This document shows, piece after piece, positions 1-64,000 of a stretch of 64,000 nt of DNA. The position numbers and the translations under genes are program-made. The notes beneath the pieces were generated by a model that was not told the DNA's origin, did not search any database, and worked only from the letters and a program-made list of their open reading frames with translations. Origin of the DNA: Candidatus Poseidoniaceae archaeon (GTDB taxonomy: Archaea; Thermoplasmatota; Poseidoniia; Poseidoniales; Poseidoniaceae); contig CALJHE010000014.1 in NCBI GenBank assembly GCA_938075675.1, positions 1 to 64,000 of the forward strand, in the 5' to 3' direction. The stretch's first letter is position 1. Every line of letters begins with the position of its first letter.

Positions 1-1122
1 GATATTATGGCCCTCACCAAGGCAATGGCTGAAGCTGCCGGTGATGCTGGTTGGTGTATTCACCTTGGAGCAACTTCCAACGATATTGTAGATACAGCGG
101 TTGCGTTGCAACTTCGCGACAGCATTGTTTTGCTCCGTGAACAATTATGTCTTCTCATCGGTGTATGCGCAGACGTCGCAGAACGTGAACGAGATACAGT
201 AATGCTCGGCCGTACGCACGGACAAGCAGCAGTTCCGATCACTTTCGGTTTGAAAGCAGCAGTCTGGCTCGATGAACTTCGCAGGCATTTGGTCCGCTTG
301 GATGAGGCAGCACCCCGAATTTCTGTAGGTAAATTCCTCGGTGCAGTCGGTACCGGTGCTGCACAAGGCGAGAATGCACGAGAATTACAACGGTTGATTC
401 TAACCCACCTGGGTCTTGGTGTGCCGCTCGCAACCACTCAAGTTGTTGGTCGAGACCGGTACATTGAGTACGTCTCATGGCTGTCAACAGTTGCAGCAAC
501 CTGTGAGAAAATTCTACAAGAAGTTCGAAACTTACAACGCTCCGAACTCCGAGAAGCAGGCGAGGGATTCGATGTCGAAAAGCAAGTCGGTTCATCGACT
601 ATGGCACACAAGAAAAATCCAATCAAGTCAGAGAACGCTTGTGGACTTGCACGCATTGTCCGTGCGATGATTATTCCAACATATGAGAATGCGTTGTTGT
701 GGCATGAACGCGACCTTGCGAACTCCAGCAGTGAGCGTTTTACTCTGTCGCACGGTTCGGCTCTCTGTGAAGATGTACTTGCTAAAACTCGAGATGTTCT
801 CAAGAACATGTGGGTCGACGCTGAACGCTGCATGGCGAACATCAAAGCGCAGAAGGGTCTTGTGATGGCAGAGAAAGTAATGATTGATTTGGTCGACCAC
901 GGCATTCCTCGAGATGAAGCACACGAAATTCTCCGTGCGGCTTCTTTCGAAGCAGTGGATAAGAATCTCGAACTGATAGATGTCTGCAGCCGTACTCCTG
1001 AGATCTCAGCGGCGTTCTCTGCGGAAGAACTTGAGGCTATGTTTGAACCTGCCAACCATATTGGTGTGTCCGGTGATATTGTCGACGAATGCGTTGCTCT
1101 CGCTCGTCAAGCAATCGCTTGA
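1..1122 (+). CDS. purB: Adenylosuccinate lyase, 5'-truncated by window edge
   Basis: Adenylosuccinate lyase cleaves SAICAR in IMP synthesis and adenylosuccinate in AMP synthesis, releasing fumarate. The reading frame is open from base 1, and its first residues (DIMALTKAM, then HLGATSNDIVDTA) match an internal region of the family, so roughly the first 70-90 residues lie outside the window. The fumarase/aspartase superfamily signature is visible as GSSTMAHKKNPIKSE, and the GRTHGQAAVPITFG segment carries a conserved active-site histidine. Argininosuccinate lyase is less likely because the GATSNDI and MAHKKNP segments are of the PurB type. The 3' end overlaps the convergent dph6 gene by 16 bases. 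Function is confident; the true start is not visible. Confidence 0.93.
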   Translation, partial: DIMALTKAMAEAAGDAGWCIHLGATSNDIVDTAVALQLRDSIVLLREQLCLLIGVCADVAERERDTVMLGRTHGQAAVPITFGLKAAVWLDELRRHLVRLDEAAPRISVGKFLGAVGTGAAQGENARELQRLILTHLGLGVPLATTQVVGRDRYIEYVSWLSTVAATCEKILQEVRNLQRSELREAGEGFDVEKQVGSSTMAHKKNPIKSENACGLARIVRAMIIPTYENALLWHERDLANSSSERFTLSHGSALCEDVLAKTRDVLKNMWVDAERCMANIKAQKGLVMAEKVMIDLVDHGIPRDEAHEILRAASFEAVDKNLELIDVCSRTPEISAAFSAEELEAMFEPANHIGVSGDIVDECVALARQAIA

Positions 1123-1772
1123 ACATCCGTAATTTCGTATGTTCCTCGGACACCATCCCAGTGTACTTCTCCGAACAATTCCAATCGACCCGGCAGATGT
1201 GGTCCGCCGGTTACCAACGTCTCGTACTCTCCACCTTCGCCGTCAACATTGAATCGGAATCGCTTTGCAAGTTCTTCGAGTTCGCTAAGAGATTCTGCAT
1301 CGAGTGTACGCCCAATCCATTCTTTTCCAAGCCCCTCACAACTCACCCCGGTAATGAAAACCTCGAATTTATTTTCGATAAGTCCACGCATGTGTGCTTC
1401 GCTTTGTTGATGCCAAAGCGGCGTCCAGCTTTTGATGTTGAGTCGCTGTGCCATCCTTTCAATCCTGCTCTTTTGGTAATCGGAACGTAATGCCCCACTA
1501 ACCACACCGTCGATTTTCAGTTGTGCTAATGCTTTTTCAAGGTCATTAATTTCTTCCTCTTGAACACCCTTTGTTTCGACTTCAAGCCAGGGAATATCTG
1601 CGAGTCGAGCTTGGTGTTCTACCAAATGTGTTCCTGGAACTTGGAACATCCACGAATCTCCGCCAGTGATGCGAACCGTCACAAGATGAGTTACATCCCA
1701 CCCACGGCATGTCGCCCACCACCAGGCTGCGGCGGAATCTTTGCCGCCGGATGAGAGCACTGCAACGCGCAT
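1107..1772 (-). CDS. dph6: Diphthine--ammonia ligase (Dph6, PP-loop ATPase)
   Basis: Member of the ATP_bind_4 / MJ0570 family that catalyses the last, ATP-dependent amidation of diphthine to diphthamide on translation elongation factor 2. The N-terminal PP-loop SGGKDSAAAWWW binds ATP. The family-specific motifs GEGGEYETLVTGGP (near residue 180) and SGALRSDYQ are present. At 221 residues it has the normal archaeal length, without the extra domains of eukaryotic Dph6. The start is an ATG directly before the PP-loop strand (MRVAVLSSGGKDS). It is convergent with purB, with which it overlaps by 16 bases, and divergent from psmA. The target protein, EF-2 with the expected histidine, is encoded at 12893-15100. 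Confidence 0.9.
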   Translation of the reverse strand: MRVAVLSSGGKDSAAAWWWATCRGWDVTHLVTVRITGGDSWMFQVPGTHLVEHQARLADIPWLEVETKGVQEEEINDLEKALAQLKIDGVVSGALRSDYQKSRIERMAQRLNIKSWTPLWHQQSEAHMRGLIENKFEVFITGVSCEGLGKEWIGRTLDAESLSELEELAKRFRFNVDGEGGEYETLVTGGPHLPGRLELFGEVHWDGVRGTYEITDVQAIA

Positions 1773-1944
1773 GTTACGGCTACATGCCCCTGTTTCAAGA
1801 GGTTAGGGGTGAAGTGGTGATGTGTAAGGGTTCAAATGGGGTGGCGTTGAGTGGTTTGTATCTCGGCCGATGAGTGTGTGTTCATGCGAGTGAACCCGCA
1901 TCCTCATAAAGCGTCGATTTAAGGACACAGTGAGAGTGAACGAA

Positions 1945-2667
1945 ATGCAACCAAGCGGAAGAGGATATGACCACGGAATTACTACTTTTAGCCCAGACGG
2001 ACGATTATTCCAAGTTGAATACGCTCGTGAATCCGTGAAGCGTGGCACCACAACAGCCGGACTTAAGTTCCGTGACGGAGTGGTTTTGGTTTGTGATAAG
2101 CGTATTGTCAGCCGACTAATTATCCCGGAATCGATTGAAAAGATGTTCAAGATTGACGAACATATTGGTATCGCAACCTCCGGCTTGGTCGCCGATGCTC
2201 GCCAACTTGTAGCACGTGCACGTGTTGATGCTCAAGTCAACCGTATCACATACGCTGCAAGCGTTCCAGTCGATGTTCTGGTCAAGAAACTCTGTGACTT
2301 CAAGCAGTCATTCACCCAATACGGCGGTTCTCGACCATTTGGCACTGCGTTGTTGATTGGCGGTGTTGACCCGAACGGTATTCATCTCTACGAGACCGAC
2401 CCAAGCGGCGCATACCAATCCTACCATGCTGGTGCCATCGGCAGTGGAAGAAACACCGTGATTGAATACTTTGAATCCAACTGGAAAGAAGGTCTAACAC
2501 TCAATGCAGCAATGAAACTTGGACTCGAAGCTCTTCGCAGTGCGAACGATACTGAACTCAACAGAGAAGCCGTTGAAGTTACCGTTGTTGATGGTGACGG
2601 CTACCGTGTTCTTGACCGCTCAGAAGTGAACAAGCAAATCGACCGCTTGAAACCACTTGAAGACTGA
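1945..2667 (+). CDS. psmA: Proteasome alpha subunit
   Basis: Alpha ring subunit of the archaeal 20S proteasome, which gates substrate entry into the beta chamber and docks the ATPase PAN (encoded at 51663-52883). The N-terminal gate and signature YDHGITTFSPDGRLFQVEYA is the classic alpha-subunit motif, and the body is a complete Ntn-hydrolase fold of about 240 residues. I chose the ATG at 1945 because archaeal alpha subunits begin MQ..., close to YDxGIT; an in-frame GTG at 1930 would add five residues. The gene leads the exosome superoperon, as in many archaea. The 172-base region upstream contains a possible TATA-like CTCATAAAG about 40 bases before the start. No beta subunit is in the window. 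Confidence 0.95.
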   Translation: MQPSGRGYDHGITTFSPDGRLFQVEYARESVKRGTTTAGLKFRDGVVLVCDKRIVSRLIIPESIEKMFKIDEHIGIATSGLVADARQLVARARVDAQVNRITYAASVPVDVLVKKLCDFKQSFTQYGGSRPFGTALLIGGVDPNGIHLYETDPSGAYQSYHAGAIGSGRNTVIEYFESNWKEGLTLNAAMKLGLEALRSANDTELNREAVEVTVVDGDGYRVLDRSEVNKQIDRLKPLED

Positions 2668-2722
2668 GTTTAGATAACCACGTTCAAATGCTCCCTCCCG
2701 ACTCAACAGCCGAGGGAACATT

Positions 2723-3409
2723 ATGGTAAGTCTTGATGATGCCGTGCTCGCACGCATGGAAAAAGGTGGAAAGCGGTACGAATTATTGGTCGATCCGAAC
2801 TTGGTTGATGTGTTCAAGTCAGAACCTGCATCAGTCGACCTCAATGCGTTTCTAGCAATGGATGAGGTGTTCCACGATATCAGAGGCGGCGAGCGACCAA
2901 CAGAAGATGCCATTGAGAATACCTTTGGCACACAAGACATTTTTGAAATCACCAAAACGGTATTAGCAAAAGGGAGTATTCAACTCACGACCGCTCAACG
3001 CAAAGCCCGTGTTGAGCAAATGCGTCAACAAATCGTTCACGAAATACACACCCAAGCAGTTGATCCGAAGACCAAAAGCCCTCATCCAAAAACTCGAATT
3101 GAGTTGGCACTCAATGAGTCTCGTTATTCAGTTGATCCATTCAAACGCTTGGATGACCAAGTCAAAGACGCTATTGAATTGCTTAAACCAATGATTCCAC
3201 TGTCTTTTGAATCGGTACGGCTAGCTGTACGAGTCCCAGGTTCCGCTTACGGTGGCTCATCCCGTATTCTCCGGCCATATCTTGAGAAAGAACAATGGCT
3301 TGAAAACGGCTCTTGGGCCGGAATTATTGAGATTCCTGCAGGAATGAAAGATACCATCTATGGGAAATTAATGAGCCAATCTTCCGATACCGAAATGAAG
3401 GAACTTTGA
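2723..3409 (+). CDS. Ribosome maturation protein SBDS (Sdo1 homologue)
   Basis: Archaeal homologue of the Shwachman-Bodian-Diamond protein, which in eukaryotes works with an EF-2-like GTPase to release the anti-association factor from the large subunit. The three-domain layout fits the 228 residues: an N-terminal FYSH domain (KRYELLVDPN... through DVFHDI), a three-helix middle domain, and a C-terminal ferredoxin-like domain (RLAVRVPGSAYG). The gene lies between psmA and rrp4, the standard archaeal exosome-operon position, 55 bases after psmA. The start is an ATG at the head of the conserved N-terminal domain. Family assignment is confident; the archaeal function is inferred from eukaryotic SBDS. 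Confidence 0.93.
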   Translation: MVSLDDAVLARMEKGGKRYELLVDPNLVDVFKSEPASVDLNAFLAMDEVFHDIRGGERPTEDAIENTFGTQDIFEITKTVLAKGSIQLTTAQRKARVEQMRQQIVHEIHTQAVDPKTKSPHPKTRIELALNESRYSVDPFKRLDDQVKDAIELLKPMIPLSFESVRLAVRVPGSAYGGSSRILRPYLEKEQWLENGSWAGIIEIPAGMKDTIYGKLMSQSSDTEMKEL

Positions 3410-3492
3410 ACCAATTTTCTTGTGGTTCGATAGAATCCCTATGGGTCGGTTTTATCATGGGATGGCGATTCGCCACGAATGGAGAGAAAGAA

Positions 3493-4188
3493 ATGTCCAA
3501 CGGTCAAAATGGCGCCGAGCTGCGCCTCGTGACCCCGGGTATGGCTATTGGGCCATCAGCCGGGATTCGCGTAGGAAGTGGTGCACTCGCACAAAACGAT
3601 ACAATCATTGCTACCCGACTCGGGTGGGTTAAAGAATTCAACAATACGGTGTCTGTCGACCCTATTAACAGCGCTTACATGCCTCGCTCTGGTGACCTCA
3701 TCGTTGCCACAGTGGCGGAAGTTCGAAACAATCTTTGGTTCATGAACATCAACGGCCCGTTCCAAGGCCTTTTGCCGATGTCGCTTGCGCCGTGGAAGGT
3801 CGAATTCGGAGCTGCACGTCAACACATGGGAATTGGCGACGTCGTTCTCGCACGTGTTCAGGAAGTCGATGAATGCCACAATGTGGTCCTCACAATGAAA
3901 GGTGTTGGCCTACGCAGACTTACTCAAGGCTCTCTACACTCTGTACCTATCAACCATCTTGACCGCCTCCGTGGTGAAGGAAACGCAACTCTTCAACGTC
4001 TTCGAGACGCTTGCGATTGCCGAATTATTGTCGGTGAAAACGGCAAAGTTTGGGTTGACGGTGATGCAGAAGGAACTGCTTGGGCTCGCCAAGCGTTCGA
4101 TTTAGTCCGTAACTCAGGACACAAAGACACATTCGAAGCAGATTTAACTGCTCTTGAAAAAAATACTCCAAAAAATGGTGATGCTTAA
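3493..4188 (+). CDS. rrp4: Exosome complex RNA-binding protein Rrp4
   Basis: Cap subunit of the archaeal exosome, a 3'-5' RNA degradation and tailing complex; Rrp4 recruits RNA to the Rrp41/Rrp42 hexamer. The sequence shows an N-terminal domain (VTPGMAIG), a central S1 domain (SGDLIVATVAEVRNNLW... VLARVQEVD) and a C-terminal KH domain (IIVGENGKVWVDGD contains the GxNG-type loop). I chose the ATG at 3493 because GGAGAG lies just upstream; the in-frame extension to 3406 overlaps SBDS and has no family similarity. The stop overlaps the rrp41 start as TAATG, so the two are translationally coupled. Confidence 0.94.
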   Translation: MSNGQNGAELRLVTPGMAIGPSAGIRVGSGALAQNDTIIATRLGWVKEFNNTVSVDPINSAYMPRSGDLIVATVAEVRNNLWFMNINGPFQGLLPMSLAPWKVEFGAARQHMGIGDVVLARVQEVDECHNVVLTMKGVGLRRLTQGSLHSVPINHLDRLRGEGNATLQRLRDACDCRIIVGENGKVWVDGDAEGTAWARQAFDLVRNSGHKDTFEADLTALEKNTPKNGDA

Positions 4189-4916
4189 TGGGCGGATACG
4201 GTGATGTACAATTATTACGCGACGACGGTCTTCGACTGGACGGACGCAAGCTAGACGAAATGCGACCAGTCTCCATCGAAGCGGGAATACTCCCTGCTGC
4301 TGATGGCTCAGCAATGGTTACGCATGGATTAAACGTTGCAGTTGCTGCAGTCTACGGACCTATGGAAGCGCATCCTCGAAAGATTCAACGCCAAGACCGT
4401 GCGGTAATCGATGTTCGATACAACATGGCTCCATTTTCAACCGGTGACCGGATTCGTCCAGGTTACAACCGTCGTTCACGTGAAATCTCAAAGGTTACCG
4501 CTGAAGCGCTTGAATCCGTCGTTCTCGTTGAACGATTCCCCCGCTCAAAGATTCGTGTAGAAATCGAAATCTTGGCGGCTGAAGCCGGAACTCGCTGCGC
4601 AGGAATTACTGCTGCTGCTGTTGCCCTTGCTGATGCTGGTATCCCAATGCGTGACCTCATTGTCGGTGTCGCATCTGGAAAAGTCGAAGACATCGTTGTC
4701 CTCGACCTCGACAAGGCAGAGGATAACTACGGACAAGCAGATTTGCCAGTTGGTATACTTCCAAACACAGGCGAAATTGCTTTCCTGCAAATGGATGGTG
4801 ACCTCTCCCCTGATGAGTACAATCTTGCTATGGAGTACAACTTCAAAGCCGCTGCTGAGATTCACGAAATTATGGTTGATGCTCTCAAGCGACGATACGA
4901 AGGGGGTGAAAAGTGA
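4188..4916 (+). CDS. rrp41: Exosome complex exonuclease Rrp41 (catalytic subunit)
   Basis: RNase PH-like catalytic subunit of the archaeal exosome; it pairs with Rrp42 to form the hexameric ring and carries the phosphorolytic active site. The start LRLDGRKLDEMRP is the Rrp41 hallmark, and the phosphate- and RNA-binding stretches include PGYNRRSREIS and the acidic LDLDKAEDNYGQADLPV. At 242 residues it has the expected size. It overlaps rrp4 by one base and rrp42 by four, as in other euryarchaeal exosome operons. Confidence 0.95.
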   Translation: MGGYGDVQLLRDDGLRLDGRKLDEMRPVSIEAGILPAADGSAMVTHGLNVAVAAVYGPMEAHPRKIQRQDRAVIDVRYNMAPFSTGDRIRPGYNRRSREISKVTAEALESVVLVERFPRSKIRVEIEILAAEAGTRCAGITAAAVALADAGIPMRDLIVGVASGKVEDIVVLDLDKAEDNYGQADLPVGILPNTGEIAFLQMDGDLSPDEYNLAMEYNFKAAAEIHEIMVDALKRRYEGGEK

Positions 4917-5701
4917 TGGTCGAACTCGTACCAACATTGCTTCGCCAAGAACTCGCTCGTCTCGCAGAAGACGATCAACGACTCGATGGCCGCAGCCAGT
5001 GGGAAGGCCGAGAAGTCAGTCTCGAAGTGGACTGCCTCTACAACGCTGAGGGTTCAGCAAAGGTCGTCATGGGAAAAACCATCGTTTATGCTGGTGTCAA
5101 GTTCGAACTTCGAACCCCTTGGCCGGACCGCCCTACTCAGGGTTCACTCATGTGTGGCGCAGAACTACGTCCTGTCGCTCATCGAAAGTATGAACCTGGA
5201 CCACCATCACCGGAATCCATTGAACTCGGCCGAGTAGTCGACCGTGGAATCCGTGAATCCGGATGCATCGATATGGAAAGTCTCTGTATTGTTCCTGGTG
5301 AGAAGGTATGGGGTGTCATGATCGATATCCACGTTCTTTCCGACGGCGGAAATATTTTCGATGCCTGCGGTCTTGCAGCAATCGCTGCTTTGCGAACTGC
5401 AATTGTTCCTGCTGAACGATTTGATGTTGGCGAAGATTACAAGCTGAAAGTCAACGGAACACCCATCATGTCATCCTTTACTCGTGTCGGGGGTCGTTAC
5501 ATTTACGACCCATCTGAAGAGGAAGAACTTGGTGGCGATGAGCGAATTCACATTACTCTCGGAGACGAGGGTCACCTCCATTCCCTACAAAAGGGGTTAA
5601 GAGGGGTGTTCACGCCGGCCGAATTTGCAGAGATATTCGATGTGGCACATCAGCGATGCGCCGACCTTCGAACACTCGTGGCAAACCAGGAGGGGAACTG
5701 A
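4913..5701 (+). CDS. rrp42: Exosome complex component Rrp42
   Basis: Non-catalytic RNase PH-like partner of Rrp41, needed for ring assembly and RNA binding. Family marks are RLDGRSQWEGR near the N-terminus, PGPPSPESIELGRVVDRGIRES and the D-x-N-IFDACGLAA-like segment after HVLSDGGN. The 262-residue length is normal. The start is either GTG 4913 or the next codon, ATG 4916, both overlapping the rrp41 stop. It is followed directly by the L37Ae gene (TGATTG junction). Confidence 0.94.
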   Translation: MMVELVPTLLRQELARLAEDDQRLDGRSQWEGREVSLEVDCLYNAEGSAKVVMGKTIVYAGVKFELRTPWPDRPTQGSLMCGAELRPVAHRKYEPGPPSPESIELGRVVDRGIRESGCIDMESLCIVPGEKVWGVMIDIHVLSDGGNIFDACGLAAIAALRTAIVPAERFDVGEDYKLKVNGTPIMSSFTRVGGRYIYDPSEEEELGGDERIHITLGDEGHLHSLQKGLRGVFTPAEFAEIFDVAHQRCADLRTLVANQEGN

Positions 5702-6061
5702 TTGGCAAAGCGAACACAAAAAGCAGGCGCAACAGCACGATTTGGAGCTCGATACGGTGTATCCGTACGACGTAATGCAGGGTCAGCACTGGCGAAGAAA
5801 ACCGCCAAGTACACCTGTCCAGTTTGTCAATACCGTAAGGTGACTCGAAAATCAGTCGGAATTTGGTCTTGTGGAAAGTGCGATCACACCTTCGCTGGTG
5901 GCGCATGGGAACCATTCACTCGTGCATCAGATACCAACAGCCGAATTCTACGCCGTTCAGTCGAAGGTGCAACCACCGCAGACATGGCATTCATTGCACA
6001 ACAAGCAGCAATGGATTACGAACGTGCACTCGCTGCTGGCGAAATCTCTGAAGAAGAGTGA
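5702..6061 (+). CDS. rpl37ae: Large subunit ribosomal protein L37Ae (eL43)
   Basis: Zinc-ribbon ribosomal protein of the 50S subunit. The zinc site is CPVC followed about 15 residues later by CGKC. The start TTG at 5702 directly follows the rrp42 stop and is preceded by a strong AGGAGG, which supports this rare start codon. At 119 residues it is about 25-30 longer than usual archaeal L37Ae; the extra residues form an acidic C-terminal tail after the FAGGAWEP segment. In many euryarchaea the RNA polymerase gene rpoP follows here, but only 22 bases separate this stop from pcc1 and no rpoP is present. Confidence 0.92.
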   Translation: MAKRTQKAGATARFGARYGVSVRRNAGSALAKKTAKYTCPVCQYRKVTRKSVGIWSCGKCDHTFAGGAWEPFTRASDTNSRILRRSVEGATTADMAFIAQQAAMDYERALAAGEISEEE

Positions 6062-6083
6062 ACACTCTCGTGGAGTGTTGACG

Positions 6084-6338
6084 ATGTCGTGGTCACTGAC
6101 CCTGTCCGTTCAATCCAACTCACGTGAAGACACCAGGGCTCTTGCCGATGCACTCATCACCGATGAAGAAGTCATTTGGGCCAGTTCCTTCGAACACTTC
6201 TCATTCCAACTGAATGAAGACAAAGCAAAGGATTTGCGTGCAATGCTCAACACCCGTATGCGTGGTCTCATCGCAGTGGATTCTCTACTTGCATCTCTCG
6301 TGGACCGGTCCGAGGGTTCATCAACCCAAGGCCAGTGA
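6084..6338 (+). CDS. KEOPS complex subunit Pcc1
   Basis: Small (84-residue) CTAG/Pcc1-family protein. Pcc1 dimers bridge the KEOPS complex, which makes the t6A modification of ANN-decoding tRNAs. The pattern of an N-terminal beta strand, the helix EDTRALADALITDE, and a long C-terminal helix with MRGLIAVDSLLASL fits the family. The ATG at 6084 is preceded by TGGAGTG; the longer in-frame extension upstream is out-of-frame coding of L37Ae and was discarded. Position between L37Ae and prefoldin beta is the conserved euryarchaeal location, which strengthens a call that would be modest from sequence alone. Confidence 0.8.
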   Translation: MSWSLTLSVQSNSREDTRALADALITDEEVIWASSFEHFSFQLNEDKAKDLRAMLNTRMRGLIAVDSLLASLVDRSEGSSTQGQ

Positions 6339-6355
6339 GAACAACAGGTGAGCGT

Positions 6356-6676
6356 ATGGATAACATGGAACAACTACAAGTCGTCGTCAACGAAGTACAG
6401 TCAGCACGTCAGCAACTGGCAAACTTAAGAGCCCAAGTTTTGGAACTTGAGACCACGCTTGAATCGGTCAAGACACAACCTGCAGACCTGGCACTTCATC
6501 AACAAATGGGTGGCGTAATGGTGGAAGTTTCCGACCGTGAAGCACTCGTTAAGGAACTTGATCAAACACTTACGGCTCTGAAAGAGCATCTTGAACGGTT
6601 CGCAGGACGTGAAGCAGAACTTCTTGCAACCTATGACCAGCTCAAACAAATGCTTTCGGGGTCGGAGAACGCATGA
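6356..6676 (+). CDS. pfdB: Prefoldin beta subunit
   Basis: Beta subunit of the archaeal prefoldin hexamer, a holdase chaperone that passes unfolded proteins to the thermosome. The 106-residue protein is almost entirely two coiled-coil helices (ARQQLANLRAQVLELETTL and the mirror region near the C-terminus) joined by a short hairpin with MGGVMVEV, the typical prefoldin layout. The ATG at 6356 is preceded by AGGTG; a GTG at 6335 overlapping the pcc1 stop is the alternative. It overlaps the DHH gene by four bases (ATGA). Confidence 0.88.
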   Translation: MDNMEQLQVVVNEVQSARQQLANLRAQVLELETTLESVKTQPADLALHQQMGGVMVEVSDREALVKELDQTLTALKEHLERFAGREAELLATYDQLKQMLSGSENA

Positions 6677-7674
6677 GCACCGATGAGCAGCAAGCAGACT
6701 TGGAATCGTTTCACGATTGGCTGTTGAATGCTTGCTCACGTGGTGCTGTACCAATTGTTACCGGCAAGAACGGGGACATGGATACCATTGGCTCAGCCGT
6801 GGCACTCTCTGCAGCCCATCCGAACTTGATGGCATGTGGACTTCATTTGGGAAGAACTGCTAAGCGTATGGTGGAATCACTACAAGCACCCTTCCGGAAA
6901 TTATCAGATCAGCAAACTGTGTGGCCCAAAAACATCGGTGGTGTCATCATTGTCGATGCAGCTGCTGCAGGCCAAGTAGGTGTTTCTCTGCCTGAAGGTA
7001 CACCTCTTTGCGTTCTGGACCATCATGCGACATGTGATTGGGAACTCGGTGAAAACGACTTGTTATTGCAATGGGATGTCCGTGCAACAACACAGATTGT
7101 CGACGCTTATCTTCGACTCTATGCACCTCAGGCCCGCTCGATCGTGGTCCGTAAGATGCTTTTGGCAGGCTTGTTAACAGACACTGCTCGTTTTCGACAT
7201 GCAGACAGGGGTGCATTCCAAACAGCCGTTGAACTCCTTTCAGGTGACGACATTGACTACGCATCTTTTGTCGAATCTGTCGAATCAGAAACCACTTCTC
7301 CCAGCGAACGGGGAAGCCTTTTGCGAGGACTTGAACGTGCCACATCAATTGATTCTGGTGCGTGGAATATTGTCCACACCTATTCCGGCACACTTGAAGG
7401 GCGATTAGCAAGCCTGCTCATTGGCACAGGCGCTGAAATTGCTCTTGTGAGTAGATTCCGGGATGGAACAACCCGTCTCACGGCTCGTGCATCACGGCAC
7501 ACAACTCAGCGTGGCATTCATCTTGGAGAACTGATGGAAAAAGTCGCTGAACAAATCGGCGGCGAAGGCGGAGGTCACGATGGCGCTGCAGGTTGGAGCG
7601 GTACAACCGATCGCATTGCCGCTGAATCATCTTTTATTGCACAAGTTGCGCACATATCAAGGAGAGAAGATTGA
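6673..7674 (+). CDS. DHH/DHHA1 family phosphoesterase
   Basis: Member of the DHH superfamily (RecJ, nanoRNase, GdpP relatives). Visible motifs are an early metal site (TGKNGDMDTIGSA), the DHH-type centre VLDHHATCDWE and the C-terminal DHHA1 glycine motif GGEGGGHDGAAGW. The catalytic metal ligands appear intact. Archaeal exosome operons commonly end with such a protein, suggesting a role in degrading short RNA or DNA products, but the substrate cannot be read from sequence. At 333 residues it is a two-domain DHH-DHHA1 protein without extra domains. The start overlaps the prefoldin stop (ATGA). Confidence 0.85.
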   Translation: MSTDEQQADLESFHDWLLNACSRGAVPIVTGKNGDMDTIGSAVALSAAHPNLMACGLHLGRTAKRMVESLQAPFRKLSDQQTVWPKNIGGVIIVDAAAAGQVGVSLPEGTPLCVLDHHATCDWELGENDLLLQWDVRATTQIVDAYLRLYAPQARSIVVRKMLLAGLLTDTARFRHADRGAFQTAVELLSGDDIDYASFVESVESETTSPSERGSLLRGLERATSIDSGAWNIVHTYSGTLEGRLASLLIGTGAEIALVSRFRDGTTRLTARASRHTTQRGIHLGELMEKVAEQIGGEGGGHDGAAGWSGTTDRIAAESSFIAQVAHISRRED

Positions 7675-8738
7675 TGTCTGAAATTGAACTTCCCAAAGCA
7701 CCAGGATACTTTATTTCCAAGTGGAGAGAACAGGGACCGGTCGATATAGACACGCTCACCATTTGGCGAGATGAAATGAATTGGACCACTTGGTTACCGC
7801 TTGCAGAAGCCGCTATGTTCTTGGACGCTGCTGAACTTTTAGCTCTCATTGAAACGGTTCTCAGTCCTGCGGAAACAGCAACACTCTCGTTGGTTCGACG
7901 ACGAATGCTTGGTGATACACGCTTGCAGCCGAGTATTGAAGCCGCATTGGATGTAGCACGCCACCCCGATACTCGAGACTTAGCGCTTGAAGGCCGCCTT
8001 CGAATGGAACTGGGCCTTGCAAAATATGAGGCTGGAGATTCTGAAGGTGCCAAGGAGGATTTAACTTGGGCAGAAACCCGTCTCAAGTCTGTCGCTCAGG
8101 CAAGCCGAGACCACGATCTTTCCCTGATCAACAAGGCAGCACTCCATACCGCTTGTGGTGAACCAGTCATGGCTCTGACTGTCTACTCGGATATACCTCG
8201 TAACGGTAGTCACGCTGATGAAACAATAGCTCTGTCACGGCTCGGTGCAAGTCGAATTTGTGCTGCTCTTGGCCATGATTTTGATGCTGCCCGTCACGCA
8301 TGGAATGCGCATGCACACGCCATCAAAGCTAACCAAGTAGGTATGGCAATTGAAGGCGGTGCCTTGTTTTTGGATTTCGCGAGTTCTTCAATAGATGAAA
8401 ATGCGGAAAAAATGCACATCCAGGTTGAAAATTCACGTCCTCGCGAGGCTGGAGAGGCTGCTCATGCTTTACGAATTCACCCCGATGATATCGATAATGT
8501 ATTCCATTGGTGTTGTTCAAACATGCCTGAAGATTCCTCTGGTGCGGACCGACCCGATTTGCGAGCCATGGTAAGTCTTGCACATCGATTCGAAAAATTA
8601 GACACCTTCAGTGAAATGCTGAATAATCCTGATTCTGTTGAAGACCCTATGCTGGCTGCTATTGTCCAAAGCTTCATTCAAGATCAACATCTCAAAGGAC
8701 TTTGGGACATTCGTCTAGCTACACTAACAATGCTCTAA
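7674..8738 (+). CDS. Uncharacterised helical repeat protein at end of exosome operon
   Basis: I do not recognise this 354-residue protein. It is soluble and almost wholly helical, with A-rich helix pairs such as GRLRMELGLAKYEAGDSEGA followed by KEDLTWAETRL that look like degenerate TPR repeats. No catalytic motif, signal peptide or membrane segment is visible. It starts at ATG 7674, preceded by GGAGAGAAG, and overlaps the DHH stop by one base, so it is translated with the exosome/DHH operon and may be a scaffold for one of those complexes (inference). It is convergent with the Nudix gene, overlapping by four bases. Confidence 0.7.
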   Translation: MSEIELPKAPGYFISKWREQGPVDIDTLTIWRDEMNWTTWLPLAEAAMFLDAAELLALIETVLSPAETATLSLVRRRMLGDTRLQPSIEAALDVARHPDTRDLALEGRLRMELGLAKYEAGDSEGAKEDLTWAETRLKSVAQASRDHDLSLINKAALHTACGEPVMALTVYSDIPRNGSHADETIALSRLGASRICAALGHDFDAARHAWNAHAHAIKANQVGMAIEGGALFLDFASSSIDENAEKMHIQVENSRPREAGEAAHALRIHPDDIDNVFHWCCSNMPEDSSGADRPDLRAMVSLAHRFEKLDTFSEMLNNPDSVEDPMLAAIVQSFIQDQHLKGLWDIRLATLTML

Positions 8739-9142
8739 TTTCCAGCGCAACACCAATCGGATAAATCTGTGAACTCTTCCACTGTCCATTCTTTGAGAGG
8801 TGGAACTTCTTCCCACCATTTCACTTTCGACACTTTGTCATCGTGCACATTCCACTCGGTACTTGCAGTCTCCTCAACGACCACATGGGCGACCCAGCCT
8901 TTTGGGTAATACGTTGTATTCCAACGCTGAATCTTTCCAGTAAGCCCTGTCTCTTCATACAATTCTCGCAACATTGCTTCATCGGGAGTCTCACCTGATT
9001 CAATGTGTCCTCCAGGAATTTCCCATCCTCTTTGTGGATGCTGAACGAACAAAGCCTTGCCACCTTTCCCAAGTTGAATATTCTGTTTGGAACGGGTGGT
9101 TACCCAAGCCAAAACAAACTTCGGAATTGTGGACTGCGACAT
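8735..9142 (-). CDS. Nudix hydrolase
   Basis: Small single-domain Nudix hydrolase of 135 residues. The complete Nudix box (G-x5-E-x7-RE-x2-EE-x-G) runs from GHIESGETPDEAM to LRELYEETGL, preceded by the usual PGG. The family hydrolyses nucleoside diphosphates linked to another moiety; the substrate (oxidised nucleotides, sugar nucleotides or others) cannot be told from this sequence. It ends with a Trp-rich region (WWEEVPPLKEW). It stands ahead of the TPR-like gene only in gene order: that gene lies upstream on the same strand, nine bases away, so the two are probably co-transcribed. Confidence 0.85.
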   Translation of the reverse strand: MSQSTIPKFVLAWVTTRSKQNIQLGKGGKALFVQHPQRGWEIPGGHIESGETPDEAMLRELYEETGLTGKIQRWNTTYYPKGWVAHVVVEETASTEWNVHDDKVSKVKWWEEVPPLKEWTVEEFTDLSDWCCAGN

Positions 9143-9151
9143 TTCAACACC

Positions 9152-10159
9152 TCAAAATGCATTCTTCGCCTTTTGAACCCACTCTTCTGCCCATTCTTCG
9201 CCTTGGGAGACGAGCCGCCGTGCGAGGAAAAATGCTTCAGAAGCATCCCCTGCCTCCATAAGTGATTGGAGACGTACCATGTCTTGGTTTTCTTTCACGG
9301 CTTCAACTTCCACTGTTTGTTCCATTTGAGGTGCTTCAGTGAGTGTTGAAATGCGCTTTGAGAGTTGCATCATTTGTTCGAGGAATTGTGATCGTTTTTC
9401 GATGCTTGGAGCAGTCCACGGTTTTTCTTCCTCTCCCATCATTTTATCGGTGATTCGCTGGAGGAATGAATCCCGTGGAGTTTGATGGGGCTGCAATTGT
9501 TGTACGTGATCATAGCATGACCATGCCTCATCCATCTCTGCGCGTCGCTCGTACAGCCGGCCGAGTTCCATCCACAACTCGTGGTTGTTTGGCCGATGGG
9601 CGAGAAGATGCCGTGCTAATTCGATAAAGAGTCCTTCACGGCCACCAGAGCGAATACGTTCAAGCCTTCTTGCATAGACAATATTCGCTCGTTGATCGCT
9701 GAAATCCAAACGTCTGCATCGTTCAGCGAAATCCTGTAGTTCGACTTCAATCGATTCAGACTCAGAATACATTTCCCACCAGGCATTTGGGTCCAATGGG
9801 TCTCGAGCAAATGCTGCTTCAAGTAATTCAAGGCCAACGAGTAAGAAATCCACATCTTTGAGTTGTTCGATTTGCTCTGGATCTCGTCCGAGGACGATGA
9901 AGACGTCTTCGAGAACAGCACTCAAGCCGTCACCGTCTTGATTGACAACTTTGATGTCAGCCAGACAACGCCAATTTCTCTCGTCGGTGAAATCATGGAG
10001 CAATGCTTGACGAGCATTTTGTTCCGCCCATTGCATGTTGTCTTCAAACCGCTCTGGATCTTTTGAAGCAAGGCGAGCAAATTTTTGAGCTTGTGTTCTG
10101 TACCGGTTACCAAGGTTACGTCGGGGGTGTTGCAAAAGGTCTGCACTTTCCCCTACCAT
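9152..10159 (-). CDS. TPR-like helical repeat protein, function unknown
   Basis: Soluble 335-residue helical protein. A clear TPR-like pair is visible around residues 200-235 (NNHELWMELGRLYERRAEMD followed by EAWSCYDHVQQLQP), which includes the W-LG-Y-A/P spacing of the motif. The C-terminal third is charged and may form a coiled coil (SQFLEQMMQLSKRISTL). No enzyme motif is seen. I chose ATG 10159 over the GTG at 10168. The gene lies between UbiD and the Nudix gene on the same strand; what it binds is unknown. Confidence 0.7.
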   Translation of the reverse strand: MVGESADLLQHPRRNLGNRYRTQAQKFARLASKDPERFEDNMQWAEQNARQALLHDFTDERNWRCLADIKVVNQDGDGLSAVLEDVFIVLGRDPEQIEQLKDVDFLLVGLELLEAAFARDPLDPNAWWEMYSESESIEVELQDFAERCRRLDFSDQRANIVYARRLERIRSGGREGLFIELARHLLAHRPNNHELWMELGRLYERRAEMDEAWSCYDHVQQLQPHQTPRDSFLQRITDKMMGEEEKPWTAPSIEKRSQFLEQMMQLSKRISTLTEAPQMEQTVEVEAVKENQDMVRLQSLMEAGDASEAFFLARRLVSQGEEWAEEWVQKAKNAF

Positions 10160-10204
10160 AGCGACCACTCAATGTCTTCGCTTTCAATATCTTCGATGTG
10201 ATGC

Positions 10205-11476
10205 TCACTGGACAGACTTGAATCCTTCATGGTCGACGCCCCATGGAAGCGTTGCGTCAAAGCCGACTTTGGCGGTTAAGCCGTCACTGTCACGCGAAGG
10301 GTCGAGTGAACTTCCCTTTTGGTTTGACAGAATGAGCGTATCTTTGTCAGGTTGCCACCGAGTAACCATTGCCCATTCGACGCGAACTGGATTTCCAATA
10401 TCGATGTCTTCATCAACAACTGTGACCATTTTCATGCTACGATGTCCTGCTAATGCAGCACGGATTGCATTCATTGAATCTTCAGGATTCTTCTTTCGGA
10501 TTTTGACAACTGCAGCCAGCCAACCACAACCACCTTCAGTCATATGGACATCGATGCATTCACAGACTTCGTTAACTGCAGATTTAATGGTCGGAGCTCG
10601 TGGAAGCCCCATCAATGTCTTGTGTTCTGCCTCGCCTGGAATTAACGCGTGGAATATCGGGTCGTCTCGGTGAACGACCCCGTCGATTTCAATCACAGGT
10701 TCTTGACGGACATCATCAACAGTCCCGGTGATGTCGACATACGGCCCTTCATCATCATCTTCAGCGGTGATACGTCCCCAGAGTACATATTCAGCGTCGG
10801 CTGGAGCCAAAACACCGTTCGGCATACGTGTTAATCGCAATGGTTTGCCATACAGTTTTTCGTGAAGTGCCGCTGCTATGGTGAGTTCATCGATGTTATC
10901 GTCGAATGACATGGCAGCCGCTAAGAGTACGACCGGGTCTGGTGCGTTGACGATTGCAATGTCCACTTCTCGACCTTCCTTGCGAGCATTCATGGTAAGC
11001 GTTCGCAAGTGGCGTGGAACCAAACGGACAACGAGGTGATTTTCATCTCGAACGAATTGGCGGTGGAACGACATGTTTCGGATGCCCGCGTCTTGGGCGA
11101 TAATGACGCTTGCAGATGAATAACGTCCACGGTCTTGAGGCCAATGGTGCGGGATTGGAAGTTTTGTAATGTCGACAACTTCCTGCAAGTTCTCAAAACA
11201 TTCAGCATCAGACGCATCGACAATAACGGGTTCACTTGGATTGTTCATTGCCCACCCGAGTGTGTCAATGTACTCTTCAGGAGTGATTCCGATTGATTCG
11301 CACAATCGGTCACGTGTGAGGATATTGACGGCAGCACGCTGGCCTGGAGTTTCAGGAATGTTGGTGAACAAGGTGAGATCGTGATTACTTGCACGTGAGT
11401 GCTCCCACATGCCGTGGATGAGGCTGGTTGGGGCAGGTTCTTCTTTGGCTGCGCCAAGGTGGTCACGGAAGGCCAT
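10205..11476 (-). CDS. UbiD family decarboxylase, probable anhydromevalonate phosphate decarboxylase
   Basis: UbiD-type prenylated-FMN decarboxylase of 423 residues. The catalytic-region motif VVDEDIDIGNPVRVEWAM near the C-terminus is characteristic, as are RNMSFHR and PHHWPQDRGRY. In archaea with the modified mevalonate pathway a UbiD homologue decarboxylates trans-anhydromevalonate 5-phosphate to isopentenyl phosphate, the substrate of isopentenyl phosphate kinase, which is encoded 6 kb away (17417-18241). That role is inferred from family and context; aromatic acid decarboxylases belong to the same family. No UbiX prenyltransferase is in the window. I chose ATG 11476 (MAFRDHL) because UbiD proteins start just before this helix; the longer frame to 11545 has no family similarity. 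Confidence 0.85.
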   Translation of the reverse strand: MAFRDHLGAAKEEPAPTSLIHGMWEHSRASNHDLTLFTNIPETPGQRAAVNILTRDRLCESIGITPEEYIDTLGWAMNNPSEPVIVDASDAECFENLQEVVDITKLPIPHHWPQDRGRYSSASVIIAQDAGIRNMSFHRQFVRDENHLVVRLVPRHLRTLTMNARKEGREVDIAIVNAPDPVVLLAAAMSFDDNIDELTIAAALHEKLYGKPLRLTRMPNGVLAPADAEYVLWGRITAEDDDEGPYVDITGTVDDVRQEPVIEIDGVVHRDDPIFHALIPGEAEHKTLMGLPRAPTIKSAVNEVCECIDVHMTEGGCGWLAAVVKIRKKNPEDSMNAIRAALAGHRSMKMVTVVDEDIDIGNPVRVEWAMVTRWQPDKDTLILSNQKGSSLDPSRDSDGLTAKVGFDATLPWGVDHEGFKSVQ

Positions 11477-11627
11477 GGTTCGTCCACTTAGGCACATCGT
11501 TTGAACCTTGTTTAAGGCATGGGCTGCAATACTGCCGAAAATCAAACATTTTGTCGAATCTATGAGCCATATATTGTCAATCCTTCTTTACGAGCATCCA
11601 TACATTCACATGGGCTTTGAGGGTCGC

Positions 11628-11637
11628 TATTAAATAG
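11628..11637 (+). promoter_or_regulatory. Candidate TATA-box for the rps12-rps7 transcript
   Basis: The AT-rich run TATTAAATAG stands out in the 201-base divergent region between ubiD and rps12 and lies about 40 bases before the rps12 start, a normal distance for an archaeal TATA element. No BRE was firmly recognised. The assignment is by position and composition only. Confidence 0.3.
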
Positions 11638-11677
11638 GGGATTCAAGTCGGCAAAGTGCTTCAATGCGGTGATTATG

Positions 11678-12106
11678 ATGGGTAGAGGACTCTTCGCAGG
11701 TGCTAAAATGGCAAAGGACCGACAAAAGTTCCGCTGGTCGGACCGTCGATACAAGAAGCGTATGCTCAAGTCGCGAGCCAAGCACGACCCGCTTGCTGGG
11801 TCCACCCAAGCCAAAGGTATCGTCATTGAAAAGGTCGGTATCGAAGCGAAACAACCGAACTCCGGAATTCGCAAGGCAGTCAAAATTTCCCTCATTAAGA
11901 ACGGTAACAAACTCACGGCTTTCGCTCCTGGCGACGGCGCAATCAACTTTATCGATGAACACGATGAAGTGATGGTCGAAGGTATTGGTGGACGCATGGG
12001 TCGTTCATACGGAGATATTCCTGGTGTCCGGTACAAGGTCATCCAAGTCAACGGTGTTTCACTCGATGAAATGGTCCGTGGACGAAAGGAGAAGCCAATC
12101 CGCTGA
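11678..12106 (+). CDS. rps12: Small subunit ribosomal protein S12 (uS12)
   Basis: Universal decoding-centre ribosomal protein, here of the archaeal/eukaryotic S23e type (142 residues). Visible marks are the N-terminal [19 protein letters not shown], the decoding loop with [15 protein letters not shown] (the PNS segment), and a basic C-terminus. I chose ATG 11678, six bases after GGTG; ATG 11675 and GTG 11669 are alternatives. It heads the conserved str-like cluster rps12-rps7-EF-2. The stop is 11 bases before the rps7 start. Confidence 0.95.
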
Positions 12107-12116
12107 GGTGTTGATG

Positions 12117-12749
12117 ATGTCTGAATCTGAAGTTGTAATCGAAGAAGAAGAAGAAATCGTCGAAGATGTTCGCCCTATCGCAGGAATCGGGACACTCGTC
12201 TTTGGAAAGTGGGATGCATCTGCTATTACTTGTAAGGATCCTGGACTTTCGCCATACATTAATCTCACAACTGTTGGCGTACCTCACACTGGTGGACGTC
12301 ACGCAAACGCTTGGTTTGGTAAAGCAAAGTTGTCTGTTGTCGAGCGCTACATCAACAAACTCATGCGCACCGGTCCTTACACGGGTAAGAAGCAAGGTGC
12401 AATGAAGGCTTTCGAATCTGCATTGGATTCAATCGCAGCAAAGTCTGGAGACAACCCTCTCCAAGTCTTTGTAGATGCAATCTGCAACGGCGCTCCTATG
12501 GAAGAAATCACCCGAATTAAGTTTGGTGCTGTTTCACAACCTAAGGCAGTCGACTCTTCACCTTCTCGCCGACTTGACGTCGCCCTACGCAACCTTGCTA
12601 AGGGTGCTCAACAAGGCACTCACAAGTCGAAGCGAACCCTCACCAACTGTATCATCAACGAACTGTCGAAGGCAGCTGCTGGAGATGCAACTTCCTTTGC
12701 AGTTGCGAAGAAAGAAGAGTTGGAACGCATCGCAGCCTCTGCTCGATGA
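12117..12749 (+). CDS. rps7: Small subunit ribosomal protein S7 (uS7)
   Basis: Head protein of the 30S subunit, organising the 3' major domain of 16S rRNA. The family core is seen in RYINKLMRTGPYTGKKQGAM, SSPSRRLDVALRNLAKGA and the basic C-terminal half. A very acidic N-terminal extension (EEEEEIVED) precedes it, as in other euryarchaeal S7. The start ATG 12117 is six bases after GAGGTG; the adjacent ATG 12114 is the alternative. It is followed by 143 non-coding bases before EF-2, so EF-2 may also have its own promoter. Confidence 0.95.
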   Translation: MSESEVVIEEEEEIVEDVRPIAGIGTLVFGKWDASAITCKDPGLSPYINLTTVGVPHTGGRHANAWFGKAKLSVVERYINKLMRTGPYTGKKQGAMKAFESALDSIAAKSGDNPLQVFVDAICNGAPMEEITRIKFGAVSQPKAVDSSPSRRLDVALRNLAKGAQQGTHKSKRTLTNCIINELSKAAAGDATSFAVAKKEELERIAASAR

Positions 12750-12892
12750 AGTTGAGTTTTACTAGGCCTTGAAAACAGGCTTGAGAATGCGAATTTATTA
12801 CGACACAGTCTTTGCATTTCGTACCTCTGTTGCGAGTCACTTAAGAACCCCTTTCCGGTGGCCAAGATTGACGAGAAGTCATAGGTGATTTC

Positions 12893-15100
12893 ATGGGCCG
12901 AAAGGAAGACAACATTAACAAAGCAACAGAAGTTATGCACATTTTACCACAGATTCGAAATTTGTGTATTGCTGCACACATTGATCACGGTAAAACAACC
13001 CTCTCAGACAACCTCATAGCGGGCGCAGGTATGATGTCCAGCGACCTTGCAGGTGCTGCTCGTGTTCTCGATTTCGATGAACAAGAATCCGCTCGTGGTA
13101 TCACCATCAATGCAGCATCCGCATCAATGGTTCACGGCGTTGAAGGCACTGATTACCTCATCAATCTCATTGACACACCAGGTCACGTTGACTTTGGTGG
13201 TGACGTGACACGTGCTATGCGTGCTGTTGACGGATGTTTCATCCTTGCATGTGCAGTCGAAGGCCCAATGCCTCAAACTGAAACCGTCGTTCGCCAAGCA
13301 TTGAAAGAGAAGGTAAAGCCAGTTTTGTTCATTAACAAGGTCGACCGTCTCATCAATGAGTTGCAAGTAACTCCCGAAGACATGATGGCACGATTTACTG
13401 AGACCATCAAAAAGGTCAACCGCCTTATCAAGCAGTTTGCTCCAGAAGAATTCAAGAAGAGCTGGCAAGTTTCCGTTGCAGACGGAACAGTGGCTTTTGG
13501 TTCGGCTTACCACAACTGGGGAATCACCGTTCCTTACATGGCTAAATCCAAGATTTCTTTTACAGAGATTTTCGAATACTGTAACAATGAAGACCAAAAG
13601 ACACTTGCTCAAAAGGCTCCAGTTCATGAAGTTCTTCTTGACATGGCAGTTACGAAGTTGCCAGGACCTGTCGAGGCACAACCATACCGTATCCCGAACA
13701 TTTGGACCGGTGACCTTGACTCAACAATTGGTAAGGCAATGATTAGCTGTGACCCTGAAGCAGAACTGGCTATGATGATCACCAAGATTTGGATGGACCC
13801 TCACGCAGGCGAAGTTGCTGTTGGACGAATCTACTCCGGCGCAATTGCACAAGGTGAATCGGTCTATGCAATTGGTGCAGCCAAACCAGAACGTGTTCAG
13901 CAAGTCAGCATGATGGTCGGTGGCGACCGAATTACCGTCCCGAAGGTTGTTGCAGGAAACATTGCAGCCCTCACTGGTATTCGCTCCGCTGCGGCTGGTG
14001 TAACACTTTCACGAGACAAGGATTTCACTCCGTTCGAAGCCATTCGACACTACTCCGACCCTGTCGTTACCGTTGCAGTTGAACCAAAGAGCATGAAGGA
14101 CCTACCAAAGTTCATCGATGCGCTCCGTTCACTTGCAAAATCCGATGCATCTCTGCAAGTCACAACGAACCAAGAGACCGGTGAAGCACTGCTTGCTGGT
14201 ATGGGTGAGTTGCATTTGGAAATCACAGTCTACCGAATCGAAGAAGAACAGAACATCAAGGTCAGCGTCAGCCCGCCAATTGTTGTTTACCGTGAAGGTA
14301 TCCAAGGAAGCAACCGTGGAAATGCGTTTGAAGGTAAGTCTCCAAACCGTCACAACCGATTCTTCTTTGAAATCGAAGCACTGACTCCTGAAGTGGTTGC
14401 AGCACTGCGTGCTGGAGATTTAGGATCCGGTACAATCAGACCTAACGATGCAAAGGAAGTTGGCCGTAAGTTCGGTGAACTTGGAATGGACAAAGATTTG
14501 ATGCGCAAGATTTACGCAATCAACGGCTCAAACGTTCTTGTGAACGACACCAAGGGTATTCAAGGGCTTCACGAAACCCGTGAGCTTATCATCGAAGCAT
14601 TCAACGGCGTCTGTTCCAAAGGCCCAATTGCTGATGAACCAGTTCAGGGAATGTTTGTCCGTCTTGTTGACGCTAAACTTCACGAAGACGCTATCCACCG
14701 TGGTCCTGCACAAACAATTCCTGCGGTTCGAAACGGAATAAAGGGCGCAATGATGCGTGCTCGTACAGTTCTTTTGGAACCAATGCAAAAGGCGTTCGTC
14801 TCGGTTCCAAACGACTGGCTCGGTCAAGTAACTCGTGAAGTTACCAACCGTCGTGGTATCATTGAGGATATGCCATCCGAAGGTGAAGTTACCACCGTTG
14901 TCGGTGTTCTACCAATCGCTGAAACATTTGGATTTTCCAACGACATTCGCGCTGCATCACAAGGTCGAGCAGTTTGGAACACAGAAAACCTCGGCTTCGA
15001 GCAATTGCCTCCACAATTGTTTGACAAGGTCGTCGGTCAGATTCGAACACGTAAGGGGCTTAAGCCAGAACCTTATCCAGAATCCTACTATTCTGAGTGA
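12893..15100 (+). CDS. fusA: Translation elongation factor 2 (aEF-2)
   Basis: Ribosomal translocase GTPase, 735 residues, normal for archaeal EF-2. GTPase motifs are G1 AHIDHGKTT, G2/T in RGITIN, G3 DTPGHVDFGG and G4 NKVDR. Domain IV holds the diphthamide loop LHEDAIHRGPAQTIPA, with His602 as the expected modification site, matching the Dph6 gene at 1107-1772. Domain V ends in the usual RTRKGLKPEPYP tail. ATG 12893 follows AGGTGATTTC. The MOSC gene overlaps or abuts its 3' end; the EF-1A and S10 genes that often follow in archaea are absent here. Confidence 0.97.
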   Translation: MGRKEDNINKATEVMHILPQIRNLCIAAHIDHGKTTLSDNLIAGAGMMSSDLAGAARVLDFDEQESARGITINAASASMVHGVEGTDYLINLIDTPGHVDFGGDVTRAMRAVDGCFILACAVEGPMPQTETVVRQALKEKVKPVLFINKVDRLINELQVTPEDMMARFTETIKKVNRLIKQFAPEEFKKSWQVSVADGTVAFGSAYHNWGITVPYMAKSKISFTEIFEYCNNEDQKTLAQKAPVHEVLLDMAVTKLPGPVEAQPYRIPNIWTGDLDSTIGKAMISCDPEAELAMMITKIWMDPHAGEVAVGRIYSGAIAQGESVYAIGAAKPERVQQVSMMVGGDRITVPKVVAGNIAALTGIRSAAAGVTLSRDKDFTPFEAIRHYSDPVVTVAVEPKSMKDLPKFIDALRSLAKSDASLQVTTNQETGEALLAGMGELHLEITVYRIEEEQNIKVSVSPPIVVYREGIQGSNRGNAFEGKSPNRHNRFFFEIEALTPEVVAALRAGDLGSGTIRPNDAKEVGRKFGELGMDKDLMRKIYAINGSNVLVNDTKGIQGLHETRELIIEAFNGVCSKGPIADEPVQGMFVRLVDAKLHEDAIHRGPAQTIPAVRNGIKGAMMRARTVLLEPMQKAFVSVPNDWLGQVTREVTNRRGIIEDMPSEGEVTTVVGVLPIAETFGFSNDIRAASQGRAVWNTENLGFEQLPPQLFDKVVGQIRTRKGLKPEPYPESYYSE

Positions 15101-15105
15101 TCTGC

Positions 15106-15567
15106 ATGAACGGCTCGATTGCGGGCCTCTTTGCAGCACCTGAAGGTGGAGTCCCTAAGCCACTGGTTGAACAACTCGATGTTCGAGTCAACGGTTGTGT
15201 TGGCGATTATCAGAGAGATAAGAAGCATCATGGCGGTCCAAACCGCGCCGTCTGCCTGTTCAGTTCCGAAGTGATTTCACTTTTACAAGAGAACGGCCAT
15301 CCTATTTTCCCCGGTTCCGTTGGTGAAAATATTCTCGTTGAGGGGCTGCAATGGGAGCATGTAGGCATTGGCACAATATTCCAGTTTGATGATCTCACTT
15401 TGGAAGTCACATCTGATGCGCCACCTTGCAAGACGATTCAAGGTTCATTTACCAACGGTAGATTCAAGGACATTTCAGTGAAAACAGCACCTCACATGAC
15501 TCGATGGTATGCGAAAGTCATCAAGGAAGGCAACGTCAAAATTGGCGATGCAGTTGAAATCAACTGA
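15106..15567 (+). CDS. MOSC domain protein
   Basis: Single-domain MOSC protein (153 residues), the domain found at the C-terminus of molybdenum cofactor sulfurases and in bacterial YiiM/YuaD. The core motif KHHGGPNRAVCLFS and the conserved cysteine of PPCKTI are present. Stand-alone MOSC proteins are thought to handle sulfur or bind molybdenum cofactor and detoxify N-hydroxylated compounds; no substrate can be deduced. ATG 15106 begins the conserved strand (MNGSIAGLF); a GTG at 15097 overlapping the EF-2 stop is an alternative. The 3' end overlaps the convergent isoprenoid gene by eight bases. A molybdenum enzyme is encoded at 54965-57181. Confidence 0.85.
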   Translation: MNGSIAGLFAAPEGGVPKPLVEQLDVRVNGCVGDYQRDKKHHGGPNRAVCLFSSEVISLLQENGHPIFPGSVGENILVEGLQWEHVGIGTIFQFDDLTLEVTSDAPPCKTIQGSFTNGRFKDISVKTAPHMTRWYAKVIKEGNVKIGDAVEIN

Positions 15568-17317
15568 TTCGCTTTAATTGGAAGTCTGTTAATTCGCGCA
15601 GAGCCTTCATTGCAGGTCCCTGTGGAATGCGGTCCAAACAAGCATGAGCCTTAGCGTGGTAATCCACCGCTCGTTGCTTTGCATAGTCAATAGAACCGAG
15701 GTTACCCAGTGCCTTGAGAGCAGCCTCAATTGCTTGAGCGTCAGCAGCCTCTCCTTTTCCAAGTGCTGCAAGCAAGGTTTGCTTGTCTTCACTGTCGGGT
15801 TGCGCAAGGGCATGAATAACCATCAATGTCCTCTTACCTTGGGCTACATCAGAACCTGCTGGCTTTCCGAGGACATCGGAATCGGACAGCACATCAATCA
15901 AGTCATCCATGAGTTGGAAGCAGAGTCCAACAGCAAGACCCCATTCTGCCATACAATCGATCGTTTCTTGGTCAGCACCGGCCATTCGCGCACCGATTTC
16001 AGCACATGTGAGGAACATGACAGCAGTCTTTCCTTCAATCATCTCGATGTAGTCGTTTTCGGATACTGCGAGTTCATCTTCAAACTCAATATCCATCTGC
16101 TGACCTTCGCTAACGCGTCGAACCATCCAGGCAATTCTGTTGACCAATGGTGCCACATCGTTTGCCTGCAGCCCTTCAGCCTGTACTAATCGCTCGAATG
16201 CTATTGCAAGCATAGCATCACCGGCATTGATGGCGGTGGGAAGGTCGAATTCAATATGGACAGCATTTCTGCCTCTTCGAACTTCATCATCATCCATGAT
16301 ATCATCGTGAACCAGTGTGAAGTTGTGAACTGTTTCAATCGCTGCACCAACATCGAGCATTCCAGAGTGAGAGTCGCCAACTGCCTTTCCAACGAGCCAT
16401 GGTAGTGTTGCACGCAACCGCTTTCCACCTCCATGAATAAGATGGGTCATTGCAGCAGCTAATCGATCATGCCTTGAGGCCATCAAGCTGTTCATGATAC
16501 GTTGTTCGACCAACGGTTTGACTTCCAAAACAGAGATATTGAGTCCAGCACCCACTGCTTCAGGCAGCATGTGTGTTACATCGCCCATGTCGTGAATACG
16601 ATCGTCGCTTAATGCATTCAATGCGTCCGTATCACCAATTGCGTTCCACCAATCATCGTTCATGATTTGAGCAGCAATGCACCGGAACCACGGAGCAACC
16701 GAACCGTTGGAACGTTCCTCTTCAATGAGCATATCTTCCAACTCCTCTTGCGTGACCCACATGATTTCCGAGACTTCGTTTTCGTTGATGTTGAGGTCAA
16801 CGTCTTTTTGAGCAATCAAAATGTGGTCGATTTCTCTTTCTATCCATGTTTCATTCATTCGTGCTGAATAACGCATCTTTGTCATGAACGTAAAGTCATC
16901 CGTCGAAAATTGGCTTGGGTCGATTCCAAGTTCCTGTTCTAATTTGCGAACTGCAGCCATTTTTACACCGAGTGCCCCTTCTTCGACCAATTCTTCATCG
17001 CTGTGAAGTGGGTGTGAGCAACAGGAATTCGCCCATACCCCAGGAAATGTGACTTTGTCGTGTGCTCGGCGTTGGAGCAGCAACCTCTTTTGAGAATCAA
17101 AGAGCAGAACACTGAATGCACGGTGGTATGCTCCTGCGTCTCGGTGAGCCGAAATTTTTGACAGAGGCCCGAGGACTACATCCTTTTCATCGACTGCAAT
17201 AATTGCTTCCGACATGAGTATCGACTGCGTTGAATCAGCACCCAACGATTCGAGTAAACCCTTCTCAGAATCAGACAGTTCGATATTTGGGACGTCTGCT
17301 ATATCGTATCCGCTCAT
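15560..17317 (-). CDS. Fusion: type 1 isopentenyl-diphosphate isomerase + polyprenyl (GGPP) synthase
   Basis: One continuous frame of 585 residues joins two consecutive isoprenoid enzymes. Residues about 40-225 form a Nudix-type (type 1) IPP isomerase: HRAFSVLLFD, the catalytic-cysteine segment WANSCCSHP (Cys99/100) and the active-site glutamate region NETWIEREIDH. Residues about 265-585 form an all-alpha prenyl synthase with the first aspartate-rich motif HDDIMDDDEVRRG (Asp338 first) and the second LMDDLIDVL. A phenylalanine lies five residues before the first Asp, the position that limits chain length in archaeal GGPP synthases, so C20 product is likely. I chose ATG 17317, preceded by GGGGT; a TTG at 17386 would add 23 residues without similarity. 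Isopentenyl phosphate kinase lies 99 bases upstream. Confidence 0.9.
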   Translation of the reverse strand: MSGYDIADVPNIELSDSEKGLLESLGADSTQSILMSEAIIAVDEKDVVLGPLSKISAHRDAGAYHRAFSVLLFDSQKRLLLQRRAHDKVTFPGVWANSCCSHPLHSDEELVEEGALGVKMAAVRKLEQELGIDPSQFSTDDFTFMTKMRYSARMNETWIEREIDHILIAQKDVDLNINENEVSEIMWVTQEELEDMLIEEERSNGSVAPWFRCIAAQIMNDDWWNAIGDTDALNALSDDRIHDMGDVTHMLPEAVGAGLNISVLEVKPLVEQRIMNSLMASRHDRLAAAMTHLIHGGGKRLRATLPWLVGKAVGDSHSGMLDVGAAIETVHNFTLVHDDIMDDDEVRRGRNAVHIEFDLPTAINAGDAMLAIAFERLVQAEGLQANDVAPLVNRIAWMVRRVSEGQQMDIEFEDELAVSENDYIEMIEGKTAVMFLTCAEIGARMAGADQETIDCMAEWGLAVGLCFQLMDDLIDVLSDSDVLGKPAGSDVAQGKRTLMVIHALAQPDSEDKQTLLAALGKGEAADAQAIEAALKALGNLGSIDYAKQRAVDYHAKAHACLDRIPQGPAMKALRELTDFQLKRIS

Positions 17318-17416
17318 GTGAACCCCGATTTCGATGTATTCGCGGTCGCTACATGAAGAGTTCTGTAATGTCATTTGACGAAGCAACGGGTGAAAGTGAA
17401 AAAATTGAGGTGCAGT

Positions 17417-18241
17417 TCACTGTTTGTGATTGACAATTGTCCCACGGACTGGATTACCAAGCATTGCCGCCAAAACCCGTTCAGGTTTGCCACCGTTGAC
17501 CATAACGACATTGATTCCATGAGCGGCAACATGAGCCCCTCTTGCCGCTTTTAATCCAATACCACCCGTGACATCGATATCGGATTGATGAACGCCTTCA
17601 AACCTAATGTCTGGAGTCCAAACTTCGATAAGATCCTCTTTTGTTGCGTGCTCCGGTGGTATGCGAAGCAATCCGTCAACCCCTCCAACAGCAAAGACGA
17701 GACGTCTTACATTTTCTAATTCCAACGAAAGCCGAACGACTAAGTCGTCGCCCGATAAGATACCAAATTGCTTTTCACCCTCAACATTGACGACGTCACC
17801 AAAGGTGATGTGAACCGTTTTGTCCTTCTGGGTCATGAATTCATCCAGGCTTCCTGTGAAATCAATTCCCGTATTTGTGGCCCACAGGTGAGGTGGATGG
17901 ACAATGCTCTGTATTCCGAAGAATTGCAAGGCATCGCATACATGTTTGTTGAGTTGTAGCATTTCAAGTCGGACTTGTTCTACAGCCTCTTTTTGGCTGG
18001 AAAAAGTACTTTCTTCAGGTGATTCAATGTGAGGGATATACCCCTCATTGAGCCTCCAATTTTTGGCACGTAGGTGTCCGAATGAACCTGCACCGTGTAC
18101 GAGGATGACCTCGAGACCAGCATCATGGCACTTTTCAACGGTCGATGCCAGTTGTTTCAGTACGGGAATGTTCGGTGTACAAAGCGAGGATTTGTCGGTG
18201 ATGAGACCTCCACCCCATTTGATGACCACCCTGTCACGCAT
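17417..18241 (-). CDS. Isopentenyl phosphate kinase
   Basis: Amino-acid-kinase-fold enzyme that phosphorylates isopentenyl phosphate to IPP, the hallmark step of the archaeal modified mevalonate pathway. Motifs seen are the N-terminal lysine/glycine loop VIKWGGGLITDK, the HGAGSFGH segment (whose second histidine is the family-specific catalytic residue) and the C-terminal DVTGGIGLKAARGAH nucleotide loop. At 274 residues the length is normal. It lies directly upstream of the isomerase/GGPP synthase fusion on the same strand, so substrate would pass IP to IPP to DMAPP to GGPP within one transcript (inference from context). Confidence 0.92.
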   Translation of the reverse strand: MRDRVVIKWGGGLITDKSSLCTPNIPVLKQLASTVEKCHDAGLEVILVHGAGSFGHLRAKNWRLNEGYIPHIESPEESTFSSQKEAVEQVRLEMLQLNKHVCDALQFFGIQSIVHPPHLWATNTGIDFTGSLDEFMTQKDKTVHITFGDVVNVEGEKQFGILSGDDLVVRLSLELENVRRLVFAVGGVDGLLRIPPEHATKEDLIEVWTPDIRFEGVHQSDIDVTGGIGLKAARGAHVAAHGINVVMVNGGKPERVLAAMLGNPVRGTIVNHKQ

Positions 18242-18345
18242 GTTACGCCCACTACGAAATCGCTGATGAGCATACCCCTTCAGTTTCTATTCGAATCAAC
18301 ATTTTTTCACCAAGGATTCATGACCCACCGCACCGAGCGACTAAC

Positions 18346-18681
18346 ATGTCCGACGGTCCGTCTCTAAGCGACTTCATGCGTCATCTTCAGGCAATCTTGG
18401 AAGATTCGGAAGAAATACCGAATCGAGAAGACCGCGAAACTCGTCAATTCCAGATTGAATCAGCAATTCAAGAGGCCATTTTGTTTGGTAACCGGTACAA
18501 AGAGTTGCTTGAACATGGAATTGACCCATTTCATTTCGTTCGTTCAATGTCAAACGATGAGCATCCACAACCAGTTTCCAAAGCTGAATCACTCAGTCTT
18601 GGTCATGATCATTGTTCCGGCTGTGGAACTCGTCTTGAGAGGGATCTCGACTTTTGCGCCTCATGTGGGGCAAAGCGGTAA
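18346..18681 (+). CDS. Small zinc-ribbon protein, function unknown
   Basis: Protein of 111 residues with a helical N-terminal part and a C-terminal zinc ribbon, CSGCGTRLERDLDFCASCG, of the two-CxxC type common in archaeal small proteins of unknown role. No other domain is recognised. The start ATG follows an AT-rich region divergent from isopentenyl phosphate kinase. Its stop directly abuts the stop of the convergent kptA gene. Confidence 0.65.
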   Translation: MSDGPSLSDFMRHLQAILEDSEEIPNREDRETRQFQIESAIQEAILFGNRYKELLEHGIDPFHFVRSMSNDEHPQPVSKAESLSLGHDHCSGCGTRLERDLDFCASCGAKR

Positions 18682-19377
18682 TCACTCTTCTTCTTGCTCT
18701 TCAAGTTCCCACTGAGCGATGATTTCCAGAATGATTGGGTCATCTGCCTCAAGTTTGTAAAGGTACTCGCCAGGCATTTCATCGACGAGGAAAACAGTCT
18801 TTCCTGCACGGTAAATGATGTGGCCATCTGCGATTGCACGAACGGTGTCAACTTCCAGAATAGTTGGACGGTGTATTCTCACATGTCCAGCTTCCATAGC
18901 GTTGGAAATACTTCGTGAAAGGTGGATGTGCTTTCGGTCACCTGCAGTAATTCCAAGTTCCATGGTTGTCTCTGCTTGTTCTTCTTCACAAGGCCAGTAC
19001 AGTGCTTCTGGGATTTGGTCGGTAGGGAGGTCCAATTCCAATTCAATGGAGTGGCCGTAGGTTGCTCTGAGCATGTCACCTTCGACTTGGTATCGTCCTT
19101 TGTCGTCCGCGTTTGCGATTGCAGCAAAGTGCCATCCTCGAAGCCAGTGATAGTGTCGGCGTTGCTTGGATATTGATTCAGAAAGTTCCCGAGCGTTGAC
19201 CCAGCCGTTGATATCCATTTCGACATTGAACTTTTCAGGTGCGTGACGAAGAACCAACGCAAGCATACGACCGAGGGAGTTCGATTCCCGGTCGCTCATG
19301 ATGAATTTTCCTTCTTCGTTACAGGTCGGGCAGTTGGCACCTTTGAAGTGTCCGTGGGCTCTACATTGTCGGAGCAT
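18682..19377 (-). CDS. kptA: RNA 2'-phosphotransferase (Tpt1/KptA family)
   Basis: NAD-dependent enzyme that transfers a splice-junction 2'-phosphate from RNA to NAD, giving ADP-ribose 1'',2''-cyclic phosphate. Core motifs are SLGRMLALVLRHAPE (Arg-His of the active site), GWVNARELSE, RATYGHSIE and HIHLSRS. Before the core, residues 4-20 carry a small C/H-rich element (CRAHGHFKGANCPTC), seen in some archaeal members. I chose ATG 19377; the frame extends to 19455 but that part would overlap the thiolase promoter region. What RNA it acts on in archaea is not established. Confidence 0.9.
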   Translation of the reverse strand: MLRQCRAHGHFKGANCPTCNEEGKFIMSDRESNSLGRMLALVLRHAPEKFNVEMDINGWVNARELSESISKQRRHYHWLRGWHFAAIANADDKGRYQVEGDMLRATYGHSIELELDLPTDQIPEALYWPCEEEQAETTMELGITAGDRKHIHLSRSISNAMEAGHVRIHRPTILEVDTVRAIADGHIIYRAGKTVFLVDEMPGEYLYKLEADDPIILEIIAQWELEEQEEE

Positions 19378-19483
19378 GATTGTAGCGGGTGACGGCGCGT
19401 TCTTAGACTCTACGGGTGCTTCACTCGGTTTACGGGCTGAATCGAACCGACTCAATCAAATGCTGGTTCACCTTCGGCGTGTC

Positions 19484-20659
19484 ATGGTTGATGTCGCAGT
19501 CATCGGTGCAGGCCAAACCAAGTATGGTAACCACCAACTCGGTCTCAAAGGGATGTGGGCTGAAGCCGCAGAAAATGCATTTGCTAGTGTTGACCAAAAT
19601 TTCGACCCACGTCAAGTGGATGAAGCATTCATTGGCAGCGTGGCTTTCGGCGGCGGTCAACTTGGTAATACCGCCGCTCTGCTAACTGAACATTCCGGAA
19701 TGGAAGGCGTGGCAGTACGTCGAGTGGAGAACGCATGTGCATCTTCCGGCTTTGCATTGCGGGATGCTTGGATGGCCATCAAAAGTGGACAAGCCGATAT
19801 TGTGGTTGCTGGTGGCATCGAAAAAATGAATGATCTTTCACCAGAACGTAAGCGGTTTTGGCTCGGCGTTTCTGGTGATACTGAATGGGAACGTCTGGCA
19901 GGTCTTACCTTCCCTGGCACTTATGCCCTCATGGCTCGACGGCATTTCCACGAACATCAATCCTCACATGACGATTTGGTACACATCAGCGTCAAAAACC
20001 ACAAGCATGGTTTTGAAAATCAGCAGGCACACCTTCGCAAGCAGGTTTCCTTTGAGAAAGCAGCGGGTGGATTCATGGTCGCAGATCCCCTGACGCTCTA
20101 CGATTGTTGCCCAACTTCAGATGGCGCGTCATGCGTGATTTTGGCTGCAGACCATGTTGTGCGTCAATTTACCGATGACCCCGTCTGGGTACGCTCATCC
20201 GGTGCTGGATCGGACAGGCTCGCACTGCACGACCGTCCTTCAATCACCCAGTTAGTAGCGACTCAAAAGGCTTCGAAATCGGCTTATTCTGCTGCAGGGA
20301 TAACTGCTCGTGATGTTGATTTGGCCGAAGTCCACGATTGTTTCACAATTGCTGAAATGATTGCAACTGAAGACCTTGGCTTTGCTGATTCTGGTCAGGG
20401 CGGAATCTTTGCCCGCAACGGTGAAGGTATTCGCAATGAAGGTTCAGTTTGCCTCAACCCGAGTGGAGGTCTCAAATCGAAGGGCCATCCGCTTGGTGCC
20501 ACCGGTACTGGGCAGGCAGTGGAAGTGTTCAAGCAACTGCGTGGATCTGTCGAGTCTGAGCGACAAGTTCGTGATGCCGAAATAGGTCTCACTCACAACG
20601 TCGGTGGTTCTGGTGCAACATGTGCAGTCCACATATTTGGGAGGGATCGAAATGAGTGA
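19484..20659 (+). CDS. Acetyl-CoA C-acetyltransferase (SCP2-type thiolase)
   Basis: Thiolase of the archaeal SCP2-like type, 391 residues. The nucleophilic cysteine lies in VENACASSG (Cys85); the later active-site segments are AEVHDCFTIAE and LKSKGHPLGATG, and the chain ends in NVGGSGATCAVHI. In archaea this thiolase makes acetoacetyl-CoA for the mevalonate pathway in a channelling complex with a DUF35 protein and HMG-CoA synthase. A DUF35-like gene overlaps its 3' end by eight bases, supporting that role, although HMG-CoA synthase is not in the window. ATG 19484 starts the conserved strand VDVAVIGAGQT; the longer frame from 19298 is antisense to kptA. Confidence 0.9.
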   Translation: MVDVAVIGAGQTKYGNHQLGLKGMWAEAAENAFASVDQNFDPRQVDEAFIGSVAFGGGQLGNTAALLTEHSGMEGVAVRRVENACASSGFALRDAWMAIKSGQADIVVAGGIEKMNDLSPERKRFWLGVSGDTEWERLAGLTFPGTYALMARRHFHEHQSSHDDLVHISVKNHKHGFENQQAHLRKQVSFEKAAGGFMVADPLTLYDCCPTSDGASCVILAADHVVRQFTDDPVWVRSSGAGSDRLALHDRPSITQLVATQKASKSAYSAAGITARDVDLAEVHDCFTIAEMIATEDLGFADSGQGGIFARNGEGIRNEGSVCLNPSGGLKSKGHPLGATGTGQAVEVFKQLRGSVESERQVRDAEIGLTHNVGGSGATCAVHIFGRDRNE

Positions 20660-21503
20660 GACAACTGAATGGAAGGGATACTTACTCTCGTACTCGAACG
20701 GTTCACTGTTCCTTCAGTCCCCTTACATCCATGACGGTTTAACAGTGTACGGACCAGACAGTGATTCTACAACGATGGCAGTGGCGGGAATCCAATATTT
20801 GCATGCGCAAGGCCAGAAGTTCACCACCATCCGTCTACCAAATTCGATTGATGCTCAAGTGGTCTACATGTCAACATCGGTTGACTCGCCTCAGCGAAAC
20901 GAAGAACTCGATGATGAGGTTGTTGACTGGCATTTAATCGACGGTGAAGAGGCTACATTGGTACTTTCTCAATCGAATGATGAACACTTTGAGTTCGTTG
21001 AACCAAGCGGCACTGAACTCATGGATGCTGATTTATTCAAGGACATGAATGCCGCTTGGGAGCAAGAGTGTTCCCCTCAGCATGTATCGCAGGGTGCGTA
21101 TGTTTCTCAATCGCAATACCATGAAGGAGGTGCAGCCCGGCTTTCACTCGCATCACAGAAATTTGCTGGCAAAACCATATGGCCACCTCGTCAAATGGAT
21201 TTTTCCGGAGCACGTCTTCCACCGGAAGATGCCCTTCTCGCAGATGCTGCCACCGTCGAATCGTGGACGAAATTGAGTGCTGCTGGCGCTCCCTCTGAAT
21301 TCTCCCTCCGTGCGCCTATATTGGGTGGCGTTCAGACGGTTCTCGTCAAATTTGAGGAAGGTCCGCGGGGCGTTTTTTTGGTTTGTGATGATGTCGATTA
21401 TTCTCCTCGCATTGGCGACCAAGTTCATTTTGGGGTTCGTCGCATTTACGCTCAAGAAGGCTTGATACGCTATGGTCTCAAAGCCATTCCACATTCAGTT
21501 TAA
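20652..21503 (+). CDS. DUF35-like acyl-CoA-binding protein, zinc site lost, long N-terminal extension
   Basis: The last ~125 of 283 residues resemble a DUF35 protein: QKFAGKTIWPPRQ (compare the FPPR-type start of the family), a helix with SWTKLSA, then an OB-fold-like part with EFSLRAP and GDQVHFGVRRI. The usual four-cysteine rubredoxin-like zinc site is missing; the protein has only Cys140 and Cys245. Residues 1-157 form an extension I do not recognise, beta-rich at first and acidic later. ATG 20652 follows GGGAGGG and overlaps the thiolase stop, so the two are translationally coupled. The likely role is CoA-ester handling beside the thiolase; the remote family call is uncertain. Confidence 0.65.
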   Translation: MSETTEWKGYLLSYSNGSLFLQSPYIHDGLTVYGPDSDSTTMAVAGIQYLHAQGQKFTTIRLPNSIDAQVVYMSTSVDSPQRNEELDDEVVDWHLIDGEEATLVLSQSNDEHFEFVEPSGTELMDADLFKDMNAAWEQECSPQHVSQGAYVSQSQYHEGGAARLSLASQKFAGKTIWPPRQMDFSGARLPPEDALLADAATVESWTKLSAAGAPSEFSLRAPILGGVQTVLVKFEEGPRGVFLVCDDVDYSPRIGDQVHFGVRRIYAQEGLIRYGLKAIPHSV

Positions 21504-21564
21504 TGCAGAGTTTTCAAACTCTCTCTCCAAAGCCTTGATAGAAAACCATTGTTGTGGGCGTTAC

Positions 21565-22581
21565 ATGGCAGGATTTGGTAACATACGGAAAGGACGACGC
21601 GAAGCCGTAGACAATCTTGCTTTCACCGAAGGTGGAGACTGCCCAAGATGTGGTGGAGAATCTCAACCTTCGACGATGAATGGATACCTGAGCTGTGTAG
21701 CGTGCCAGCATGAGTGGAAAGACCCTAATCACGTTGATTCCTCGGGTCCTATTGAAATTCCAACTTACCACCAAGACCGTGCCAAAATCGAAGAATTCCG
21801 TAAGGAGGTCGAAAGCGGAGGCCTCGCTGGCGTTCTCGGCGTTGACAGTAATTTATCCGATGAACAACAAGCATCGCTTGCTCGTCTTGAAGACAAGTGG
21901 ATGTCCGGCATGAAGGGGCATTACAACACAGCGACCGAGGAACGCAAGCCGCTTATGATTAGTTTCGACGACGACGATAACATCGTATCGACAGAAGTTG
22001 CAGCACTTACAATCGTTGCAAACGGCTTTGACGGTGGCGAAGAAATACGCCTTGAATATCCTGGTAAAGGTACTGAGTTCTATTGCTTCAATGTTTCTGA
22101 TCCCCATGGTTGGAGGCGTGGTGCCTCATCACAAGACACCGCTCGTTCAATTGCAAATGTAATCAACAACAATTCCAATTTGGTCTATGCCAATATCGAA
22201 GGTGCGAGAATTTCGTTTGAATTAAGGAGTGAGGATTTGAAACCCGAATCGCTTGTTCTGTTTGTCGATGACCCCGGAGGCACGGATATTGTTGCTGAGA
22301 AAAACGGAGTCGTATTGGATGCCCGAAACCTGCAAGATTTCGAGGATTACCGTAGTATTGTAGAACTGGTATTGGAAGATGGAATCATCTCGCCAAGCGA
22401 AGATCAACTGCTTTGGTCCATGCGTCAGCAACTTGGAATTGACGATGTTTACCATGTTCAAATGGTATTGGAAATGTTTGGCGAGGATACACTCAAAGAA
22501 TGCACATCATGCGGTTCGATGGCTCGTCTTTATCCTGAATATGCTGCATGGTATTGTCAGCCCTGTGAAGAATGGTGTTAA
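21565..22581 (+). CDS. Uncharacterised protein with zinc ribbons at both ends
   Basis: Protein of 338 residues that I do not recognise. It has an N-terminal zinc ribbon (CPRCGGESQ ... CVACQHEW, residues about 25-55) and a second at the C-terminus (CTSCGSMARL ... CQPCEEWC). Between them lie a helical region, a beta-rich domain beginning MISFDDDDNIVSTEVAALT, and a helical part with EDGIISPSEDQLLW that hints at a calcium-binding-like or TerB-like helix pair, without proof. No signal peptide or membrane segment is seen. ATG 21565 opens the conserved-looking MAGFGNIRKGRRE. A hairpin with a T-run follows the stop. Confidence 0.65.
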   Translation: MAGFGNIRKGRREAVDNLAFTEGGDCPRCGGESQPSTMNGYLSCVACQHEWKDPNHVDSSGPIEIPTYHQDRAKIEEFRKEVESGGLAGVLGVDSNLSDEQQASLARLEDKWMSGMKGHYNTATEERKPLMISFDDDDNIVSTEVAALTIVANGFDGGEEIRLEYPGKGTEFYCFNVSDPHGWRRGASSQDTARSIANVINNNSNLVYANIEGARISFELRSEDLKPESLVLFVDDPGGTDIVAEKNGVVLDARNLQDFEDYRSIVELVLEDGIISPSEDQLLWSMRQQLGIDDVYHVQMVLEMFGEDTLKECTSCGSMARLYPEYAAWYCQPCEEWC

Positions 22582-22582
22582 T

Positions 22583-22616
22583 TTCTTCGACATTATGTTG
22601 AAGAATTGCATTTTTT
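22583..22616 (+). terminator. Hairpin plus T-run after 21565-22581
   Basis: Immediately after the stop codon, bases 22583-22605 form a near-perfect inverted repeat (arms TTCTTCGACAT and ATGTTGAAGAA with one G-T wobble), followed by six T residues at 22611-22616. This is consistent with an intrinsic or T-rich archaeal terminator separating the zinc-ribbon gene from the actin-like gene. The fold was worked out by eye. Confidence 0.45.
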
Positions 22617-22690
22617 CAACCTCAACTGCGTTTCTAACTGCGTGGCATTCTTCATAAGGTAGTTCACAATGGGAAGGGTAGGCGAGTGTT

Positions 22691-23716
22691 ATGGCAGAAG
22701 ACGTATTGTATATTGGAATTGATTTGGGAACCTTCCGTTCGGTTATGGTTTCATCCGACACCCACGAAGTGGAAGAGTTGACCGTTATCGGAACTCCGAA
22801 AGACCCGATTGCCCGAAATTTCCTCAAGCGAGATGTTCTCTTTGGCGAAGAAGCACTCAAAAACCGACTTGCACTCAACCTTTTCCGACCTCTCGAACTC
22901 GGTGTCATCAAAGATACCCAAGAAGACCGTGAATTCATTGCACACTTTATCACTCACCTTATCGGACTTTCTGACCCTGAAGACTATGACCGTGTGGTCG
23001 CAGTTATTGGCGCTCCTGCTGAAGCAAGTTACGTCGACAAGACTGCAATTTTCGATGCTGCAGCAGGTTCAGTTAACGCCGCTATGATTATCTCTGAACC
23101 ATTCGCTGTTGCTTATGCCCTTGACATGATTGAGCACACTCTCGTCATTGACATCGGGGCCGGAACCGCAGACCTTTGCCGTGTTTACGGTACAATCCCA
23201 GGTCCTGGCGACCAAATGCACACTGGGCACGCTGGTGACTTCGTTGACCGTAAAATCATCGAGGAAGTTCAATCTAAGTACAGCGGTGCACAAATTACCA
23301 AGGATATGGCTCGCCGATGGAAGGAGCAGTATTCCTTTGTAGGAACTGCCTCCCCAGACGAACCAGTTATGGTTGACTTCTCTATTGAAGGAAAAGCAAT
23401 GAATCTCGATATCACCGACTGTATCCAGCGAGCATGCGAATCCATCGTAGACCCTATTGTAGAGAACGTCAAGGAATTGATTTCTGGCTCAAACCCTGAG
23501 TATCACGACCAATTCCGTCGAAACATGGTTCTCGCTGGTGGCGGTTCAGGAATCAAAGGCCTCGGTGCCATGATCGAACGCAAACTCTCGGACATGGGCG
23601 ATGTCAATGTACACGTCGTAGATGACCCGGTACGCTTGGGCGCAATGGGTGGCCTTCGACTTGCCATGGAAGTTCCCGAAGAAATGTGGAAGAACCTCAC
23701 TCTCGCTTCACGCTGA
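22691..23716 (+). CDS. Actin-like ATPase (MreB/MamK/Hsp70-fold)
   Basis: 341-residue protein of the actin/Hsp70 ATPase superfamily. The five-part nucleotide site is visible as phosphate-1 IGIDLGTFRS, connect-1 in ISEPFAVAYAL, phosphate-2 VIDIGAGTADLC and the adenosine motif MVLAGGGSGIKGLG. Length and the absence of a DnaK substrate domain point to a filament-forming MreB/MamK/ParM-like protein, not a chaperone. It is not a crenactin or eukaryotic-type actin by its motifs. No mreC/mreD, ParR or partition site is nearby; the neighbours are a zinc-ribbon protein and a membrane protein of unknown function. Role in cell shape or positioning is therefore inference. Confidence 0.8.
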   Translation: MAEDVLYIGIDLGTFRSVMVSSDTHEVEELTVIGTPKDPIARNFLKRDVLFGEEALKNRLALNLFRPLELGVIKDTQEDREFIAHFITHLIGLSDPEDYDRVVAVIGAPAEASYVDKTAIFDAAAGSVNAAMIISEPFAVAYALDMIEHTLVIDIGAGTADLCRVYGTIPGPGDQMHTGHAGDFVDRKIIEEVQSKYSGAQITKDMARRWKEQYSFVGTASPDEPVMVDFSIEGKAMNLDITDCIQRACESIVDPIVENVKELISGSNPEYHDQFRRNMVLAGGGSGIKGLGAMIERKLSDMGDVNVHVVDDPVRLGAMGGLRLAMEVPEEMWKNLTLASR

Positions 23717-23845
23717 GATTGATACTTCGGATGACTTGCGCAGCATGACGCTGAGTCCGCTGCCTCAGATGAACGGTGTTGAAAGTTACAAAAAGGTTCA
23801 TTTCTTTGGAGGAATCTCTTTCTACAACAATGCTAACATTGGTGC

Positions 23846-24646
23846 ATGGATGATTCCATTTCCATAGTCGAGTCATTCAATCCGCCCCCTCCAAAGGTGA
23901 CTCTTGAGAAGGATATTGCCCTTTCAGGTGTCGAAGCCGTTGCACATGTAACTCGGGCTGAACAGCCATTCGAGGGAGTTCGTGAAAGTGATTCGGGCCA
24001 GCAACAGTGGGCTTGGTTTTTGGGCGGACTTTTCCTTCTCCCTTTATTCGTGGGGTTTGCAAGTGCATCCCTTGCTATGATTGGAGATTCAGGTTTGTTT
24101 ACCTCCTATTCTTCAGATGAACCTTCCTTGGAGGAGGATGCATCCTTTGCAGGCGAGGCCTATTCCGTTCGTAGTTTTTACATGTCTTCGGGGTTTGAGG
24201 ACACATTCGCTGCACAAAGTTTCTGGGATTTGACATTTGAAACGGAGACCTGGGAGGCCTACATTTCGGGTTCCGGGTCAAAGGATGAACGTGGTTTTGA
24301 TCAACAATCGATAATGGACGACAATGGCTACACTTGGTGGATCGCAGATATACACTACCAAGACTTTGATGTCTCAGTTTACATTACGCAAGTAGAAAAC
24401 GCTGTGTTCATTGCCTTTCCTTCATCAAGTTCTGAACCAACATACGCTCACTACTACTGGAATGACTCGGGAGGAATATTTGATTTGAGTTCACTTGCAG
24501 TTTTGATTTGGCCCATATCGGTAATTGCTGGGATTACGTGGGGCTTCTCTAAAAATCACCCTGCCTTTGCCTATGGCGTGATGGTTTGGGGATCAATTGT
24601 ACTCCTCGGGACAGGATTCTTGGCGCTACTGGCCTACGCATTTTAA
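23846..24646 (+). CDS. Membrane protein, function unknown
   Basis: Protein of 266 residues with a cytoplasm-like N-terminal part, a first membrane segment near residues 52-74 (WAWFLGGLFLLPLFVGFAS), an acidic, aromatic extracytoplasmic domain of about 120 residues, and two closing segments (LAVLIWPISVIAGITWGF and VMVWGSIVLLGTGFLALL). No known domain is recognised. It is convergent with an unknown gene at 24698, with a hairpin in between. Confidence 0.65.
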   Translation: MDDSISIVESFNPPPPKVTLEKDIALSGVEAVAHVTRAEQPFEGVRESDSGQQQWAWFLGGLFLLPLFVGFASASLAMIGDSGLFTSYSSDEPSLEEDASFAGEAYSVRSFYMSSGFEDTFAAQSFWDLTFETETWEAYISGSGSKDERGFDQQSIMDDNGYTWWIADIHYQDFDVSVYITQVENAVFIAFPSSSSEPTYAHYYWNDSGGIFDLSSLAVLIWPISVIAGITWGFSKNHPAFAYGVMVWGSIVLLGTGFLALLAYAF

Positions 24647-24654
24647 ATTGGGTA

Positions 24655-24679
24655 ACACCTGTGATTTGAACACAGGTGT
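24655..24679. terminator. Perfect 9-bp hairpin between convergent genes
   Basis: The only gapped convergent junction in the window (24647-24697) contains the inverted repeat ACACCTGTG, a 7-base loop, and CACAGGTGT. It sits eight bases after one stop codon and 18 before the other, so it could act as a two-way terminator. There is no long T-run on either side, so processing or mRNA stabilisation are alternatives. Confidence 0.5.
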
Positions 24680-24697
24680 GCTGAATGGAATATTTAC

Positions 24698-25540
24698 CTA
24701 CTGCTCATTTAGCCAAGTATTCCATGCTTGGGCAACTTGGTCTTTTTCGATGTTTGAGTTGACACCTGCCATACTTCCAAAGAACTTTGTCATAAGTACA
24801 GGAGTTACGGTATCACCTATTTTGACGTGCCCCATCCGAAGTTCTGTACCATGCTTTACCCCGGGATTCGTTTCAGTAAAGTCGCCATATGCAAACAGTC
24901 GTTCAACGATGACCCATCCTGACTTTCCCGTGACCTGAATCCATTTTGGTTTGATTTTTTTGATGATTGCCTCAATCATACGCATATTAGCCTGAAGTGC
25001 AGGGTCAGTCTCAATGAGGTCAGCTAGATGTTCCGGATTCAGACCGGTTTTATGAGAAAAATATTGCACTGTATCAACTTCAATCAAATGCTTATGACAA
25101 ACCATTTGCTGCCAATCCTGTGATGTAAAATTCGAAACTGTTTCCGTGAACCAATGTTTACCCAGCCAGCTTCCATACTTGTTGAAGTATCGACGGTTCC
25201 GTTCTTCGCGGAGGAAATATTGATTTTGGAACAGCAACCACTCTTTCAAATCATCGGTATTGTTCGAAACCCGGTATTTTTGAAGGCATTTGGTCGGTAG
25301 TTCGATGTTTACACGCTGGAACTTTTCATCAAAATTGCGTTTCGGGTTGATGCCCAAGAGAAGAATACATTCACCCGGAGAGACATTATCTATGTCTCCA
25401 ACATATGTATGTGGAGGTACACTTGGATCAAGCATTGAGTCTCCCTTGAGGTTAAGTGCTCGGTTCAATCGAGCGACAGCTACTTCGTGATCTTGTTCGA
25501 TAACAGTTAGCCATTCGTGCATGACCATTCCAAGCACCAT
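24698..25540 (-). CDS. Uncharacterised protein downstream of proS
   Basis: Soluble protein of about 280 residues that I do not recognise with confidence. A hydrophobic strand ending in GINP (CILLLGINPKRNFDEKFQR) followed by an aromatic helix region (YFNKYGSWLGKHWFTE) and a later strand KPKWIQVTGKSGW recall the first and last motifs of uracil-DNA-glycosylase-fold proteins, but the match is weak and no catalytic residue is certain. The start is uncertain: ATG 25540 nearly touches the proS stop (TGAGATG), with alternatives at 25558 and 25528. Co-transcription with proS is likely. Confidence 0.6.
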   Translation of the reverse strand: MVLGMVMHEWLTVIEQDHEVAVARLNRALNLKGDSMLDPSVPPHTYVGDIDNVSPGECILLLGINPKRNFDEKFQRVNIELPTKCLQKYRVSNNTDDLKEWLLFQNQYFLREERNRRYFNKYGSWLGKHWFTETVSNFTSQDWQQMVCHKHLIEVDTVQYFSHKTGLNPEHLADLIETDPALQANMRMIEAIIKKIKPKWIQVTGKSGWVIVERLFAYGDFTETNPGVKHGTELRMGHVKIGDTVTPVLMTKFFGSMAGVNSNIEKDQVAQAWNTWLNEQ

Positions 25541-25541
25541 C

Positions 25542-27071
25542 TCAGTATGTTTTGGCAAGAATCACTCGGCGACGGGTCATTTTGCCGCTCATATGGCAAG
25601 GCATTTCCGTATCGTATTCATCTGTTGAGTCTCCGAGGAAGGTAAGGCTTGTAGCACGCTCAATGGCTTCTGCATGAGCATCGGTTCCATCGAACGGGAT
25701 TTCGTAGATTTTACCCTCTTCAATTTCACCATCCATGACCCAAGTTCCATCCTTTTCTGTGAATGCAGGCAGCGGCTGGATAACATCAGACATGTGAGCG
25801 GAGGAGCGCTTTCGAAGTTCGTCAGCAATTTCGTTGAGAATGTTCTTGCACGCATTCGGTAGATCATCCATTGGTATGGGTTCCTTACCACCAGTTCTGC
25901 GAGCTGCGAAGGCAGTTCCTTGAGCAATATCGCGGGGGCCGACATCGAGTCTGAGAGGTACACCTTTGATTTCCCAATCGTAGTATTTCTGTCCTGCATG
26001 GATGTCACGAGAATCAACTTTGACGCGAAGTCCGCTCGCTCGGAGTGTTGTCGCCATTTCGTTGGCAACAGAGACCGTGTCAACGTCAGAATTTTTTCGA
26101 ATCATTGGGCATATGACCACTTGGAAAGGTGCGACGGCTGGTGGCATAATGAGGCCGTTTTCGTCACCGTGCATTCCAACCACTGCACCAAGCAAGCGTT
26201 CAGACATACCGTAAGTGGTTTGATGACAGAATTGTTGCTTCGCTTCGAGATTCTCATAAGAGAGGTCGAATGCTTTGGCCCATTGGTCACGGTAATGGTG
26301 GCAAGAAGCAACTTGGAGCGTTCGTCCATTCGGCATTACAGCATCGATTCCAATGGTGTACCATGCCCCGGGGAACGTATCCCAAACAGGCCTCTTGGCT
26401 TTTATTATTGGTAAGCATAGATCGTGCATGATGTTGTTGACGATTTCTAAATCCTGTTGAATTTGACGTGAAGCATCCTCTTCGTCTTCATGTGCTGTAT
26501 GCGCCTCAAAGAAATGGATTTCTCGAACTCGGATAAACGATCGTGTTTGTTTGGTTTCATAACGGAATGTGTTAACCATCTGATAGACTTTCAACGGCAA
26601 ATCTTTGTGCGAACGAATCCATAGAGGGAACATCGTATACATTGCCGTTTCAGAAGTCGGTCGCAAAAACATAGGAATGTCGAGTTCGTTTTCACCCGCA
26701 TGCTTAACCCAATAGACTTCTTTCTTGAAACCACCTTCTTCATCTTCATCACGCAAGTCATCGGGATCTACACCCTCTTCACGAGCTCTTTTCAGCCGTG
26801 CCACCAAAGCGTTTTCCTTTTCCAGAAGATTTTCAGGGATGAGTAACGGGAAGTTGACTTCCTCATGTTCAGTTCTCTCCATTTCGGCGTGTGTAAGGCT
26901 GTCGATGAGTTTCATGGTCTTCCAACCGTATGGACGCCATACATCCATTCCTTTGATTGGATATCGCTTGTCAACCAATTCAGCAGCTTCCACCATGAAT
27001 GGATACCATTCAGTGAAGTTGTCAGCTTTCGAGGGAATTCCTCGCTTGGCCTTACCCGGTCCTTTGCCCAT
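25542..27071 (-). CDS. proS: Prolyl-tRNA synthetase, archaeal/eukaryotic type
   Basis: Class II aminoacyl-tRNA synthetase charging tRNA-Pro. Class II motifs are seen in RETKQTRSFIRVREIHFFE (motif 2 region) and FLRPTSETAMYTMF. The anticodon-binding domain follows (MPPAVAPFQVVICPM), and the C-terminal domain ends in the family's terminal tyrosine (VILAKTY). At 509 residues there is no bacterial editing insertion, as expected for the archaeal type. I chose ATG 27071 (MGKGPGKAKRGIPS), because the frame upstream to 27146 has no family match. Confidence 0.95.
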   Translation of the reverse strand: MGKGPGKAKRGIPSKADNFTEWYPFMVEAAELVDKRYPIKGMDVWRPYGWKTMKLIDSLTHAEMERTEHEEVNFPLLIPENLLEKENALVARLKRAREEGVDPDDLRDEDEEGGFKKEVYWVKHAGENELDIPMFLRPTSETAMYTMFPLWIRSHKDLPLKVYQMVNTFRYETKQTRSFIRVREIHFFEAHTAHEDEEDASRQIQQDLEIVNNIMHDLCLPIIKAKRPVWDTFPGAWYTIGIDAVMPNGRTLQVASCHHYRDQWAKAFDLSYENLEAKQQFCHQTTYGMSERLLGAVVGMHGDENGLIMPPAVAPFQVVICPMIRKNSDVDTVSVANEMATTLRASGLRVKVDSRDIHAGQKYYDWEIKGVPLRLDVGPRDIAQGTAFAARRTGGKEPIPMDDLPNACKNILNEIADELRKRSSAHMSDVIQPLPAFTEKDGTWVMDGEIEEGKIYEIPFDGTDAHAEAIERATSLTFLGDSTDEYDTEMPCHMSGKMTRRRVILAKTY

Positions 27072-27152
27072 AAACAGGACTCGACACCCCTCGCTCATCA
27101 AGATGACGCATGAAGTGAGCCAAGAATTGAGTTCTCCACTCAACAACCGATT

Positions 27153-27440
27153 CTACAATTCCAAATGATTGGTCTCTGCATCACTTTTCGGGCGTGCCAC
27201 GAAACCCAGCACTGCAGTTACAAACCAAGCGACCTCTAGAATGAAGAATGCCCATTCTTCTATCAGGTAGGCTCGAACGGCGAGTATTCCTGAACCGACG
27301 GCCATGAGCGTCAGATATGACGATGTCTTACTGTGAATAATATTTTGAGTTTCAAGGAAAAAAGCACACAATATGAGAAACATTCCAAGGAATGCAACCG
27401 TTTCCGAATTGAAACCAACTTCCATGACACCACCGGTCAC
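27153..27440 (-). CDS. Small three-helix membrane protein, CBU_0592-like
   Basis: Protein of 95 residues with three hydrophobic helices (FLGMFLILCAFFLET, LTLMAVGSGILAVRAYLI, WAFFILEVAWFVTAVLGFV). The spacing and the tryptophan-containing last helix resemble the CBU_0592/SemiSWEET-like small membrane family, but similarity is by pattern only. The start at 27440 overlaps the previous stop as ATGA; ATG 27425 after GGTGGTG is an alternative. It lies in the transcript that leads into proS. Confidence 0.6.
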   Translation of the reverse strand: MTGGVMEVGFNSETVAFLGMFLILCAFFLETQNIIHSKTSSYLTLMAVGSGILAVRAYLIEEWAFFILEVAWFVTAVLGFVARPKSDAETNHLEL

Positions 27441-28012
27441 TTTCGCATGGTGAGGACAAGAGCGCCAAAGAGTACCGCGACTGCTACGATATCAGGGATT
27501 CCGTAAATCCCCGCTTGTACAGGTTCAGACCAACCGTAGCCAGTGTCAATTTTGTAAATATCCATCAAGTTGATTCGTGTGTATCCTTCGGCCGGGCATA
27601 AGTCACCTGATTCACACATCGAGCCGACAACATATGACCAAACACCGAAGAGATTCAGAACAACGAAACCGAGGCCTGCCAGAACCAATCGCCGCATGGC
27701 ACTGGACTTCTTTGAATCAGTGACTCCAGCAACGACCGCAATTTCAGCCACAGGCAGTGGTAGTGGAGTTGCTGGGGCAATATCACCAATCACTTCAATC
27801 AACATATCAGTAGGTGGAGCAACCTCAGTAACAGGGGCGACAGCAGCCATTTGATTTGGTTGAATGTCTCTTGGTTTCACTGGTGTTATTGGAGCGATTT
27901 TGATGCCATAAATCCTGTCTGCAAGGCTCACGAGAACAGGATCACCCGCAATTTCTTCAGGCGAAAAGTCACCTGCCAAGAGTTTCTTCAACAAGTCATT
28001 TGATGATGTCAT
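27437..28012 (-). CDS. Two-helix membrane protein, function unknown
   Basis: Protein of 191 residues. The first ~50 residues are helical with FSPEEIAGDPVLVSLADRIYG; a long proline/valine-rich linker follows (APITPVKPRD ... TPLPLPVAEIAVV). Two membrane segments (LVLAGLGFVVLNLFGVWSYVV and DIVAVAVLFGALVLTM) flank a short loop with a Cys pair (MCESGDLCPAEGY) that may be a disulfide outside the cell. No family was recognised. ATG 28012 was chosen over the 28069 extension. It overlaps the next gene by four bases. Confidence 0.6.
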   Translation of the reverse strand: MTSSNDLLKKLLAGDFSPEEIAGDPVLVSLADRIYGIKIAPITPVKPRDIQPNQMAAVAPVTEVAPPTDMLIEVIGDIAPATPLPLPVAEIAVVAGVTDSKKSSAMRRLVLAGLGFVVLNLFGVWSYVVGSMCESGDLCPAEGYTRINLMDIYKIDTGYGWSEPVQAGIYGIPDIVAVAVLFGALVLTMRK

Positions 28013-28083
28013 CTCACGGCCTCCGTAAGTTATCGGGTGAAGCCTTCCTTCAAGAAGCCTCCTTCTCAATACGCTATGCGGAA

Positions 28084-28746
28084 TCAGGCATTTCCAGCCT
28101 TTTCGACTTCTGCCCAGTCCTTCATGAATCCTTCAAGTCCGCGGTCTGTGAGTGGGTGCTTCATGAGTTGGCGGAATGTCTTTGCAGGCATTGTTGCGGT
28201 ATGTGCTCCTAGTTGGATGCACTGCAGCACGTGAGTCGGGTGTCGAATGGAAGCCGCAAGGACCTTGGTCGTAATCGAGGGGTAATTGGCCCATGTGTCC
28301 ATTATCTCAGCAATGAGAGTCATTCCGTCATGTCCGGTGTCATCAATTCGACCGATGAAAGGTGAGACGTATGTAGCGCCAGCCTTAGCAGCCATCAATG
28401 CCTGAGCCGCAGAAAAAATAAGCGTAACGTTGGTATCAATTCCTTCCTCGTTGAGAACCTTAGTTGCTGCCAGCCCTTCAGGAGTGCAAGGAATCTTGAT
28501 AATGACATTTTCTGGGAGTTCTGCTTTCAATGCTCGGCCTTGAGTAATCATACCTTCTGTATCCATTGCGGTAACTTCCGCGGAAATAGGCCCATCGCAT
28601 ATCGATGCAATTTCAGCGACTACTTGCTTGAAGTCCCGACCACTTTTCTTAATCAGTGAGGGATTGGTTGTAACCCCATCAAGAATACCCCATGCGGCAA
28701 TTTCACGAATTTCGTCTACGTCTGCTGTGTCAAGGAAGAACTCCAT
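28084..28746 (-). CDS. tal: Transaldolase, small (TalC/MipB/FSA) type
   Basis: 220-residue transaldolase-like (beta/alpha)8 enzyme of the non-oxidative pentose phosphate pathway. Features are the N-terminal [11 protein letters not shown], the DGVTTNPSL segment, the Schiff-base lysine in NVIIKIPCT, and [10 protein letters not shown]. This short family also includes fructose-6-phosphate aldolases, so activity is not certain from sequence, but location with two transketolase subunits favours transaldolase. ATG 28746 (MEFFLDTA) was chosen over the 28776 extension. Confidence 0.88.
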
Positions 28747-28801
28747 GATGCGAGGATGTGGTAGGCACTCTTTCAAGTATTTGCTGTGAGCATTTTCTCA
28801 G

Positions 28802-29164
28802 TTATTCGTAGTCGGTGTATTTCTTGGAATTCCCTTTTGCCTTCTCAATGGGGTACTTCGCTCGGTTCTTCTCTATTTTTGTGTGCATGATTTGTATCGG
28901 GTCGACGTCCAATACAGAACACAAGCGAAGGCAGTAGACCATGACATCGGCCAATTCATCACAGATCTGGACAGTGAGTTTGGGGTTTGAGCGAACTTCT
29001 TCTGCAGTTGGATTGCTCCACTGAATGGTTTCATTGAGTTCGCTCGCTTCTATTGCGACAGAGGCCATCAAGTTCTTGACGCTGTGGAACTGCTCCCAGT
29101 CCCTTTCTTTGGTAAATGAATCAACAGTTTCTATCGTTGAAGCAAGTGTATCTTCACCGGTCAT
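28802..29164 (-). CDS. MazG-like nucleotide pyrophosphohydrolase
   Basis: 120-residue all-alpha NTP pyrophosphohydrolase of the MazG/RS21-C6 (dCTPase) type, which hydrolyses non-canonical or surplus (d)NTPs. The metal-binding pattern is seen as AIEASELNETIQW and, about 35 residues later, DELADVMVYCLRL (ExxE and ExxD). It lies between the transketolase and transaldolase genes on the same strand. The in-frame GTG at 29173 is an alternative start. Confidence 0.82.
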   Translation of the reverse strand: MTGEDTLASTIETVDSFTKERDWEQFHSVKNLMASVAIEASELNETIQWSNPTAEEVRSNPKLTVQICDELADVMVYCLRLCSVLDVDPIQIMHTKIEKNRAKYPIEKAKGNSKKYTDYE

Positions 29165-29206
29165 GAGATGCACTCAGTGCATCTCGCTAATGTAACTTCA
29201 GCACTT

Positions 29207-30145
29207 TCACTTTCGTGAGATGGCCTTCTTAGCAGCTTCAACGATGTACTTGGCAGACAACTTCATCAGATCTAACATTTCGTCTGCTTGCCCAGATTCT
29301 CCGAATCGGTCAGGTACTCCGACCATTTCGAGAGGAGCAAACTTGTTTGCAACCAGGTGTTCAGCAACAGCGCTGCCTAATCCACCGATGACATTGTGGT
29401 CTTCAGCCGTCACAATTGCCCCGCATCGTTCAACCATCCGGTCAACGAGTTGACCATCGAGTGGCTTGAGCGTGTGCATGTCGATCACACTTGCATTGAT
29501 GCCTTCTTGCATCAAAATGTCAGCTGCTTTGAGAGATTCGGAAACCAATACCCCGCATGCAATAATTGCAACGTCGTTACCATCCTTGAGTTCGATACCC
29601 TTACCGATTTGAATCGAGTCAGGGTCGACATCGTCGTACAAAACTGGAGTTTTATTCCGTGCAGTTCTCATGTAGGAGGGGGACTTTGTGCCGGCAAGCC
29701 TCGTGGTGAGAATACGCGTGCTTACATCATCACACGGATGAAGAACCGTTACGTTAGGAAGTGTTCGGAATACCGCCAAATCTTCGATTGACTGTGCCGA
29801 TGAACCATCGGTTCCTGTGTGCGTTCCTCCGTGGCTTCCACAAAGGTGTACGGCCAGATTTGGGCGAGCAACGCCGTTTCTCATTTGTTCAAACGCACGC
29901 TCTGTGAAAATAGCAAATGTACTCGCAAACGGAATGTATCCTGATGCGGCCATACCTGCACCAACTAAGAGCATGTTTTGTTCTCCAATACCGCATGATA
30001 CCGTTCTCTCCGGATGGGCTTTTCTAAAGTGCAAGGACTTTGTTGACTTACCCAAATCTGCTTCCAAAACAACCACCTTTGGGTTGTCGGCAAGGTCGAG
30101 CAATGCTTGGCCGTATCCGTCTCGTGTTGCTGCCATTCGTGTCAT
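29207..30145 (-). CDS. tktB: Transketolase, C-terminal (pyrimidine-binding) subunit
   Basis: C-terminal half of a split archaeal transketolase: pyrimidine-binding domain plus transketolase C domain, 312 residues. Key sites are the catalytic glutamate in GIGEQNMLLVGAGMA and HGGTHTGTDGSSAQ. It overlaps the N-terminal subunit gene by four bases (ATGA), so the two are made together and form the active thiamine-diphosphate enzyme that moves two-carbon units between sugar phosphates. Confidence 0.93.
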   Translation of the reverse strand: MTRMAATRDGYGQALLDLADNPKVVVLEADLGKSTKSLHFRKAHPERTVSCGIGEQNMLLVGAGMAASGYIPFASTFAIFTERAFEQMRNGVARPNLAVHLCGSHGGTHTGTDGSSAQSIEDLAVFRTLPNVTVLHPCDDVSTRILTTRLAGTKSPSYMRTARNKTPVLYDDVDPDSIQIGKGIELKDGNDVAIIACGVLVSESLKAADILMQEGINASVIDMHTLKPLDGQLVDRMVERCGAIVTAEDHNVIGGLGSAVAEHLVANKFAPLEMVGVPDRFGESGQADEMLDLMKLSAKYIVEAAKKAISRK

Positions 30146-30975
30146 GCTTCCACCTCCCCAAGTTCAACCATGGCTTGATGGAATTGTTCATCGTTCGGTG
30201 CAGCACCATGGAAGGAGGGATTGTTTTCCATGTACGAAATACCCGCGCCTTTAACGGTATGAGCAATGAGAATTGAAGGTCCGTTGCAGTTCTCTGGAGC
30301 TTCAAGGAAGTCCAAACCTTCCATGACTTCGGTCATATCGTGTCCATCAATTTCCTTAACGTTCCATCCGAAGGCCTTCCACTTTGCAGGGATGTCAAAC
30401 ATACGCATTTGTTCTTCACAGAAATCATCGTTTTGGATACGGTTTCTGTCAAGAATTACTTTGAGGTTTCCGAGTTCATGGTGTGCTGCAGCCATAGCGG
30501 CTTCCCAAACACTACCTTCTTGCATTTCACCATCACCGATCATAACGAACGCTCTTCTATCGCTGGCATCGAGTCGAGCTGCTGTCGCACAACCCATGCC
30601 GAACGATAGGCCCATGCCCAGGGAACCTGCTGAAAAATCGACTCCAGGACACCATTTCATGTCGACGTGACCTTGGCAGACACCGCCAAGAACACGGTAT
30701 GATTTGAGGTCCTCATGAGAGATGAATCCCATTTCAGCCAAGACAGCATACATTCCAGGAGAGGCGTGGCCCTTCGAGAGAATGAAGCGGTCACGGTCAT
30801 CCCAATCTGGTTGCTCTGGGCGGATTCGCATACGAGTGGCATAAAGCGCAGCTATGAGGTCAATCTCGGAAAGAGAGCCTCCTGGATGACCTGCTTGCGC
30901 ACGGTGAACCATTTTGACAATTTCAACACGACATTTTCGTGCCATTTCCTCTAAATCTGCTATCGACTTGGACAT
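30142..30975 (-). CDS. tktA: Transketolase, N-terminal (TPP-binding) subunit
   Basis: N-terminal half of the split transketolase, 277 residues, binding the diphosphate of thiamine diphosphate through GDGEMQEGSVWEA ... LDRNRIQND. The substrate-channel histidines are in AGHPGGSLSEID and SKGHASPGMY. ATG 30975 follows GAGGGTG. With transaldolase (28084) this transcript supplies the non-oxidative pentose phosphate branch, presumably for ribose and erythrose phosphate synthesis in an organism without evident oxidative genes here. Confidence 0.94.
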   Translation of the reverse strand: MSKSIADLEEMARKCRVEIVKMVHRAQAGHPGGSLSEIDLIAALYATRMRIRPEQPDWDDRDRFILSKGHASPGMYAVLAEMGFISHEDLKSYRVLGGVCQGHVDMKWCPGVDFSAGSLGMGLSFGMGCATAARLDASDRRAFVMIGDGEMQEGSVWEAAMAAAHHELGNLKVILDRNRIQNDDFCEEQMRMFDIPAKWKAFGWNVKEIDGHDMTEVMEGLDFLEAPENCNGPSILIAHTVKGAGISYMENNPSFHGAAPNDEQFHQAMVELGEVEA

Positions 30976-31056
30976 TGTTACACCCTCGTAATGTTGTGCC
31001 TTAGCGGGAGACCTTTGATGGTTTTCCTCCTTTTAGGATGGATGACAGTCGTGAAA

Positions 31057-33105
31057 TCACTTCAAGTTCTTGAGTTTGAAAGCGTTAAACAGTTTCTGAC
31101 AGGCGTCGAGTATGATTATTCTCGATTCGGTAATGAGATTTCCACCCTTCGGTAATGCTCGAGTAGCAAGCCAGATGAACACTGCAACGAACCATCCAAA
31201 GAACATCAATGAGAACAAGTCTCCAAGAGTCGTAACACTGAAGATTTCATCGAGTTTGATATCGCTAACAATAAGTAATGCGATGAACACTCCAAGCAAT
31301 GATTCGCCAGCGATGAATCCTGCCCCAATGAGTACACCACGGTTCTCTACTTCTTTAGCAGCTTTTTTCGCTGCTGGAGACGGATTCGACTTAATTGAAC
31401 CATCGATACGGATATAGGCCGAATTGAGGGCAAAATAAGAGATAATACCGCCGAGCATAATTGGTACTGAAAGGGCCAATGGGAGATAGATTCCGATTGC
31501 AACACTCATGACGGGCATTTTGAGAACGATAAGGACAACTGCAATGACAGCACCTAACAAGACCATCTCAATGTTGAGACCTCCACCAAATGCTCCTTGG
31601 ACGATAGCTCCAATCAATTCGGCTTGCGGTGCAAAAAGCGCTTTATCGCATCCTGGGTCGGAAGGCAGCGGGTTCATTTCGCATGCAGTTTTAGAAATCC
31701 TGAATGCGTTGTGGAGCAGTTGCAACGTTGGCCCAATGATCACAGCGCCTGTAACAACACCAATAATTTCAGCAGTTTGTTGCCTCCACGGTGTTGCACC
31801 AACCATATGGCCTGTTTTGAGGTCCTGCATGACGTCTCCGGCAATTGCCGCAGATGAAGCCACAATTGCAGCGATGAGAAGTGTTGCTAACATCAGTTCG
31901 GTGGTTCCGAGACCGAGGAAAAAGTCACCAACAATCCAAACCAGTGCCACAGTGAAAAGTAAAGTAGCGATGGTCATTCCTGAAACTGGAGAGTTTGATG
32001 ACCCGACAACTCCAGCGATATACCCTGCAACTGCTGCGAAGAAAAAGGCTACCACTCCAAGGAATAAAGCGCCTGCTAGAGCGAGAATCAGTGATCCGGT
32101 CGCCCACCAATAATAGAGGAAAGTGAGGACAATCAGTACTCCACAAAACATCAACACCTTGTCGAGTGAAAGGTCAATTTCAGTTCTCAAAAGTTTTTCA
32201 GAGGAATCGTCGTTCTTGACAAGTGCCTTTGATAGACCAGTGATGATTGTCTTACGCATCGACCAAAGCGTGTATACCCCGCCAACGACCATAGCACCTA
32301 CTCCAACGTAACGTATTTGAGAGGCCCAGATAATACTGAAACTCGATACTAAATCAGGGGCAGGTGGCCACCCACGAATGAGTCCATACATTGGAACGAG
32401 TAATGCAAATCCAATGACACCTCCAAGGAAAATGAACGATGCAATACGAATGCCAACGATGTAGCCAACAGAAAGCAACGCAATCGAGAGATCCATTCCA
32501 GCGTACACGCGAGTTCCAATGAACTCCCAAGCAGCCTCGACCTTGTGATGTGTTACCTCGAAGCCTTTGACCATGAGGCCATAGATAGCACCTATTCCGA
32601 GTGCGTAAAGAATTGCCAAAGCCCCTTCTCCACCCTCTTCACCAGCAACCAATACTTCTCTGCATGCAACGCCTTCCGGATAAGGCAGAGCTTCCTCAAC
32701 GATGAACAGTCGTCGCAGTGCAATGGTGAACATGGTGCCTAACAATCCTCCGAGTAAAGCAATAATCATCGTGTCAAGCCACTGAATTTCCGTCCAAATG
32801 CCGATTACAAGGAATGCAGGGACAGTGAAAATGATTCCCGCTGCAAGAGATTCACCTGCACTTGCCATTGTTTGGACGGCGTTATTTTCGAGGATTGAAA
32901 CATCATTAAATGCCGTTCTTAGGATAATCATCGACATAACTGCTGCAGGAATACTTGCGGAAACTGTCATACCTGCATACAACCCCAGATAAGCATTGGC
33001 AGCAGTCATGAGAATCCCCAGAATAATTCCCACAACAACGACACGCAGTGTCAATTCTTTAGGGGACTCTGAGGCAGGGATGTATGGTTCTCCCAAAACG
33101 CTCAT
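31057..33105 (-). CDS. OPT family oligopeptide transporter
   Basis: 682-residue integral membrane protein of the oligopeptide transporter superfamily, starting with the family's PYIPASESPKELTLR and ILGILMTAANAYLGLYAGMT. About 14-16 hydrophobic segments can be seen. The GDVMQDLKTGHMVGATPWRQQ segment is characteristic of the prokaryotic OPT/YSL-like branch. Members import peptides or metal-chelates by proton coupling; for a heterotrophic planktonic cell, peptide uptake is a plausible role (inference). It is divergent from the Ca2+-type ATPase, with 123 bases between. Confidence 0.9.
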   Translation of the reverse strand: MSVLGEPYIPASESPKELTLRVVVVGIILGILMTAANAYLGLYAGMTVSASIPAAVMSMIILRTAFNDVSILENNAVQTMASAGESLAAGIIFTVPAFLVIGIWTEIQWLDTMIIALLGGLLGTMFTIALRRLFIVEEALPYPEGVACREVLVAGEEGGEGALAILYALGIGAIYGLMVKGFEVTHHKVEAAWEFIGTRVYAGMDLSIALLSVGYIVGIRIASFIFLGGVIGFALLVPMYGLIRGWPPAPDLVSSFSIIWASQIRYVGVGAMVVGGVYTLWSMRKTIITGLSKALVKNDDSSEKLLRTEIDLSLDKVLMFCGVLIVLTFLYYWWATGSLILALAGALFLGVVAFFFAAVAGYIAGVVGSSNSPVSGMTIATLLFTVALVWIVGDFFLGLGTTELMLATLLIAAIVASSAAIAGDVMQDLKTGHMVGATPWRQQTAEIIGVVTGAVIIGPTLQLLHNAFRISKTACEMNPLPSDPGCDKALFAPQAELIGAIVQGAFGGGLNIEMVLLGAVIAVVLIVLKMPVMSVAIGIYLPLALSVPIMLGGIISYFALNSAYIRIDGSIKSNPSPAAKKAAKEVENRGVLIGAGFIAGESLLGVFIALLIVSDIKLDEIFSVTTLGDLFSLMFFGWFVAVFIWLATRALPKGGNLITESRIIILDACQKLFNAFKLKNLK

Positions 33106-33201
33106 GCACCTTCGAGACAGATGCAGTTGTTCAAATCATCGCTTGTGTGGATAGGGAATACCACCATCATTATCATAAGTCCTCCATTGTACGAATAACT
33201 G

Positions 33202-33215
33202 CTTACGCACGTAAG
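33202..33215. repeat. Short inverted repeat before the P-type ATPase gene
   Basis: CTTAC, a 4-base spacer and GTAAG form a perfect dyad 13 bases before the chosen ATPase start, in the region shared with the divergent OPT gene. It could be an operator or overlap the ribosome-binding region; with only five base pairs per arm chance is a real alternative. Confidence 0.25.
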
Positions 33216-33228
33216 TGGGGTGTTTTTG

Positions 33229-36117
33229 GTGAATACTTGGCATGATTTGAACTCGGATGAAATTATTCATACTCTCGACACCAACCAAGACGGCCTTTCG
33301 GATGCAGAGGTTCTCGAACGCCGAGAAAAATACGGTCGAAACAAACTAAAAGAACCCGAAAAAACTTCTGCGATTCTTCGGTTTCTCTCTCAATACAACG
33401 ACCCTTTGAACTACTTGTTAATTGGTGCTGCACTCATCGCACTCGCCATTAAACCTGACCATCCAGGAGATGCAATTTTCATCTTCATCGTCCTCACAGC
33501 AAATGCTACATTTGGTTACTGGCAAGAGGGTCAAGCAGAACAGGCTATGGATGCTCTCAAACAGATGGCTGTTTCGACATGTGTGGTCATCAGAGAGGGA
33601 ATTGAATGGTCAATTCCAACTCCCGACTTAGTCCCAGGCGATATTGTCAAACTCGAAGAAGGGTTGAATGTACCCGCTGATATTCGTGTCATCGAATCTT
33701 ACCAGTGCAGAATCGATGAATCTTCTCTCACCGGTGAATCAAACAGCATTCTCAAATCAACGGATTCTTTACCTGCTACTACGCTCTTGGCTGATCGCAA
33801 CAACATGGCTTACATGGGGACCTGTGTTTCGACTGGCCGAGCAATCGGCGTCGTTGTCGAAACAGGGATGCAGACTGAACTTGGACGAATTGCAAGCAAT
33901 ATCGTCGACACTGAAACTCCAAAAACTCCTTTGGAACTAAAACTCGAATCATTGGGGCGCTTCTTGGGATTCATTGCGTTGATTGTTGCAGTCCTTCTCG
34001 TGTCGATTGAACTCCTCATTGCTTACGGTTCAGCCAATGACAATCTTTGGGAAGTTGCGGTGGACCAATTTATTATCGCTATTGCCATTTTCGTCGCGAT
34101 TGTTCCTGAAGGCTTGCCTATTATTCTCGTTATTACTTTGGCATTGGGAATGCGAAATATGGCCCGTCACAAAGCGATTATTCGCCGCATGAAGGCAGTG
34201 GAAACCCTCGGTTCGACCACAGTAATTTGTTCGGACAAAACGGGTACGCTCACGAAGAATCAAATGACGGTACGTCAATTTACATCGACCTATGGCACTT
34301 TTACTGTATCTGGTGAGGGCTTCAAGCCAGTTGGTAACCTCTCTCTGGATGGTACTGAAGTTACGGATGAAGGGATGGGCAAATTACAGAGTGACTTGGC
34401 ATTCCGACTTTCTGCAGCATGCTTATCTTTGTGCCACAATTCCCAGATTTCGAAAGTCGATGGGCAGTGGCAGGCCATTGGCGATCCTACGGATTCAGCA
34501 TGTGCGGTGTTAGGATGGAAAATTAACGGTGATGTGCGAAAGTTTTCACAGCGACATTCAAGAATTCACGAGTTCTTTTTCGACACAACCCGCAAGCGAA
34601 TGTCGGTTATTCACGAGTATGAAGGTGAACGCTGGGTCTTTTCGAAGGGCGGCGCTGGTGGCTATGTTCCTTTGGTGGAATGGAAAGTTGTAGATGGGGA
34701 AATTGTCCCCATCTCTCAAGAAGACTTTGAAACAGCATCCAATGCGAACAAGGAAATGGCAAATCAAGCAATGAGAGTCCTCGCCCTCTGTGCTCGACGA
34801 TTGGATGATGATGAGGATATCCATGATGTCAACGTTGTTGAATCCAGTTTCATATTCCTCGGACTTGTTGGAATTATGGACCCACCACGTTCGGAAGTCA
34901 AAGAAGCAATCGCAACATGCCAGAGAGCGGGAATTCGTGTCAAAATGATTACCGGCGATCAACAATATACTGCTGAAGCAATTGGTAAGGAACTTAACAT
35001 CACCGAAGGTGGTATCGCTCCTGTAAACGGTGCATCTCTTGCTGCAATGAGCGATGAAGCACTCGCGGAAGCAGCATCCCAAGCCAGTATTTTCTCACGC
35101 GTAACTCCCGAACAAAAGATGCGTATCGTGTCAGGTCTACAGGAACGCGGTGAAATTGTCGCAATGACGGGCGATGGTGTGAACGATGCGCCAGCTCTCT
35201 CTCGTGCCAACATCGGAATCGCAATGGGGATTGCTGGAACAGATGTGGCGAAAGATGCAGCAGACATGGTTCTTCAAGACGATAACTTTGCGAACATTGT
35301 TCATGCTGTGGAAGAAGGACGCAAGATTTACCAAAACATTCGAAACTTTGTCCGCTACCAAGTTTCTACCAATGTAGCTGCGGTTGCATTGATTGTTCTC
35401 TCAACTCTCGTCCTGCCTTGGGAATTGCCGTTGACTGCAACCCAAATTTTGGTCATCAATATTCTCATGGATGGTCCACCTGCTGTTGCGTTAGGGGTGG
35501 AAAAGAAGCACGGTAACGTAATGGAACGTCCACCACGTCCAGTTAACGAAGGATTACCCAATTTCCGCGATGTTGCCCTCATTTTTTGGCTTGGAGCCAT
35601 CATGGTTGCAGGCACATTAACGGTGTTCTATCTCGCTGGCGGCGGTCTTGATCCTTCTTCGTGTGACACAATTCCAATGACCGATGCAGCGACCTTTACT
35701 GGCTTCGATCTCGATGCTTGTCTTGCAGGTGATGCAGATGCAATGGCTGATGCCGAATCGTACGCATCTGAGAAATTTGCCTATGCTCAAACCATGACGT
35801 TCTCGGTGTTTATTCTCTACCAATTGTTTAACGTCATCAATTGCCGTTCGAGCCAAGACAGTGTTTTCACGCTCGGTTTGTTTTCAAACAAAGCGATTAA
35901 TTTGGCAATACTCATATCGCTCGGACTCTTGCTGTTCTTCGTTCAACTTTCAAGTCTCACACTGCCGTTCGTGGGACTGGAGATTGGTGGTTTACTGCGT
36001 ACTGTGACACTTGCAGCAACGGATTGGATGGTGATTGTTTGCGTAGCATCTACAGTTTTTATCATTGAAGAGTTTAGAAAGTTCATCGTTAATTCTCGTT
36101 ATTTTGCGGTACAGTGA
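33229..36117 (+). CDS. Cation-transporting P-type ATPase, Ca2+ (P2) type
   Basis: 962-residue P2-type ATPase. The phosphorylation site is CSDKTGTLT (Asp336); the actuator has DESSLTGESN, the nucleotide domain has VFSKGGA, and the hinge is MTGDGVNDAPAL. The M4 motif is VPEGLP and M6 reads NILMDGPPAVALGVE, as in SERCA/PMCA-like pumps; Ca2+ export is the best guess, but Na+/K+ or Mn2+ relatives share these marks. Six C-terminal segments are interrupted by an extra acidic loop between the first two C-terminal helices, containing DPSSCDTIPMTD and a second cysteine. The GTG at 33229 is placed eight bases after AGTGGGG; GTG 33220 is the alternative. Confidence 0.9.
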   Translation: MNTWHDLNSDEIIHTLDTNQDGLSDAEVLERREKYGRNKLKEPEKTSAILRFLSQYNDPLNYLLIGAALIALAIKPDHPGDAIFIFIVLTANATFGYWQEGQAEQAMDALKQMAVSTCVVIREGIEWSIPTPDLVPGDIVKLEEGLNVPADIRVIESYQCRIDESSLTGESNSILKSTDSLPATTLLADRNNMAYMGTCVSTGRAIGVVVETGMQTELGRIASNIVDTETPKTPLELKLESLGRFLGFIALIVAVLLVSIELLIAYGSANDNLWEVAVDQFIIAIAIFVAIVPEGLPIILVITLALGMRNMARHKAIIRRMKAVETLGSTTVICSDKTGTLTKNQMTVRQFTSTYGTFTVSGEGFKPVGNLSLDGTEVTDEGMGKLQSDLAFRLSAACLSLCHNSQISKVDGQWQAIGDPTDSACAVLGWKINGDVRKFSQRHSRIHEFFFDTTRKRMSVIHEYEGERWVFSKGGAGGYVPLVEWKVVDGEIVPISQEDFETASNANKEMANQAMRVLALCARRLDDDEDIHDVNVVESSFIFLGLVGIMDPPRSEVKEAIATCQRAGIRVKMITGDQQYTAEAIGKELNITEGGIAPVNGASLAAMSDEALAEAASQASIFSRVTPEQKMRIVSGLQERGEIVAMTGDGVNDAPALSRANIGIAMGIAGTDVAKDAADMVLQDDNFANIVHAVEEGRKIYQNIRNFVRYQVSTNVAAVALIVLSTLVLPWELPLTATQILVINILMDGPPAVALGVEKKHGNVMERPPRPVNEGLPNFRDVALIFWLGAIMVAGTLTVFYLAGGGLDPSSCDTIPMTDAATFTGFDLDACLAGDADAMADAESYASEKFAYAQTMTFSVFILYQLFNVINCRSSQDSVFTLGLFSNKAINLAILISLGLLLFFVQLSSLTLPFVGLEIGGLLRTVTLAATDWMVIVCVASTVFIIEEFRKFIVNSRYFAVQ

Positions 36118-36176
36118 GCGAATCAAACCTATGGCCTTAACCACATCTTGAAAAACAGTTTGTGATAGCGACACAT

Positions 36177-37391
36177 ATGTCAGCATGGGAATCCTCTGTT
36201 CTCGATGCGGGTTCGAATCCTGAATGGAAGTCACTCTTGCCAAAACTTGTAGGGGATTTGGACACATGGAGCGAGAGAATGCAGCCTATTGCTGCTAAGG
36301 TTTCCAACGGAGAACGCCTCACGCTTGCCGATGGTATTGTTCTCTTTGAGCACCCCAACCTTTCTGAGGTTGGGCGACTGGCCAACTGTATCCGTTCCGC
36401 TCGATTTGGCTCTAACGCTTTCTTCAATTCAAATGTGCATGTCAATCAGACGAATATTTGCGTTCTCGCTTGCAAATTTTGTGCTTTCCGACGTTCAAAG
36501 AAAGCGAAGGATGCTTACGCATTGGATATCAATGCATACCTCGAAGACCTCGGCCAATACGCCGAACATGTCGACGAAGTACACTCTGTTGGTGGATTGC
36601 ATCCTGACTGGGGTGTTGAACATTATGCGGAGCTTTTCAAGGCTTCACGTGAACGCTTCCCGCATGTATCCATCAAGGCCTTGACAGCTGTCGAAATAAA
36701 GCACCTTTCCCAACTCTCGAACATGAGTTACAAAGACACACTCCAACGCCTCAGAGATGCGGGCCTTGGTTCGCTCCCAGGAGGGGGAGCAGAAATCCTA
36801 GACGATGGTGTACGCGCGATTATTTGCAACGGAAAAGAAAGTTCATCCGAGTATCTTGAAATCCACAGGACCGCCCACGAACTCGGAATTCCAACCAATT
36901 GTACAATGCTATTTGGAACAATTGAAACTTTAGAACAGCGGTTAATGCACATGATTCAATTACGAGAAGTCAACGATGACACCTCCGGTTTCCAGTGTTT
37001 TGTCCCCTATCCGTTTCTTCCTGACCATACACGGCTTCCTGAAGCCCAACTTGCAACGGGTAGCGAAATTCTACGTACCATCGCCGTTTCCAGACTTATG
37101 CTGGACACAATCCCTCACATCAAAGCCTACAGGATGAACATCGGTGATGAACTCGCTGAGTTAGCCCTCCAATACGGTGCTGACGATATCGATGGGACTG
37201 TTCAGAAAGAATCGATTATGCATTTGGCAGGCTCGACAACTCCACTGGATCACGACCGTATTCGGCTGGCTCGTCTTATCACGGATGCTGGATGTGTACC
37301 TGTTCAAAGAAACACGACTTACGAAAGATTCGAAATCTTCGTTCCGCCGGAGCCAAAACCTCGTAGAGGGTTAAAAATGGCCAGCCCCTGA
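36177..37391 (+). CDS. mqnE: Aminofutalosine synthase MqnE (radical SAM)
   Basis: Radical SAM enzyme of the futalosine route to menaquinone; it adds 3-[(1-carboxyvinyl)oxy]benzoate to SAM to make aminofutalosine. The CxxxCxxC cluster site is CVLACKFCAF, followed by family-specific VGGLHPDWGVEHY and SIKALTAVEI. CofH and MqnC are close relatives, but GGLHPD and the following mqnA favour MqnE. ATG 36177 was chosen over GTG 36162. It ends nine bases before mqnA, which is preceded by GAGGAAG. Confidence 0.87.
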   Translation: MSAWESSVLDAGSNPEWKSLLPKLVGDLDTWSERMQPIAAKVSNGERLTLADGIVLFEHPNLSEVGRLANCIRSARFGSNAFFNSNVHVNQTNICVLACKFCAFRRSKKAKDAYALDINAYLEDLGQYAEHVDEVHSVGGLHPDWGVEHYAELFKASRERFPHVSIKALTAVEIKHLSQLSNMSYKDTLQRLRDAGLGSLPGGGAEILDDGVRAIICNGKESSSEYLEIHRTAHELGIPTNCTMLFGTIETLEQRLMHMIQLREVNDDTSGFQCFVPYPFLPDHTRLPEAQLATGSEILRTIAVSRLMLDTIPHIKAYRMNIGDELAELALQYGADDIDGTVQKESIMHLAGSTTPLDHDRIRLARLITDAGCVPVQRNTTYERFEIFVPPEPKPRRGLKMASP

Positions 37392-37400
37392 GGAAGAAAG

Positions 37401-38198
37401 ATGGTTAAATCACATTGGATGCAAACGATGGGCAGAGTGGCCTTTCTCAATTGCGACCCACTCTTCTACGGTTTAGAATCTGATTGGAATATTCTTGCTG
37501 CTCCACCTGCATGGCTCACGGGCCATTTACTGCGTAAGGACTGCATTCTTGCACCCATACCGGCGGCGGACTACGCTCGCCATGCCGATGAACTGATTCT
37601 CCTTCCAGACATTGGAATATGCAGCCGAGGTGAAGTTGGTAGTGTTCTTGTCTTCGGAAATAAGCCTCTCGACCAGATGAAGTCGATTGCTTTACCAACC
37701 GATTCTGCGACTTCAGTTCAATTGTTGAAATATCTCTTGAAAAAGCGTAACTTAGAACCAGAGTTTGTTCTTATGGGCCCAGACCTCGAGGGAATGCTGA
37801 AACAATGCGAAGGGGCGCTCCTCATTGGTGACCGCGCTCTTGAAGGTGCCAAACTAGCTCCTGACACAGTACAGCTCGATTTAGGTCAAGACTGGTTGAA
37901 GTTCACTCAGAAACCTATGGTGTTTGGAGTTTTTGCTGCTCGGAAAGATACGCCAATTGAATCCCTCCGTCACGCACACGCCGTTCTCAACGACAATTTA
38001 CATCATTTTGAACAAAGTGCTGAACAACGTCGGAGTGTAATTGAATGGGCAATGACTCACTCTCACCTCGACTATGAGCGATTGGACCGGTACTTTGGAG
38101 AGGTGTTCAATCGCATTGACAGTGAAAATCTTTCTGGGCTCAATGAATTCCTCACGGAGGCCTGTGGCCTAGAGTCTGGCGCCGAATTCGCCTGGTGA
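37401..38198 (+). CDS. mqnA: Chorismate dehydratase MqnA
   Basis: 265-residue periplasmic-binding-protein-fold enzyme that dehydrates chorismate to 3-enolpyruvoyl-benzoate, the substrate of MqnE encoded just upstream. The N-terminal GRVAFLNCDPLFYGL, the APIPAADYARH segment and LIGDRALEG match the family. MqnA and MqnD share a fold, but the other paralogue at 40541 carries the MqnD marks. The gene ends directly at the stop of the convergent WD40 gene. Confidence 0.88.
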   Translation: MVKSHWMQTMGRVAFLNCDPLFYGLESDWNILAAPPAWLTGHLLRKDCILAPIPAADYARHADELILLPDIGICSRGEVGSVLVFGNKPLDQMKSIALPTDSATSVQLLKYLLKKRNLEPEFVLMGPDLEGMLKQCEGALLIGDRALEGAKLAPDTVQLDLGQDWLKFTQKPMVFGVFAARKDTPIESLRHAHAVLNDNLHHFEQSAEQRRSVIEWAMTHSHLDYERLDRYFGEVFNRIDSENLSGLNEFLTEACGLESGAEFAW

Positions 38199-40427
38199 TT
38201 AATCTTCATCATCGTGAACGTCATTCTTTCCTGAATAGGCGACCACTCTTCTGGTCTTGACCTTATTAGGGGTTGGTGTTTCTTTAACCACCTTTTTCTT
38301 TGAAGCAGTTTTCCTCTTCGGAGGATTATCAGATGTTATCACACTGCTGTCCAGACGTCTACGCTTGACCTTCGTAATCGGGCCATCCCTCGTTGCGACT
38401 TTTTGAACAGCCTTTCTACGGGCTTTGACAGGTTTGGGCTCAGACTTTTCGCGTGGTTCCACAGCAGGCGCGTGAGCCTCCTCATTGTCGTTCTCTTCAC
38501 TGTTATCGTTCTCTGTATGGCGGGTCTCATCAAGCCCTTCGTCGTAATCCGATTCATCCTGGCTGCGTTCATCGAACTCTACTTCATCCTCGCCGTCCAT
38601 GTCGAGTTCTAAATCCATTGCATTCTTGGTTCGCATGAGAACCACAAAGGCTCCTGCAAGCAAGAGAATTACCGGGGCGAAGAAAATTGGATTGTCGATA
38701 AATCCTTCAATCACTTTGGTACCAATACTCGGTTCTTCTTTGACCACTTCCTCCAATGTGACGCTCAATTCACCTTCGCTTACCCACCAAGGAGAATAAT
38801 AGAATTCCTTCGATGCAGAAGAATATGCAGTCACATCGATTGGGTGGAGTTCAGCATGTTGAGCCAATGAGGCATCTGTCGCCTTAGGCTGAGATCTAAT
38901 GTTAAACTCAAGCGGGTATGTTACCGTATCACTGAGGTTAAAGAAAATCGTGTAGGTAATCGCAATGTGAGTTTTTTGGTCACTAACTGCAGTGAACGCC
39001 ATTCCTCGTTCAACGCTGCATTCAACACGTGCATCAGTAAGTTGACCCGATGACATTTGTATGGCGTCCTTCCATGAACTCGTGTAGTGGTTTTGATTCA
39101 TATTTTTACATGTTGCATCGGCAAAGAGTTCAGCTTCTTCTTCGCTCAACTGCGTATCCGTGACAATTGAACGCCGAGACAGGTTACGCAATGCTGAGGA
39201 GAGTTGAATGTCGAGGGTAAATGTGTCATCAAGGACCAATCCAGTAGAATTAAACTGAAGCGAAACCTTCCGTATGGTCTCTACATCTGGATTTTTGCTG
39301 CATGCTTGAGTGAACGTTTCACAATTGTTATCTCGGCTGTCGGGGATTGCATCACCGTCATCATCATCATCGAACTCATCCGGAAGTTCATCTCCGTCCA
39401 AATCAGCACCGCTTTCACCCTGGCCCACCGCTGCATTCGGGGCGCCATAAACGGCAATGTGCCCTGTATCAGTCGCTACATAGGCCATCTGGCGTGTGCC
39501 AAATTGGTTCTCAACGATATCAAAATTCATGGCCTGGTGGGCGAGATAAATCGATACTACATCGTTGAGTGATGTGGAATCCACAGTGAGAATTCGCTGT
39601 GAACTACCAGTTTCGAGGAGGTGGATTTGGTTGTTGTTTACTGACCATAGTAACTGCGAACCCCCCTCGAAATTTCTTTCTGCTATTGCTCCACCCGAAA
39701 ATGACCAGAGTGCCATTTGCCCTTGTTCGGTGAATACAGCAAGTTGTTCGTCGACTGAATCAAAGTCACAACTTAGAACTTTTGAGTCGTGATCCCATTG
39801 CTTGCCAGTTGGATTTCCATCCAGCGTCCACATGACGACACGACCACTTTCATCGCCGGTCAAAATGTAACTCCCGAGAGATGAAAAGTCCACGCATGTC
39901 ACCTTCGTATTGTGCTCTCCGTTAAGCGTTCGTTCGATTTGCATATCTGATGTGCGCAGGAGGTTAATTCCATTGTTGGCGTTCGGGACAGCGATTAGAT
40001 TTCCATCAGGCGACCAATCGATACTCTCTGAACGCGAATTGGAACCACTCTTTTTCGATGTCAGCGTCATCGATTCGACATCAATAATTTGGATTGTATC
40101 GGTATCTGTAACGGAGCCGGACTTTGCAAATGCAATCTTAGAGCCATCAGGGGAGAACTTGATATCCAAAACATCGCCGTCAACGACAAAGGATTCAATC
40201 AGTTCTAAGTTTGTCCTGTTATGAATTGCTACCAATCCATCATACCCACTGGCAATATAGGTTTCATCAGGGTTGATGTCGACCGTACGCGATTCCTCAG
40301 CGTTATCTGTAACAGTCACATCGACATAGGCAATATCTGAATATTGACCTGCTACCATTGACACTGAGCTCGCTAAGAACACTGCTAAGCAAAGTAGCGT
40401 CTGTATTCTCAATCGTCGAGAGTCCAT
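38199..40427 (-). CDS. Secreted/membrane WD40-repeat protein with Asp-rich calcium-like repeat and charged tail
   Basis: 742 residues. Residues 8-27 form a signal peptide (LLCLAVFLASSVSMVAG); about 50-330 form WD40-like repeats (FSPDGSKIAF, WSPDGNLIAV, VVMWTLDG). Residues 340-366 (DLDGDELPDEFDDDDDGDA) resemble thrombospondin type-3 calcium repeats. A beta-rich region follows with NxS/T sites and cysteines, then a single membrane helix at 581-598 and a ~140-residue tail, first acidic and then Lys/Arg-rich. Predicted topology puts the propeller outside and the tail in the cytoplasm. It lies opposite the menaquinone genes, which gives no clear hint to function. Confidence 0.8.
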   Translation of the reverse strand: MDSRRLRIQTLLCLAVFLASSVSMVAGQYSDIAYVDVTVTDNAEESRTVDINPDETYIASGYDGLVAIHNRTNLELIESFVVDGDVLDIKFSPDGSKIAFAKSGSVTDTDTIQIIDVESMTLTSKKSGSNSRSESIDWSPDGNLIAVPNANNGINLLRTSDMQIERTLNGEHNTKVTCVDFSSLGSYILTGDESGRVVMWTLDGNPTGKQWDHDSKVLSCDFDSVDEQLAVFTEQGQMALWSFSGGAIAERNFEGGSQLLWSVNNNQIHLLETGSSQRILTVDSTSLNDVVSIYLAHQAMNFDIVENQFGTRQMAYVATDTGHIAVYGAPNAAVGQGESGADLDGDELPDEFDDDDDGDAIPDSRDNNCETFTQACSKNPDVETIRKVSLQFNSTGLVLDDTFTLDIQLSSALRNLSRRSIVTDTQLSEEEAELFADATCKNMNQNHYTSSWKDAIQMSSGQLTDARVECSVERGMAFTAVSDQKTHIAITYTIFFNLSDTVTYPLEFNIRSQPKATDASLAQHAELHPIDVTAYSSASKEFYYSPWWVSEGELSVTLEEVVKEEPSIGTKVIEGFIDNPIFFAPVILLLAGAFVVLMRTKNAMDLELDMDGEDEVEFDERSQDESDYDEGLDETRHTENDNSEENDNEEAHAPAVEPREKSEPKPVKARRKAVQKVATRDGPITKVKRRRLDSSVITSDNPPKRKTASKKKVVKETPTPNKVKTRRVVAYSGKNDVHDDED

Positions 40428-40458
40428 GGCCGTCGTTATCCTCCAGTCCCCTCTAAGG

Positions 40459-40499
40459 TTTGAATACTTCGTATTCGGTGTTTCATTTTTGTATTCAAA
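40459..40499. promoter_or_regulatory. Inverted-repeat operator candidate between WD40 gene and mqnD
   Basis: The divergent region 40428-40540 contains TTTGAATAC at 40459-40467 and its exact reverse complement GTATTCAAA at 40491-40499, with a further GTATTC at 40471-40476 that forms an inner dyad with the left arm. Three related half-sites in 41 bases suggest a regulator-binding site serving one or both genes. No cognate regulator is identified. Confidence 0.4.
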
Positions 40500-40540
40500 T
40501 CATGCGGTTGGTTCATCAAGGTCGCGACGGTGGGAACACC

Positions 40541-41425
40541 ATGGTGGCAGAGTTACCTCTTGATGAAAACGGAAACAAGATAGTGCGGATTGGCCATTCA
40601 CCAGACCCTGATGACGCCTTCATGTTTCACGCCATGACGACTGGGGCTTTTCCAACACCAGGCTACAACTTTGTTCACGAATTACAGGACATTGAAACCC
40701 TCAACCACAGAGCAATGAACTGTGAATTGGAAGTATCTGCGGTCTCCATTCACGCTTTCCCTGAGATTTCCAACGACTATGCACTCATGAACTGTGGTGC
40801 ATCTATGGGCGAAGGATACGGCCCCATGGTCGTCTCTCTTGCTGGCGCATCTACTGAAGAAGTTCGGTCCTCGACCATCGCAGTACCTGGTTTGAAAACC
40901 AGTGCATACCTTGGTCTTCGACTTGCATGGGGCGACTGCGATATTGCTGTTGTACCGTTTGACGAGATTATCCCACGTGTTCTCGATGGTACATACAAGA
41001 GCGGACTTATAATTCACGAAGGTCAACTTACCTATGTCGATCACAACCTAAAAGTCCATGTTGACCTTGGCGTGTGGTGGAATGAACGTACCGATGGATG
41101 GCCTATGCCATTGGGTGGAAATGTCGTACGACGTGATCTCGGGCAGCAAGTGATGGAAGACATAACCAAATACACCAAGATGAGCATTGAATTTGCTCTT
41201 CAATCTCCAGATGAGGCACTTGAGTTTGCTAAAAAGTGGGGACGGGGTATTGACGATGATACTAACCGCGAATTCGTTGGCATGTATGTGAACGAGCGCA
41301 CCATTGACTACGAGAGCGAAGGCAGAGCCTCCGTACGCCAATTCATCCGTGAAGGACAAGAAATCGGAATGATTCAGATGGATTTTGATACTTCCACTAT
41401 GGCCTTCATTGGCGCAAACGAGTGA
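40541..41425 (+). CDS. mqnD: 1,4-dihydroxy-6-naphthoate synthase MqnD
   Basis: 294-residue enzyme converting the cyclic dehypoxanthine futalosine to 1,4-dihydroxy-6-naphthoate in menaquinone synthesis. The start region IGHSPDPDDAFMFHAM is the MqnD hallmark, with DIETLNHRA and ASMGEGYGPMVV also conserved. ATG 40541 follows GGTGGGA; the frame to 40460 runs through the operator region and is not used. The intermediate steps (futalosine hydrolase MqnB or equivalent, and MqnC) are not encoded in the window. The DOHH-like gene begins six bases after its stop. Confidence 0.88.
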   Translation: MVAELPLDENGNKIVRIGHSPDPDDAFMFHAMTTGAFPTPGYNFVHELQDIETLNHRAMNCELEVSAVSIHAFPEISNDYALMNCGASMGEGYGPMVVSLAGASTEEVRSSTIAVPGLKTSAYLGLRLAWGDCDIAVVPFDEIIPRVLDGTYKSGLIIHEGQLTYVDHNLKVHVDLGVWWNERTDGWPMPLGGNVVRRDLGQQVMEDITKYTKMSIEFALQSPDEALEFAKKWGRGIDDDTNREFVGMYVNERTIDYESEGRASVRQFIREGQEIGMIQMDFDTSTMAFIGANE

Positions 41426-41430
41426 TCGAA

Positions 41431-41919
41431 ATGGCCGTCGAAAAGCGTATGCCGGGCGTTAGCCAATACGGCTCAGTTGACCCCGCACCTGCAGAATTCA
41501 AAGGCGATGTCACCTCTTGGGCCGAAACACTGTGCGACGAATCCCTTCCCATGTTTCAAAGAATGCGGAGCGTTTTTTCTTTGAGAAACCTCGGAACGGA
41601 CAATGCTTGTTTGGCCCTTTGCGCCGGGTTTTCAGCATCAAGTGCACTACTACGCCACGAATTGGCATATGTTTTGGGGCAAATGCAGAACGATACAGCA
41701 CTCCCTGCTCTTATTGAACGATTGAGTGATGCGGAAGAACATATCATGGTTCGACATGAAGCTGCCGAGGCTCTTGGCGCTATCGGCAACTTAGAAGCAA
41801 AACCTGTTCTCGAAGAATTTCTACATGATGAAAATCCAGAAGTTGCAGAATCTTGTGAAGTCGCTCTCGACCTATTGAATTGGTGCGCCACCAGTGAATG
41901 GGAAGAAGCAGAATGGTGA
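41431..41919 (+). CDS. Half-length deoxyhypusine hydroxylase-like HEAT-repeat protein
   Basis: 162-residue HEAT-repeat protein. RHELAYVLGQMQ (His76-Glu77) and VRHEAAEALGAIG (His109-Glu110) match the paired HE motifs of eukaryotic deoxyhypusine hydroxylase (DOHH), including the 33-residue spacing; the preceding MRSVFSLRNLG and the closing VAESCEVALDLLNW also fit. DOHH, the di-iron enzyme completing hypusine on IF5A, has two such halves in about 300 residues with four HE motifs; this protein has one half and could act as a homodimer (inference). Other metal-binding or phycobilin-lyase-like HEAT proteins are the alternative. It is coupled to mqnD: the GTG at 41422 overlaps that stop, but ATG 41431 looks better. 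Confidence 0.72.
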   Translation: MAVEKRMPGVSQYGSVDPAPAEFKGDVTSWAETLCDESLPMFQRMRSVFSLRNLGTDNACLALCAGFSASSALLRHELAYVLGQMQNDTALPALIERLSDAEEHIMVRHEAAEALGAIGNLEAKPVLEEFLHDENPEVAESCEVALDLLNWCATSEWEEAEW

Positions 41920-41977
41920 CCAATATGAACCTCAAGTTCAAAGACTCAGTGCTCTTCCGCTAATCAAGAGGGATTCT

Positions 41978-42184
41978 ATGCCACACGACCATATCACACT
42001 CGCACAAGCCCCTAACGGTGAAATTGGACCGCGCTGTGACTCTTGCGGTGTCCGTCTCACCTTTGGCAACGCAATGGTTGTCGACAAGTACTATTTGTGC
42101 TGGGATCATTATGTGGAAGCAACTGGCGCAGACACATCGACGACTGTTGGAGAAGCAGAAGAGCGATTCTGGATGACAGAATGA
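41978..42184 (+). CDS. Small zinc-binding protein, function unknown
   Basis: 68-residue protein with a likely zinc site made of CDSCG near residue 20 and CWDHY about 24 residues later (two Cys, then Cys and His). Nothing else is recognised. ATG 41978 is chosen because upstream in-frame sequence overlaps the DOHH-like gene's end. It lies 58 bases after the DOHH-like gene and 49 before priS and may be part of that transcript. Confidence 0.55.
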   Translation: MPHDHITLAQAPNGEIGPRCDSCGVRLTFGNAMVVDKYYLCWDHYVEATGADTSTTVGEAEERFWMTE

Positions 42185-42233
42185 TTCGTCTTGTTCAATA
42201 ACCCTCACTTCCTCGGCATTGATGGGGTATTCT

Positions 42234-43436
42234 ATGGCAGCAGGTTGGGCAAGATTTGCACACCGCTTCGGCACATACTATCGTAGTTCTGAATTCTGGA
42301 CTCCCCCTCGATTAAAAACAAGGGAATGGATGTTTATTCCATTTGGTGGTGCACCGCCAATTCGTCACAAAGGATTCAGCGACATGAATGCAGTGCGTCA
42401 ATTCATTACGGAACGTTCAATGCATTCCTGCTTCTATTCAACTGCCTACTGGGAGCGTCCTTTTGAAATGAAAATGTCTGACAAGAACTGGCTTGGTGCT
42501 GACCTCATTTTTGATTTAGATGGAGATCACCTACCCGGTGTTACAGACCGTGATTTCCCTGGCATGATACAAGTTATTCAAGAACAGGCATGGTCGCTTT
42601 GGAATGATTTCTTAGAGCCCGAATTTGGCTTTGATGAAAAGTACCTACAGGTGACATTTTCGGGGCATAGAGGATTCCACCTGCATTATCGTGACCCCTC
42701 ACTGTTCCACCTTGATTCTGAGGCTCGTAGAGAAATGGTTTCCTATATCCGAGGTGAAGGAGTAGATGTCAAGGGCGGATTAGCGCGTTATCACGACTTG
42801 ACATCGGACGGTTGGACTCGACGCATACGCGAAGGAATGGGCGACATGATCGATAAACTTCGCATGATTGCTCGTAAAGAGCAGGGATTCAGTGGAGAAC
42901 TTGAATCCTTACACCAAGGACTCCTCTCGCAATCGCAACGTGAAGGTAGAACATCCACGAAGGGCAAGGGCTCGATTCAGAGTTTAGCTCAAGTTGTCAA
43001 CCATGATGCACGTGCTGAACGGTTACGAAACGGCAGTTTCGGTGTACTTGAAAAATATGAAGGTTTGTTCTTGGATTTGTTAAAGACTGATTCATCTGTA
43101 GTTCTGGGTTCAGCTGGTGAGACAGATGAGGTCGTAACTATCGATGTTCGTCGACAAATACGCTGGCCAACTTCTCTTCACGGAAAATCGGGAATGCGAG
43201 TGAGTGAATTCCCGCTTGAGCGACTTGACCCAGACGGTTCAAACAGATATTCTGCTTTGCATGAAGCATTGGCACTCAGCACACAAGACATGCTTGAAGT
43301 CGAAATGGTCGTGGATGATTCAATATGCCAATTTGGCGACCAAGTATTCGATAAACAGACTGGCGAACGGTTTGAGATTCATGAAGCAGGGGCAACTTTC
43401 TTGATTTTGAAAGGATGGGCCAAGATTGTTTCCTGA
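42234..43436 (+). CDS. priS: DNA primase small (catalytic) subunit PriS
   Basis: Catalytic subunit of the archaeal/eukaryotic-type primase that starts DNA synthesis. The catalytic metal motif is LIFDLDGDH, followed by the conserved VTFSGHRGFHLHY (nucleotide-binding histidine and serine) and the DVKGGLARYHDLTSDGW region. ATG 42234 (MAAGWARF) is preceded by GGGGT; ATG 42222 and GTG upstream are possible. At 400 residues it is at the upper end of archaeal PriS sizes. The large subunit PriL is not in the window. Confidence 0.93.
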   Translation: MAAGWARFAHRFGTYYRSSEFWTPPRLKTREWMFIPFGGAPPIRHKGFSDMNAVRQFITERSMHSCFYSTAYWERPFEMKMSDKNWLGADLIFDLDGDHLPGVTDRDFPGMIQVIQEQAWSLWNDFLEPEFGFDEKYLQVTFSGHRGFHLHYRDPSLFHLDSEARREMVSYIRGEGVDVKGGLARYHDLTSDGWTRRIREGMGDMIDKLRMIARKEQGFSGELESLHQGLLSQSQREGRTSTKGKGSIQSLAQVVNHDARAERLRNGSFGVLEKYEGLFLDLLKTDSSVVLGSAGETDEVVTIDVRRQIRWPTSLHGKSGMRVSEFPLERLDPDGSNRYSALHEALALSTQDMLEVEMVVDDSICQFGDQVFDKQTGERFEIHEAGATFLILKGWAKIVS

Positions 43437-43531
43437 ATCTGGTGCTGAGGTACGAACTCAGGTCGACTTGTGCAGATTAAGTGGTAAGGTTCAAGACTCC
43501 ACCCGCATCCAACGGGTTAGAGGTGAACCGG

Positions 43532-44494
43532 ATGGGTCTACGCAAAGGCAAGAAAAAAAATGCTCAAAACCCACCAACGCCGGCTCTACCATTGCCTCCA
43601 CTCCCCGGTATGCCATTACCTCCAGGTGGAATGCCTCTCCCAGATGCCCCCGTACCCCAGCCACTTCCTGAAGCCCCAATCCCTGCTCCACTCCCTGCAG
43701 CACCTATGCCGGAGCCAGCATCGGTTCAACCCGCCCAATCTTCATCCAGCGAATATGGGGATATGTGGGCAAAGCGCTCAGATAAACCGCTCCAACAGAT
43801 TTACGGTCACATTGACCGACTCAGCAAGAAAGATACTGGATCTCTTTTAGATCGCTATGCAGACCGTTTCGGTCACTCTCTCGACCGAGAGATTGTTGTC
43901 TTGCGTAAGAAAGACCGTGAAGCGAAATTGTCTGAAATCCGCGACGCTCCTGTAGTGGAACTGATTGAAGAAGACGAAGACGACCTTCTCACTCAACTTT
44001 CGGCAATCGAAGATGAGTTGCGCACACTCCGCCCAGAATATCAAGCTGCAAAGGCTTCGGGCGATTCTGCCATTCTCTCTCAACTACGTCCGATTCTTGA
44101 ATCTCTCATGACCGAACGTAAAACCCTCAAAAGCATGATTGAAGGTACGGACTCTGCTCCAACTGTCGCTCAAGAAGCCGATGTGCAAGAAGAGTCTGGT
44201 GAAGATGTTTTCATCAACTTCGTAGCTATTGTCGATGACTTGCTCGGCTCTGCTCTACCAGATGAAATTGTATCTGACTTCATTGCGAGCGCTGATTTTG
44301 CGATTTACCAACAAGTTGGCGAAGACCCAGCCGCTGCTGACGACAACCTTCGTTCGCAATTTGTTTCAATTGTCGATGCTCAACTTGGTAACATGGAGCA
44401 AGATTCAATCAATTCGTTTGTTGCATCGCCTGAATTTGAAGTTTACAGTTCAGTTGCAACTCTCTATCAGTCGGGTACCGGCGATGAACAGTAA
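43532..44494 (+). CDS. Uncharacterised Pro-rich protein with duplicated C-terminal helical unit
   Basis: 320-residue soluble protein. Residues 1-25 are basic (MGLRKGKKKNAQN), then a ~60-residue proline/methionine-rich stretch (PLPPLPGMPLPPGGMPLP), a charged helical centre (DREIVVLRKKDREAKL ... EDELRTL) and two copies of a ~40-residue unit 47 residues apart: FINFVAIVDDLLG starting near residue 227, and SQFVSIVDAQLG near 275, each closing with an F-x-V/I-Y helix. No known family. ATG 43532 follows AGGTGA. It precedes a membrane protein by 12 bases; the two are probably made together. Confidence 0.65.
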   Translation: MGLRKGKKKNAQNPPTPALPLPPLPGMPLPPGGMPLPDAPVPQPLPEAPIPAPLPAAPMPEPASVQPAQSSSSEYGDMWAKRSDKPLQQIYGHIDRLSKKDTGSLLDRYADRFGHSLDREIVVLRKKDREAKLSEIRDAPVVELIEEDEDDLLTQLSAIEDELRTLRPEYQAAKASGDSAILSQLRPILESLMTERKTLKSMIEGTDSAPTVAQEADVQEESGEDVFINFVAIVDDLLGSALPDEIVSDFIASADFAIYQQVGEDPAAADDNLRSQFVSIVDAQLGNMEQDSINSFVASPEFEVYSSVATLYQSGTGDEQ

Positions 44495-44506
44495 GGATGT
44501 GAAAAA

Positions 44507-45454
44507 ATGGGATTACTCGATAAGGCAGGCGATGTTGGTTCAGCTAAGAAACCAGTGGCAAAAGCAGTACCAAAAGCAAAGCCAGTGGCAAAGGCAGTAC
44601 CTAAAGCAAAGGCAGTCGCTAAGGCCAAGGCTGTAACCCCAGCCCCTGTTGCAACTCAAGTGGCTGCTCCTGCTGCAGTGGTTGTCGAAAAAGCTCGGCC
44701 ACAAGGTTTGCCTGAGAATTTTGAGATTGCTTCCGCAAACGCTCGACGAATCGCTTGGTTTACGAATTTCGTGGTGAATCTCGGCCCAATTTTCGCATTC
44801 TTGTTTTCTGTAACTATTCTTGATGCATTCACGACCATTTTCGCGCTTGTTGCACTCATTGCTTTGCTGCTCAACTTGATTGTCGTCCCAGTCATGTCCG
44901 GTCGCACACTCGGTAACTTCGTGTCTCGTACGAAAAACGTCAACTCCTCTGGAAACAAGCCAATCTTCTTGCATGCTCTTCTCGTATATTCAACCGGGAT
45001 CTTTGCATTGATGGGTCTCATATTCCTCATGGTCAATGTGCAGACGGTAATGAATTCTAAAGGTTCAGAACAGATCTGGGCATCGATTTGGTCCATTCTT
45101 GGCGTTGTATTCATAGTACTCTTTTTCGTAAATATGACGTTCAAAAACAGCAGTGCACTCAAACAAGGATTGTACGATACACTTTTTGGTGCTTATCTCG
45201 TAAAGCACGTCCCTGTAGCTGGTGAGGAATCATCTGGAATTATTGCTAAACTCGAAAGTATGGGTACATACGGCGACCGATATTCAAAGCGTCAAGCAGA
45301 GAAGAAAGTCAAGCGAGAAGAGAAGGCAAAGGCCGCTGAGGAAGAACAAGCCCTTCTCGCAGAATCTGCTGGTACGGGAGATGAAGAATCTGATGTCAAA
45401 TCAGATGAATCTGCTTCCAAGTCTGATTCAGAACCGGAAGACAAATCTGAGTGA
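44507..45454 (+). CDS. Four-helix membrane protein with Lys/Ala-rich repeat and acidic tail
   Basis: 315 residues. The N-terminus has a Lys/Ala/Val/Pro low-complexity repeat (KPVAKAVPKA units) for about 45 residues. Four hydrophobic segments follow between about residues 80 and 220, with VMSGRTLGNFVSRTKNVN between the second and third, reminiscent of the RDD family signature loop but lacking proof. The C-terminus is a coiled, charged region (AEKKVKREEKAKAAEEE) and an acidic tail. Function unknown. ATG 44507 is 12 bases after the previous gene. Confidence 0.65.
   Translation: MGLLDKAGDVGSAKKPVAKAVPKAKPVAKAVPKAKAVAKAKAVTPAPVATQVAAPAAVVVEKARPQGLPENFEIASANARRIAWFTNFVVNLGPIFAFLFSVTILDAFTTIFALVALIALLLNLIVVPVMSGRTLGNFVSRTKNVNSSGNKPIFLHALLVYSTGIFALMGLIFLMVNVQTVMNSKGSEQIWASIWSILGVVFIVLFFVNMTFKNSSALKQGLYDTLFGAYLVKHVPVAGEESSGIIAKLESMGTYGDRYSKRQAEKKVKREEKAKAAEEEQALLAESAGTGDEESDVKSDESASKSDSEPEDKSE
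44552..44611 (+). repeat. Two 30-base in-frame direct repeats
   Basis: Bases 44552-44581 and 44582-44611 are near-identical 30-base units differing at two positions, each encoding PVAKAVPKAK, with a diverged partial third unit after them. They build the low-complexity N-terminus of the membrane protein and are likely to vary in copy number by slippage. Confidence 0.7.
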
Positions 45455-45469
45455 ATTGTCGGTGTTTGA

Positions 45470-46468
45470 ATGACTTTCCGCGAATGGAAATGGTTACGTA
45501 CTCTGCTTTGGCTAAGTCTATTCGTTGCTTCAACAGTGCTACTTGTAACGGCAGATTTGGGCATTTTTTGGTTCTGGACAGTTCTCGTTTTGAGTGGCGT
45601 TTGCTTGTATAATTCTTACCTTGAATTTATGGTGACTGCTATTTTCATCAGCCCACTGAAGCCCAAAAAATCGGCAATTGGGGAACAATGGAGTTCACAT
45701 TATGGTTTTCATAAAGACATAAAAACTCACATCCAAGTTCACTCAACGAACCCAGTTCAACCACTGGTTATCTTTGTTCATGGTTGGCGCAGTACATCCG
45801 CATCCGTTTCCGACCGCGCAATGTGGTTTGTAGAGAAGAATTGGAATGCAATGCTACTCGAATTACCAGGTCATGGCCAATCCTCACCAATTCATCGATG
45901 GAATGCAATTACCTCAGCAGAGCATGTTGAGTACCATCTTCGAAATCTCTCTGAATACATTTCAGTTTCCAATGACACTCCGATATTCCTTTACGGCCAC
46001 AGTATGGGTGGTTACTTGTGTTCACGCATTTCAAGTCAACAATCCAAGCCACTCGGCTTCAACATCACAGGTGTTGTTTTGGAATCTCCACTCATGCTGT
46101 ACTCGTACATCTTAGAAGAGATATGCCACAAATTCCGCATTCCACAATTTTTGCGTCCTATGCACCTCAGACGGTTGTATAGGGATGTGAAAATGATGCA
46201 CCCTGAGATTGAACCTTCGGATTCGCTAAAACAGTTTGATGTCCCTCAGTGGGGGCTACCCGATGCACCAACATTGTGCCTTCAATCAATGAACGACAAT
46301 CGCCTCGGGAGGGCACATTACGATGCACTTGTGTTGCACGGGGGCAAGGAACACCATCTCACCCACCATCTTATCGAAAGTCTACCGCATTCTGGTGCTC
46401 GAACCAATGAAGACCGAGAACAACTGTTAAGCGACTGGCTGAACAATTTCGATTCACTCTTGCTCTGA
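45470..46468 (+). CDS. Membrane-anchored alpha/beta hydrolase
   Basis: 332 residues with two N-terminal hydrophobic segments (LLWLSLFVASTVLLVTA and FWFWTVLVLSGVCLYN), then a complete alpha/beta-hydrolase domain. The nucleophile elbow is GHSMGG with Ser as nucleophile; the oxyanion region is FVHGWR. The acid and histidine are probably near the C-terminus (QSMNDNRLG and one of the His in GGKEHHLTHH). Substrate is unknown: lipase, esterase and acylglycerol hydrolase are all possible. It overlaps the convergent CNNM-type gene by 15 bases. Confidence 0.8.
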   Translation: MTFREWKWLRTLLWLSLFVASTVLLVTADLGIFWFWTVLVLSGVCLYNSYLEFMVTAIFISPLKPKKSAIGEQWSSHYGFHKDIKTHIQVHSTNPVQPLVIFVHGWRSTSASVSDRAMWFVEKNWNAMLLELPGHGQSSPIHRWNAITSAEHVEYHLRNLSEYISVSNDTPIFLYGHSMGGYLCSRISSQQSKPLGFNITGVVLESPLMLYSYILEEICHKFRIPQFLRPMHLRRLYRDVKMMHPEIEPSDSLKQFDVPQWGLPDAPTLCLQSMNDNRLGRAHYDALVLHGGKEHHLTHHLIESLPHSGARTNEDREQLLSDWLNNFDSLLL

Positions 46469-47488
46469 GTGATCTGCCTTCTCGCGTGCCAATTTCCGCA
46501 TGTCGTCAACAACATCCAGTTCGTCCACAATTTCTTCACCGAGGAGTGTTTCAAGAACATCTTCCATGGTAACAATTCCTGCAGTCCCGCCAAATTCATC
46601 ACGGACGAGGGCGAACTGTTGTCGTTCCTCAAGGAACATTTCGAGTGCTTCATCGACGTTAGCAGTCGTTTTCAGAGAGATTACAGGCTTCTTGAATTCA
46701 CTCATTGGCGAGTCCCACTCATCACGGCTTGCTGCCATCAATATCTCAGAGCGAATGACGATACCGGACGAGTCATCAATTGTATCGTCAAAAACAGGAA
46801 TCCTCGAAACTCGGATTATTTTATGCTCATCAAGGATTTCTTTTACGGTGCTGGTTGATTGGAAGGAAGTCATAACGACCCGGGGGGTCATGATGTCAAC
46901 GACTTTGATGTCTCGAAGTTTCAAAAGGTTGTGAATAACCTTTTCTTCATCTTCCTCAATAATTCCTTCCTCACCGCCCAAATCAGCAAGAGCGGCTACA
47001 TCATCACGAGTGACAAGTGTGTGGTCGCCTTTAGGCAAAATCGCCTTGAGCATCTGAATTGGAATGATGAGTACGATAAGCAAACGAACGATTATTGCTA
47101 GCAGTTTGCCGGTTAACGGTGCGAGCTGTTTCCAATATGCCGTTCCGAGAGTCTTTGGAATAATTTCGGAAAGAAACAAAACAGCAATAGTAAGGATGAT
47201 TGAAGCGATGGTCAATGCACCTTCACCCCAAATCGATTGGACTTCTGAACCGACACCTGCAGCACCCATCGTGTGTGCAATTGTGTTGAGCGTCAAGATC
47301 GCCGTGAGGGGTTTTACTGCATCGTCTTCTTTGAGGTTCGACCATACTACTCCATTTTTATCGCCATCCTTTTCGAGGACTGCGATGTATGTATGCGGGA
47401 TTGAGAGAACCACTGCTTCAAGGATTGAACACAGGAAGGAGACTCCGAGTGCTATTGATGCGTAAACGATGAGAGTGGTCATTGCCAT
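46454..47488 (-). CDS. CNNM/CorC (hemolysin C-like) DUF21-CBS membrane protein
   Basis: 344 residues: an N-terminal DUF21 domain with about three to four membrane helices (residues 1-135, including SFLCSILEAVVLSIP and AVLFLSEIIPKTLG), then a tandem CBS pair (IMTPRVVMTSFQ ... RIPVFDDTIDD; FALVRDEFGGTAGIVTMEDVLE). Archaeal and bacterial members export Mg2+ or Co2+ with ATP-Mg sensing by the CBS pair. The terminal FAD-binding-like transporter-associated domain of CorC is absent. It is divergent from metG with a 161-base gap in which I saw nothing definite. Confidence 0.88.
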   Translation of the reverse strand: MAMTTLIVYASIALGVSFLCSILEAVVLSIPHTYIAVLEKDGDKNGVVWSNLKEDDAVKPLTAILTLNTIAHTMGAAGVGSEVQSIWGEGALTIASIILTIAVLFLSEIIPKTLGTAYWKQLAPLTGKLLAIIVRLLIVLIIPIQMLKAILPKGDHTLVTRDDVAALADLGGEEGIIEEDEEKVIHNLLKLRDIKVVDIMTPRVVMTSFQSTSTVKEILDEHKIIRVSRIPVFDDTIDDSSGIVIRSEILMAASRDEWDSPMSEFKKPVISLKTTANVDEALEMFLEERQQFALVRDEFGGTAGIVTMEDVLETLLGEEIVDELDVVDDMRKLAREKADHSEQE

Positions 47489-47649
47489 TTGGGGTCTGTG
47501 CTCCTAGCGGGTGCCTATCTCAAGCACAGGCAAGGGGTTATTGAAATGTACCATGTGCGAACCTGTTGAGAGTGTAAACGCATTTCTGCGAACATAGATA
47601 GGGGTGAAAGTCAAGAGCAATGTGTTGTTCCGAAGGGTTGAGGGGCATT

Positions 47650-49935
47650 ATGTCGGGTGAACACGTACTGATTTGTGTGGCTTGGCCGTATGCAAATGGC
47701 CCCCTACATCTTGGGCATGTTGCAGGGTGCTACCTTCCCCCTGATATTCAATCTCGATTTGAACGTGCACGAGGTAATCGCGTGCTCATGGTATCTGGCT
47801 CTGATGAGCATGGGACGCCAATTACGGTTTCTGCAGAACAGGACGGAATCACACCCCAAGATGTGGTCGATAAATATCATGCCATCAATTCGAAAGCACT
47901 GCTTGAACTTGGCTGCACATGGGAACCTAATGTTGACCCACGGGGCATTGAATATGGCGGGGCTTTGTTTAACAGAACATCTGATCCTCGACATAAAAAA
48001 ATGGTTCAAGATAATTTCATCCAATTGATGGATGCCGGACTGTTTGAAACCAAAACCATGAAACAATTCTATGAGAAAAATCCGGATGGAGCCACGGGCG
48101 GACGATTTCTACCCGACCGTTACATCGAAGGAACCTGCCCCTCATGCAACGAAGAGGGTGCCCGCGGCGACCAATGCGATGCTTGCGGCGCTACATATGA
48201 AGCAATTGAATTGAAGAATCCTGTATCAAAAATGAATCCGGAAGCAGATATCGAAATTCGCGATACCGATCACATGTTCTACCGTCTCGATTTCTTTCAA
48301 GAGGTGCTTGAACAACACGCAAATGAGCAGCACTCTGTATGGAAGTCAAACGTGCGAGCAATGACCAAACAATGGCTCGATATGGGGCTACGTCCTCGAG
48401 CAGTAACCCGCGATTTGTCGTGGGGCATCCCACTCCCGCTTGAAGACGCAGAATGGGAAGGAAAGTGCGTGTATGTTTGGTTTGAAGCTGTTCAAGGGTA
48501 CTCGACATGCGCTCGTATTTGGGCTCAAGATTTTGCTACAGAACATGAACTAGGTTCAGATGCGTGGAGAAAATGGTGGTGTGTAGATGAAAATGGTGAA
48601 TCACCTCGGCACCTCTACTTCCTCGGAAAAGACAACATTCCTTTCCACACCGTCATATGGCCTGCACTGATCATGGGTCTCAACCATGCTAAGAATGGAA
48701 AAACGTTGAACGATGCCGCTCAACTTCCTGGCCCTGGTGATTTGGCACTGGAATCAAATGTCCCTGCAATGGAATATCTGATGCTTGCCGGCGGTCAGTT
48801 TTCAAAATCCCGCAAGCATGCAGTTTGGCTCCCATCGTTCTTGGATAGGTTTGACCCGGACACACTTCGATACTATCTCGGCATTAATATGCCGGAAAAC
48901 CATGATACAGATTTTAACTGGCCTGACTTTGTCGAAAAAATCAACAGTGAACTTATTGCAGCCTACGGTAATTTTGTACACCGCGTTCTTACTCTGGGTG
49001 CACGTCTTGAAATGACTGCTCAAGGCCCATTTTCTCCATTCGATGACCTCTCTACCACCTACGATGTGCAGGAGAAATTAGAATCGCTGCACGAACAAAT
49101 CACCGAATCTCTTCACAGACATAGGTACAAAGAAGCATTGCGATTTGCAATGAACGCAGCTCAAACCGGTAACCAAATGCTTCAATCTGCCACTCCATGG
49201 AAATATTTGACAACGGAAGGTAATGAAGAGTACATTGCTTTGCGAAATACTTCCCTATCCCGACTGGCCTTTGGATGGCGGATTTCCCGTTACTTGGCAA
49301 TCGTCATGCAACCCTTCTTGCCGTTCAGTTCAGCTAAACTCTGGAAGGCACTCGGACAAGAAGGGGAAGTTACTGACGTTCACTGGGACTCAGCGATTGA
49401 CTGGTCAGTTCCAATGTCATGGACTAATGCAACCCCTGAGCCGTTGTTTAAGCGGCTAGATTTGGAAGAAATACTGGCTTCCGAACAATCTCTCGCCGAT
49501 TCAAAAGAATCGGCAGAACAGCCCGGCCACAGCGTGAAAGGTGGCAAAAAATCGAAAAAGAAACCCAAAGGGGAGAACGATATGACAGATGCACCAGAAG
49601 GAACCACATACCTCAATTTTGAAACATTCATGGAAGTCGACCTACGCGTAGGAAAGATTTCGGCAGTTGAAGATCACCCAAACGCTGACAGACTTTTTGT
49701 CGTGACTCTTGAAGACGGTACTGAAGAAGGCCGAACGATTTGCGCTGGCCTCAAAGAGTTCTATACTCCTGAGCAAATGGTTGGTAAAACTGTTGTTTTT
49801 GTTGCTAACCTCAAACCAAGACCACTCCGAGGTGTGACCTCCGAAGGAATGATGTTGGCAGCAGACGATGGCGAAGGCAATGTCAAACTCGTTACCGTAG
49901 ATGGCGAAATTTCAACTGGATCCCAAGTACGCTAA
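47650..49935 (+). CDS. metG: Methionyl-tRNA synthetase with C-terminal tRNA-binding domain
   Basis: Class I synthetase of 761 residues. The HIGH-like motif is GPLHLGH, the zinc knuckle is CPSCNEEGARGDQCDACG, and the KMSKS-like loop reads GGQFSKSRKH. Residues about 650-761 form an EMAPII/Arc1p-like OB domain (VDLRVGKISAVEDHPNADRL), joined by a Lys-rich linker (KGGKKSKKKPKG). In many archaea this domain is a separate protein, so a fused form is a useful note. ATG 47650 is preceded by GAGGGG; the in-frame 47620 extension has no family similarity. Confidence 0.95.
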   Translation: MSGEHVLICVAWPYANGPLHLGHVAGCYLPPDIQSRFERARGNRVLMVSGSDEHGTPITVSAEQDGITPQDVVDKYHAINSKALLELGCTWEPNVDPRGIEYGGALFNRTSDPRHKKMVQDNFIQLMDAGLFETKTMKQFYEKNPDGATGGRFLPDRYIEGTCPSCNEEGARGDQCDACGATYEAIELKNPVSKMNPEADIEIRDTDHMFYRLDFFQEVLEQHANEQHSVWKSNVRAMTKQWLDMGLRPRAVTRDLSWGIPLPLEDAEWEGKCVYVWFEAVQGYSTCARIWAQDFATEHELGSDAWRKWWCVDENGESPRHLYFLGKDNIPFHTVIWPALIMGLNHAKNGKTLNDAAQLPGPGDLALESNVPAMEYLMLAGGQFSKSRKHAVWLPSFLDRFDPDTLRYYLGINMPENHDTDFNWPDFVEKINSELIAAYGNFVHRVLTLGARLEMTAQGPFSPFDDLSTTYDVQEKLESLHEQITESLHRHRYKEALRFAMNAAQTGNQMLQSATPWKYLTTEGNEEYIALRNTSLSRLAFGWRISRYLAIVMQPFLPFSSAKLWKALGQEGEVTDVHWDSAIDWSVPMSWTNATPEPLFKRLDLEEILASEQSLADSKESAEQPGHSVKGGKKSKKKPKGENDMTDAPEGTTYLNFETFMEVDLRVGKISAVEDHPNADRLFVVTLEDGTEEGRTICAGLKEFYTPEQMVGKTVVFVANLKPRPLRGVTSEGMMLAADDGEGNVKLVTVDGEISTGSQVR

Positions 49936-50565
49936 TCAATTGGACATCCGTTCGTGAACGGCATGCATGATGCCTCGTGACACTTCACTGCACTTTGATC
50001 GTAGCAGCGGGCATTGAATTCTCATTTCTTCGCCCATCTCTAAGGGTAACGACTGCAGATTGATTTCGACATTGAACAAAGCACCTTTGACAGCAGCACT
50101 CGCCAACAATGATGCAACGCCGACATCTGATACTGCGTTAGCATTGCCATTTCTTGCAAGTGCTTCTTGACATGACAACAATTCCATTCCGAGAAGTACA
50201 GTTTCATACGGTATTTGTGCAGCGAGAAGGGTGTTGTTTCGTATAGCTTCCCGGCGCTCATTTTTTTCGTTTTCCGTTGATTTGGCCATTCGGAAAGACC
50301 CCATCACGCCATCGAACGCTTCACTGTCAAGTTGTGCTAATTCTCCGGCTCGGTGAAAAATTTTGTCCACAATGAGTTGAGCGTCTTGTGCAGCCACCCA
50401 ACCTTCGTTCCATTTCTCGTTTCCAAGTGTAAGATGAGCCACCATTTGCGTCAACGCAGATGACTGACCCAGAGCGACTGCAGCGGCAGTTCCCCCGCCT
50501 GGTGTTGGTTCATTCGATGCCAAAGCTTCTTGGAAATCCCGTAAACTCATGTCCATCCAGTTCAT
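49936..50565 (-). CDS. Formimidoyltetrahydrofolate cyclodeaminase (FTCD C-domain type)
   Basis: 209-residue homologue of the cyclodeaminase half of human FTCD, which converts 5-formimino-THF to 5,10-methenyl-THF and ammonia. The motifs PTPGGGTAAAVALGQS and, later, DVGVASLLASAAVKGALFN are characteristic. ATG 50565 overlaps the upstream formiminotransferase stop (ATGA), reproducing the order of the fused eukaryotic enzyme as two separate genes. The family also includes serine-cycle methenyl-THF cyclohydrolases (FchA); the neighbour makes cyclodeaminase more likely. Confidence 0.88.
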   Translation of the reverse strand: MNWMDMSLRDFQEALASNEPTPGGGTAAAVALGQSSALTQMVAHLTLGNEKWNEGWVAAQDAQLIVDKIFHRAGELAQLDSEAFDGVMGSFRMAKSTENEKNERREAIRNNTLLAAQIPYETVLLGMELLSCQEALARNGNANAVSDVGVASLLASAAVKGALFNVEINLQSLPLEMGEEMRIQCPLLRSKCSEVSRGIMHAVHERMSN

Positions 50566-51608
50566 TGTGCCACCGCCTTTGAAACAGCCCATTCAATGAT
50601 ACGTTCATTGGCAATGAATTCGTCAAGTTGACTTAATCCTAAACCTTCAATCGCAGCCTTGACCAATTCTTCATCGTCGCTTACACCTTCAGGCGCATAC
50701 CATCGTCCTGATTCCAGCATTGCTTGCAACGGAACAAGCCCCACCAATTCACTGCCTGGAGCTTGGATGCCATGATCGCTAGCCAAAGTTTTGCATGCTT
50801 CATAGGCCACATGCATCGGGCATTTCTCAACATCACGTAGGTTCATTGACACTTGACTAATACCGTGTGATTCGAGTGTGACACCCATTCCTTGAACCAG
50901 AGTTAACATCCCGGGTACACGCATTTTACGACCATCGATGTTCTTAATGAGTCTGCCAGAACTGCGTACAAGCGAACCAATTTTTTTAGCGACCGACGCA
51001 TCCTTCTCATCTATATTGACGTTGTATGCCACCAAGATTCCTCGTGAACCAATTGTAATTGCCCCTGATTTCGATATTCGTTCATTCCACTCTTTTGGTC
51101 CAAAATCAGGATACCTCGTCGAATCGAGATGATCTGTTTGCCCATCGCTCATTCGAGCCTGTAAGCCTTCATATTGTCCCTTTCGAATCGTTGATAGCAA
51201 TTTTTTGTCATCATGCAACGCTGCTTCTCCATACAAATAAGTCGGGACATTGCACTTTTCAGCCACTTTTTCTGCTAGGCGCATTGCCATTGATGAACAT
51301 TGCTCCATGGTGACTCCGCGCAGAGGTATAAACGGACACACATCGACTGAACCTAAACGGGGATGCTCACCGTGATGTAGGCGCATGTCAATTTCGTCAA
51401 TTGCTTTAGAAATGAGAATGAACGCAGCCTTTTCGACAGATTCTGGTCTGCCTGCGATTGTGATTACGGTTCGGTTGTAGTCCGCGTCAGGCTCGATTCC
51501 AAGTACAGCACACCCCGGAATCCCAGCAATTGAGTCGGTAATGCGTTCGATTTTCTCGATGTCACGGCCCTCGGAGATGTTTGGCACACACTCGACAATG
51601 GATTCCAT
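50562..51608 (-). CDS. Glutamate formimidoyltransferase
   Basis: 348-residue homologue of the N-terminal half of FTCD, transferring the formimino group from formiminoglutamate (end of histidine degradation) to tetrahydrofolate. The start ESIVECVPNISEGRD is the family hallmark, with the catalytic-region histidine in HHGEHPRLGSVD and VPTYLYGEAA. Together with the next gene it captures the one-carbon unit from histidine. hutU and hutH are 7-10 kb away, on the other strand. Confidence 0.92.
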   Translation of the reverse strand: MESIVECVPNISEGRDIEKIERITDSIAGIPGCAVLGIEPDADYNRTVITIAGRPESVEKAAFILISKAIDEIDMRLHHGEHPRLGSVDVCPFIPLRGVTMEQCSSMAMRLAEKVAEKCNVPTYLYGEAALHDDKKLLSTIRKGQYEGLQARMSDGQTDHLDSTRYPDFGPKEWNERISKSGAITIGSRGILVAYNVNIDEKDASVAKKIGSLVRSSGRLIKNIDGRKMRVPGMLTLVQGMGVTLESHGISQVSMNLRDVEKCPMHVAYEACKTLASDHGIQAPGSELVGLVPLQAMLESGRWYAPEGVSDDEELVKAAIEGLGLSQLDEFIANERIIEWAVSKAVAQ

Positions 51609-51662
51609 GCTTGCCTGCCTGCACCGGAGGACTTTGAATGTTAACGCTCATACACACGTATT

Positions 51663-52883
51663 TCATCCGTAAAGTGCGTCTGGAGATGAAGTGATGCCAC
51701 TTGTAGACTTCTTGACCATGATTCGTTCAACGGCTTCCATCATGTCGGTTTGAGAGATTTTATTTCGCTTGTCGCGTATTGCAATCATACCTGCTTCCAC
51801 GCATGTTGCCTTAATTTCGGCCCCTGAGAAACCTTCGGTTTTTTCTACGAGAGTTTTCATCTGGAGGCGAGAGGTTGACATTTTCGACGTGTGGAGTGCA
51901 AGCATTGCTTTGCGCCCCTTAGGGTCTGGCAATGGTATGGTTACAATTCTATCAAAACGCCCAGGTCGCAAAAGCGCGTCATCAAGTATGTCCGGGCGGT
52001 TCGTTGCAGCAATGATTTTGACGTTTTCAAGCGCATCAAACCCGTCAAGTTCGGCGAGTAGTTGCATGAGAGTCCGTTGTACTTCCCGGTCACCGCTTGT
52101 TGAACCGTCGAGACGCTTTGCTCCAATTGCGTCAATTTCATCCAAGAAAATAATGGATGGTGATTTTTCTTTCGCCAGCGAGAAAAGCTCTCGAACCATA
52201 CGTCCACCTTCGCCAATGTACTTTTGAGCCAGTTCACTGCCGACCATTCGGATAAATGTGGCCTCAGTTTGGTTTGCAACAGCCTTTGCGAGGAGTGTTT
52301 TTCCACAGCCTGGTGGACCTACAAGCAGAATGCCCTTTGGTGGGATAATGCCGACTTTCTCAAACAATTCCGGCTCTAATAATGGAAGTTCAATTGCTTC
52401 TCGAACCGTCGTTATCTGTTCATCAAGACCGGCAACTGAATTGTAGGTAATATCGGGTTTCTCAACCATTTCTGCACCACTCACCATCGGATCCCATGCT
52501 TCATGCAGTACTTCTATCACTGCGAGCGTATCTTGGTTCAGCGCTACTCGAGTTCCGGGTTTGAGTTTCTTTGGTTCGAGTCTTTGGTTAAGGGCCACTT
52601 GGAACACAGTCCCGTTCGAAGAGCGAACAATGGCTGTGCGCTCGTCGAGAACATCTTGCAAGTGCCCAATGATAAGAGGAGGCGTTTTGAGTAAGCGCAC
52701 TTCATCATCGAGTCTCGTCGCTCGCTTTTTGAGCGTTCGAATCTCTGTTTCAAGATAGGAACGTTCGTTGATTAGATTCTGTGAATCTTCAAGTAATTTC
52801 TGATAGTCTTCCTCGAGTTTCTTTAGTTCGTCTTCAGATTGTTTGGAACGGGGCGTGCCGCTCTTCTCTGCCTCGGAACTCAT
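51663..52883 (-). CDS. pan: Proteasome-activating nucleotidase PAN
   Basis: Hexameric AAA+ unfoldase feeding the 20S proteasome. The layout is an N-terminal coiled coil (residues about 15-70), an OB domain, and an AAA module with Walker A GPPGCGKT, Walker B IIFLDEIDA and the arginine fingers near RPGRFDR. The C-terminus ends in LYG, a complete HbYX motif for docking into the alpha ring (encoded at 1945-2667). I chose ATG 52883 (MSSEAEK); the extension to 52892 is minor. It is divergent from mbf1 with a 115-base gap. Confidence 0.95.
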   Translation of the reverse strand: MSSEAEKSGTPRSKQSEDELKKLEEDYQKLLEDSQNLINERSYLETEIRTLKKRATRLDDEVRLLKTPPLIIGHLQDVLDERTAIVRSSNGTVFQVALNQRLEPKKLKPGTRVALNQDTLAVIEVLHEAWDPMVSGAEMVEKPDITYNSVAGLDEQITTVREAIELPLLEPELFEKVGIIPPKGILLVGPPGCGKTLLAKAVANQTEATFIRMVGSELAQKYIGEGGRMVRELFSLAKEKSPSIIFLDEIDAIGAKRLDGSTSGDREVQRTLMQLLAELDGFDALENVKIIAATNRPDILDDALLRPGRFDRIVTIPLPDPKGRKAMLALHTSKMSTSRLQMKTLVEKTEGFSGAEIKATCVEAGMIAIRDKRNKISQTDMMEAVERIMVKKSTSGITSSPDALYG

Positions 52884-52909
52884 AGGAATCAAACCTTCGT
52901 CGTGGCTAC

Positions 52910-52935
52910 AGTTTGTTAAGTCGTCGCTTCAAACT
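52910..52935. promoter_or_regulatory. Inverted repeat in the pan/mbf1 divergent region
   Basis: AGTTTG at 52910-52915 and CAAACT at 52930-52935 form a 6-base dyad with a 14-base spacer, placed between the two divergent starts. It is a possible operator; arm length is short and chance cannot be excluded. Confidence 0.25.
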
Positions 52936-52998
52936 ATTGCGTCAATATGTTCCGAAGCCTTCAAAGACAGTCAACATAACCAACATTTGGGTGAGTTC

Positions 52999-53502
52999 AT
53001 GGCAGACTGTGAGTTATGTGGAGCAATGAAAGTCGGAGTACGACATGTCAAAATGGGTAAGGCAGAGGTTGCTGCATGCGCTCGATGCACCGAGAAAATG
53101 AACCTCGGCCCGAAAGAAACCGCTCCAGGTCTTGCCCGAGCACAGAGCATGCACGCTCGTCCTGCTCACCAGACTGGCTATGCTGCTAAAGGCAAGAAAG
53201 GCAAGGATATCATGCTCAAGGCCGAAAAAGAACTGGTTGATGATTTTGCTCAACGAATTATGAATGCCCGCAAATCCAAAGGATGGAATCAACCGACTCT
53301 TGGCAAGCGAATGGCAGAAACCGTGAACATCGTCAAATCCACTGAAAGTGGTAAGCGGCCTACTGATTCAGTATTGAAAAAATTTGAACGAGTCCTCTCT
53401 ATCACTCTGTTTGAAGCACCGACTTCTAAGAGCATACAACGTGTAGACAGTTCAAGTTCTCGAGGAATGACCTTGGGTGATTACCTTGACGACCTCAGGT
53501 GA
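52999..53502 (+). CDS. Archaeal MBF1 (multiprotein bridging factor) with zinc ribbon and HTH
   Basis: 167-residue protein with an N-terminal zinc ribbon (CELCGAMK ... CARCTEK), a basic linker and a cro-like helix-turn-helix (ARKSKGWNQPTLGKRMAE ... SVLKKFERVL). Archaeal MBF1 is a conserved HTH protein implicated in transcription or translation rather than TBP bridging. ATG 52999 follows GTGAG; upstream in-frame sequence runs through the pan divergent region and is not used. The tsr3 gene overlaps or follows within a few bases. Confidence 0.88.
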   Translation: MADCELCGAMKVGVRHVKMGKAEVAACARCTEKMNLGPKETAPGLARAQSMHARPAHQTGYAAKGKKGKDIMLKAEKELVDDFAQRIMNARKSKGWNQPTLGKRMAETVNIVKSTESGKRPTDSVLKKFERVLSITLFEAPTSKSIQRVDSSSSRGMTLGDYLDDLR

Positions 53503-53506
53503 TGCA

Positions 53507-54058
53507 GTGTCAGATGTATCTGTTCATGCTGTTTGGCTGGCTCAGGACGACCCGAAAAAAAACACTGCAGTTCTTGCATCAAAGCGTGGAAACTTGAAAC
53601 TACATAAACGAATAAATACGCTTCCGAAAAGAGGAATCATTCTTGAGCCTCTTTGTGGAAAGGTGTTTGGTCCCGAAGACCATGCATTGATCATCAACGG
53701 GGGCTCTTTGGTTGGCCTTGACTGCAGTTGGGCACACATTGAAGAAAGCGTCGCACAGGTTATGAGAAGAACACGCCTCCAGCCACGTATGCTACCGCTC
53801 CTCTTGGCCGCAAACCCAGTCAATTGGGGGAAACCAGGACGACTTACTACTGCCGAAGCACTGGCCACTGTGTTGTATCTTATCGGTCGTGTAAAGCAAG
53901 CTCGAGATGTGCTCGGTGCTTTTCGTTGGGGCGAACGATTTTTTGAACTCAACAAAGAACCGCTTGATGCATACGCTCGAGCAGAAACCAGTGCCGAACT
54001 GGTAGAACTGCAGTTTGAATTTTTTGATATCGATCGACCCGAAGAGACTTCAAGTTGA
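53507..54058 (+). CDS. Tsr3 (rRNA aminocarboxypropyltransferase, DUF367)
   Basis: 183-residue homologue of Tsr3, which transfers the aminocarboxypropyl group of SAM to a pseudouridine in the small-subunit rRNA. Family segments are LAQDDPKKNT near the start, ANPVNWGKPGRLTTAEALA and FRWGERFFELN. The start is uncertain: GTG 53507 is four bases after AGGTGA and leaves the normal N-terminus; GTG 53477 overlaps mbf1. It probably shares a transcript with mbf1. Confidence 0.85.
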   Translation: MSDVSVHAVWLAQDDPKKNTAVLASKRGNLKLHKRINTLPKRGIILEPLCGKVFGPEDHALIINGGSLVGLDCSWAHIEESVAQVMRRTRLQPRMLPLLLAANPVNWGKPGRLTTAEALATVLYLIGRVKQARDVLGAFRWGERFFELNKEPLDAYARAETSAELVELQFEFFDIDRPEETSS

Positions 54059-54074
54059 GTTCGAATAGAGATTC

Positions 54075-54842
54075 ATGCCGCGAAGCCGCCGTACTGGAGT
54101 TCATCGACTCATCGACGGCAAGCTAACTATTCAGAAGGATGCATTGGCTGTTGAATGCCTCATCCATTTGACATCTGATTCTGATGTCATTTCGAAGCTT
54201 CTCGGAACTCCGACCAACCTGCGTGAATTGTTTGTGGGCCACGCGTTCGCCGAAGGCTATGGAGATATTCGAGCGTCGAACATCTTGATTGAATCTACCG
54301 AAACTGGTTCATTTCGTGCCCGAACAGACGCATCGATAGCTCAGCGAACCTTGTATGAGCGTGTTGTCACCTCATCATGTGGAGCGTGTGATACCGATGG
54401 ACTTGACGAAATGAGTTCTTCCTTACCTCATTTTACAGGCCCACATCCAATCTACAAACACGAGATACTGTCCAAGGCGTTTGATCAAATGAGGTCTCTG
54501 CAAGATGGATTTCAAGAAACAGGTGGTATGCACGCAGCAGGGCTTTGGTCAGTTGATGAAGGCCTTCATTGTGTTTCAGAAGATATCGGAAGGCATAACG
54601 CAGTTGACAAAGCGATTGGTTCAGCAATGTTGCAAAATACCGACCTTACTCGACAATTCCTTCTGCTTTCAGGCAGGTGCGGTTGGGACCTGGTGGCCAA
54701 AGCATCTCGTTCAGGAATCGGAACCATTTGCTGCATCGGCGCATGCTCGACGCTTGCTGCAGACACAGCACGTAATCTTGGTATGCGTATTTTCTCGTTC
54801 ATGAAATCGGAATCATGCGTTGGAATTGGCGTATTAGAGTGA
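54075..54842 (+). CDS. fdhD: FdhD, formate dehydrogenase accessory sulfurtransferase
   Basis: 255-residue FdhD family protein that passes sulfur from a cysteine desulfurase to the molybdenum cofactor of formate dehydrogenase-like enzymes. The active-site cysteine pair is SSCGACDTDG (CxxC as in E. coli CGVC), followed by TGGMHAAGL and EDIGRHNAVDKAIG, both family hallmarks. Its client is likely the YdeP-type oxidoreductase encoded next, 122 bases downstream. Confidence 0.92.
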   Translation: MPRSRRTGVHRLIDGKLTIQKDALAVECLIHLTSDSDVISKLLGTPTNLRELFVGHAFAEGYGDIRASNILIESTETGSFRARTDASIAQRTLYERVVTSSCGACDTDGLDEMSSSLPHFTGPHPIYKHEILSKAFDQMRSLQDGFQETGGMHAAGLWSVDEGLHCVSEDIGRHNAVDKAIGSAMLQNTDLTRQFLLLSGRCGWDLVAKASRSGIGTICCIGACSTLAADTARNLGMRIFSFMKSESCVGIGVLE

Positions 54843-54964
54843 TTGGTGACGAAAACCCTTGAAAACCCCCCCACGCAGAACGGGCTGGTGGGGAATTGAG
54901 GGAGCAAGCACGGGCAACCACTCCGCCGGACAATCTCCCGCTCAAAATTAAGAAAAAGAAGAAA

Positions 54965-57181
54965 ATGGCAGCAGGCATACCTGCGGTCACATCATCTCTA
55001 AAACACGGCCTCCAAAACATGGGCATTTCGCGCACATTCAAAACTCTGACAATGGTCAACCAACAGCAAGGATTTGATTGCCCTGGCTGTGCCTGGCCTG
55101 ACCCATCACACCGAACTCAGTTTGAATTTTGTGAAAACGGTGCTAAGGCTGTTGCTGATGAAGCAACCAAAAGCCGGGTTACGCCCGAGTTTTTTGCCAA
55201 GCACAGCGTCCAACACCTCTCAGATCAAAGCGACCGATGGCTCAACAAACAGGGCCGCCTCACCCATCCGATGGTACTCGAAGAAGGTAGTTCACACTAC
55301 ACTCCAATCTCTTGGGAGGATGCATTGATAGAAATCGCTTCACACATCAATACACTTGACGACCCGAATCGTTCCGTGTTCTATACCTCTGGAAGAACGA
55401 GTAACGAAGCCGCTTTTCTCTATCAAGCCATGGTCAGAAGCATCGGGACAAACAACCTGCCCGACTGTTCAAACATGTGCCATGAATCCAGCGGAAAAGG
55501 TCTCGGAAGTACGATTGGGATTGGGAAAGGCACCGTTCATCTTGATGATTTCAATCATGCAGATGTCATTCTCGTCATCGGTCAAAATCCGGGGACAAAC
55601 CATCCACGCATGCTTACGGCACTTCGAGATGCGAAACTAAAGGGTGCCATGATTGTCCACGTAAACCCACTCCCAGAGGCCGGATTGGAACGATTTAAGC
55701 ATCCGCAAGATTATATGAAAATGAACCTCGCAACTACCCAACTTTCTGATTTCCACCTACCGGTGAAAATCGGTGGCGATGCCGCTCTGCTCAAAGGCCT
55801 CATCAAAATTCACGACGAGGTTGGACATCTTGATTCTGATTTCATCGAAAACCATACCACTGGCTTTGAATCGATGCTTGAGAAGGCAAGAGATACCGAT
55901 TGGGAATCCATTGTGCAGGATTCAGGTCTCAGCCGCGAACTGATCTCCGAAGTCGGCCGTGCAGTTGCAAAATCGAAAGCTACGATTGCCTGTTGGGCTA
56001 TGGGACTAACTCAACAGCCCAACGGCGTTGCAGTCATCCAAGAAGTTGTGAATTTGCTGTTGATGGGCGGGCATGTAGGTCGACCAGGAGCAGGCTTTTG
56101 CCCTGTTCGAGGCCATTCTAATGTTCAAGGTGACCGTACTGTTGGCATTTGGGAAGCCCCCCCTGAGCCTTTCATAGAACGTATGGAAAATGGCCTCAAC
56201 ATTTCGATACCGCGAGAGCACGGATACGATGTTGTACGAGCAATACAAGCCATGAGAGACGGGTTAGTGGATGTCTTTTTCTGCATGGGTGGCAATTTCA
56301 TTTCTGCAACCCCCGATACGCTTGCTACTGCTGAAGGGATACGGAATGTAGGACTGACCGTACAAGTCTCAACTAAACTCAACCGTTCGCACCTCGTCAC
56401 TGGCAAGAAAGCAATTATTCTCCCTTGCCTAGGACGCACTGAGCGTGATATTCAGGCCTCTGGACCTCAATTTGTGTCCGTTGAAAACTCGATGGGAATA
56501 GTTCACAAATCTACAGGAAATCTTCATCCGGCTTCAGAACATCTGAAGAGCGAACCTTGGATTGTTTCACAATTATCGAAACATCTTTTCGACACATCGC
56601 CGATCGACTGGGAACACATTGTGAGCAATTATGATTTGATTCGTGACCTCATGGAAAAATCGCTTTCAGGTTTTGACAACTACAACGAAAGAGTTCGCCA
56701 TGAAAACGGGTTCATGCTACCAAACCCACCTCGAGATTCCCGTTCGTTCAGTACTCCGTCTGGGCTCGCTCATTTCACGACTCATGAGTTACCCAATGTG
56801 CACCTTGAACCTGGGCATTATGTCATGATGACAATACGTTCTCACGACCAGTACAACACAACGGTTTACGATGTCCATGACCGCTACCGCGGCATCAGTG
56901 GCAACCGTAGAATCATCTTGATGAACGCCCTCGATATGGCGAAGCGTGGCTGGAGAAACCGTCAAACCGTTTCTATTACAAGCCATTTTGACGGTGAAAC
57001 AAGGACTGCGGACGGTTGGCAACTTGTCGCCTACGAAATACCCCGTAACAATGTTGCCACATATTTTCCCGAAGCCAATGTTCTTGTCCCACTGCAATCT
57101 ACGGCCAAAGACTCCAACACCCCAACATCAAAATGGATCGATGTCACACTTTCCGCATCATCTGGGGATGAAGAGGAATGA
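54965..57181 (+). CDS. FdhF/YdeP-family molybdopterin oxidoreductase
   Basis: 738-residue bis-MGD enzyme of the YdeP branch of the formate dehydrogenase family. The N-terminal GFDCPGCAWPDP ... FCENGAKA has a CxxC and one later Cys, so a full [4Fe-4S] site is doubtful. The Mo ligand aligns as cysteine in SNMCHESSG, next to the histidine that follows selenocysteine in FdhH. Further marks are GQNPGTNHPRML, RGHSNVQGDRT and the C-terminal RSHDQYNTTVY. YdeP substrate is not known; formate oxidation is not proven. The start is uncertain: ATG 54965 is chosen over TTG 54896, which would add a Lys-rich stretch. It is coupled to the MFS gene by four bases. Confidence 0.88.
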   Translation: MAAGIPAVTSSLKHGLQNMGISRTFKTLTMVNQQQGFDCPGCAWPDPSHRTQFEFCENGAKAVADEATKSRVTPEFFAKHSVQHLSDQSDRWLNKQGRLTHPMVLEEGSSHYTPISWEDALIEIASHINTLDDPNRSVFYTSGRTSNEAAFLYQAMVRSIGTNNLPDCSNMCHESSGKGLGSTIGIGKGTVHLDDFNHADVILVIGQNPGTNHPRMLTALRDAKLKGAMIVHVNPLPEAGLERFKHPQDYMKMNLATTQLSDFHLPVKIGGDAALLKGLIKIHDEVGHLDSDFIENHTTGFESMLEKARDTDWESIVQDSGLSRELISEVGRAVAKSKATIACWAMGLTQQPNGVAVIQEVVNLLLMGGHVGRPGAGFCPVRGHSNVQGDRTVGIWEAPPEPFIERMENGLNISIPREHGYDVVRAIQAMRDGLVDVFFCMGGNFISATPDTLATAEGIRNVGLTVQVSTKLNRSHLVTGKKAIILPCLGRTERDIQASGPQFVSVENSMGIVHKSTGNLHPASEHLKSEPWIVSQLSKHLFDTSPIDWEHIVSNYDLIRDLMEKSLSGFDNYNERVRHENGFMLPNPPRDSRSFSTPSGLAHFTTHELPNVHLEPGHYVMMTIRSHDQYNTTVYDVHDRYRGISGNRRIILMNALDMAKRGWRNRQTVSITSHFDGETRTADGWQLVAYEIPRNNVATYFPEANVLVPLQSTAKDSNTPTSKWIDVTLSASSGDEEE

Positions 57182-58440
57182 CAAAAATCGGTTATCTTGA
57201 ACTTATCAAGAGCAACAAAGAATTCCGCCGTCTTTGGTCTGCTTCTTTAATTTCAATGCTTGGAGAATGGTTCAACACCATTGCCCTGTTCCTTCTCATC
57301 TTTGAGTACACAGACTCAGAATTCCTTTTGGGAGTTTTGTTTACTGTAAGGATGCTTTGTTTCGCTCTTCTGCAACCAGTAAGTGGGCTCTTAGCAGACC
57401 GAATGAATCGCAAACATATCATGATTGCTTCCAATGTGTTACAGGTATTCCTTGCGCTTTGTTTCCTTGGCGTCAACGGTTCTGAAGACATCTGGTGGAT
57501 GCTCGCCCTTTCTGGAGTGATGATGCTACTCCACGGCGCTTATGTGACTGCTGAACGCGCAGCTCTCCCCAATATCGTACCCGAAGAGCACCTTGCAACT
57601 GCGAACGCTTTGGATGCCGCTTCATGGTCATCTGCGCTGTGTATTGGAGCCATGCTTGGGGGAGTAGTGGTCGAGTTTTATGGAGTCGATGCTGCATTTA
57701 TCATTGATTCTCTAACGTTCCTCTTGAGTGCAATTCTGTTGATTCCAATAACATTGCCACAAACAGTTGGTGATGACATGAAAGGACCTCTTTTTTCAAC
57801 CGCAGCATCGAACATCAAGAACGGACTTCGTAGAATTCTTGATGAATCTCGGCTCTTGCGTGTTGTATTTGCGAAAGCATCTTGGAACATCGCTGGTGGA
57901 GGCCTCGCAGGAGTTTTCTTGGTCGTCGCAGGTTCGAATATCGATGGATTTGGAGCAGCTATTGGTTTTGGATTATTTTTCTTTGCTCGCGGGATCGGGA
58001 CAGGTTTAGGCCCAATTATGGCTCGTCGTTTCTTAACGAACGAAGAACGATGGCCACTCCTTATCGGATTGCTCGTTGTTCTTTCGGGATTTTTCTATCT
58101 CCTTGTTGGCTTGACACTTGGAATCAACTTATGGCTCACTTTTGCTTTGGTAACACTTGCCCATTCAGCAAGTGGCGGGAACTGGGTGCTCTCGACCATT
58201 CTTACTCAACGGTGGGTTGAAGATGAAATCCGCGGCCGTGTATTTTCAATCGATATGCTGACGATGTCGATTGCCTTTTCACTCTCAAGCGCTACCGCTG
58301 GATATTTGCTTGAGAACGGATATTTGAATCTTCAAACCGGTTTCCAAAGTTTTGCAGTGCTCATGATGTTCTCTGGAATTGTGTTTACATTGTGGCGTCC
58401 AGACCGTTCAAAAACAAACGATGTGTCTGTTCATTCCTAA
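57178..58440 (+). CDS. MFS transporter
   Basis: 420-residue major facilitator protein with about 12 hydrophobic segments. The first loop has the DRMNRKHIM basic motif and the sequence begins LIKSNKEFRRLWSASLISMLGEWFN, typical of the MFS_3/enterobactin-exporter-like branch. The start overlaps the oxidoreductase stop (ATGA). Substrate is unknown; location between the YdeP-type enzyme and the histidine genes allows but does not show a role in export or in histidine/urocanate uptake. Confidence 0.85.
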   Translation: MTKIGYLELIKSNKEFRRLWSASLISMLGEWFNTIALFLLIFEYTDSEFLLGVLFTVRMLCFALLQPVSGLLADRMNRKHIMIASNVLQVFLALCFLGVNGSEDIWWMLALSGVMMLLHGAYVTAERAALPNIVPEEHLATANALDAASWSSALCIGAMLGGVVVEFYGVDAAFIIDSLTFLLSAILLIPITLPQTVGDDMKGPLFSTAASNIKNGLRRILDESRLLRVVFAKASWNIAGGGLAGVFLVVAGSNIDGFGAAIGFGLFFFARGIGTGLGPIMARRFLTNEERWPLLIGLLVVLSGFFYLLVGLTLGINLWLTFALVTLAHSASGGNWVLSTILTQRWVEDEIRGRVFSIDMLTMSIAFSLSSATAGYLLENGYLNLQTGFQSFAVLMMFSGIVFTLWRPDRSKTNDVSVHS

Positions 58441-58485
58441 TGATTCAATACGAATCCTCAAGGGCGAGAGCATCAACCAGCGAAC

Positions 58486-60525
58486 ATGAGCGGAGACTTC
58501 AGCGCTTTGAAGGAGTATTTGGCAGAGGGTATTCCTTCGCAAATTCCTGATTCGCCTGTGTGGGATGAGACGGTCGACCATGCACCACCTCGCCGCCAAA
58601 TTTTATCTGAACAGGAAAAGAAATTGGCATTGCGTAATGCTTTACGATACTTCCCGACTGAACACCATCCAATATTAGCCTCTGAATTCCATAAGGAGTT
58701 GGAGACGTTTGGACGAATTATCATGTGGCGATACCGCCCGACGCAATACGAAATGAAGGCACACCCTATCACTGCTTACCCCTCGAAGTCTCTTCAGGCC
58801 GCTTCTATAATGCTGATGATTCAAAACAACCTCGATCCTGCGGTTGCCCAATTCCCACATGAACTTGTTACATACGGCGGAAATGGTTCTGTGTTCCAAA
58901 ATTGGGCACAATACCGACTCGTCATGAAGTACTTGTCGGAAATGACCGAAGAACAAACACTCGTCATGTATTCTGGTCACCCAATGGGTCTTTTCCCCTC
59001 ACATAGAGATGCCCCGCGAGTTATTGTTACAAACGGCATGGTGATTCCAAACGCTTCCTCACAAGAGAACTACGAAAGAATGAACGCACTTGGCGTCACC
59101 CAATACGGTCAAATGACTGCTGGATCCTACATGTATATCGGCCCACAAGGCATCGTCCATGGCACGACGATTACCTTGCTCAATGCCGCACGAGCACATC
59201 TTGGATTGGGTGGAGATGAGGGCTTAGGTGGCGTGACTTTTGTCACTTCAGGTTTAGGCGGAATGTCTGGTGCACAAGCCAAAGCAGCTGTAATTGCAGG
59301 GGCTTCTTGTATAGTAGCAGAATCAAATTCTCATGCAGCGTATAAGCGCCATGAGCAAGGTTGGTTAACGACTGTCACCGAAGATGTAGATGACGCAATA
59401 GACCAGATGATACGGGCTGCTGACCTAAAGGCCCCGATTTCAATAGGATACGTCGGAAACATTGTCGAACTGTGGGAGAGGTTGGTCGAACGCAATGTCT
59501 CTGTCGATTTAGGCAGTGACCAAACAAGTTTACACAATCCGTTCCAAGGCGGCTACTTCCCCGCAGGGTTTTCGTTCGAGGAGGCTTCGAAAATGCTATC
59601 TGCGCACCCCGAACGATTCGCAGACGAAGTTCGTTCAACGCTCCGTCGTCACGCAGCTGCAGTAAATGTTCTTTCTGAAAATGGCATGTATTTTTGGGAT
59701 TATGGCAATGCTTTCCTCTTGGAAGCCGGTCGCGCTGGCGCCGATGTCATGTCGGCTGACGGGTCATCATTCCGTTACCCTAGTTATGTCGAGGACATTA
59801 TGGGTCCAATGTGTTTCGACTATGGTTTTGGGCCGTACCGTTGGGTCTGCTGCTCGGGGAAACCTGAAGATTTGCGCGTCACGGATGAAATAGCCTGTGA
59901 AGTTCTTGAGCAAATGCTCGACAGTTCACCTCCTGAAATTCAACAGCAACTGGTCGATAATATTCGATGGATTCGTGGCGCAGGTGAAAATGACATGGTC
60001 GTTGGTAGTCAAGCCCGAATCTTGTATGCTGATGATGAAGGCCGTAGAAAAATTGCTTCGGCCATGAACCAAGCGATTGCGAGTGGCCGTATTTCCGCCC
60101 CCGTTGTTCTTGGCCGTGACCATCACGATGTATCTGGCACAGACAGCCCATACAGGGAGACTGCTAACATCCGCGACGGATCAATACAAACTGCAGACAT
60201 GGCAGTCCAGAATTTTGTTGGTGACGCTTTTAGAGGAGCCACATGGGTTAGCCTTCACAACGGCGGCGGCGTGGGCTGGGGTGAAGTGATGAACGGCGGA
60301 TTTGGAATGCTTCTTGATGGAAGTGAAGAATGCGAACTGAAACTTCAGAGAATGTTGCACTGGGATGTAAACAACGGGGTTGCCCGGCGTGCATGGGCGC
60401 GTAACCCTGGAGCAGAATTTGCAATTCGTAGAGCAATGGATGCCGAGCCCTTGTTGACAGTTACACTGCCCCAGCACGCCGATGATTCTCTTCTCGATGA
60501 CTTGTTTAAGGAGGATTCTATATGA
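58486..60525 (+). CDS. hutU: Urocanate hydratase, long form
   Basis: NAD-dependent enzyme converting urocanate to imidazolonepropionate, second step of histidine breakdown. At 679 residues it resembles the long eukaryote/Bacteroidetes-like form, not the ~556-residue proteobacterial one. Conserved stretches are the MYSGHPMGLFPS segment, QYGQMTAGSYMYIGPQG, SGLGGMSGAQ (NAD site) and DYGFGPYRWVCCSG (active-site cysteine region). ATG 58486 lies 45 bases after the MFS gene. It overlaps hutH by four bases, so both steps are translationally coupled. Confidence 0.93.
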   Translation: MSGDFSALKEYLAEGIPSQIPDSPVWDETVDHAPPRRQILSEQEKKLALRNALRYFPTEHHPILASEFHKELETFGRIIMWRYRPTQYEMKAHPITAYPSKSLQAASIMLMIQNNLDPAVAQFPHELVTYGGNGSVFQNWAQYRLVMKYLSEMTEEQTLVMYSGHPMGLFPSHRDAPRVIVTNGMVIPNASSQENYERMNALGVTQYGQMTAGSYMYIGPQGIVHGTTITLLNAARAHLGLGGDEGLGGVTFVTSGLGGMSGAQAKAAVIAGASCIVAESNSHAAYKRHEQGWLTTVTEDVDDAIDQMIRAADLKAPISIGYVGNIVELWERLVERNVSVDLGSDQTSLHNPFQGGYFPAGFSFEEASKMLSAHPERFADEVRSTLRRHAAAVNVLSENGMYFWDYGNAFLLEAGRAGADVMSADGSSFRYPSYVEDIMGPMCFDYGFGPYRWVCCSGKPEDLRVTDEIACEVLEQMLDSSPPEIQQQLVDNIRWIRGAGENDMVVGSQARILYADDEGRRKIASAMNQAIASGRISAPVVLGRDHHDVSGTDSPYRETANIRDGSIQTADMAVQNFVGDAFRGATWVSLHNGGGVGWGEVMNGGFGMLLDGSEECELKLQRMLHWDVNNGVARRAWARNPGAEFAIRRAMDAEPLLTVTLPQHADDSLLDDLFKEDSI

Positions 60526-62069
60526 CAACAATTTCACTCGACGGCCACACTCTCACACCTTCCGAAGTTATGCGTATCGCAACAGGTGATGCAGTTGTCG
60601 AGGTGTCCAAAGATGCACTTGCCCGTGTTGAATCAGCCCGTTCTGTTGTTGAGCGAATACTCTCAAACGACGATACGGTCTATGGCATCAATACTGGCTT
60701 TGGAGCACTCGTGCACCAACGAATCTCACCCGATGATTTGACACAACTGCAGATAAATCTCATCCGTTCACACGCTACAGCAATTGGCGAATTGATGTCG
60801 AAAGAGTCAGTTCGTGCAATGATGGCTGTCAGAATTAATTCTCTTGCTAAAGGCAACTCTGGCGTCCACCCAGATGTTCTGACACAAATTGTGAACTTCC
60901 TCAATTTTGATATTACGCCAGCCATCCCGCGAATCGGCAGCCTCGGTGCAAGTGGCGACCTTGCTCCACTGTCTCATATGGCTATGGCGCTCATTGGTGA
61001 AGGCGAAGTTCTTACATCAGACGGTTTGACTGAACCGGCCAAGAACCAGTTAAGGCATCATGGATTAATTCCACTCGAATTACGTGCGAAAGACGGATTA
61101 TCTCTTATCAACGGTACGAGCCAAATGTGTAGTTTTCTCACCCTCTCTGAGCAGCGTCTCTCAAATCTTATCATTTATGCAGACATGGTGCTTTGCACTT
61201 CCATTGAAGCAAGGCAAGCAAGCGTTACGCCTGCGGATGAACGCGTTCACAAGGCGAGACCGCATCAAGGGCAACTCGCCGTATCACAACGGATTCGTAC
61301 CCTTTTAGCCAACTCGCCAATTATGGCCTCACATGCTGACTGTGACCAAGTGCAAGATGCCTACTCTTTTCGTTGCGCACCGCAAGTCCATGGGGCTGTT
61401 TATGAGCGCTATTCAGCCCTTCAAAATACATTGAATATCGAACTGAACAGTGCCACTGACAATCCATTGGTCTTCCCCGATCATGCAAACCCCGGACCGC
61501 ACGAAGTCGTTTCACAGGGAAATTTCCATGGAGAAGTATTAGCATTGACCGCTGATTCGATGTCTGCTGCAGTGTTTGAGTTGGCTTCGATTTCCGAGCG
61601 GAGAATAGACCAAATGCTAGATCCTGCCCGTAGTGGGATGCCAGCATTCCTCGCAAAAGACTCAGGCCTTGAGTCCGGCCTCATGATTGTCCAATATGTG
61701 GCTGGCGCTTCGCTTTCCGAATTGCATGGGCATGCAGCACCCCGTTCAATTTTTTCAACCTCGACCTCTGCTGGGCAGGAAGATCATGTAAGTATGGGAG
61801 CAACTGCAACCTGGAACCTCTTTCAAGCAACCTCTCGTCTTGCGGAAGTCTTGGCATGTGAATTGGTTGTAGCATGCGAAGCATTAGAACTCAATCCAAT
61901 CGAGCCTTCTCCATATGTATCCGCTCTTAAGCAACGGGTTCGCACGATTGTTCAGCCACTCTCAGGCGACCGCAGTACCAGTTCAGATCTTATTGCTGTA
62001 GCCAGTGAACTGCTTGATTCAAAGTGGCTCGCCCGGATTGAGGCGGAAGTAGGAAGGCTCAACCGTTAA
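60522..62069 (+). CDS. hutH: Histidine ammonia-lyase
   Basis: Deaminates histidine to urocanate. The self-forming MIO cofactor comes from Ala143-Ser144-Gly145 in GSLGASGDLAPL; YGINTGFGALV near the N-terminus, LINGTSQM and QDAYSFRCAPQVHG are further hallmarks. The length (515) is normal. ATG 60522 follows a perfect AGGAGG inside the end of hutU. The order hutU-hutH with overlap indicates one operon. The next enzyme, imidazolonepropionase (HutI), is not in the window. Confidence 0.95.
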   Translation: MTTISLDGHTLTPSEVMRIATGDAVVEVSKDALARVESARSVVERILSNDDTVYGINTGFGALVHQRISPDDLTQLQINLIRSHATAIGELMSKESVRAMMAVRINSLAKGNSGVHPDVLTQIVNFLNFDITPAIPRIGSLGASGDLAPLSHMAMALIGEGEVLTSDGLTEPAKNQLRHHGLIPLELRAKDGLSLINGTSQMCSFLTLSEQRLSNLIIYADMVLCTSIEARQASVTPADERVHKARPHQGQLAVSQRIRTLLANSPIMASHADCDQVQDAYSFRCAPQVHGAVYERYSALQNTLNIELNSATDNPLVFPDHANPGPHEVVSQGNFHGEVLALTADSMSAAVFELASISERRIDQMLDPARSGMPAFLAKDSGLESGLMIVQYVAGASLSELHGHAAPRSIFSTSTSAGQEDHVSMGATATWNLFQATSRLAEVLACELVVACEALELNPIEPSPYVSALKQRVRTIVQPLSGDRSTSSDLIAVASELLDSKWLARIEAEVGRLNR

Positions 62070-62986
62070 TCTGCAAAGTAGATTTTTGCAAGTTCTTCAA
62101 GCCCGGTCAATTGTCGAATCCTGAACCTCGCCGATGTTTCTTCGCTTGCAGTAAGCATTCCACTGTTTGCTGTAATGTAACGGTCAAGTTCGACTGCTTG
62201 ACGTACTTTTTCTTCCACTCTAGCATACAACGCGTACGATTGTTCAATGTCCGTAGCATTGAGTGCAGGCTCAACTTCCGATACATCAAGACCCATTCTC
62301 CTCCATTGAAGTATGCGCTTACGAAGCAGTGAATTGGTAAATCCATTGTAAGGAAGCCGTGTCAACTGTACCAGTTGGGGTGAACCATCGTCAAGAAGAG
62401 TCACTGGTATCGAACCTATAACTTCGTTTTTCATTTCATGGGAGTCATGCTGTTCAATAATTTCAGTAGATGCCTCAGATGGTGAGCTGAGTTCAATGCT
62501 CGGTGCTTCACGACGAAGTCTGGCAAGCCATTGCGGGTTAAAGGCAAGTGTGCGGATGGGTATGAGAATAGTCCATTGTTTCCTGTGAACAGACTCCCTG
62601 AGCACCCGGATGAAACCCAGAGTATTGTCTTCTCCATTTTGCGTAACAAGCCACTCGAGTCCTTCGAGAACCACGACTCCGTTATGGTTGGAGAGGTGCG
62701 CTAAGATCATCCTTGAGATTTCATCGAGGTCGGGCCGTATCGCTCCATCTGTAATTCGTTCAGTCAACCAATACGCCTCAACGCTGTTAATGTCCAGATG
62801 CTCGAGCAATCGCCGGTGAGGTAGCCGAGAAAACAACAGCACATGGCCATCCTTGGACTGACTTTTACGGTCAACCCAAGCCAGAGTTTCCTCGTCGGTC
62901 ACAAATTCACACGTGTATATTTTTCCGATTTCCAATTCTTCACCCCCGCCGGATTTGACCGCTCGTATTACGAGTTCATCATTCAA
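62066..62986 (-). CDS. DUF835 family protein
   Basis: 306-residue soluble protein with a DUF835-type core: AYWLTER, then NGVVVLEGLEWLV and WTILIPIRTLAF, the pattern of this euryarchaeal family of unknown function. The fold has been compared to KaiC/RecA-like sensor modules, but no Walker motif is seen here. The C-terminal ~100 residues are helical. It overlaps hutH by four bases on the opposite strand and is divergent from the EF-hand gene with only 51 bases between. Confidence 0.7.
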   Translation of the reverse strand: MNDELVIRAVKSGGGEELEIGKIYTCEFVTDEETLAWVDRKSQSKDGHVLLFSRLPHRRLLEHLDINSVEAYWLTERITDGAIRPDLDEISRMILAHLSNHNGVVVLEGLEWLVTQNGEDNTLGFIRVLRESVHRKQWTILIPIRTLAFNPQWLARLRREAPSIELSSPSEASTEIIEQHDSHEMKNEVIGSIPVTLLDDGSPQLVQLTRLPYNGFTNSLLRKRILQWRRMGLDVSEVEPALNATDIEQSYALYARVEEKVRQAVELDRYITANSGMLTASEETSARFRIRQLTGLEELAKIYFAD

Positions 62987-63037
62987 AGTCTATGAATCAT
63001 TATATCCGGCGATGCACTCGGGAGAACAGGTGTGGAA

Positions 63038-64000
63038 ATGTCCGACGAGACGAAAGATGAAGTCGCTATGGCTGAATGTGGAGCATGCAGGGCAATTGTC
63101 CCTCTAAATTCCGAGAACTGTCCTGAATGTAACATTTCTTTTTCAGGTGTGTCGGACGAAGCACTCGGTGAGTGTGGTGCCTGCCATGGATTGGTCGCCC
63201 TTGACTCAACTAAATGCAGCCACTGCGGGACAATTTTTGTTGCTGACGATGTTGTTGAAGTTTTACGTAAGTGGCTTGAAACAACCGGTATTACCATCCC
63301 AACACTCTTCAAAAAGTTCGACACAAATAACGATAACCTCATCGATTCCTCTGAATTGAAGACGGGTCTTCTGAGCTTGAACTTGGCAGACTTACCACCG
63401 TCACAAGTTGAACGACTGGTGAAAACCATCGACGAAGACGGTGATGGACAAATCGACCTCTCTGAACTCCATGAAACCATTACTGGTGAAAAATTAGAAC
63501 CTGAGGACACTGCTGCCGAGGAAACAGTTTCTACGGACGATGAAACGGTTTCAGATGAAGACGATGATGTGGTTGCTGAAGGGGCAGACTTGGAGAATGA
63601 CTCCTCTGAAGAGGAGGAGATAGATTCTGTAGAGGTAGACACTTCAGAGAATGAAGATGCGTCTGATGATGACCTTGAATTGGATGATGCTGAGGAAGTG
63701 GATGAACCTGAAAGTGAAGACGATTCTTTAGAGGATTCAACGGAAGTCGAAGATTATGAAGAAGACGAACTTGACGAAGATTATGTTGAGGAAATGGAGG
63801 ATGCCCTCGATGACATTGCCGACGAAATCCCATCACATCAATCGATTTTACAATTGATTTCTGATGCAATGGACGAGACAGGAGACTCTCCAAACAAATT
63901 TTTCAACGCCCTCGACAAGGATGGCAATGGTCATATTTCGGCAGCTGAATTTAGAAGTTCAATCTCTGATCTTATCGGCTCGGAAGTTTCATACAAAGAC
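63038..64000 (+). CDS. EF-hand protein with N-terminal zinc ribbons and acidic linker, 3'-truncated
   Basis: The frame stays open to the right edge (321 residues visible). Residues 14-31 and 46-63 form two Cys-rich zinc ribbons (CGACRAIV ... CPEC; CGACHGLV ... CSHC). Two canonical EF-hand loops follow: residues 95-106 (DTNNDNLIDSSE) and 132-143 (DEDGDGQIDLSE). A ~120-residue Asp/Glu/Ser-rich linker comes next, then a third EF loop at 293-304 (DKDGNGHISAAE). ATG 63038 follows AGGTG. No signal peptide is seen, so it is probably cytosolic and calcium-binding; its function is unknown. At least one more EF-hand may lie beyond the edge. Confidence 0.8.
   Translation, partial: MSDETKDEVAMAECGACRAIVPLNSENCPECNISFSGVSDEALGECGACHGLVALDSTKCSHCGTIFVADDVVEVLRKWLETTGITIPTLFKKFDTNNDNLIDSSELKTGLLSLNLADLPPSQVERLVKTIDEDGDGQIDLSELHETITGEKLEPEDTAAEETVSTDDETVSDEDDDVVAEGADLENDSSEEEEIDSVEVDTSENEDASDDDLELDDAEEVDEPESEDDSLEDSTEVEDYEEDELDEDYVEEMEDALDDIADEIPSHQSILQLISDAMDETGDSPNKFFNALDKDGNGHISAAEFRSSISDLIGSEVSYKD

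Follow-up and report, generated by a model that had tools for sequence, protein, structure and literature searches.

A conserved single-half homologue of deoxyhypusine hydroxylase in Poseidoniales that is tied to aIF5A in one family

The gene and its resemblance to DOHH

The window analysed here is the whole stretch of 64,000 nucleotides from a Candidatus Poseidoniaceae archaeon. On its forward strand it contains an open frame, at positions 41431-41919, whose product of 162 amino acids resembles one half of eukaryotic deoxyhypusine hydroxylase (DOHH). The features of the locus are as follows.

40544..41425, + strand: mqnD-like gene (PF02621), directly upstream, with which the half gene forms a conserved pair in Poseidoniales; a neighbour, not judged to be part of the hydroxylase
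41431..41919, + strand: gene for the single-half DOHH-like protein, 162 aa, with a disordered SVDPAP leader and then about four HEAT hairpins; contains H76-E77 and H109-E110
41473..41490, + strand: codons of the leader segment S15-V-D-P-A-P20, which matches the linker joining the human DOHH halves (from the PDB alignment and conservation)
41656..41661, + strand: codons of H76-E77, the counterpart of human H56-E57 and H207-E208; present in 47 of 47 sequences
41755..41760, + strand: codons of H109-E110, the counterpart of human H89-E90 and H240-E241; present in 47 of 47 sequences

As mqnD ends at 41425, a gap of five bases separates it from the half gene, for which a possible alternative GTG start lies 9 bases upstream of 41431. 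The G+C content of the half gene (0.491) is close to that of the window (0.479). An AlphaFold model of the protein (7 sequences, mean pLDDT 86.6, pTM 0.80) has a disordered leader of about 22 residues followed by about four helical hairpins. The genome from which the window comes has a single copy of the gene, and a search for a second DOHH half elsewhere in that genome found none.

A preliminary description of this DNA had noted two HE motifs 33 residues apart in HEAT repeats, with surroundings resembling one half of eukaryotic DOHH. Both observations were borne out: the motifs lie in the segments RHELAYVLGQMQ (H76-E77) and VRHEAAEALGAIG (H109-E110) with that spacing, and human DOHH was the best match, over both of its halves, in a search of 177,635 distinct PDB sequences (E=3.1e-65, 222.5 bits). 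The human chain was matched twice, at residues 11-138 (102.7 bits) and at residues 144-285 (120 bits), the second alignment taking in the SVDPAP linker between the human halves. The next match, a synthetic HEAT protein, had an E value of 1.2e-32, which leaves DOHH ahead by about 33 orders of magnitude. A Foldseek search with the AlphaFold model also placed human DOHH (4d4z) first (E=4.9e-10, TM 0.81 by query length, 47% identity), followed by artificial alphaReps at 5e-6, with the phycobilin lyase CpcE at rank 36. The Pfam models HEAT_PBS and HEAT_2 matched the protein, as expected for the fold, and it shares HEAT_PBS repeats and weak profile matches with the phycobilin lyases CpcE/F and NblB. 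Its scores, however, fell far under the NCBIfam cut-offs for those families (NblB, 29.5 bits against 300; CpcE, 22 against 330). The comparison with generic HEAT and phycobilin-lyase proteins that the preliminary description had proposed therefore came out well in favour of DOHH, by sequence and by predicted fold.

The catalytic residues are conserved as well. Passages of PMC9117371 describe the irons of human DOHH as anchored by H56, H89, E90, H207, H240, and E241, and the deoxyhypusine side chain as bound by E57, E90, E208, E241, G65, and G214. The equivalents of these iron and substrate residues in the archaeal protein are H76, E77, G83, H109, and E110; for the N-half glycine, given in that paper as G65, our alignment indicates position 63. 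All five are invariant in an alignment of 47 sequences, namely 36 from Poseidoniales (drawn from 68 non-fragment proteins, some being duplicates from one genome), nine from other Thermoplasmatota, and the two human halves. The iron-anchoring HE set is likewise complete, with both of the two motifs expected per half. Mean identity to the human N and C halves was 45.0% and 48.5% for the Poseidoniales proteins and 43.5% and 48.4% for the nine other Thermoplasmatota proteins, and the human N half was 40% identical to the human C half, with one eukaryote sampled.

In sum, the protein has in common with human DOHH its HEAT fold, the 33-residue HE spacing, the substrate glycine, the SVDPAP segment, an identity of 39-54% to either half across the 45 archaeal sequences, and co-occurrence with deoxyhypusine synthase (DHS) and IF5A. 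It differs in being one half, of about 160 amino acids with two HE motifs and encoded by one gene, that would need pairing to build the same site, and in being absent from many relatives. Because a canonical DOHH chain has four HE motifs and eight hairpins, and this one has two motifs and four hairpins in 162 amino acids, we file it as a single-half variant rather than as canonical DOHH. The bacterial EF-P hydroxylase EpmC/YfcM has a fold that is not known to be related to that of DOHH. It resembles DOHH in hydroxylating the modified lysine of a homologous factor, according to passages of PMC6105217.

Distribution, loss, and neighbourhood of the half gene

The half gene was matched in 63 of 99 relatives (a count that includes one remnant, two frameshifted copies, and one copy cut by a contig end) and in 224 of the 339 genomes of the class. 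Across the phylum, a search at E<=1e-6 gave matches in 119 of 389 Thermoplasmatota genomes. Among these, nine genomes outside the class matched at E<1e-39, and twelve others had weaker matches (1e-12 or worse) that fell mostly in long HEAT frames. Read from the DNA, the nine distant loci have one half each, and DPAP is kept in the leader of seven of the nine proteins. Altogether the gene is present in eight families of the phylum. A single-protein query against genome contigs, which reaches close relatives only, returned six loci of the Poseidoniales type, on contigs from MAGs named Poseidoniales, Poseidoniaceae, or Euryarchaeota; plasmids and phages gave no match, and among viral contigs no match was confirmed.

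Some copies call for comment. G003, counted among the 63 matches, is the remnant. In G001 and G007 (L074 and L075) the gene is frameshifted at about residue 67-69, by decay or assembly error. These two genomes belong to the sole gene-positive clade that already has threonine at position 32 of aIF5A (see below); no aIF5A was found for either one. The assemblies G044, G025, and G074 have two copies of the half gene each, and in G044 and G025 the second copy resembles the locus of another species, so that these are likely mixed bins.

In the Poseidoniales loci with adjoining sequence the half gene directly follows mqnD in both of the families that we designate f1 and f2. The order in f1 is mqnD, half gene, small gene, priS; in f2 the mqnD-half gene pair has the opposite orientation with respect to priS and points towards mqnA and a radical SAM gene. 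None of the first 99 genomes has the half gene without an mqnD match, 17 are without both, and 19 have mqnD only. In 18 of these 19, mqnD is followed by the next gene and the half gene is missing in place; at the 19th locus the contig breaks off. Many relatives thus lack the half gene but retain mqnD. Traces of the gene persist at three of the 18 loss loci (G028, G063, and G081). Among 39 carriers in a held-out set (see below), one (G122) has no mqnD match. The nine distant Thermoplasmatota loci show no mqnD, priS, DHS, or aIF5A gene within 4.7-12.5 kb, and twenty neighbouring frames at seven of the distant homologues gave no pathway clue.

The window itself contains, at 36162-41425, a cluster of an MqnE/CofH-type radical SAM gene, mqnA, and mqnD, with a gene for a WD40 protein between them, that points to a futalosine-type menaquinone pathway in Poseidoniales.

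Correlated change in aIF5A

Had the half protein a role in modifying aIF5A, the genome should also encode DHS and a modifiable aIF5A, and the preliminary description had called for a check of both. Both are present. The DHS of the window's genome, encoded on contig C5, scores above the NCBIfam cut-off and its aIF5A, encoded on contig C24, above that of TIGR00037, with the loop KPGKHGSAK (..SISKSKPGKHGSAKARLE..), in which Lys37, the target lysine by alignment with known IF5A, is kept. PF01287 missed this aIF5A, as it did that of a control, Haloferax volcanii.

Three side observations concern these proteins. A second DHS-like protein (L003, contig C11:30786-31688) is nearest to a model of the homospermidine-synthase type and lies under every NCBIfam cut-off; speY clusters are reported in marine group II/III in passages of PMC10407285. 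At position 32 of solved aIF5A proteins, the 1bkb and 8put sequences have lysine and 1eif and 1iz6 have valine. One assembly, G047, contains two different aIF5A genes (L129 and L134), one of which is either a paralogue or derives from another species binned with it.

We compared aIF5A between genomes with and without the half gene (f1 and f2 are families, g1, g5, g14, and g19 are genera, and numbering refers to aIF5A positions). It was matched in 79 of the 99 first-set genomes, and 78 sequences from 77 genomes were read; the partial sequences of G004 and G059 were left out and the second copy of G047 was set aside. The counts leave out genomes without an mqnD match, in which loss and assembly gap are indistinguishable, G054 and G198, in which mqnD runs off the contig, and the two genomes with a frameshifted copy, G001 and G007. 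No aIF5A could be read for the losses G011, G038, and G066 in the first set and G141, G151, G224, G254, and G315 in the held-out set.

In genus g1 of family f1, all 11 genomes with a confirmed loss have T32, I45, and S61 around Lys37. Among the 25 carriers of the genus I45 and S61 do not occur, and T32 occurs in four, all in one clade. The losses do not form one clade: parsimony placed six changes on a tree of MqnD and PriS and five on each of two others, an aIF5A tree from which the three codons had been removed and a DHS tree of 27 genomes. Tests of dependent versus independent evolution gave p=4e-7, 2e-6, and 1e-5 on the MqnD+PriS, aIF5A, and DHS trees for positions 45 and 61, and p=2e-6, 3e-5, and 4e-4 for position 32, values that are to be multiplied by about 126 because the sites were found by scanning that number of columns. 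Control columns in f1 gave p=0.028 (MqnD 60) and p=0.26 (MqnD 105). In six pairs of relatives, which like the sites were picked after inspection of the alignment and of which G015/G018 are not strict sisters, the three aIF5A columns differed alike in all six. Any other of the 887 columns of aIF5A, MqnD, PriS, and the small protein did so in at most three, a figure reached by two MqnD columns. Raw association, with kinship ignored, was p=1.7e-9 for the best column of aIF5A, 6.6e-4 for MqnD, 2.8e-3 for PriS, and 3.4e-3 for the WD40 protein. When f2 is included, giving 62 tips and 16 losses, 11 of those losses have T32 and S61. DHS was also considered as a co-evolving partner and rejected, its best raw p being 0.012 (339 columns, 27 genomes, 7 losses), which is no signal.

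The aIF5A genes of genomes without the half gene are sometimes mutually closest in nucleotides. The aIF5A tree suggests some exchange of alleles, and the independent events may be fewer than six; from inspection of that tree we accordingly count at least four, not six, events in g1. Two further events, in genera g14 and g19, were counted by genus and not on a tree.

The association was then confronted with a held-out set of 80 hand-picked genomes, the prediction having been fixed before their aIF5A was read. The set comprises 39 carriers (30 of f1 and nine of f2) and as non-matches 24 handles between G122 and G232 (22 of f1 and two of f2) plus 17 of 31 later f2 genomes; it excludes G099-G121, among them G121, an f1 genome without a match. 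Of 63 aIF5A proteins matched, 61 were read, the partial ones of G194 and G221 being left out. In f1 the T32/I45/S61 triple appeared in three of six confirmed losses (G130, G146, and G191) and in none of 27 carriers, three of which (G154-G156) belong to g1. The other three losses, G140, G192, and G229, keep K32. Clear fragments of the half gene remain in G140 and a weak fragment (E=0.044) in G229; G192, which shares its genus with G191, has none. Singly, S61 occurs in nine, I45 in two, and T32 in one of the 27 carriers, so only the combination, mainly T32, is tied to loss. For f1 as a whole, first and held-out sets combined, the triple is found in 14 of 17 losses versus 0 of 52 carriers.

Family f2 gave a different picture. 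T32 was seen in no f2 genome read, including all eight confirmed losses; the losses G063, G068, G076, G081, and G303 keep an aIF5A loop of the carrier type. G231 and G232 combine S61 with K32, and in g5 P61 occurs in members both with and without the half gene. As a universal mark of loss the three sites therefore failed, S61 and I45 on their own being unspecific outside g1 and f2 showing no link. We read the change in aIF5A after loss as a lineage-specific compensation; dismissing the link as a coincidence confined to f1 would require several parallel events. In genus g5, genomes without a half-gene match (L169, L170, L172, and L231-L233; one confirmed loss, G078) have an altered aIF5A loop, TKRKPGKHGAAK, and the carriers G288, G291, and G292 have the loop SKSKPGKHGGAK, possibly a second, different co-change.

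Function and origin of the half protein

The protein is a conserved single-half homologue of DOHH that is tied to aIF5A by independent evidence in one family. Its homology to both DOHH halves, the invariance of its catalytic residues, the presence of DHS and aIF5A, and the aIF5A correlation in one family support the reading in which it hydroxylates the deoxyhypusine of aIF5A as a homodimer with a di-iron centre. To this reading we assign a probability of about 0.77, with the homodimer, the di-iron centre, the O2 chemistry, and the product all inferred. In one family the gene's loss goes along with change in aIF5A, which points to aIF5A as the substrate, and since that change lies near the modified lysine, the protein is probably a missing hypusine enzyme of archaea, built from paired identical halves. 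Human DOHH is a symmetrical dyad of HEAT repeats (as stated in passages of PMC11203672), and the archaeal chain aligns over each half of it, which would make a homodimer the simplest route to the same site.

In the mechanism that we propose, one chain, with four HEAT hairpins and two HE motifs, would provide half of a di-iron site, and two identical chains would pair as the halves of eukaryotic DOHH do, gathering four histidines and the glutamates around two irons. DHS would make deoxyhypusine on Lys37 of aIF5A, and the dimer would hydroxylate it using O2. Poseidoniales have an aerobic surface-ocean lifestyle, which O2-dependent hydroxylation would suit. In lineages that have lost the gene, modification of aIF5A would stop at deoxyhypusine, and the changes at positions 32, 45, and 61 may adjust the loop.

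As of 2016 and 2018 archaea were stated to have no known DOHH homologue, while hypusine was described in Sulfolobus and only deoxyhypusine in Haloferax (passages of PMC5178350 and PMC6105217). The preliminary description had also noted that some archaea have hypusine and that no archaeal DOHH is accepted. Among the matches listed in a search of open-access literature on DOHH in archaea, Euryarchaeota, Thermoplasmatota, and Marine Group II, there was no report of the half protein.

How the half arose is a more tentative matter. We consider it possible, at somewhat short of even odds, that the single half represents a surviving relative of the pre-duplication form, acting as a homodimer and as an archaeal hydroxylase reported missing, and that eukaryotic DOHH arose by tandem duplication and fusion with the SVDPAP leader kept as the linker. 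That the archaeal halves are nearer to each human half (means of 43.5-48.5%) than those are to each other (40%, in one eukaryote) suggests such an ancestral status. The opposite course, in which the C-terminal half of a eukaryotic DOHH was transferred to archaea and went on to function alone as an enzyme, seems unlikely to us. It would account for the retained linker, which in the human chain lies just before the C half, and for the slightly better match to that half (120 versus 102.7 bits; 48% versus 45%). A descendant of the C half should, however, sit much closer to C, whereas the archaeal half is nearly equidistant from the two, its identity to either exceeds that between them, and the gene is spread over eight families of the phylum.

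Other accounts concern the activity of the protein rather than its ancestry. One is that this HEAT protein survives as a relic of the enzyme fold and, without being catalytic, binds aIF5A or the loop that is modified: the co-evolution shows only a functional link to aIF5A, and proteins of the HEAT family mainly mediate protein contacts (passages of PMC9040561). We regard this as improbable, since none of the 45 archaeal sequences departs from the HE residues or the substrate glycine, which is hard to explain without metal chemistry. A hydroxylase of aIF5A that is active as a monomer with a mononuclear iron site, or one that pairs with an unrelated subunit, would fit a chain that holds only two HE motifs, a homodimer that is itself inferred, and a genome without a second copy. 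In view of the symmetrical dyad of human DOHH and of the alignment over each of its halves, we hold it to be no less improbable.

That the protein serves the futalosine route to menaquinone, perhaps as a hydroxylase or a scaffold working alongside MqnD, is suggested by the position of the half gene directly behind mqnD in both families, even through the inversion of the pair, and by the first 99 genomes, where every half gene comes with an mqnD match. No futalosine step is known to require a HEAT di-iron enzyme. We rejected this role as very improbable: the losses spare mqnD, which is present in the 18 of 19 mqnD-only genomes that lost the half gene at its place; the carrier G122 (one of 39 held-out) and the nine other Thermoplasmatota, the latter within 4.7-12.5 kb, have the half gene without that linkage; and the correlated change sits in aIF5A, not MqnD. 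Finally, a generic HEAT or phycobilin-lyase-like protein that resembles DOHH by chance is hardly credible, for although Pfam returns HEAT_PBS and HEAT_2 and the NblB and CpcE models match weakly, DOHH leads in the PDB and fold searches, the linker is common to both, and the catalytic set is invariant.

The half gene thus provides a concrete candidate for an archaeal DOHH, in Poseidoniales, which are abundant marine archaea, and in nine other Thermoplasmatota genomes. The phylum search covered Thermoplasmatota, and the hypusine of Sulfolobus is left unexplained by this gene. With this candidate three questions become testable: which enzyme hydroxylates aIF5A in these archaea, how an eight-repeat di-iron oxygenase arose from a half, and why the hydroxyl group is dispensable and which aIF5A residues compensate. 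If the homodimeric hydroxylase reading is true, the repeated losses in marine archaea, with compensation in aIF5A, would amount to a natural experiment on the role of the hydroxyl group.
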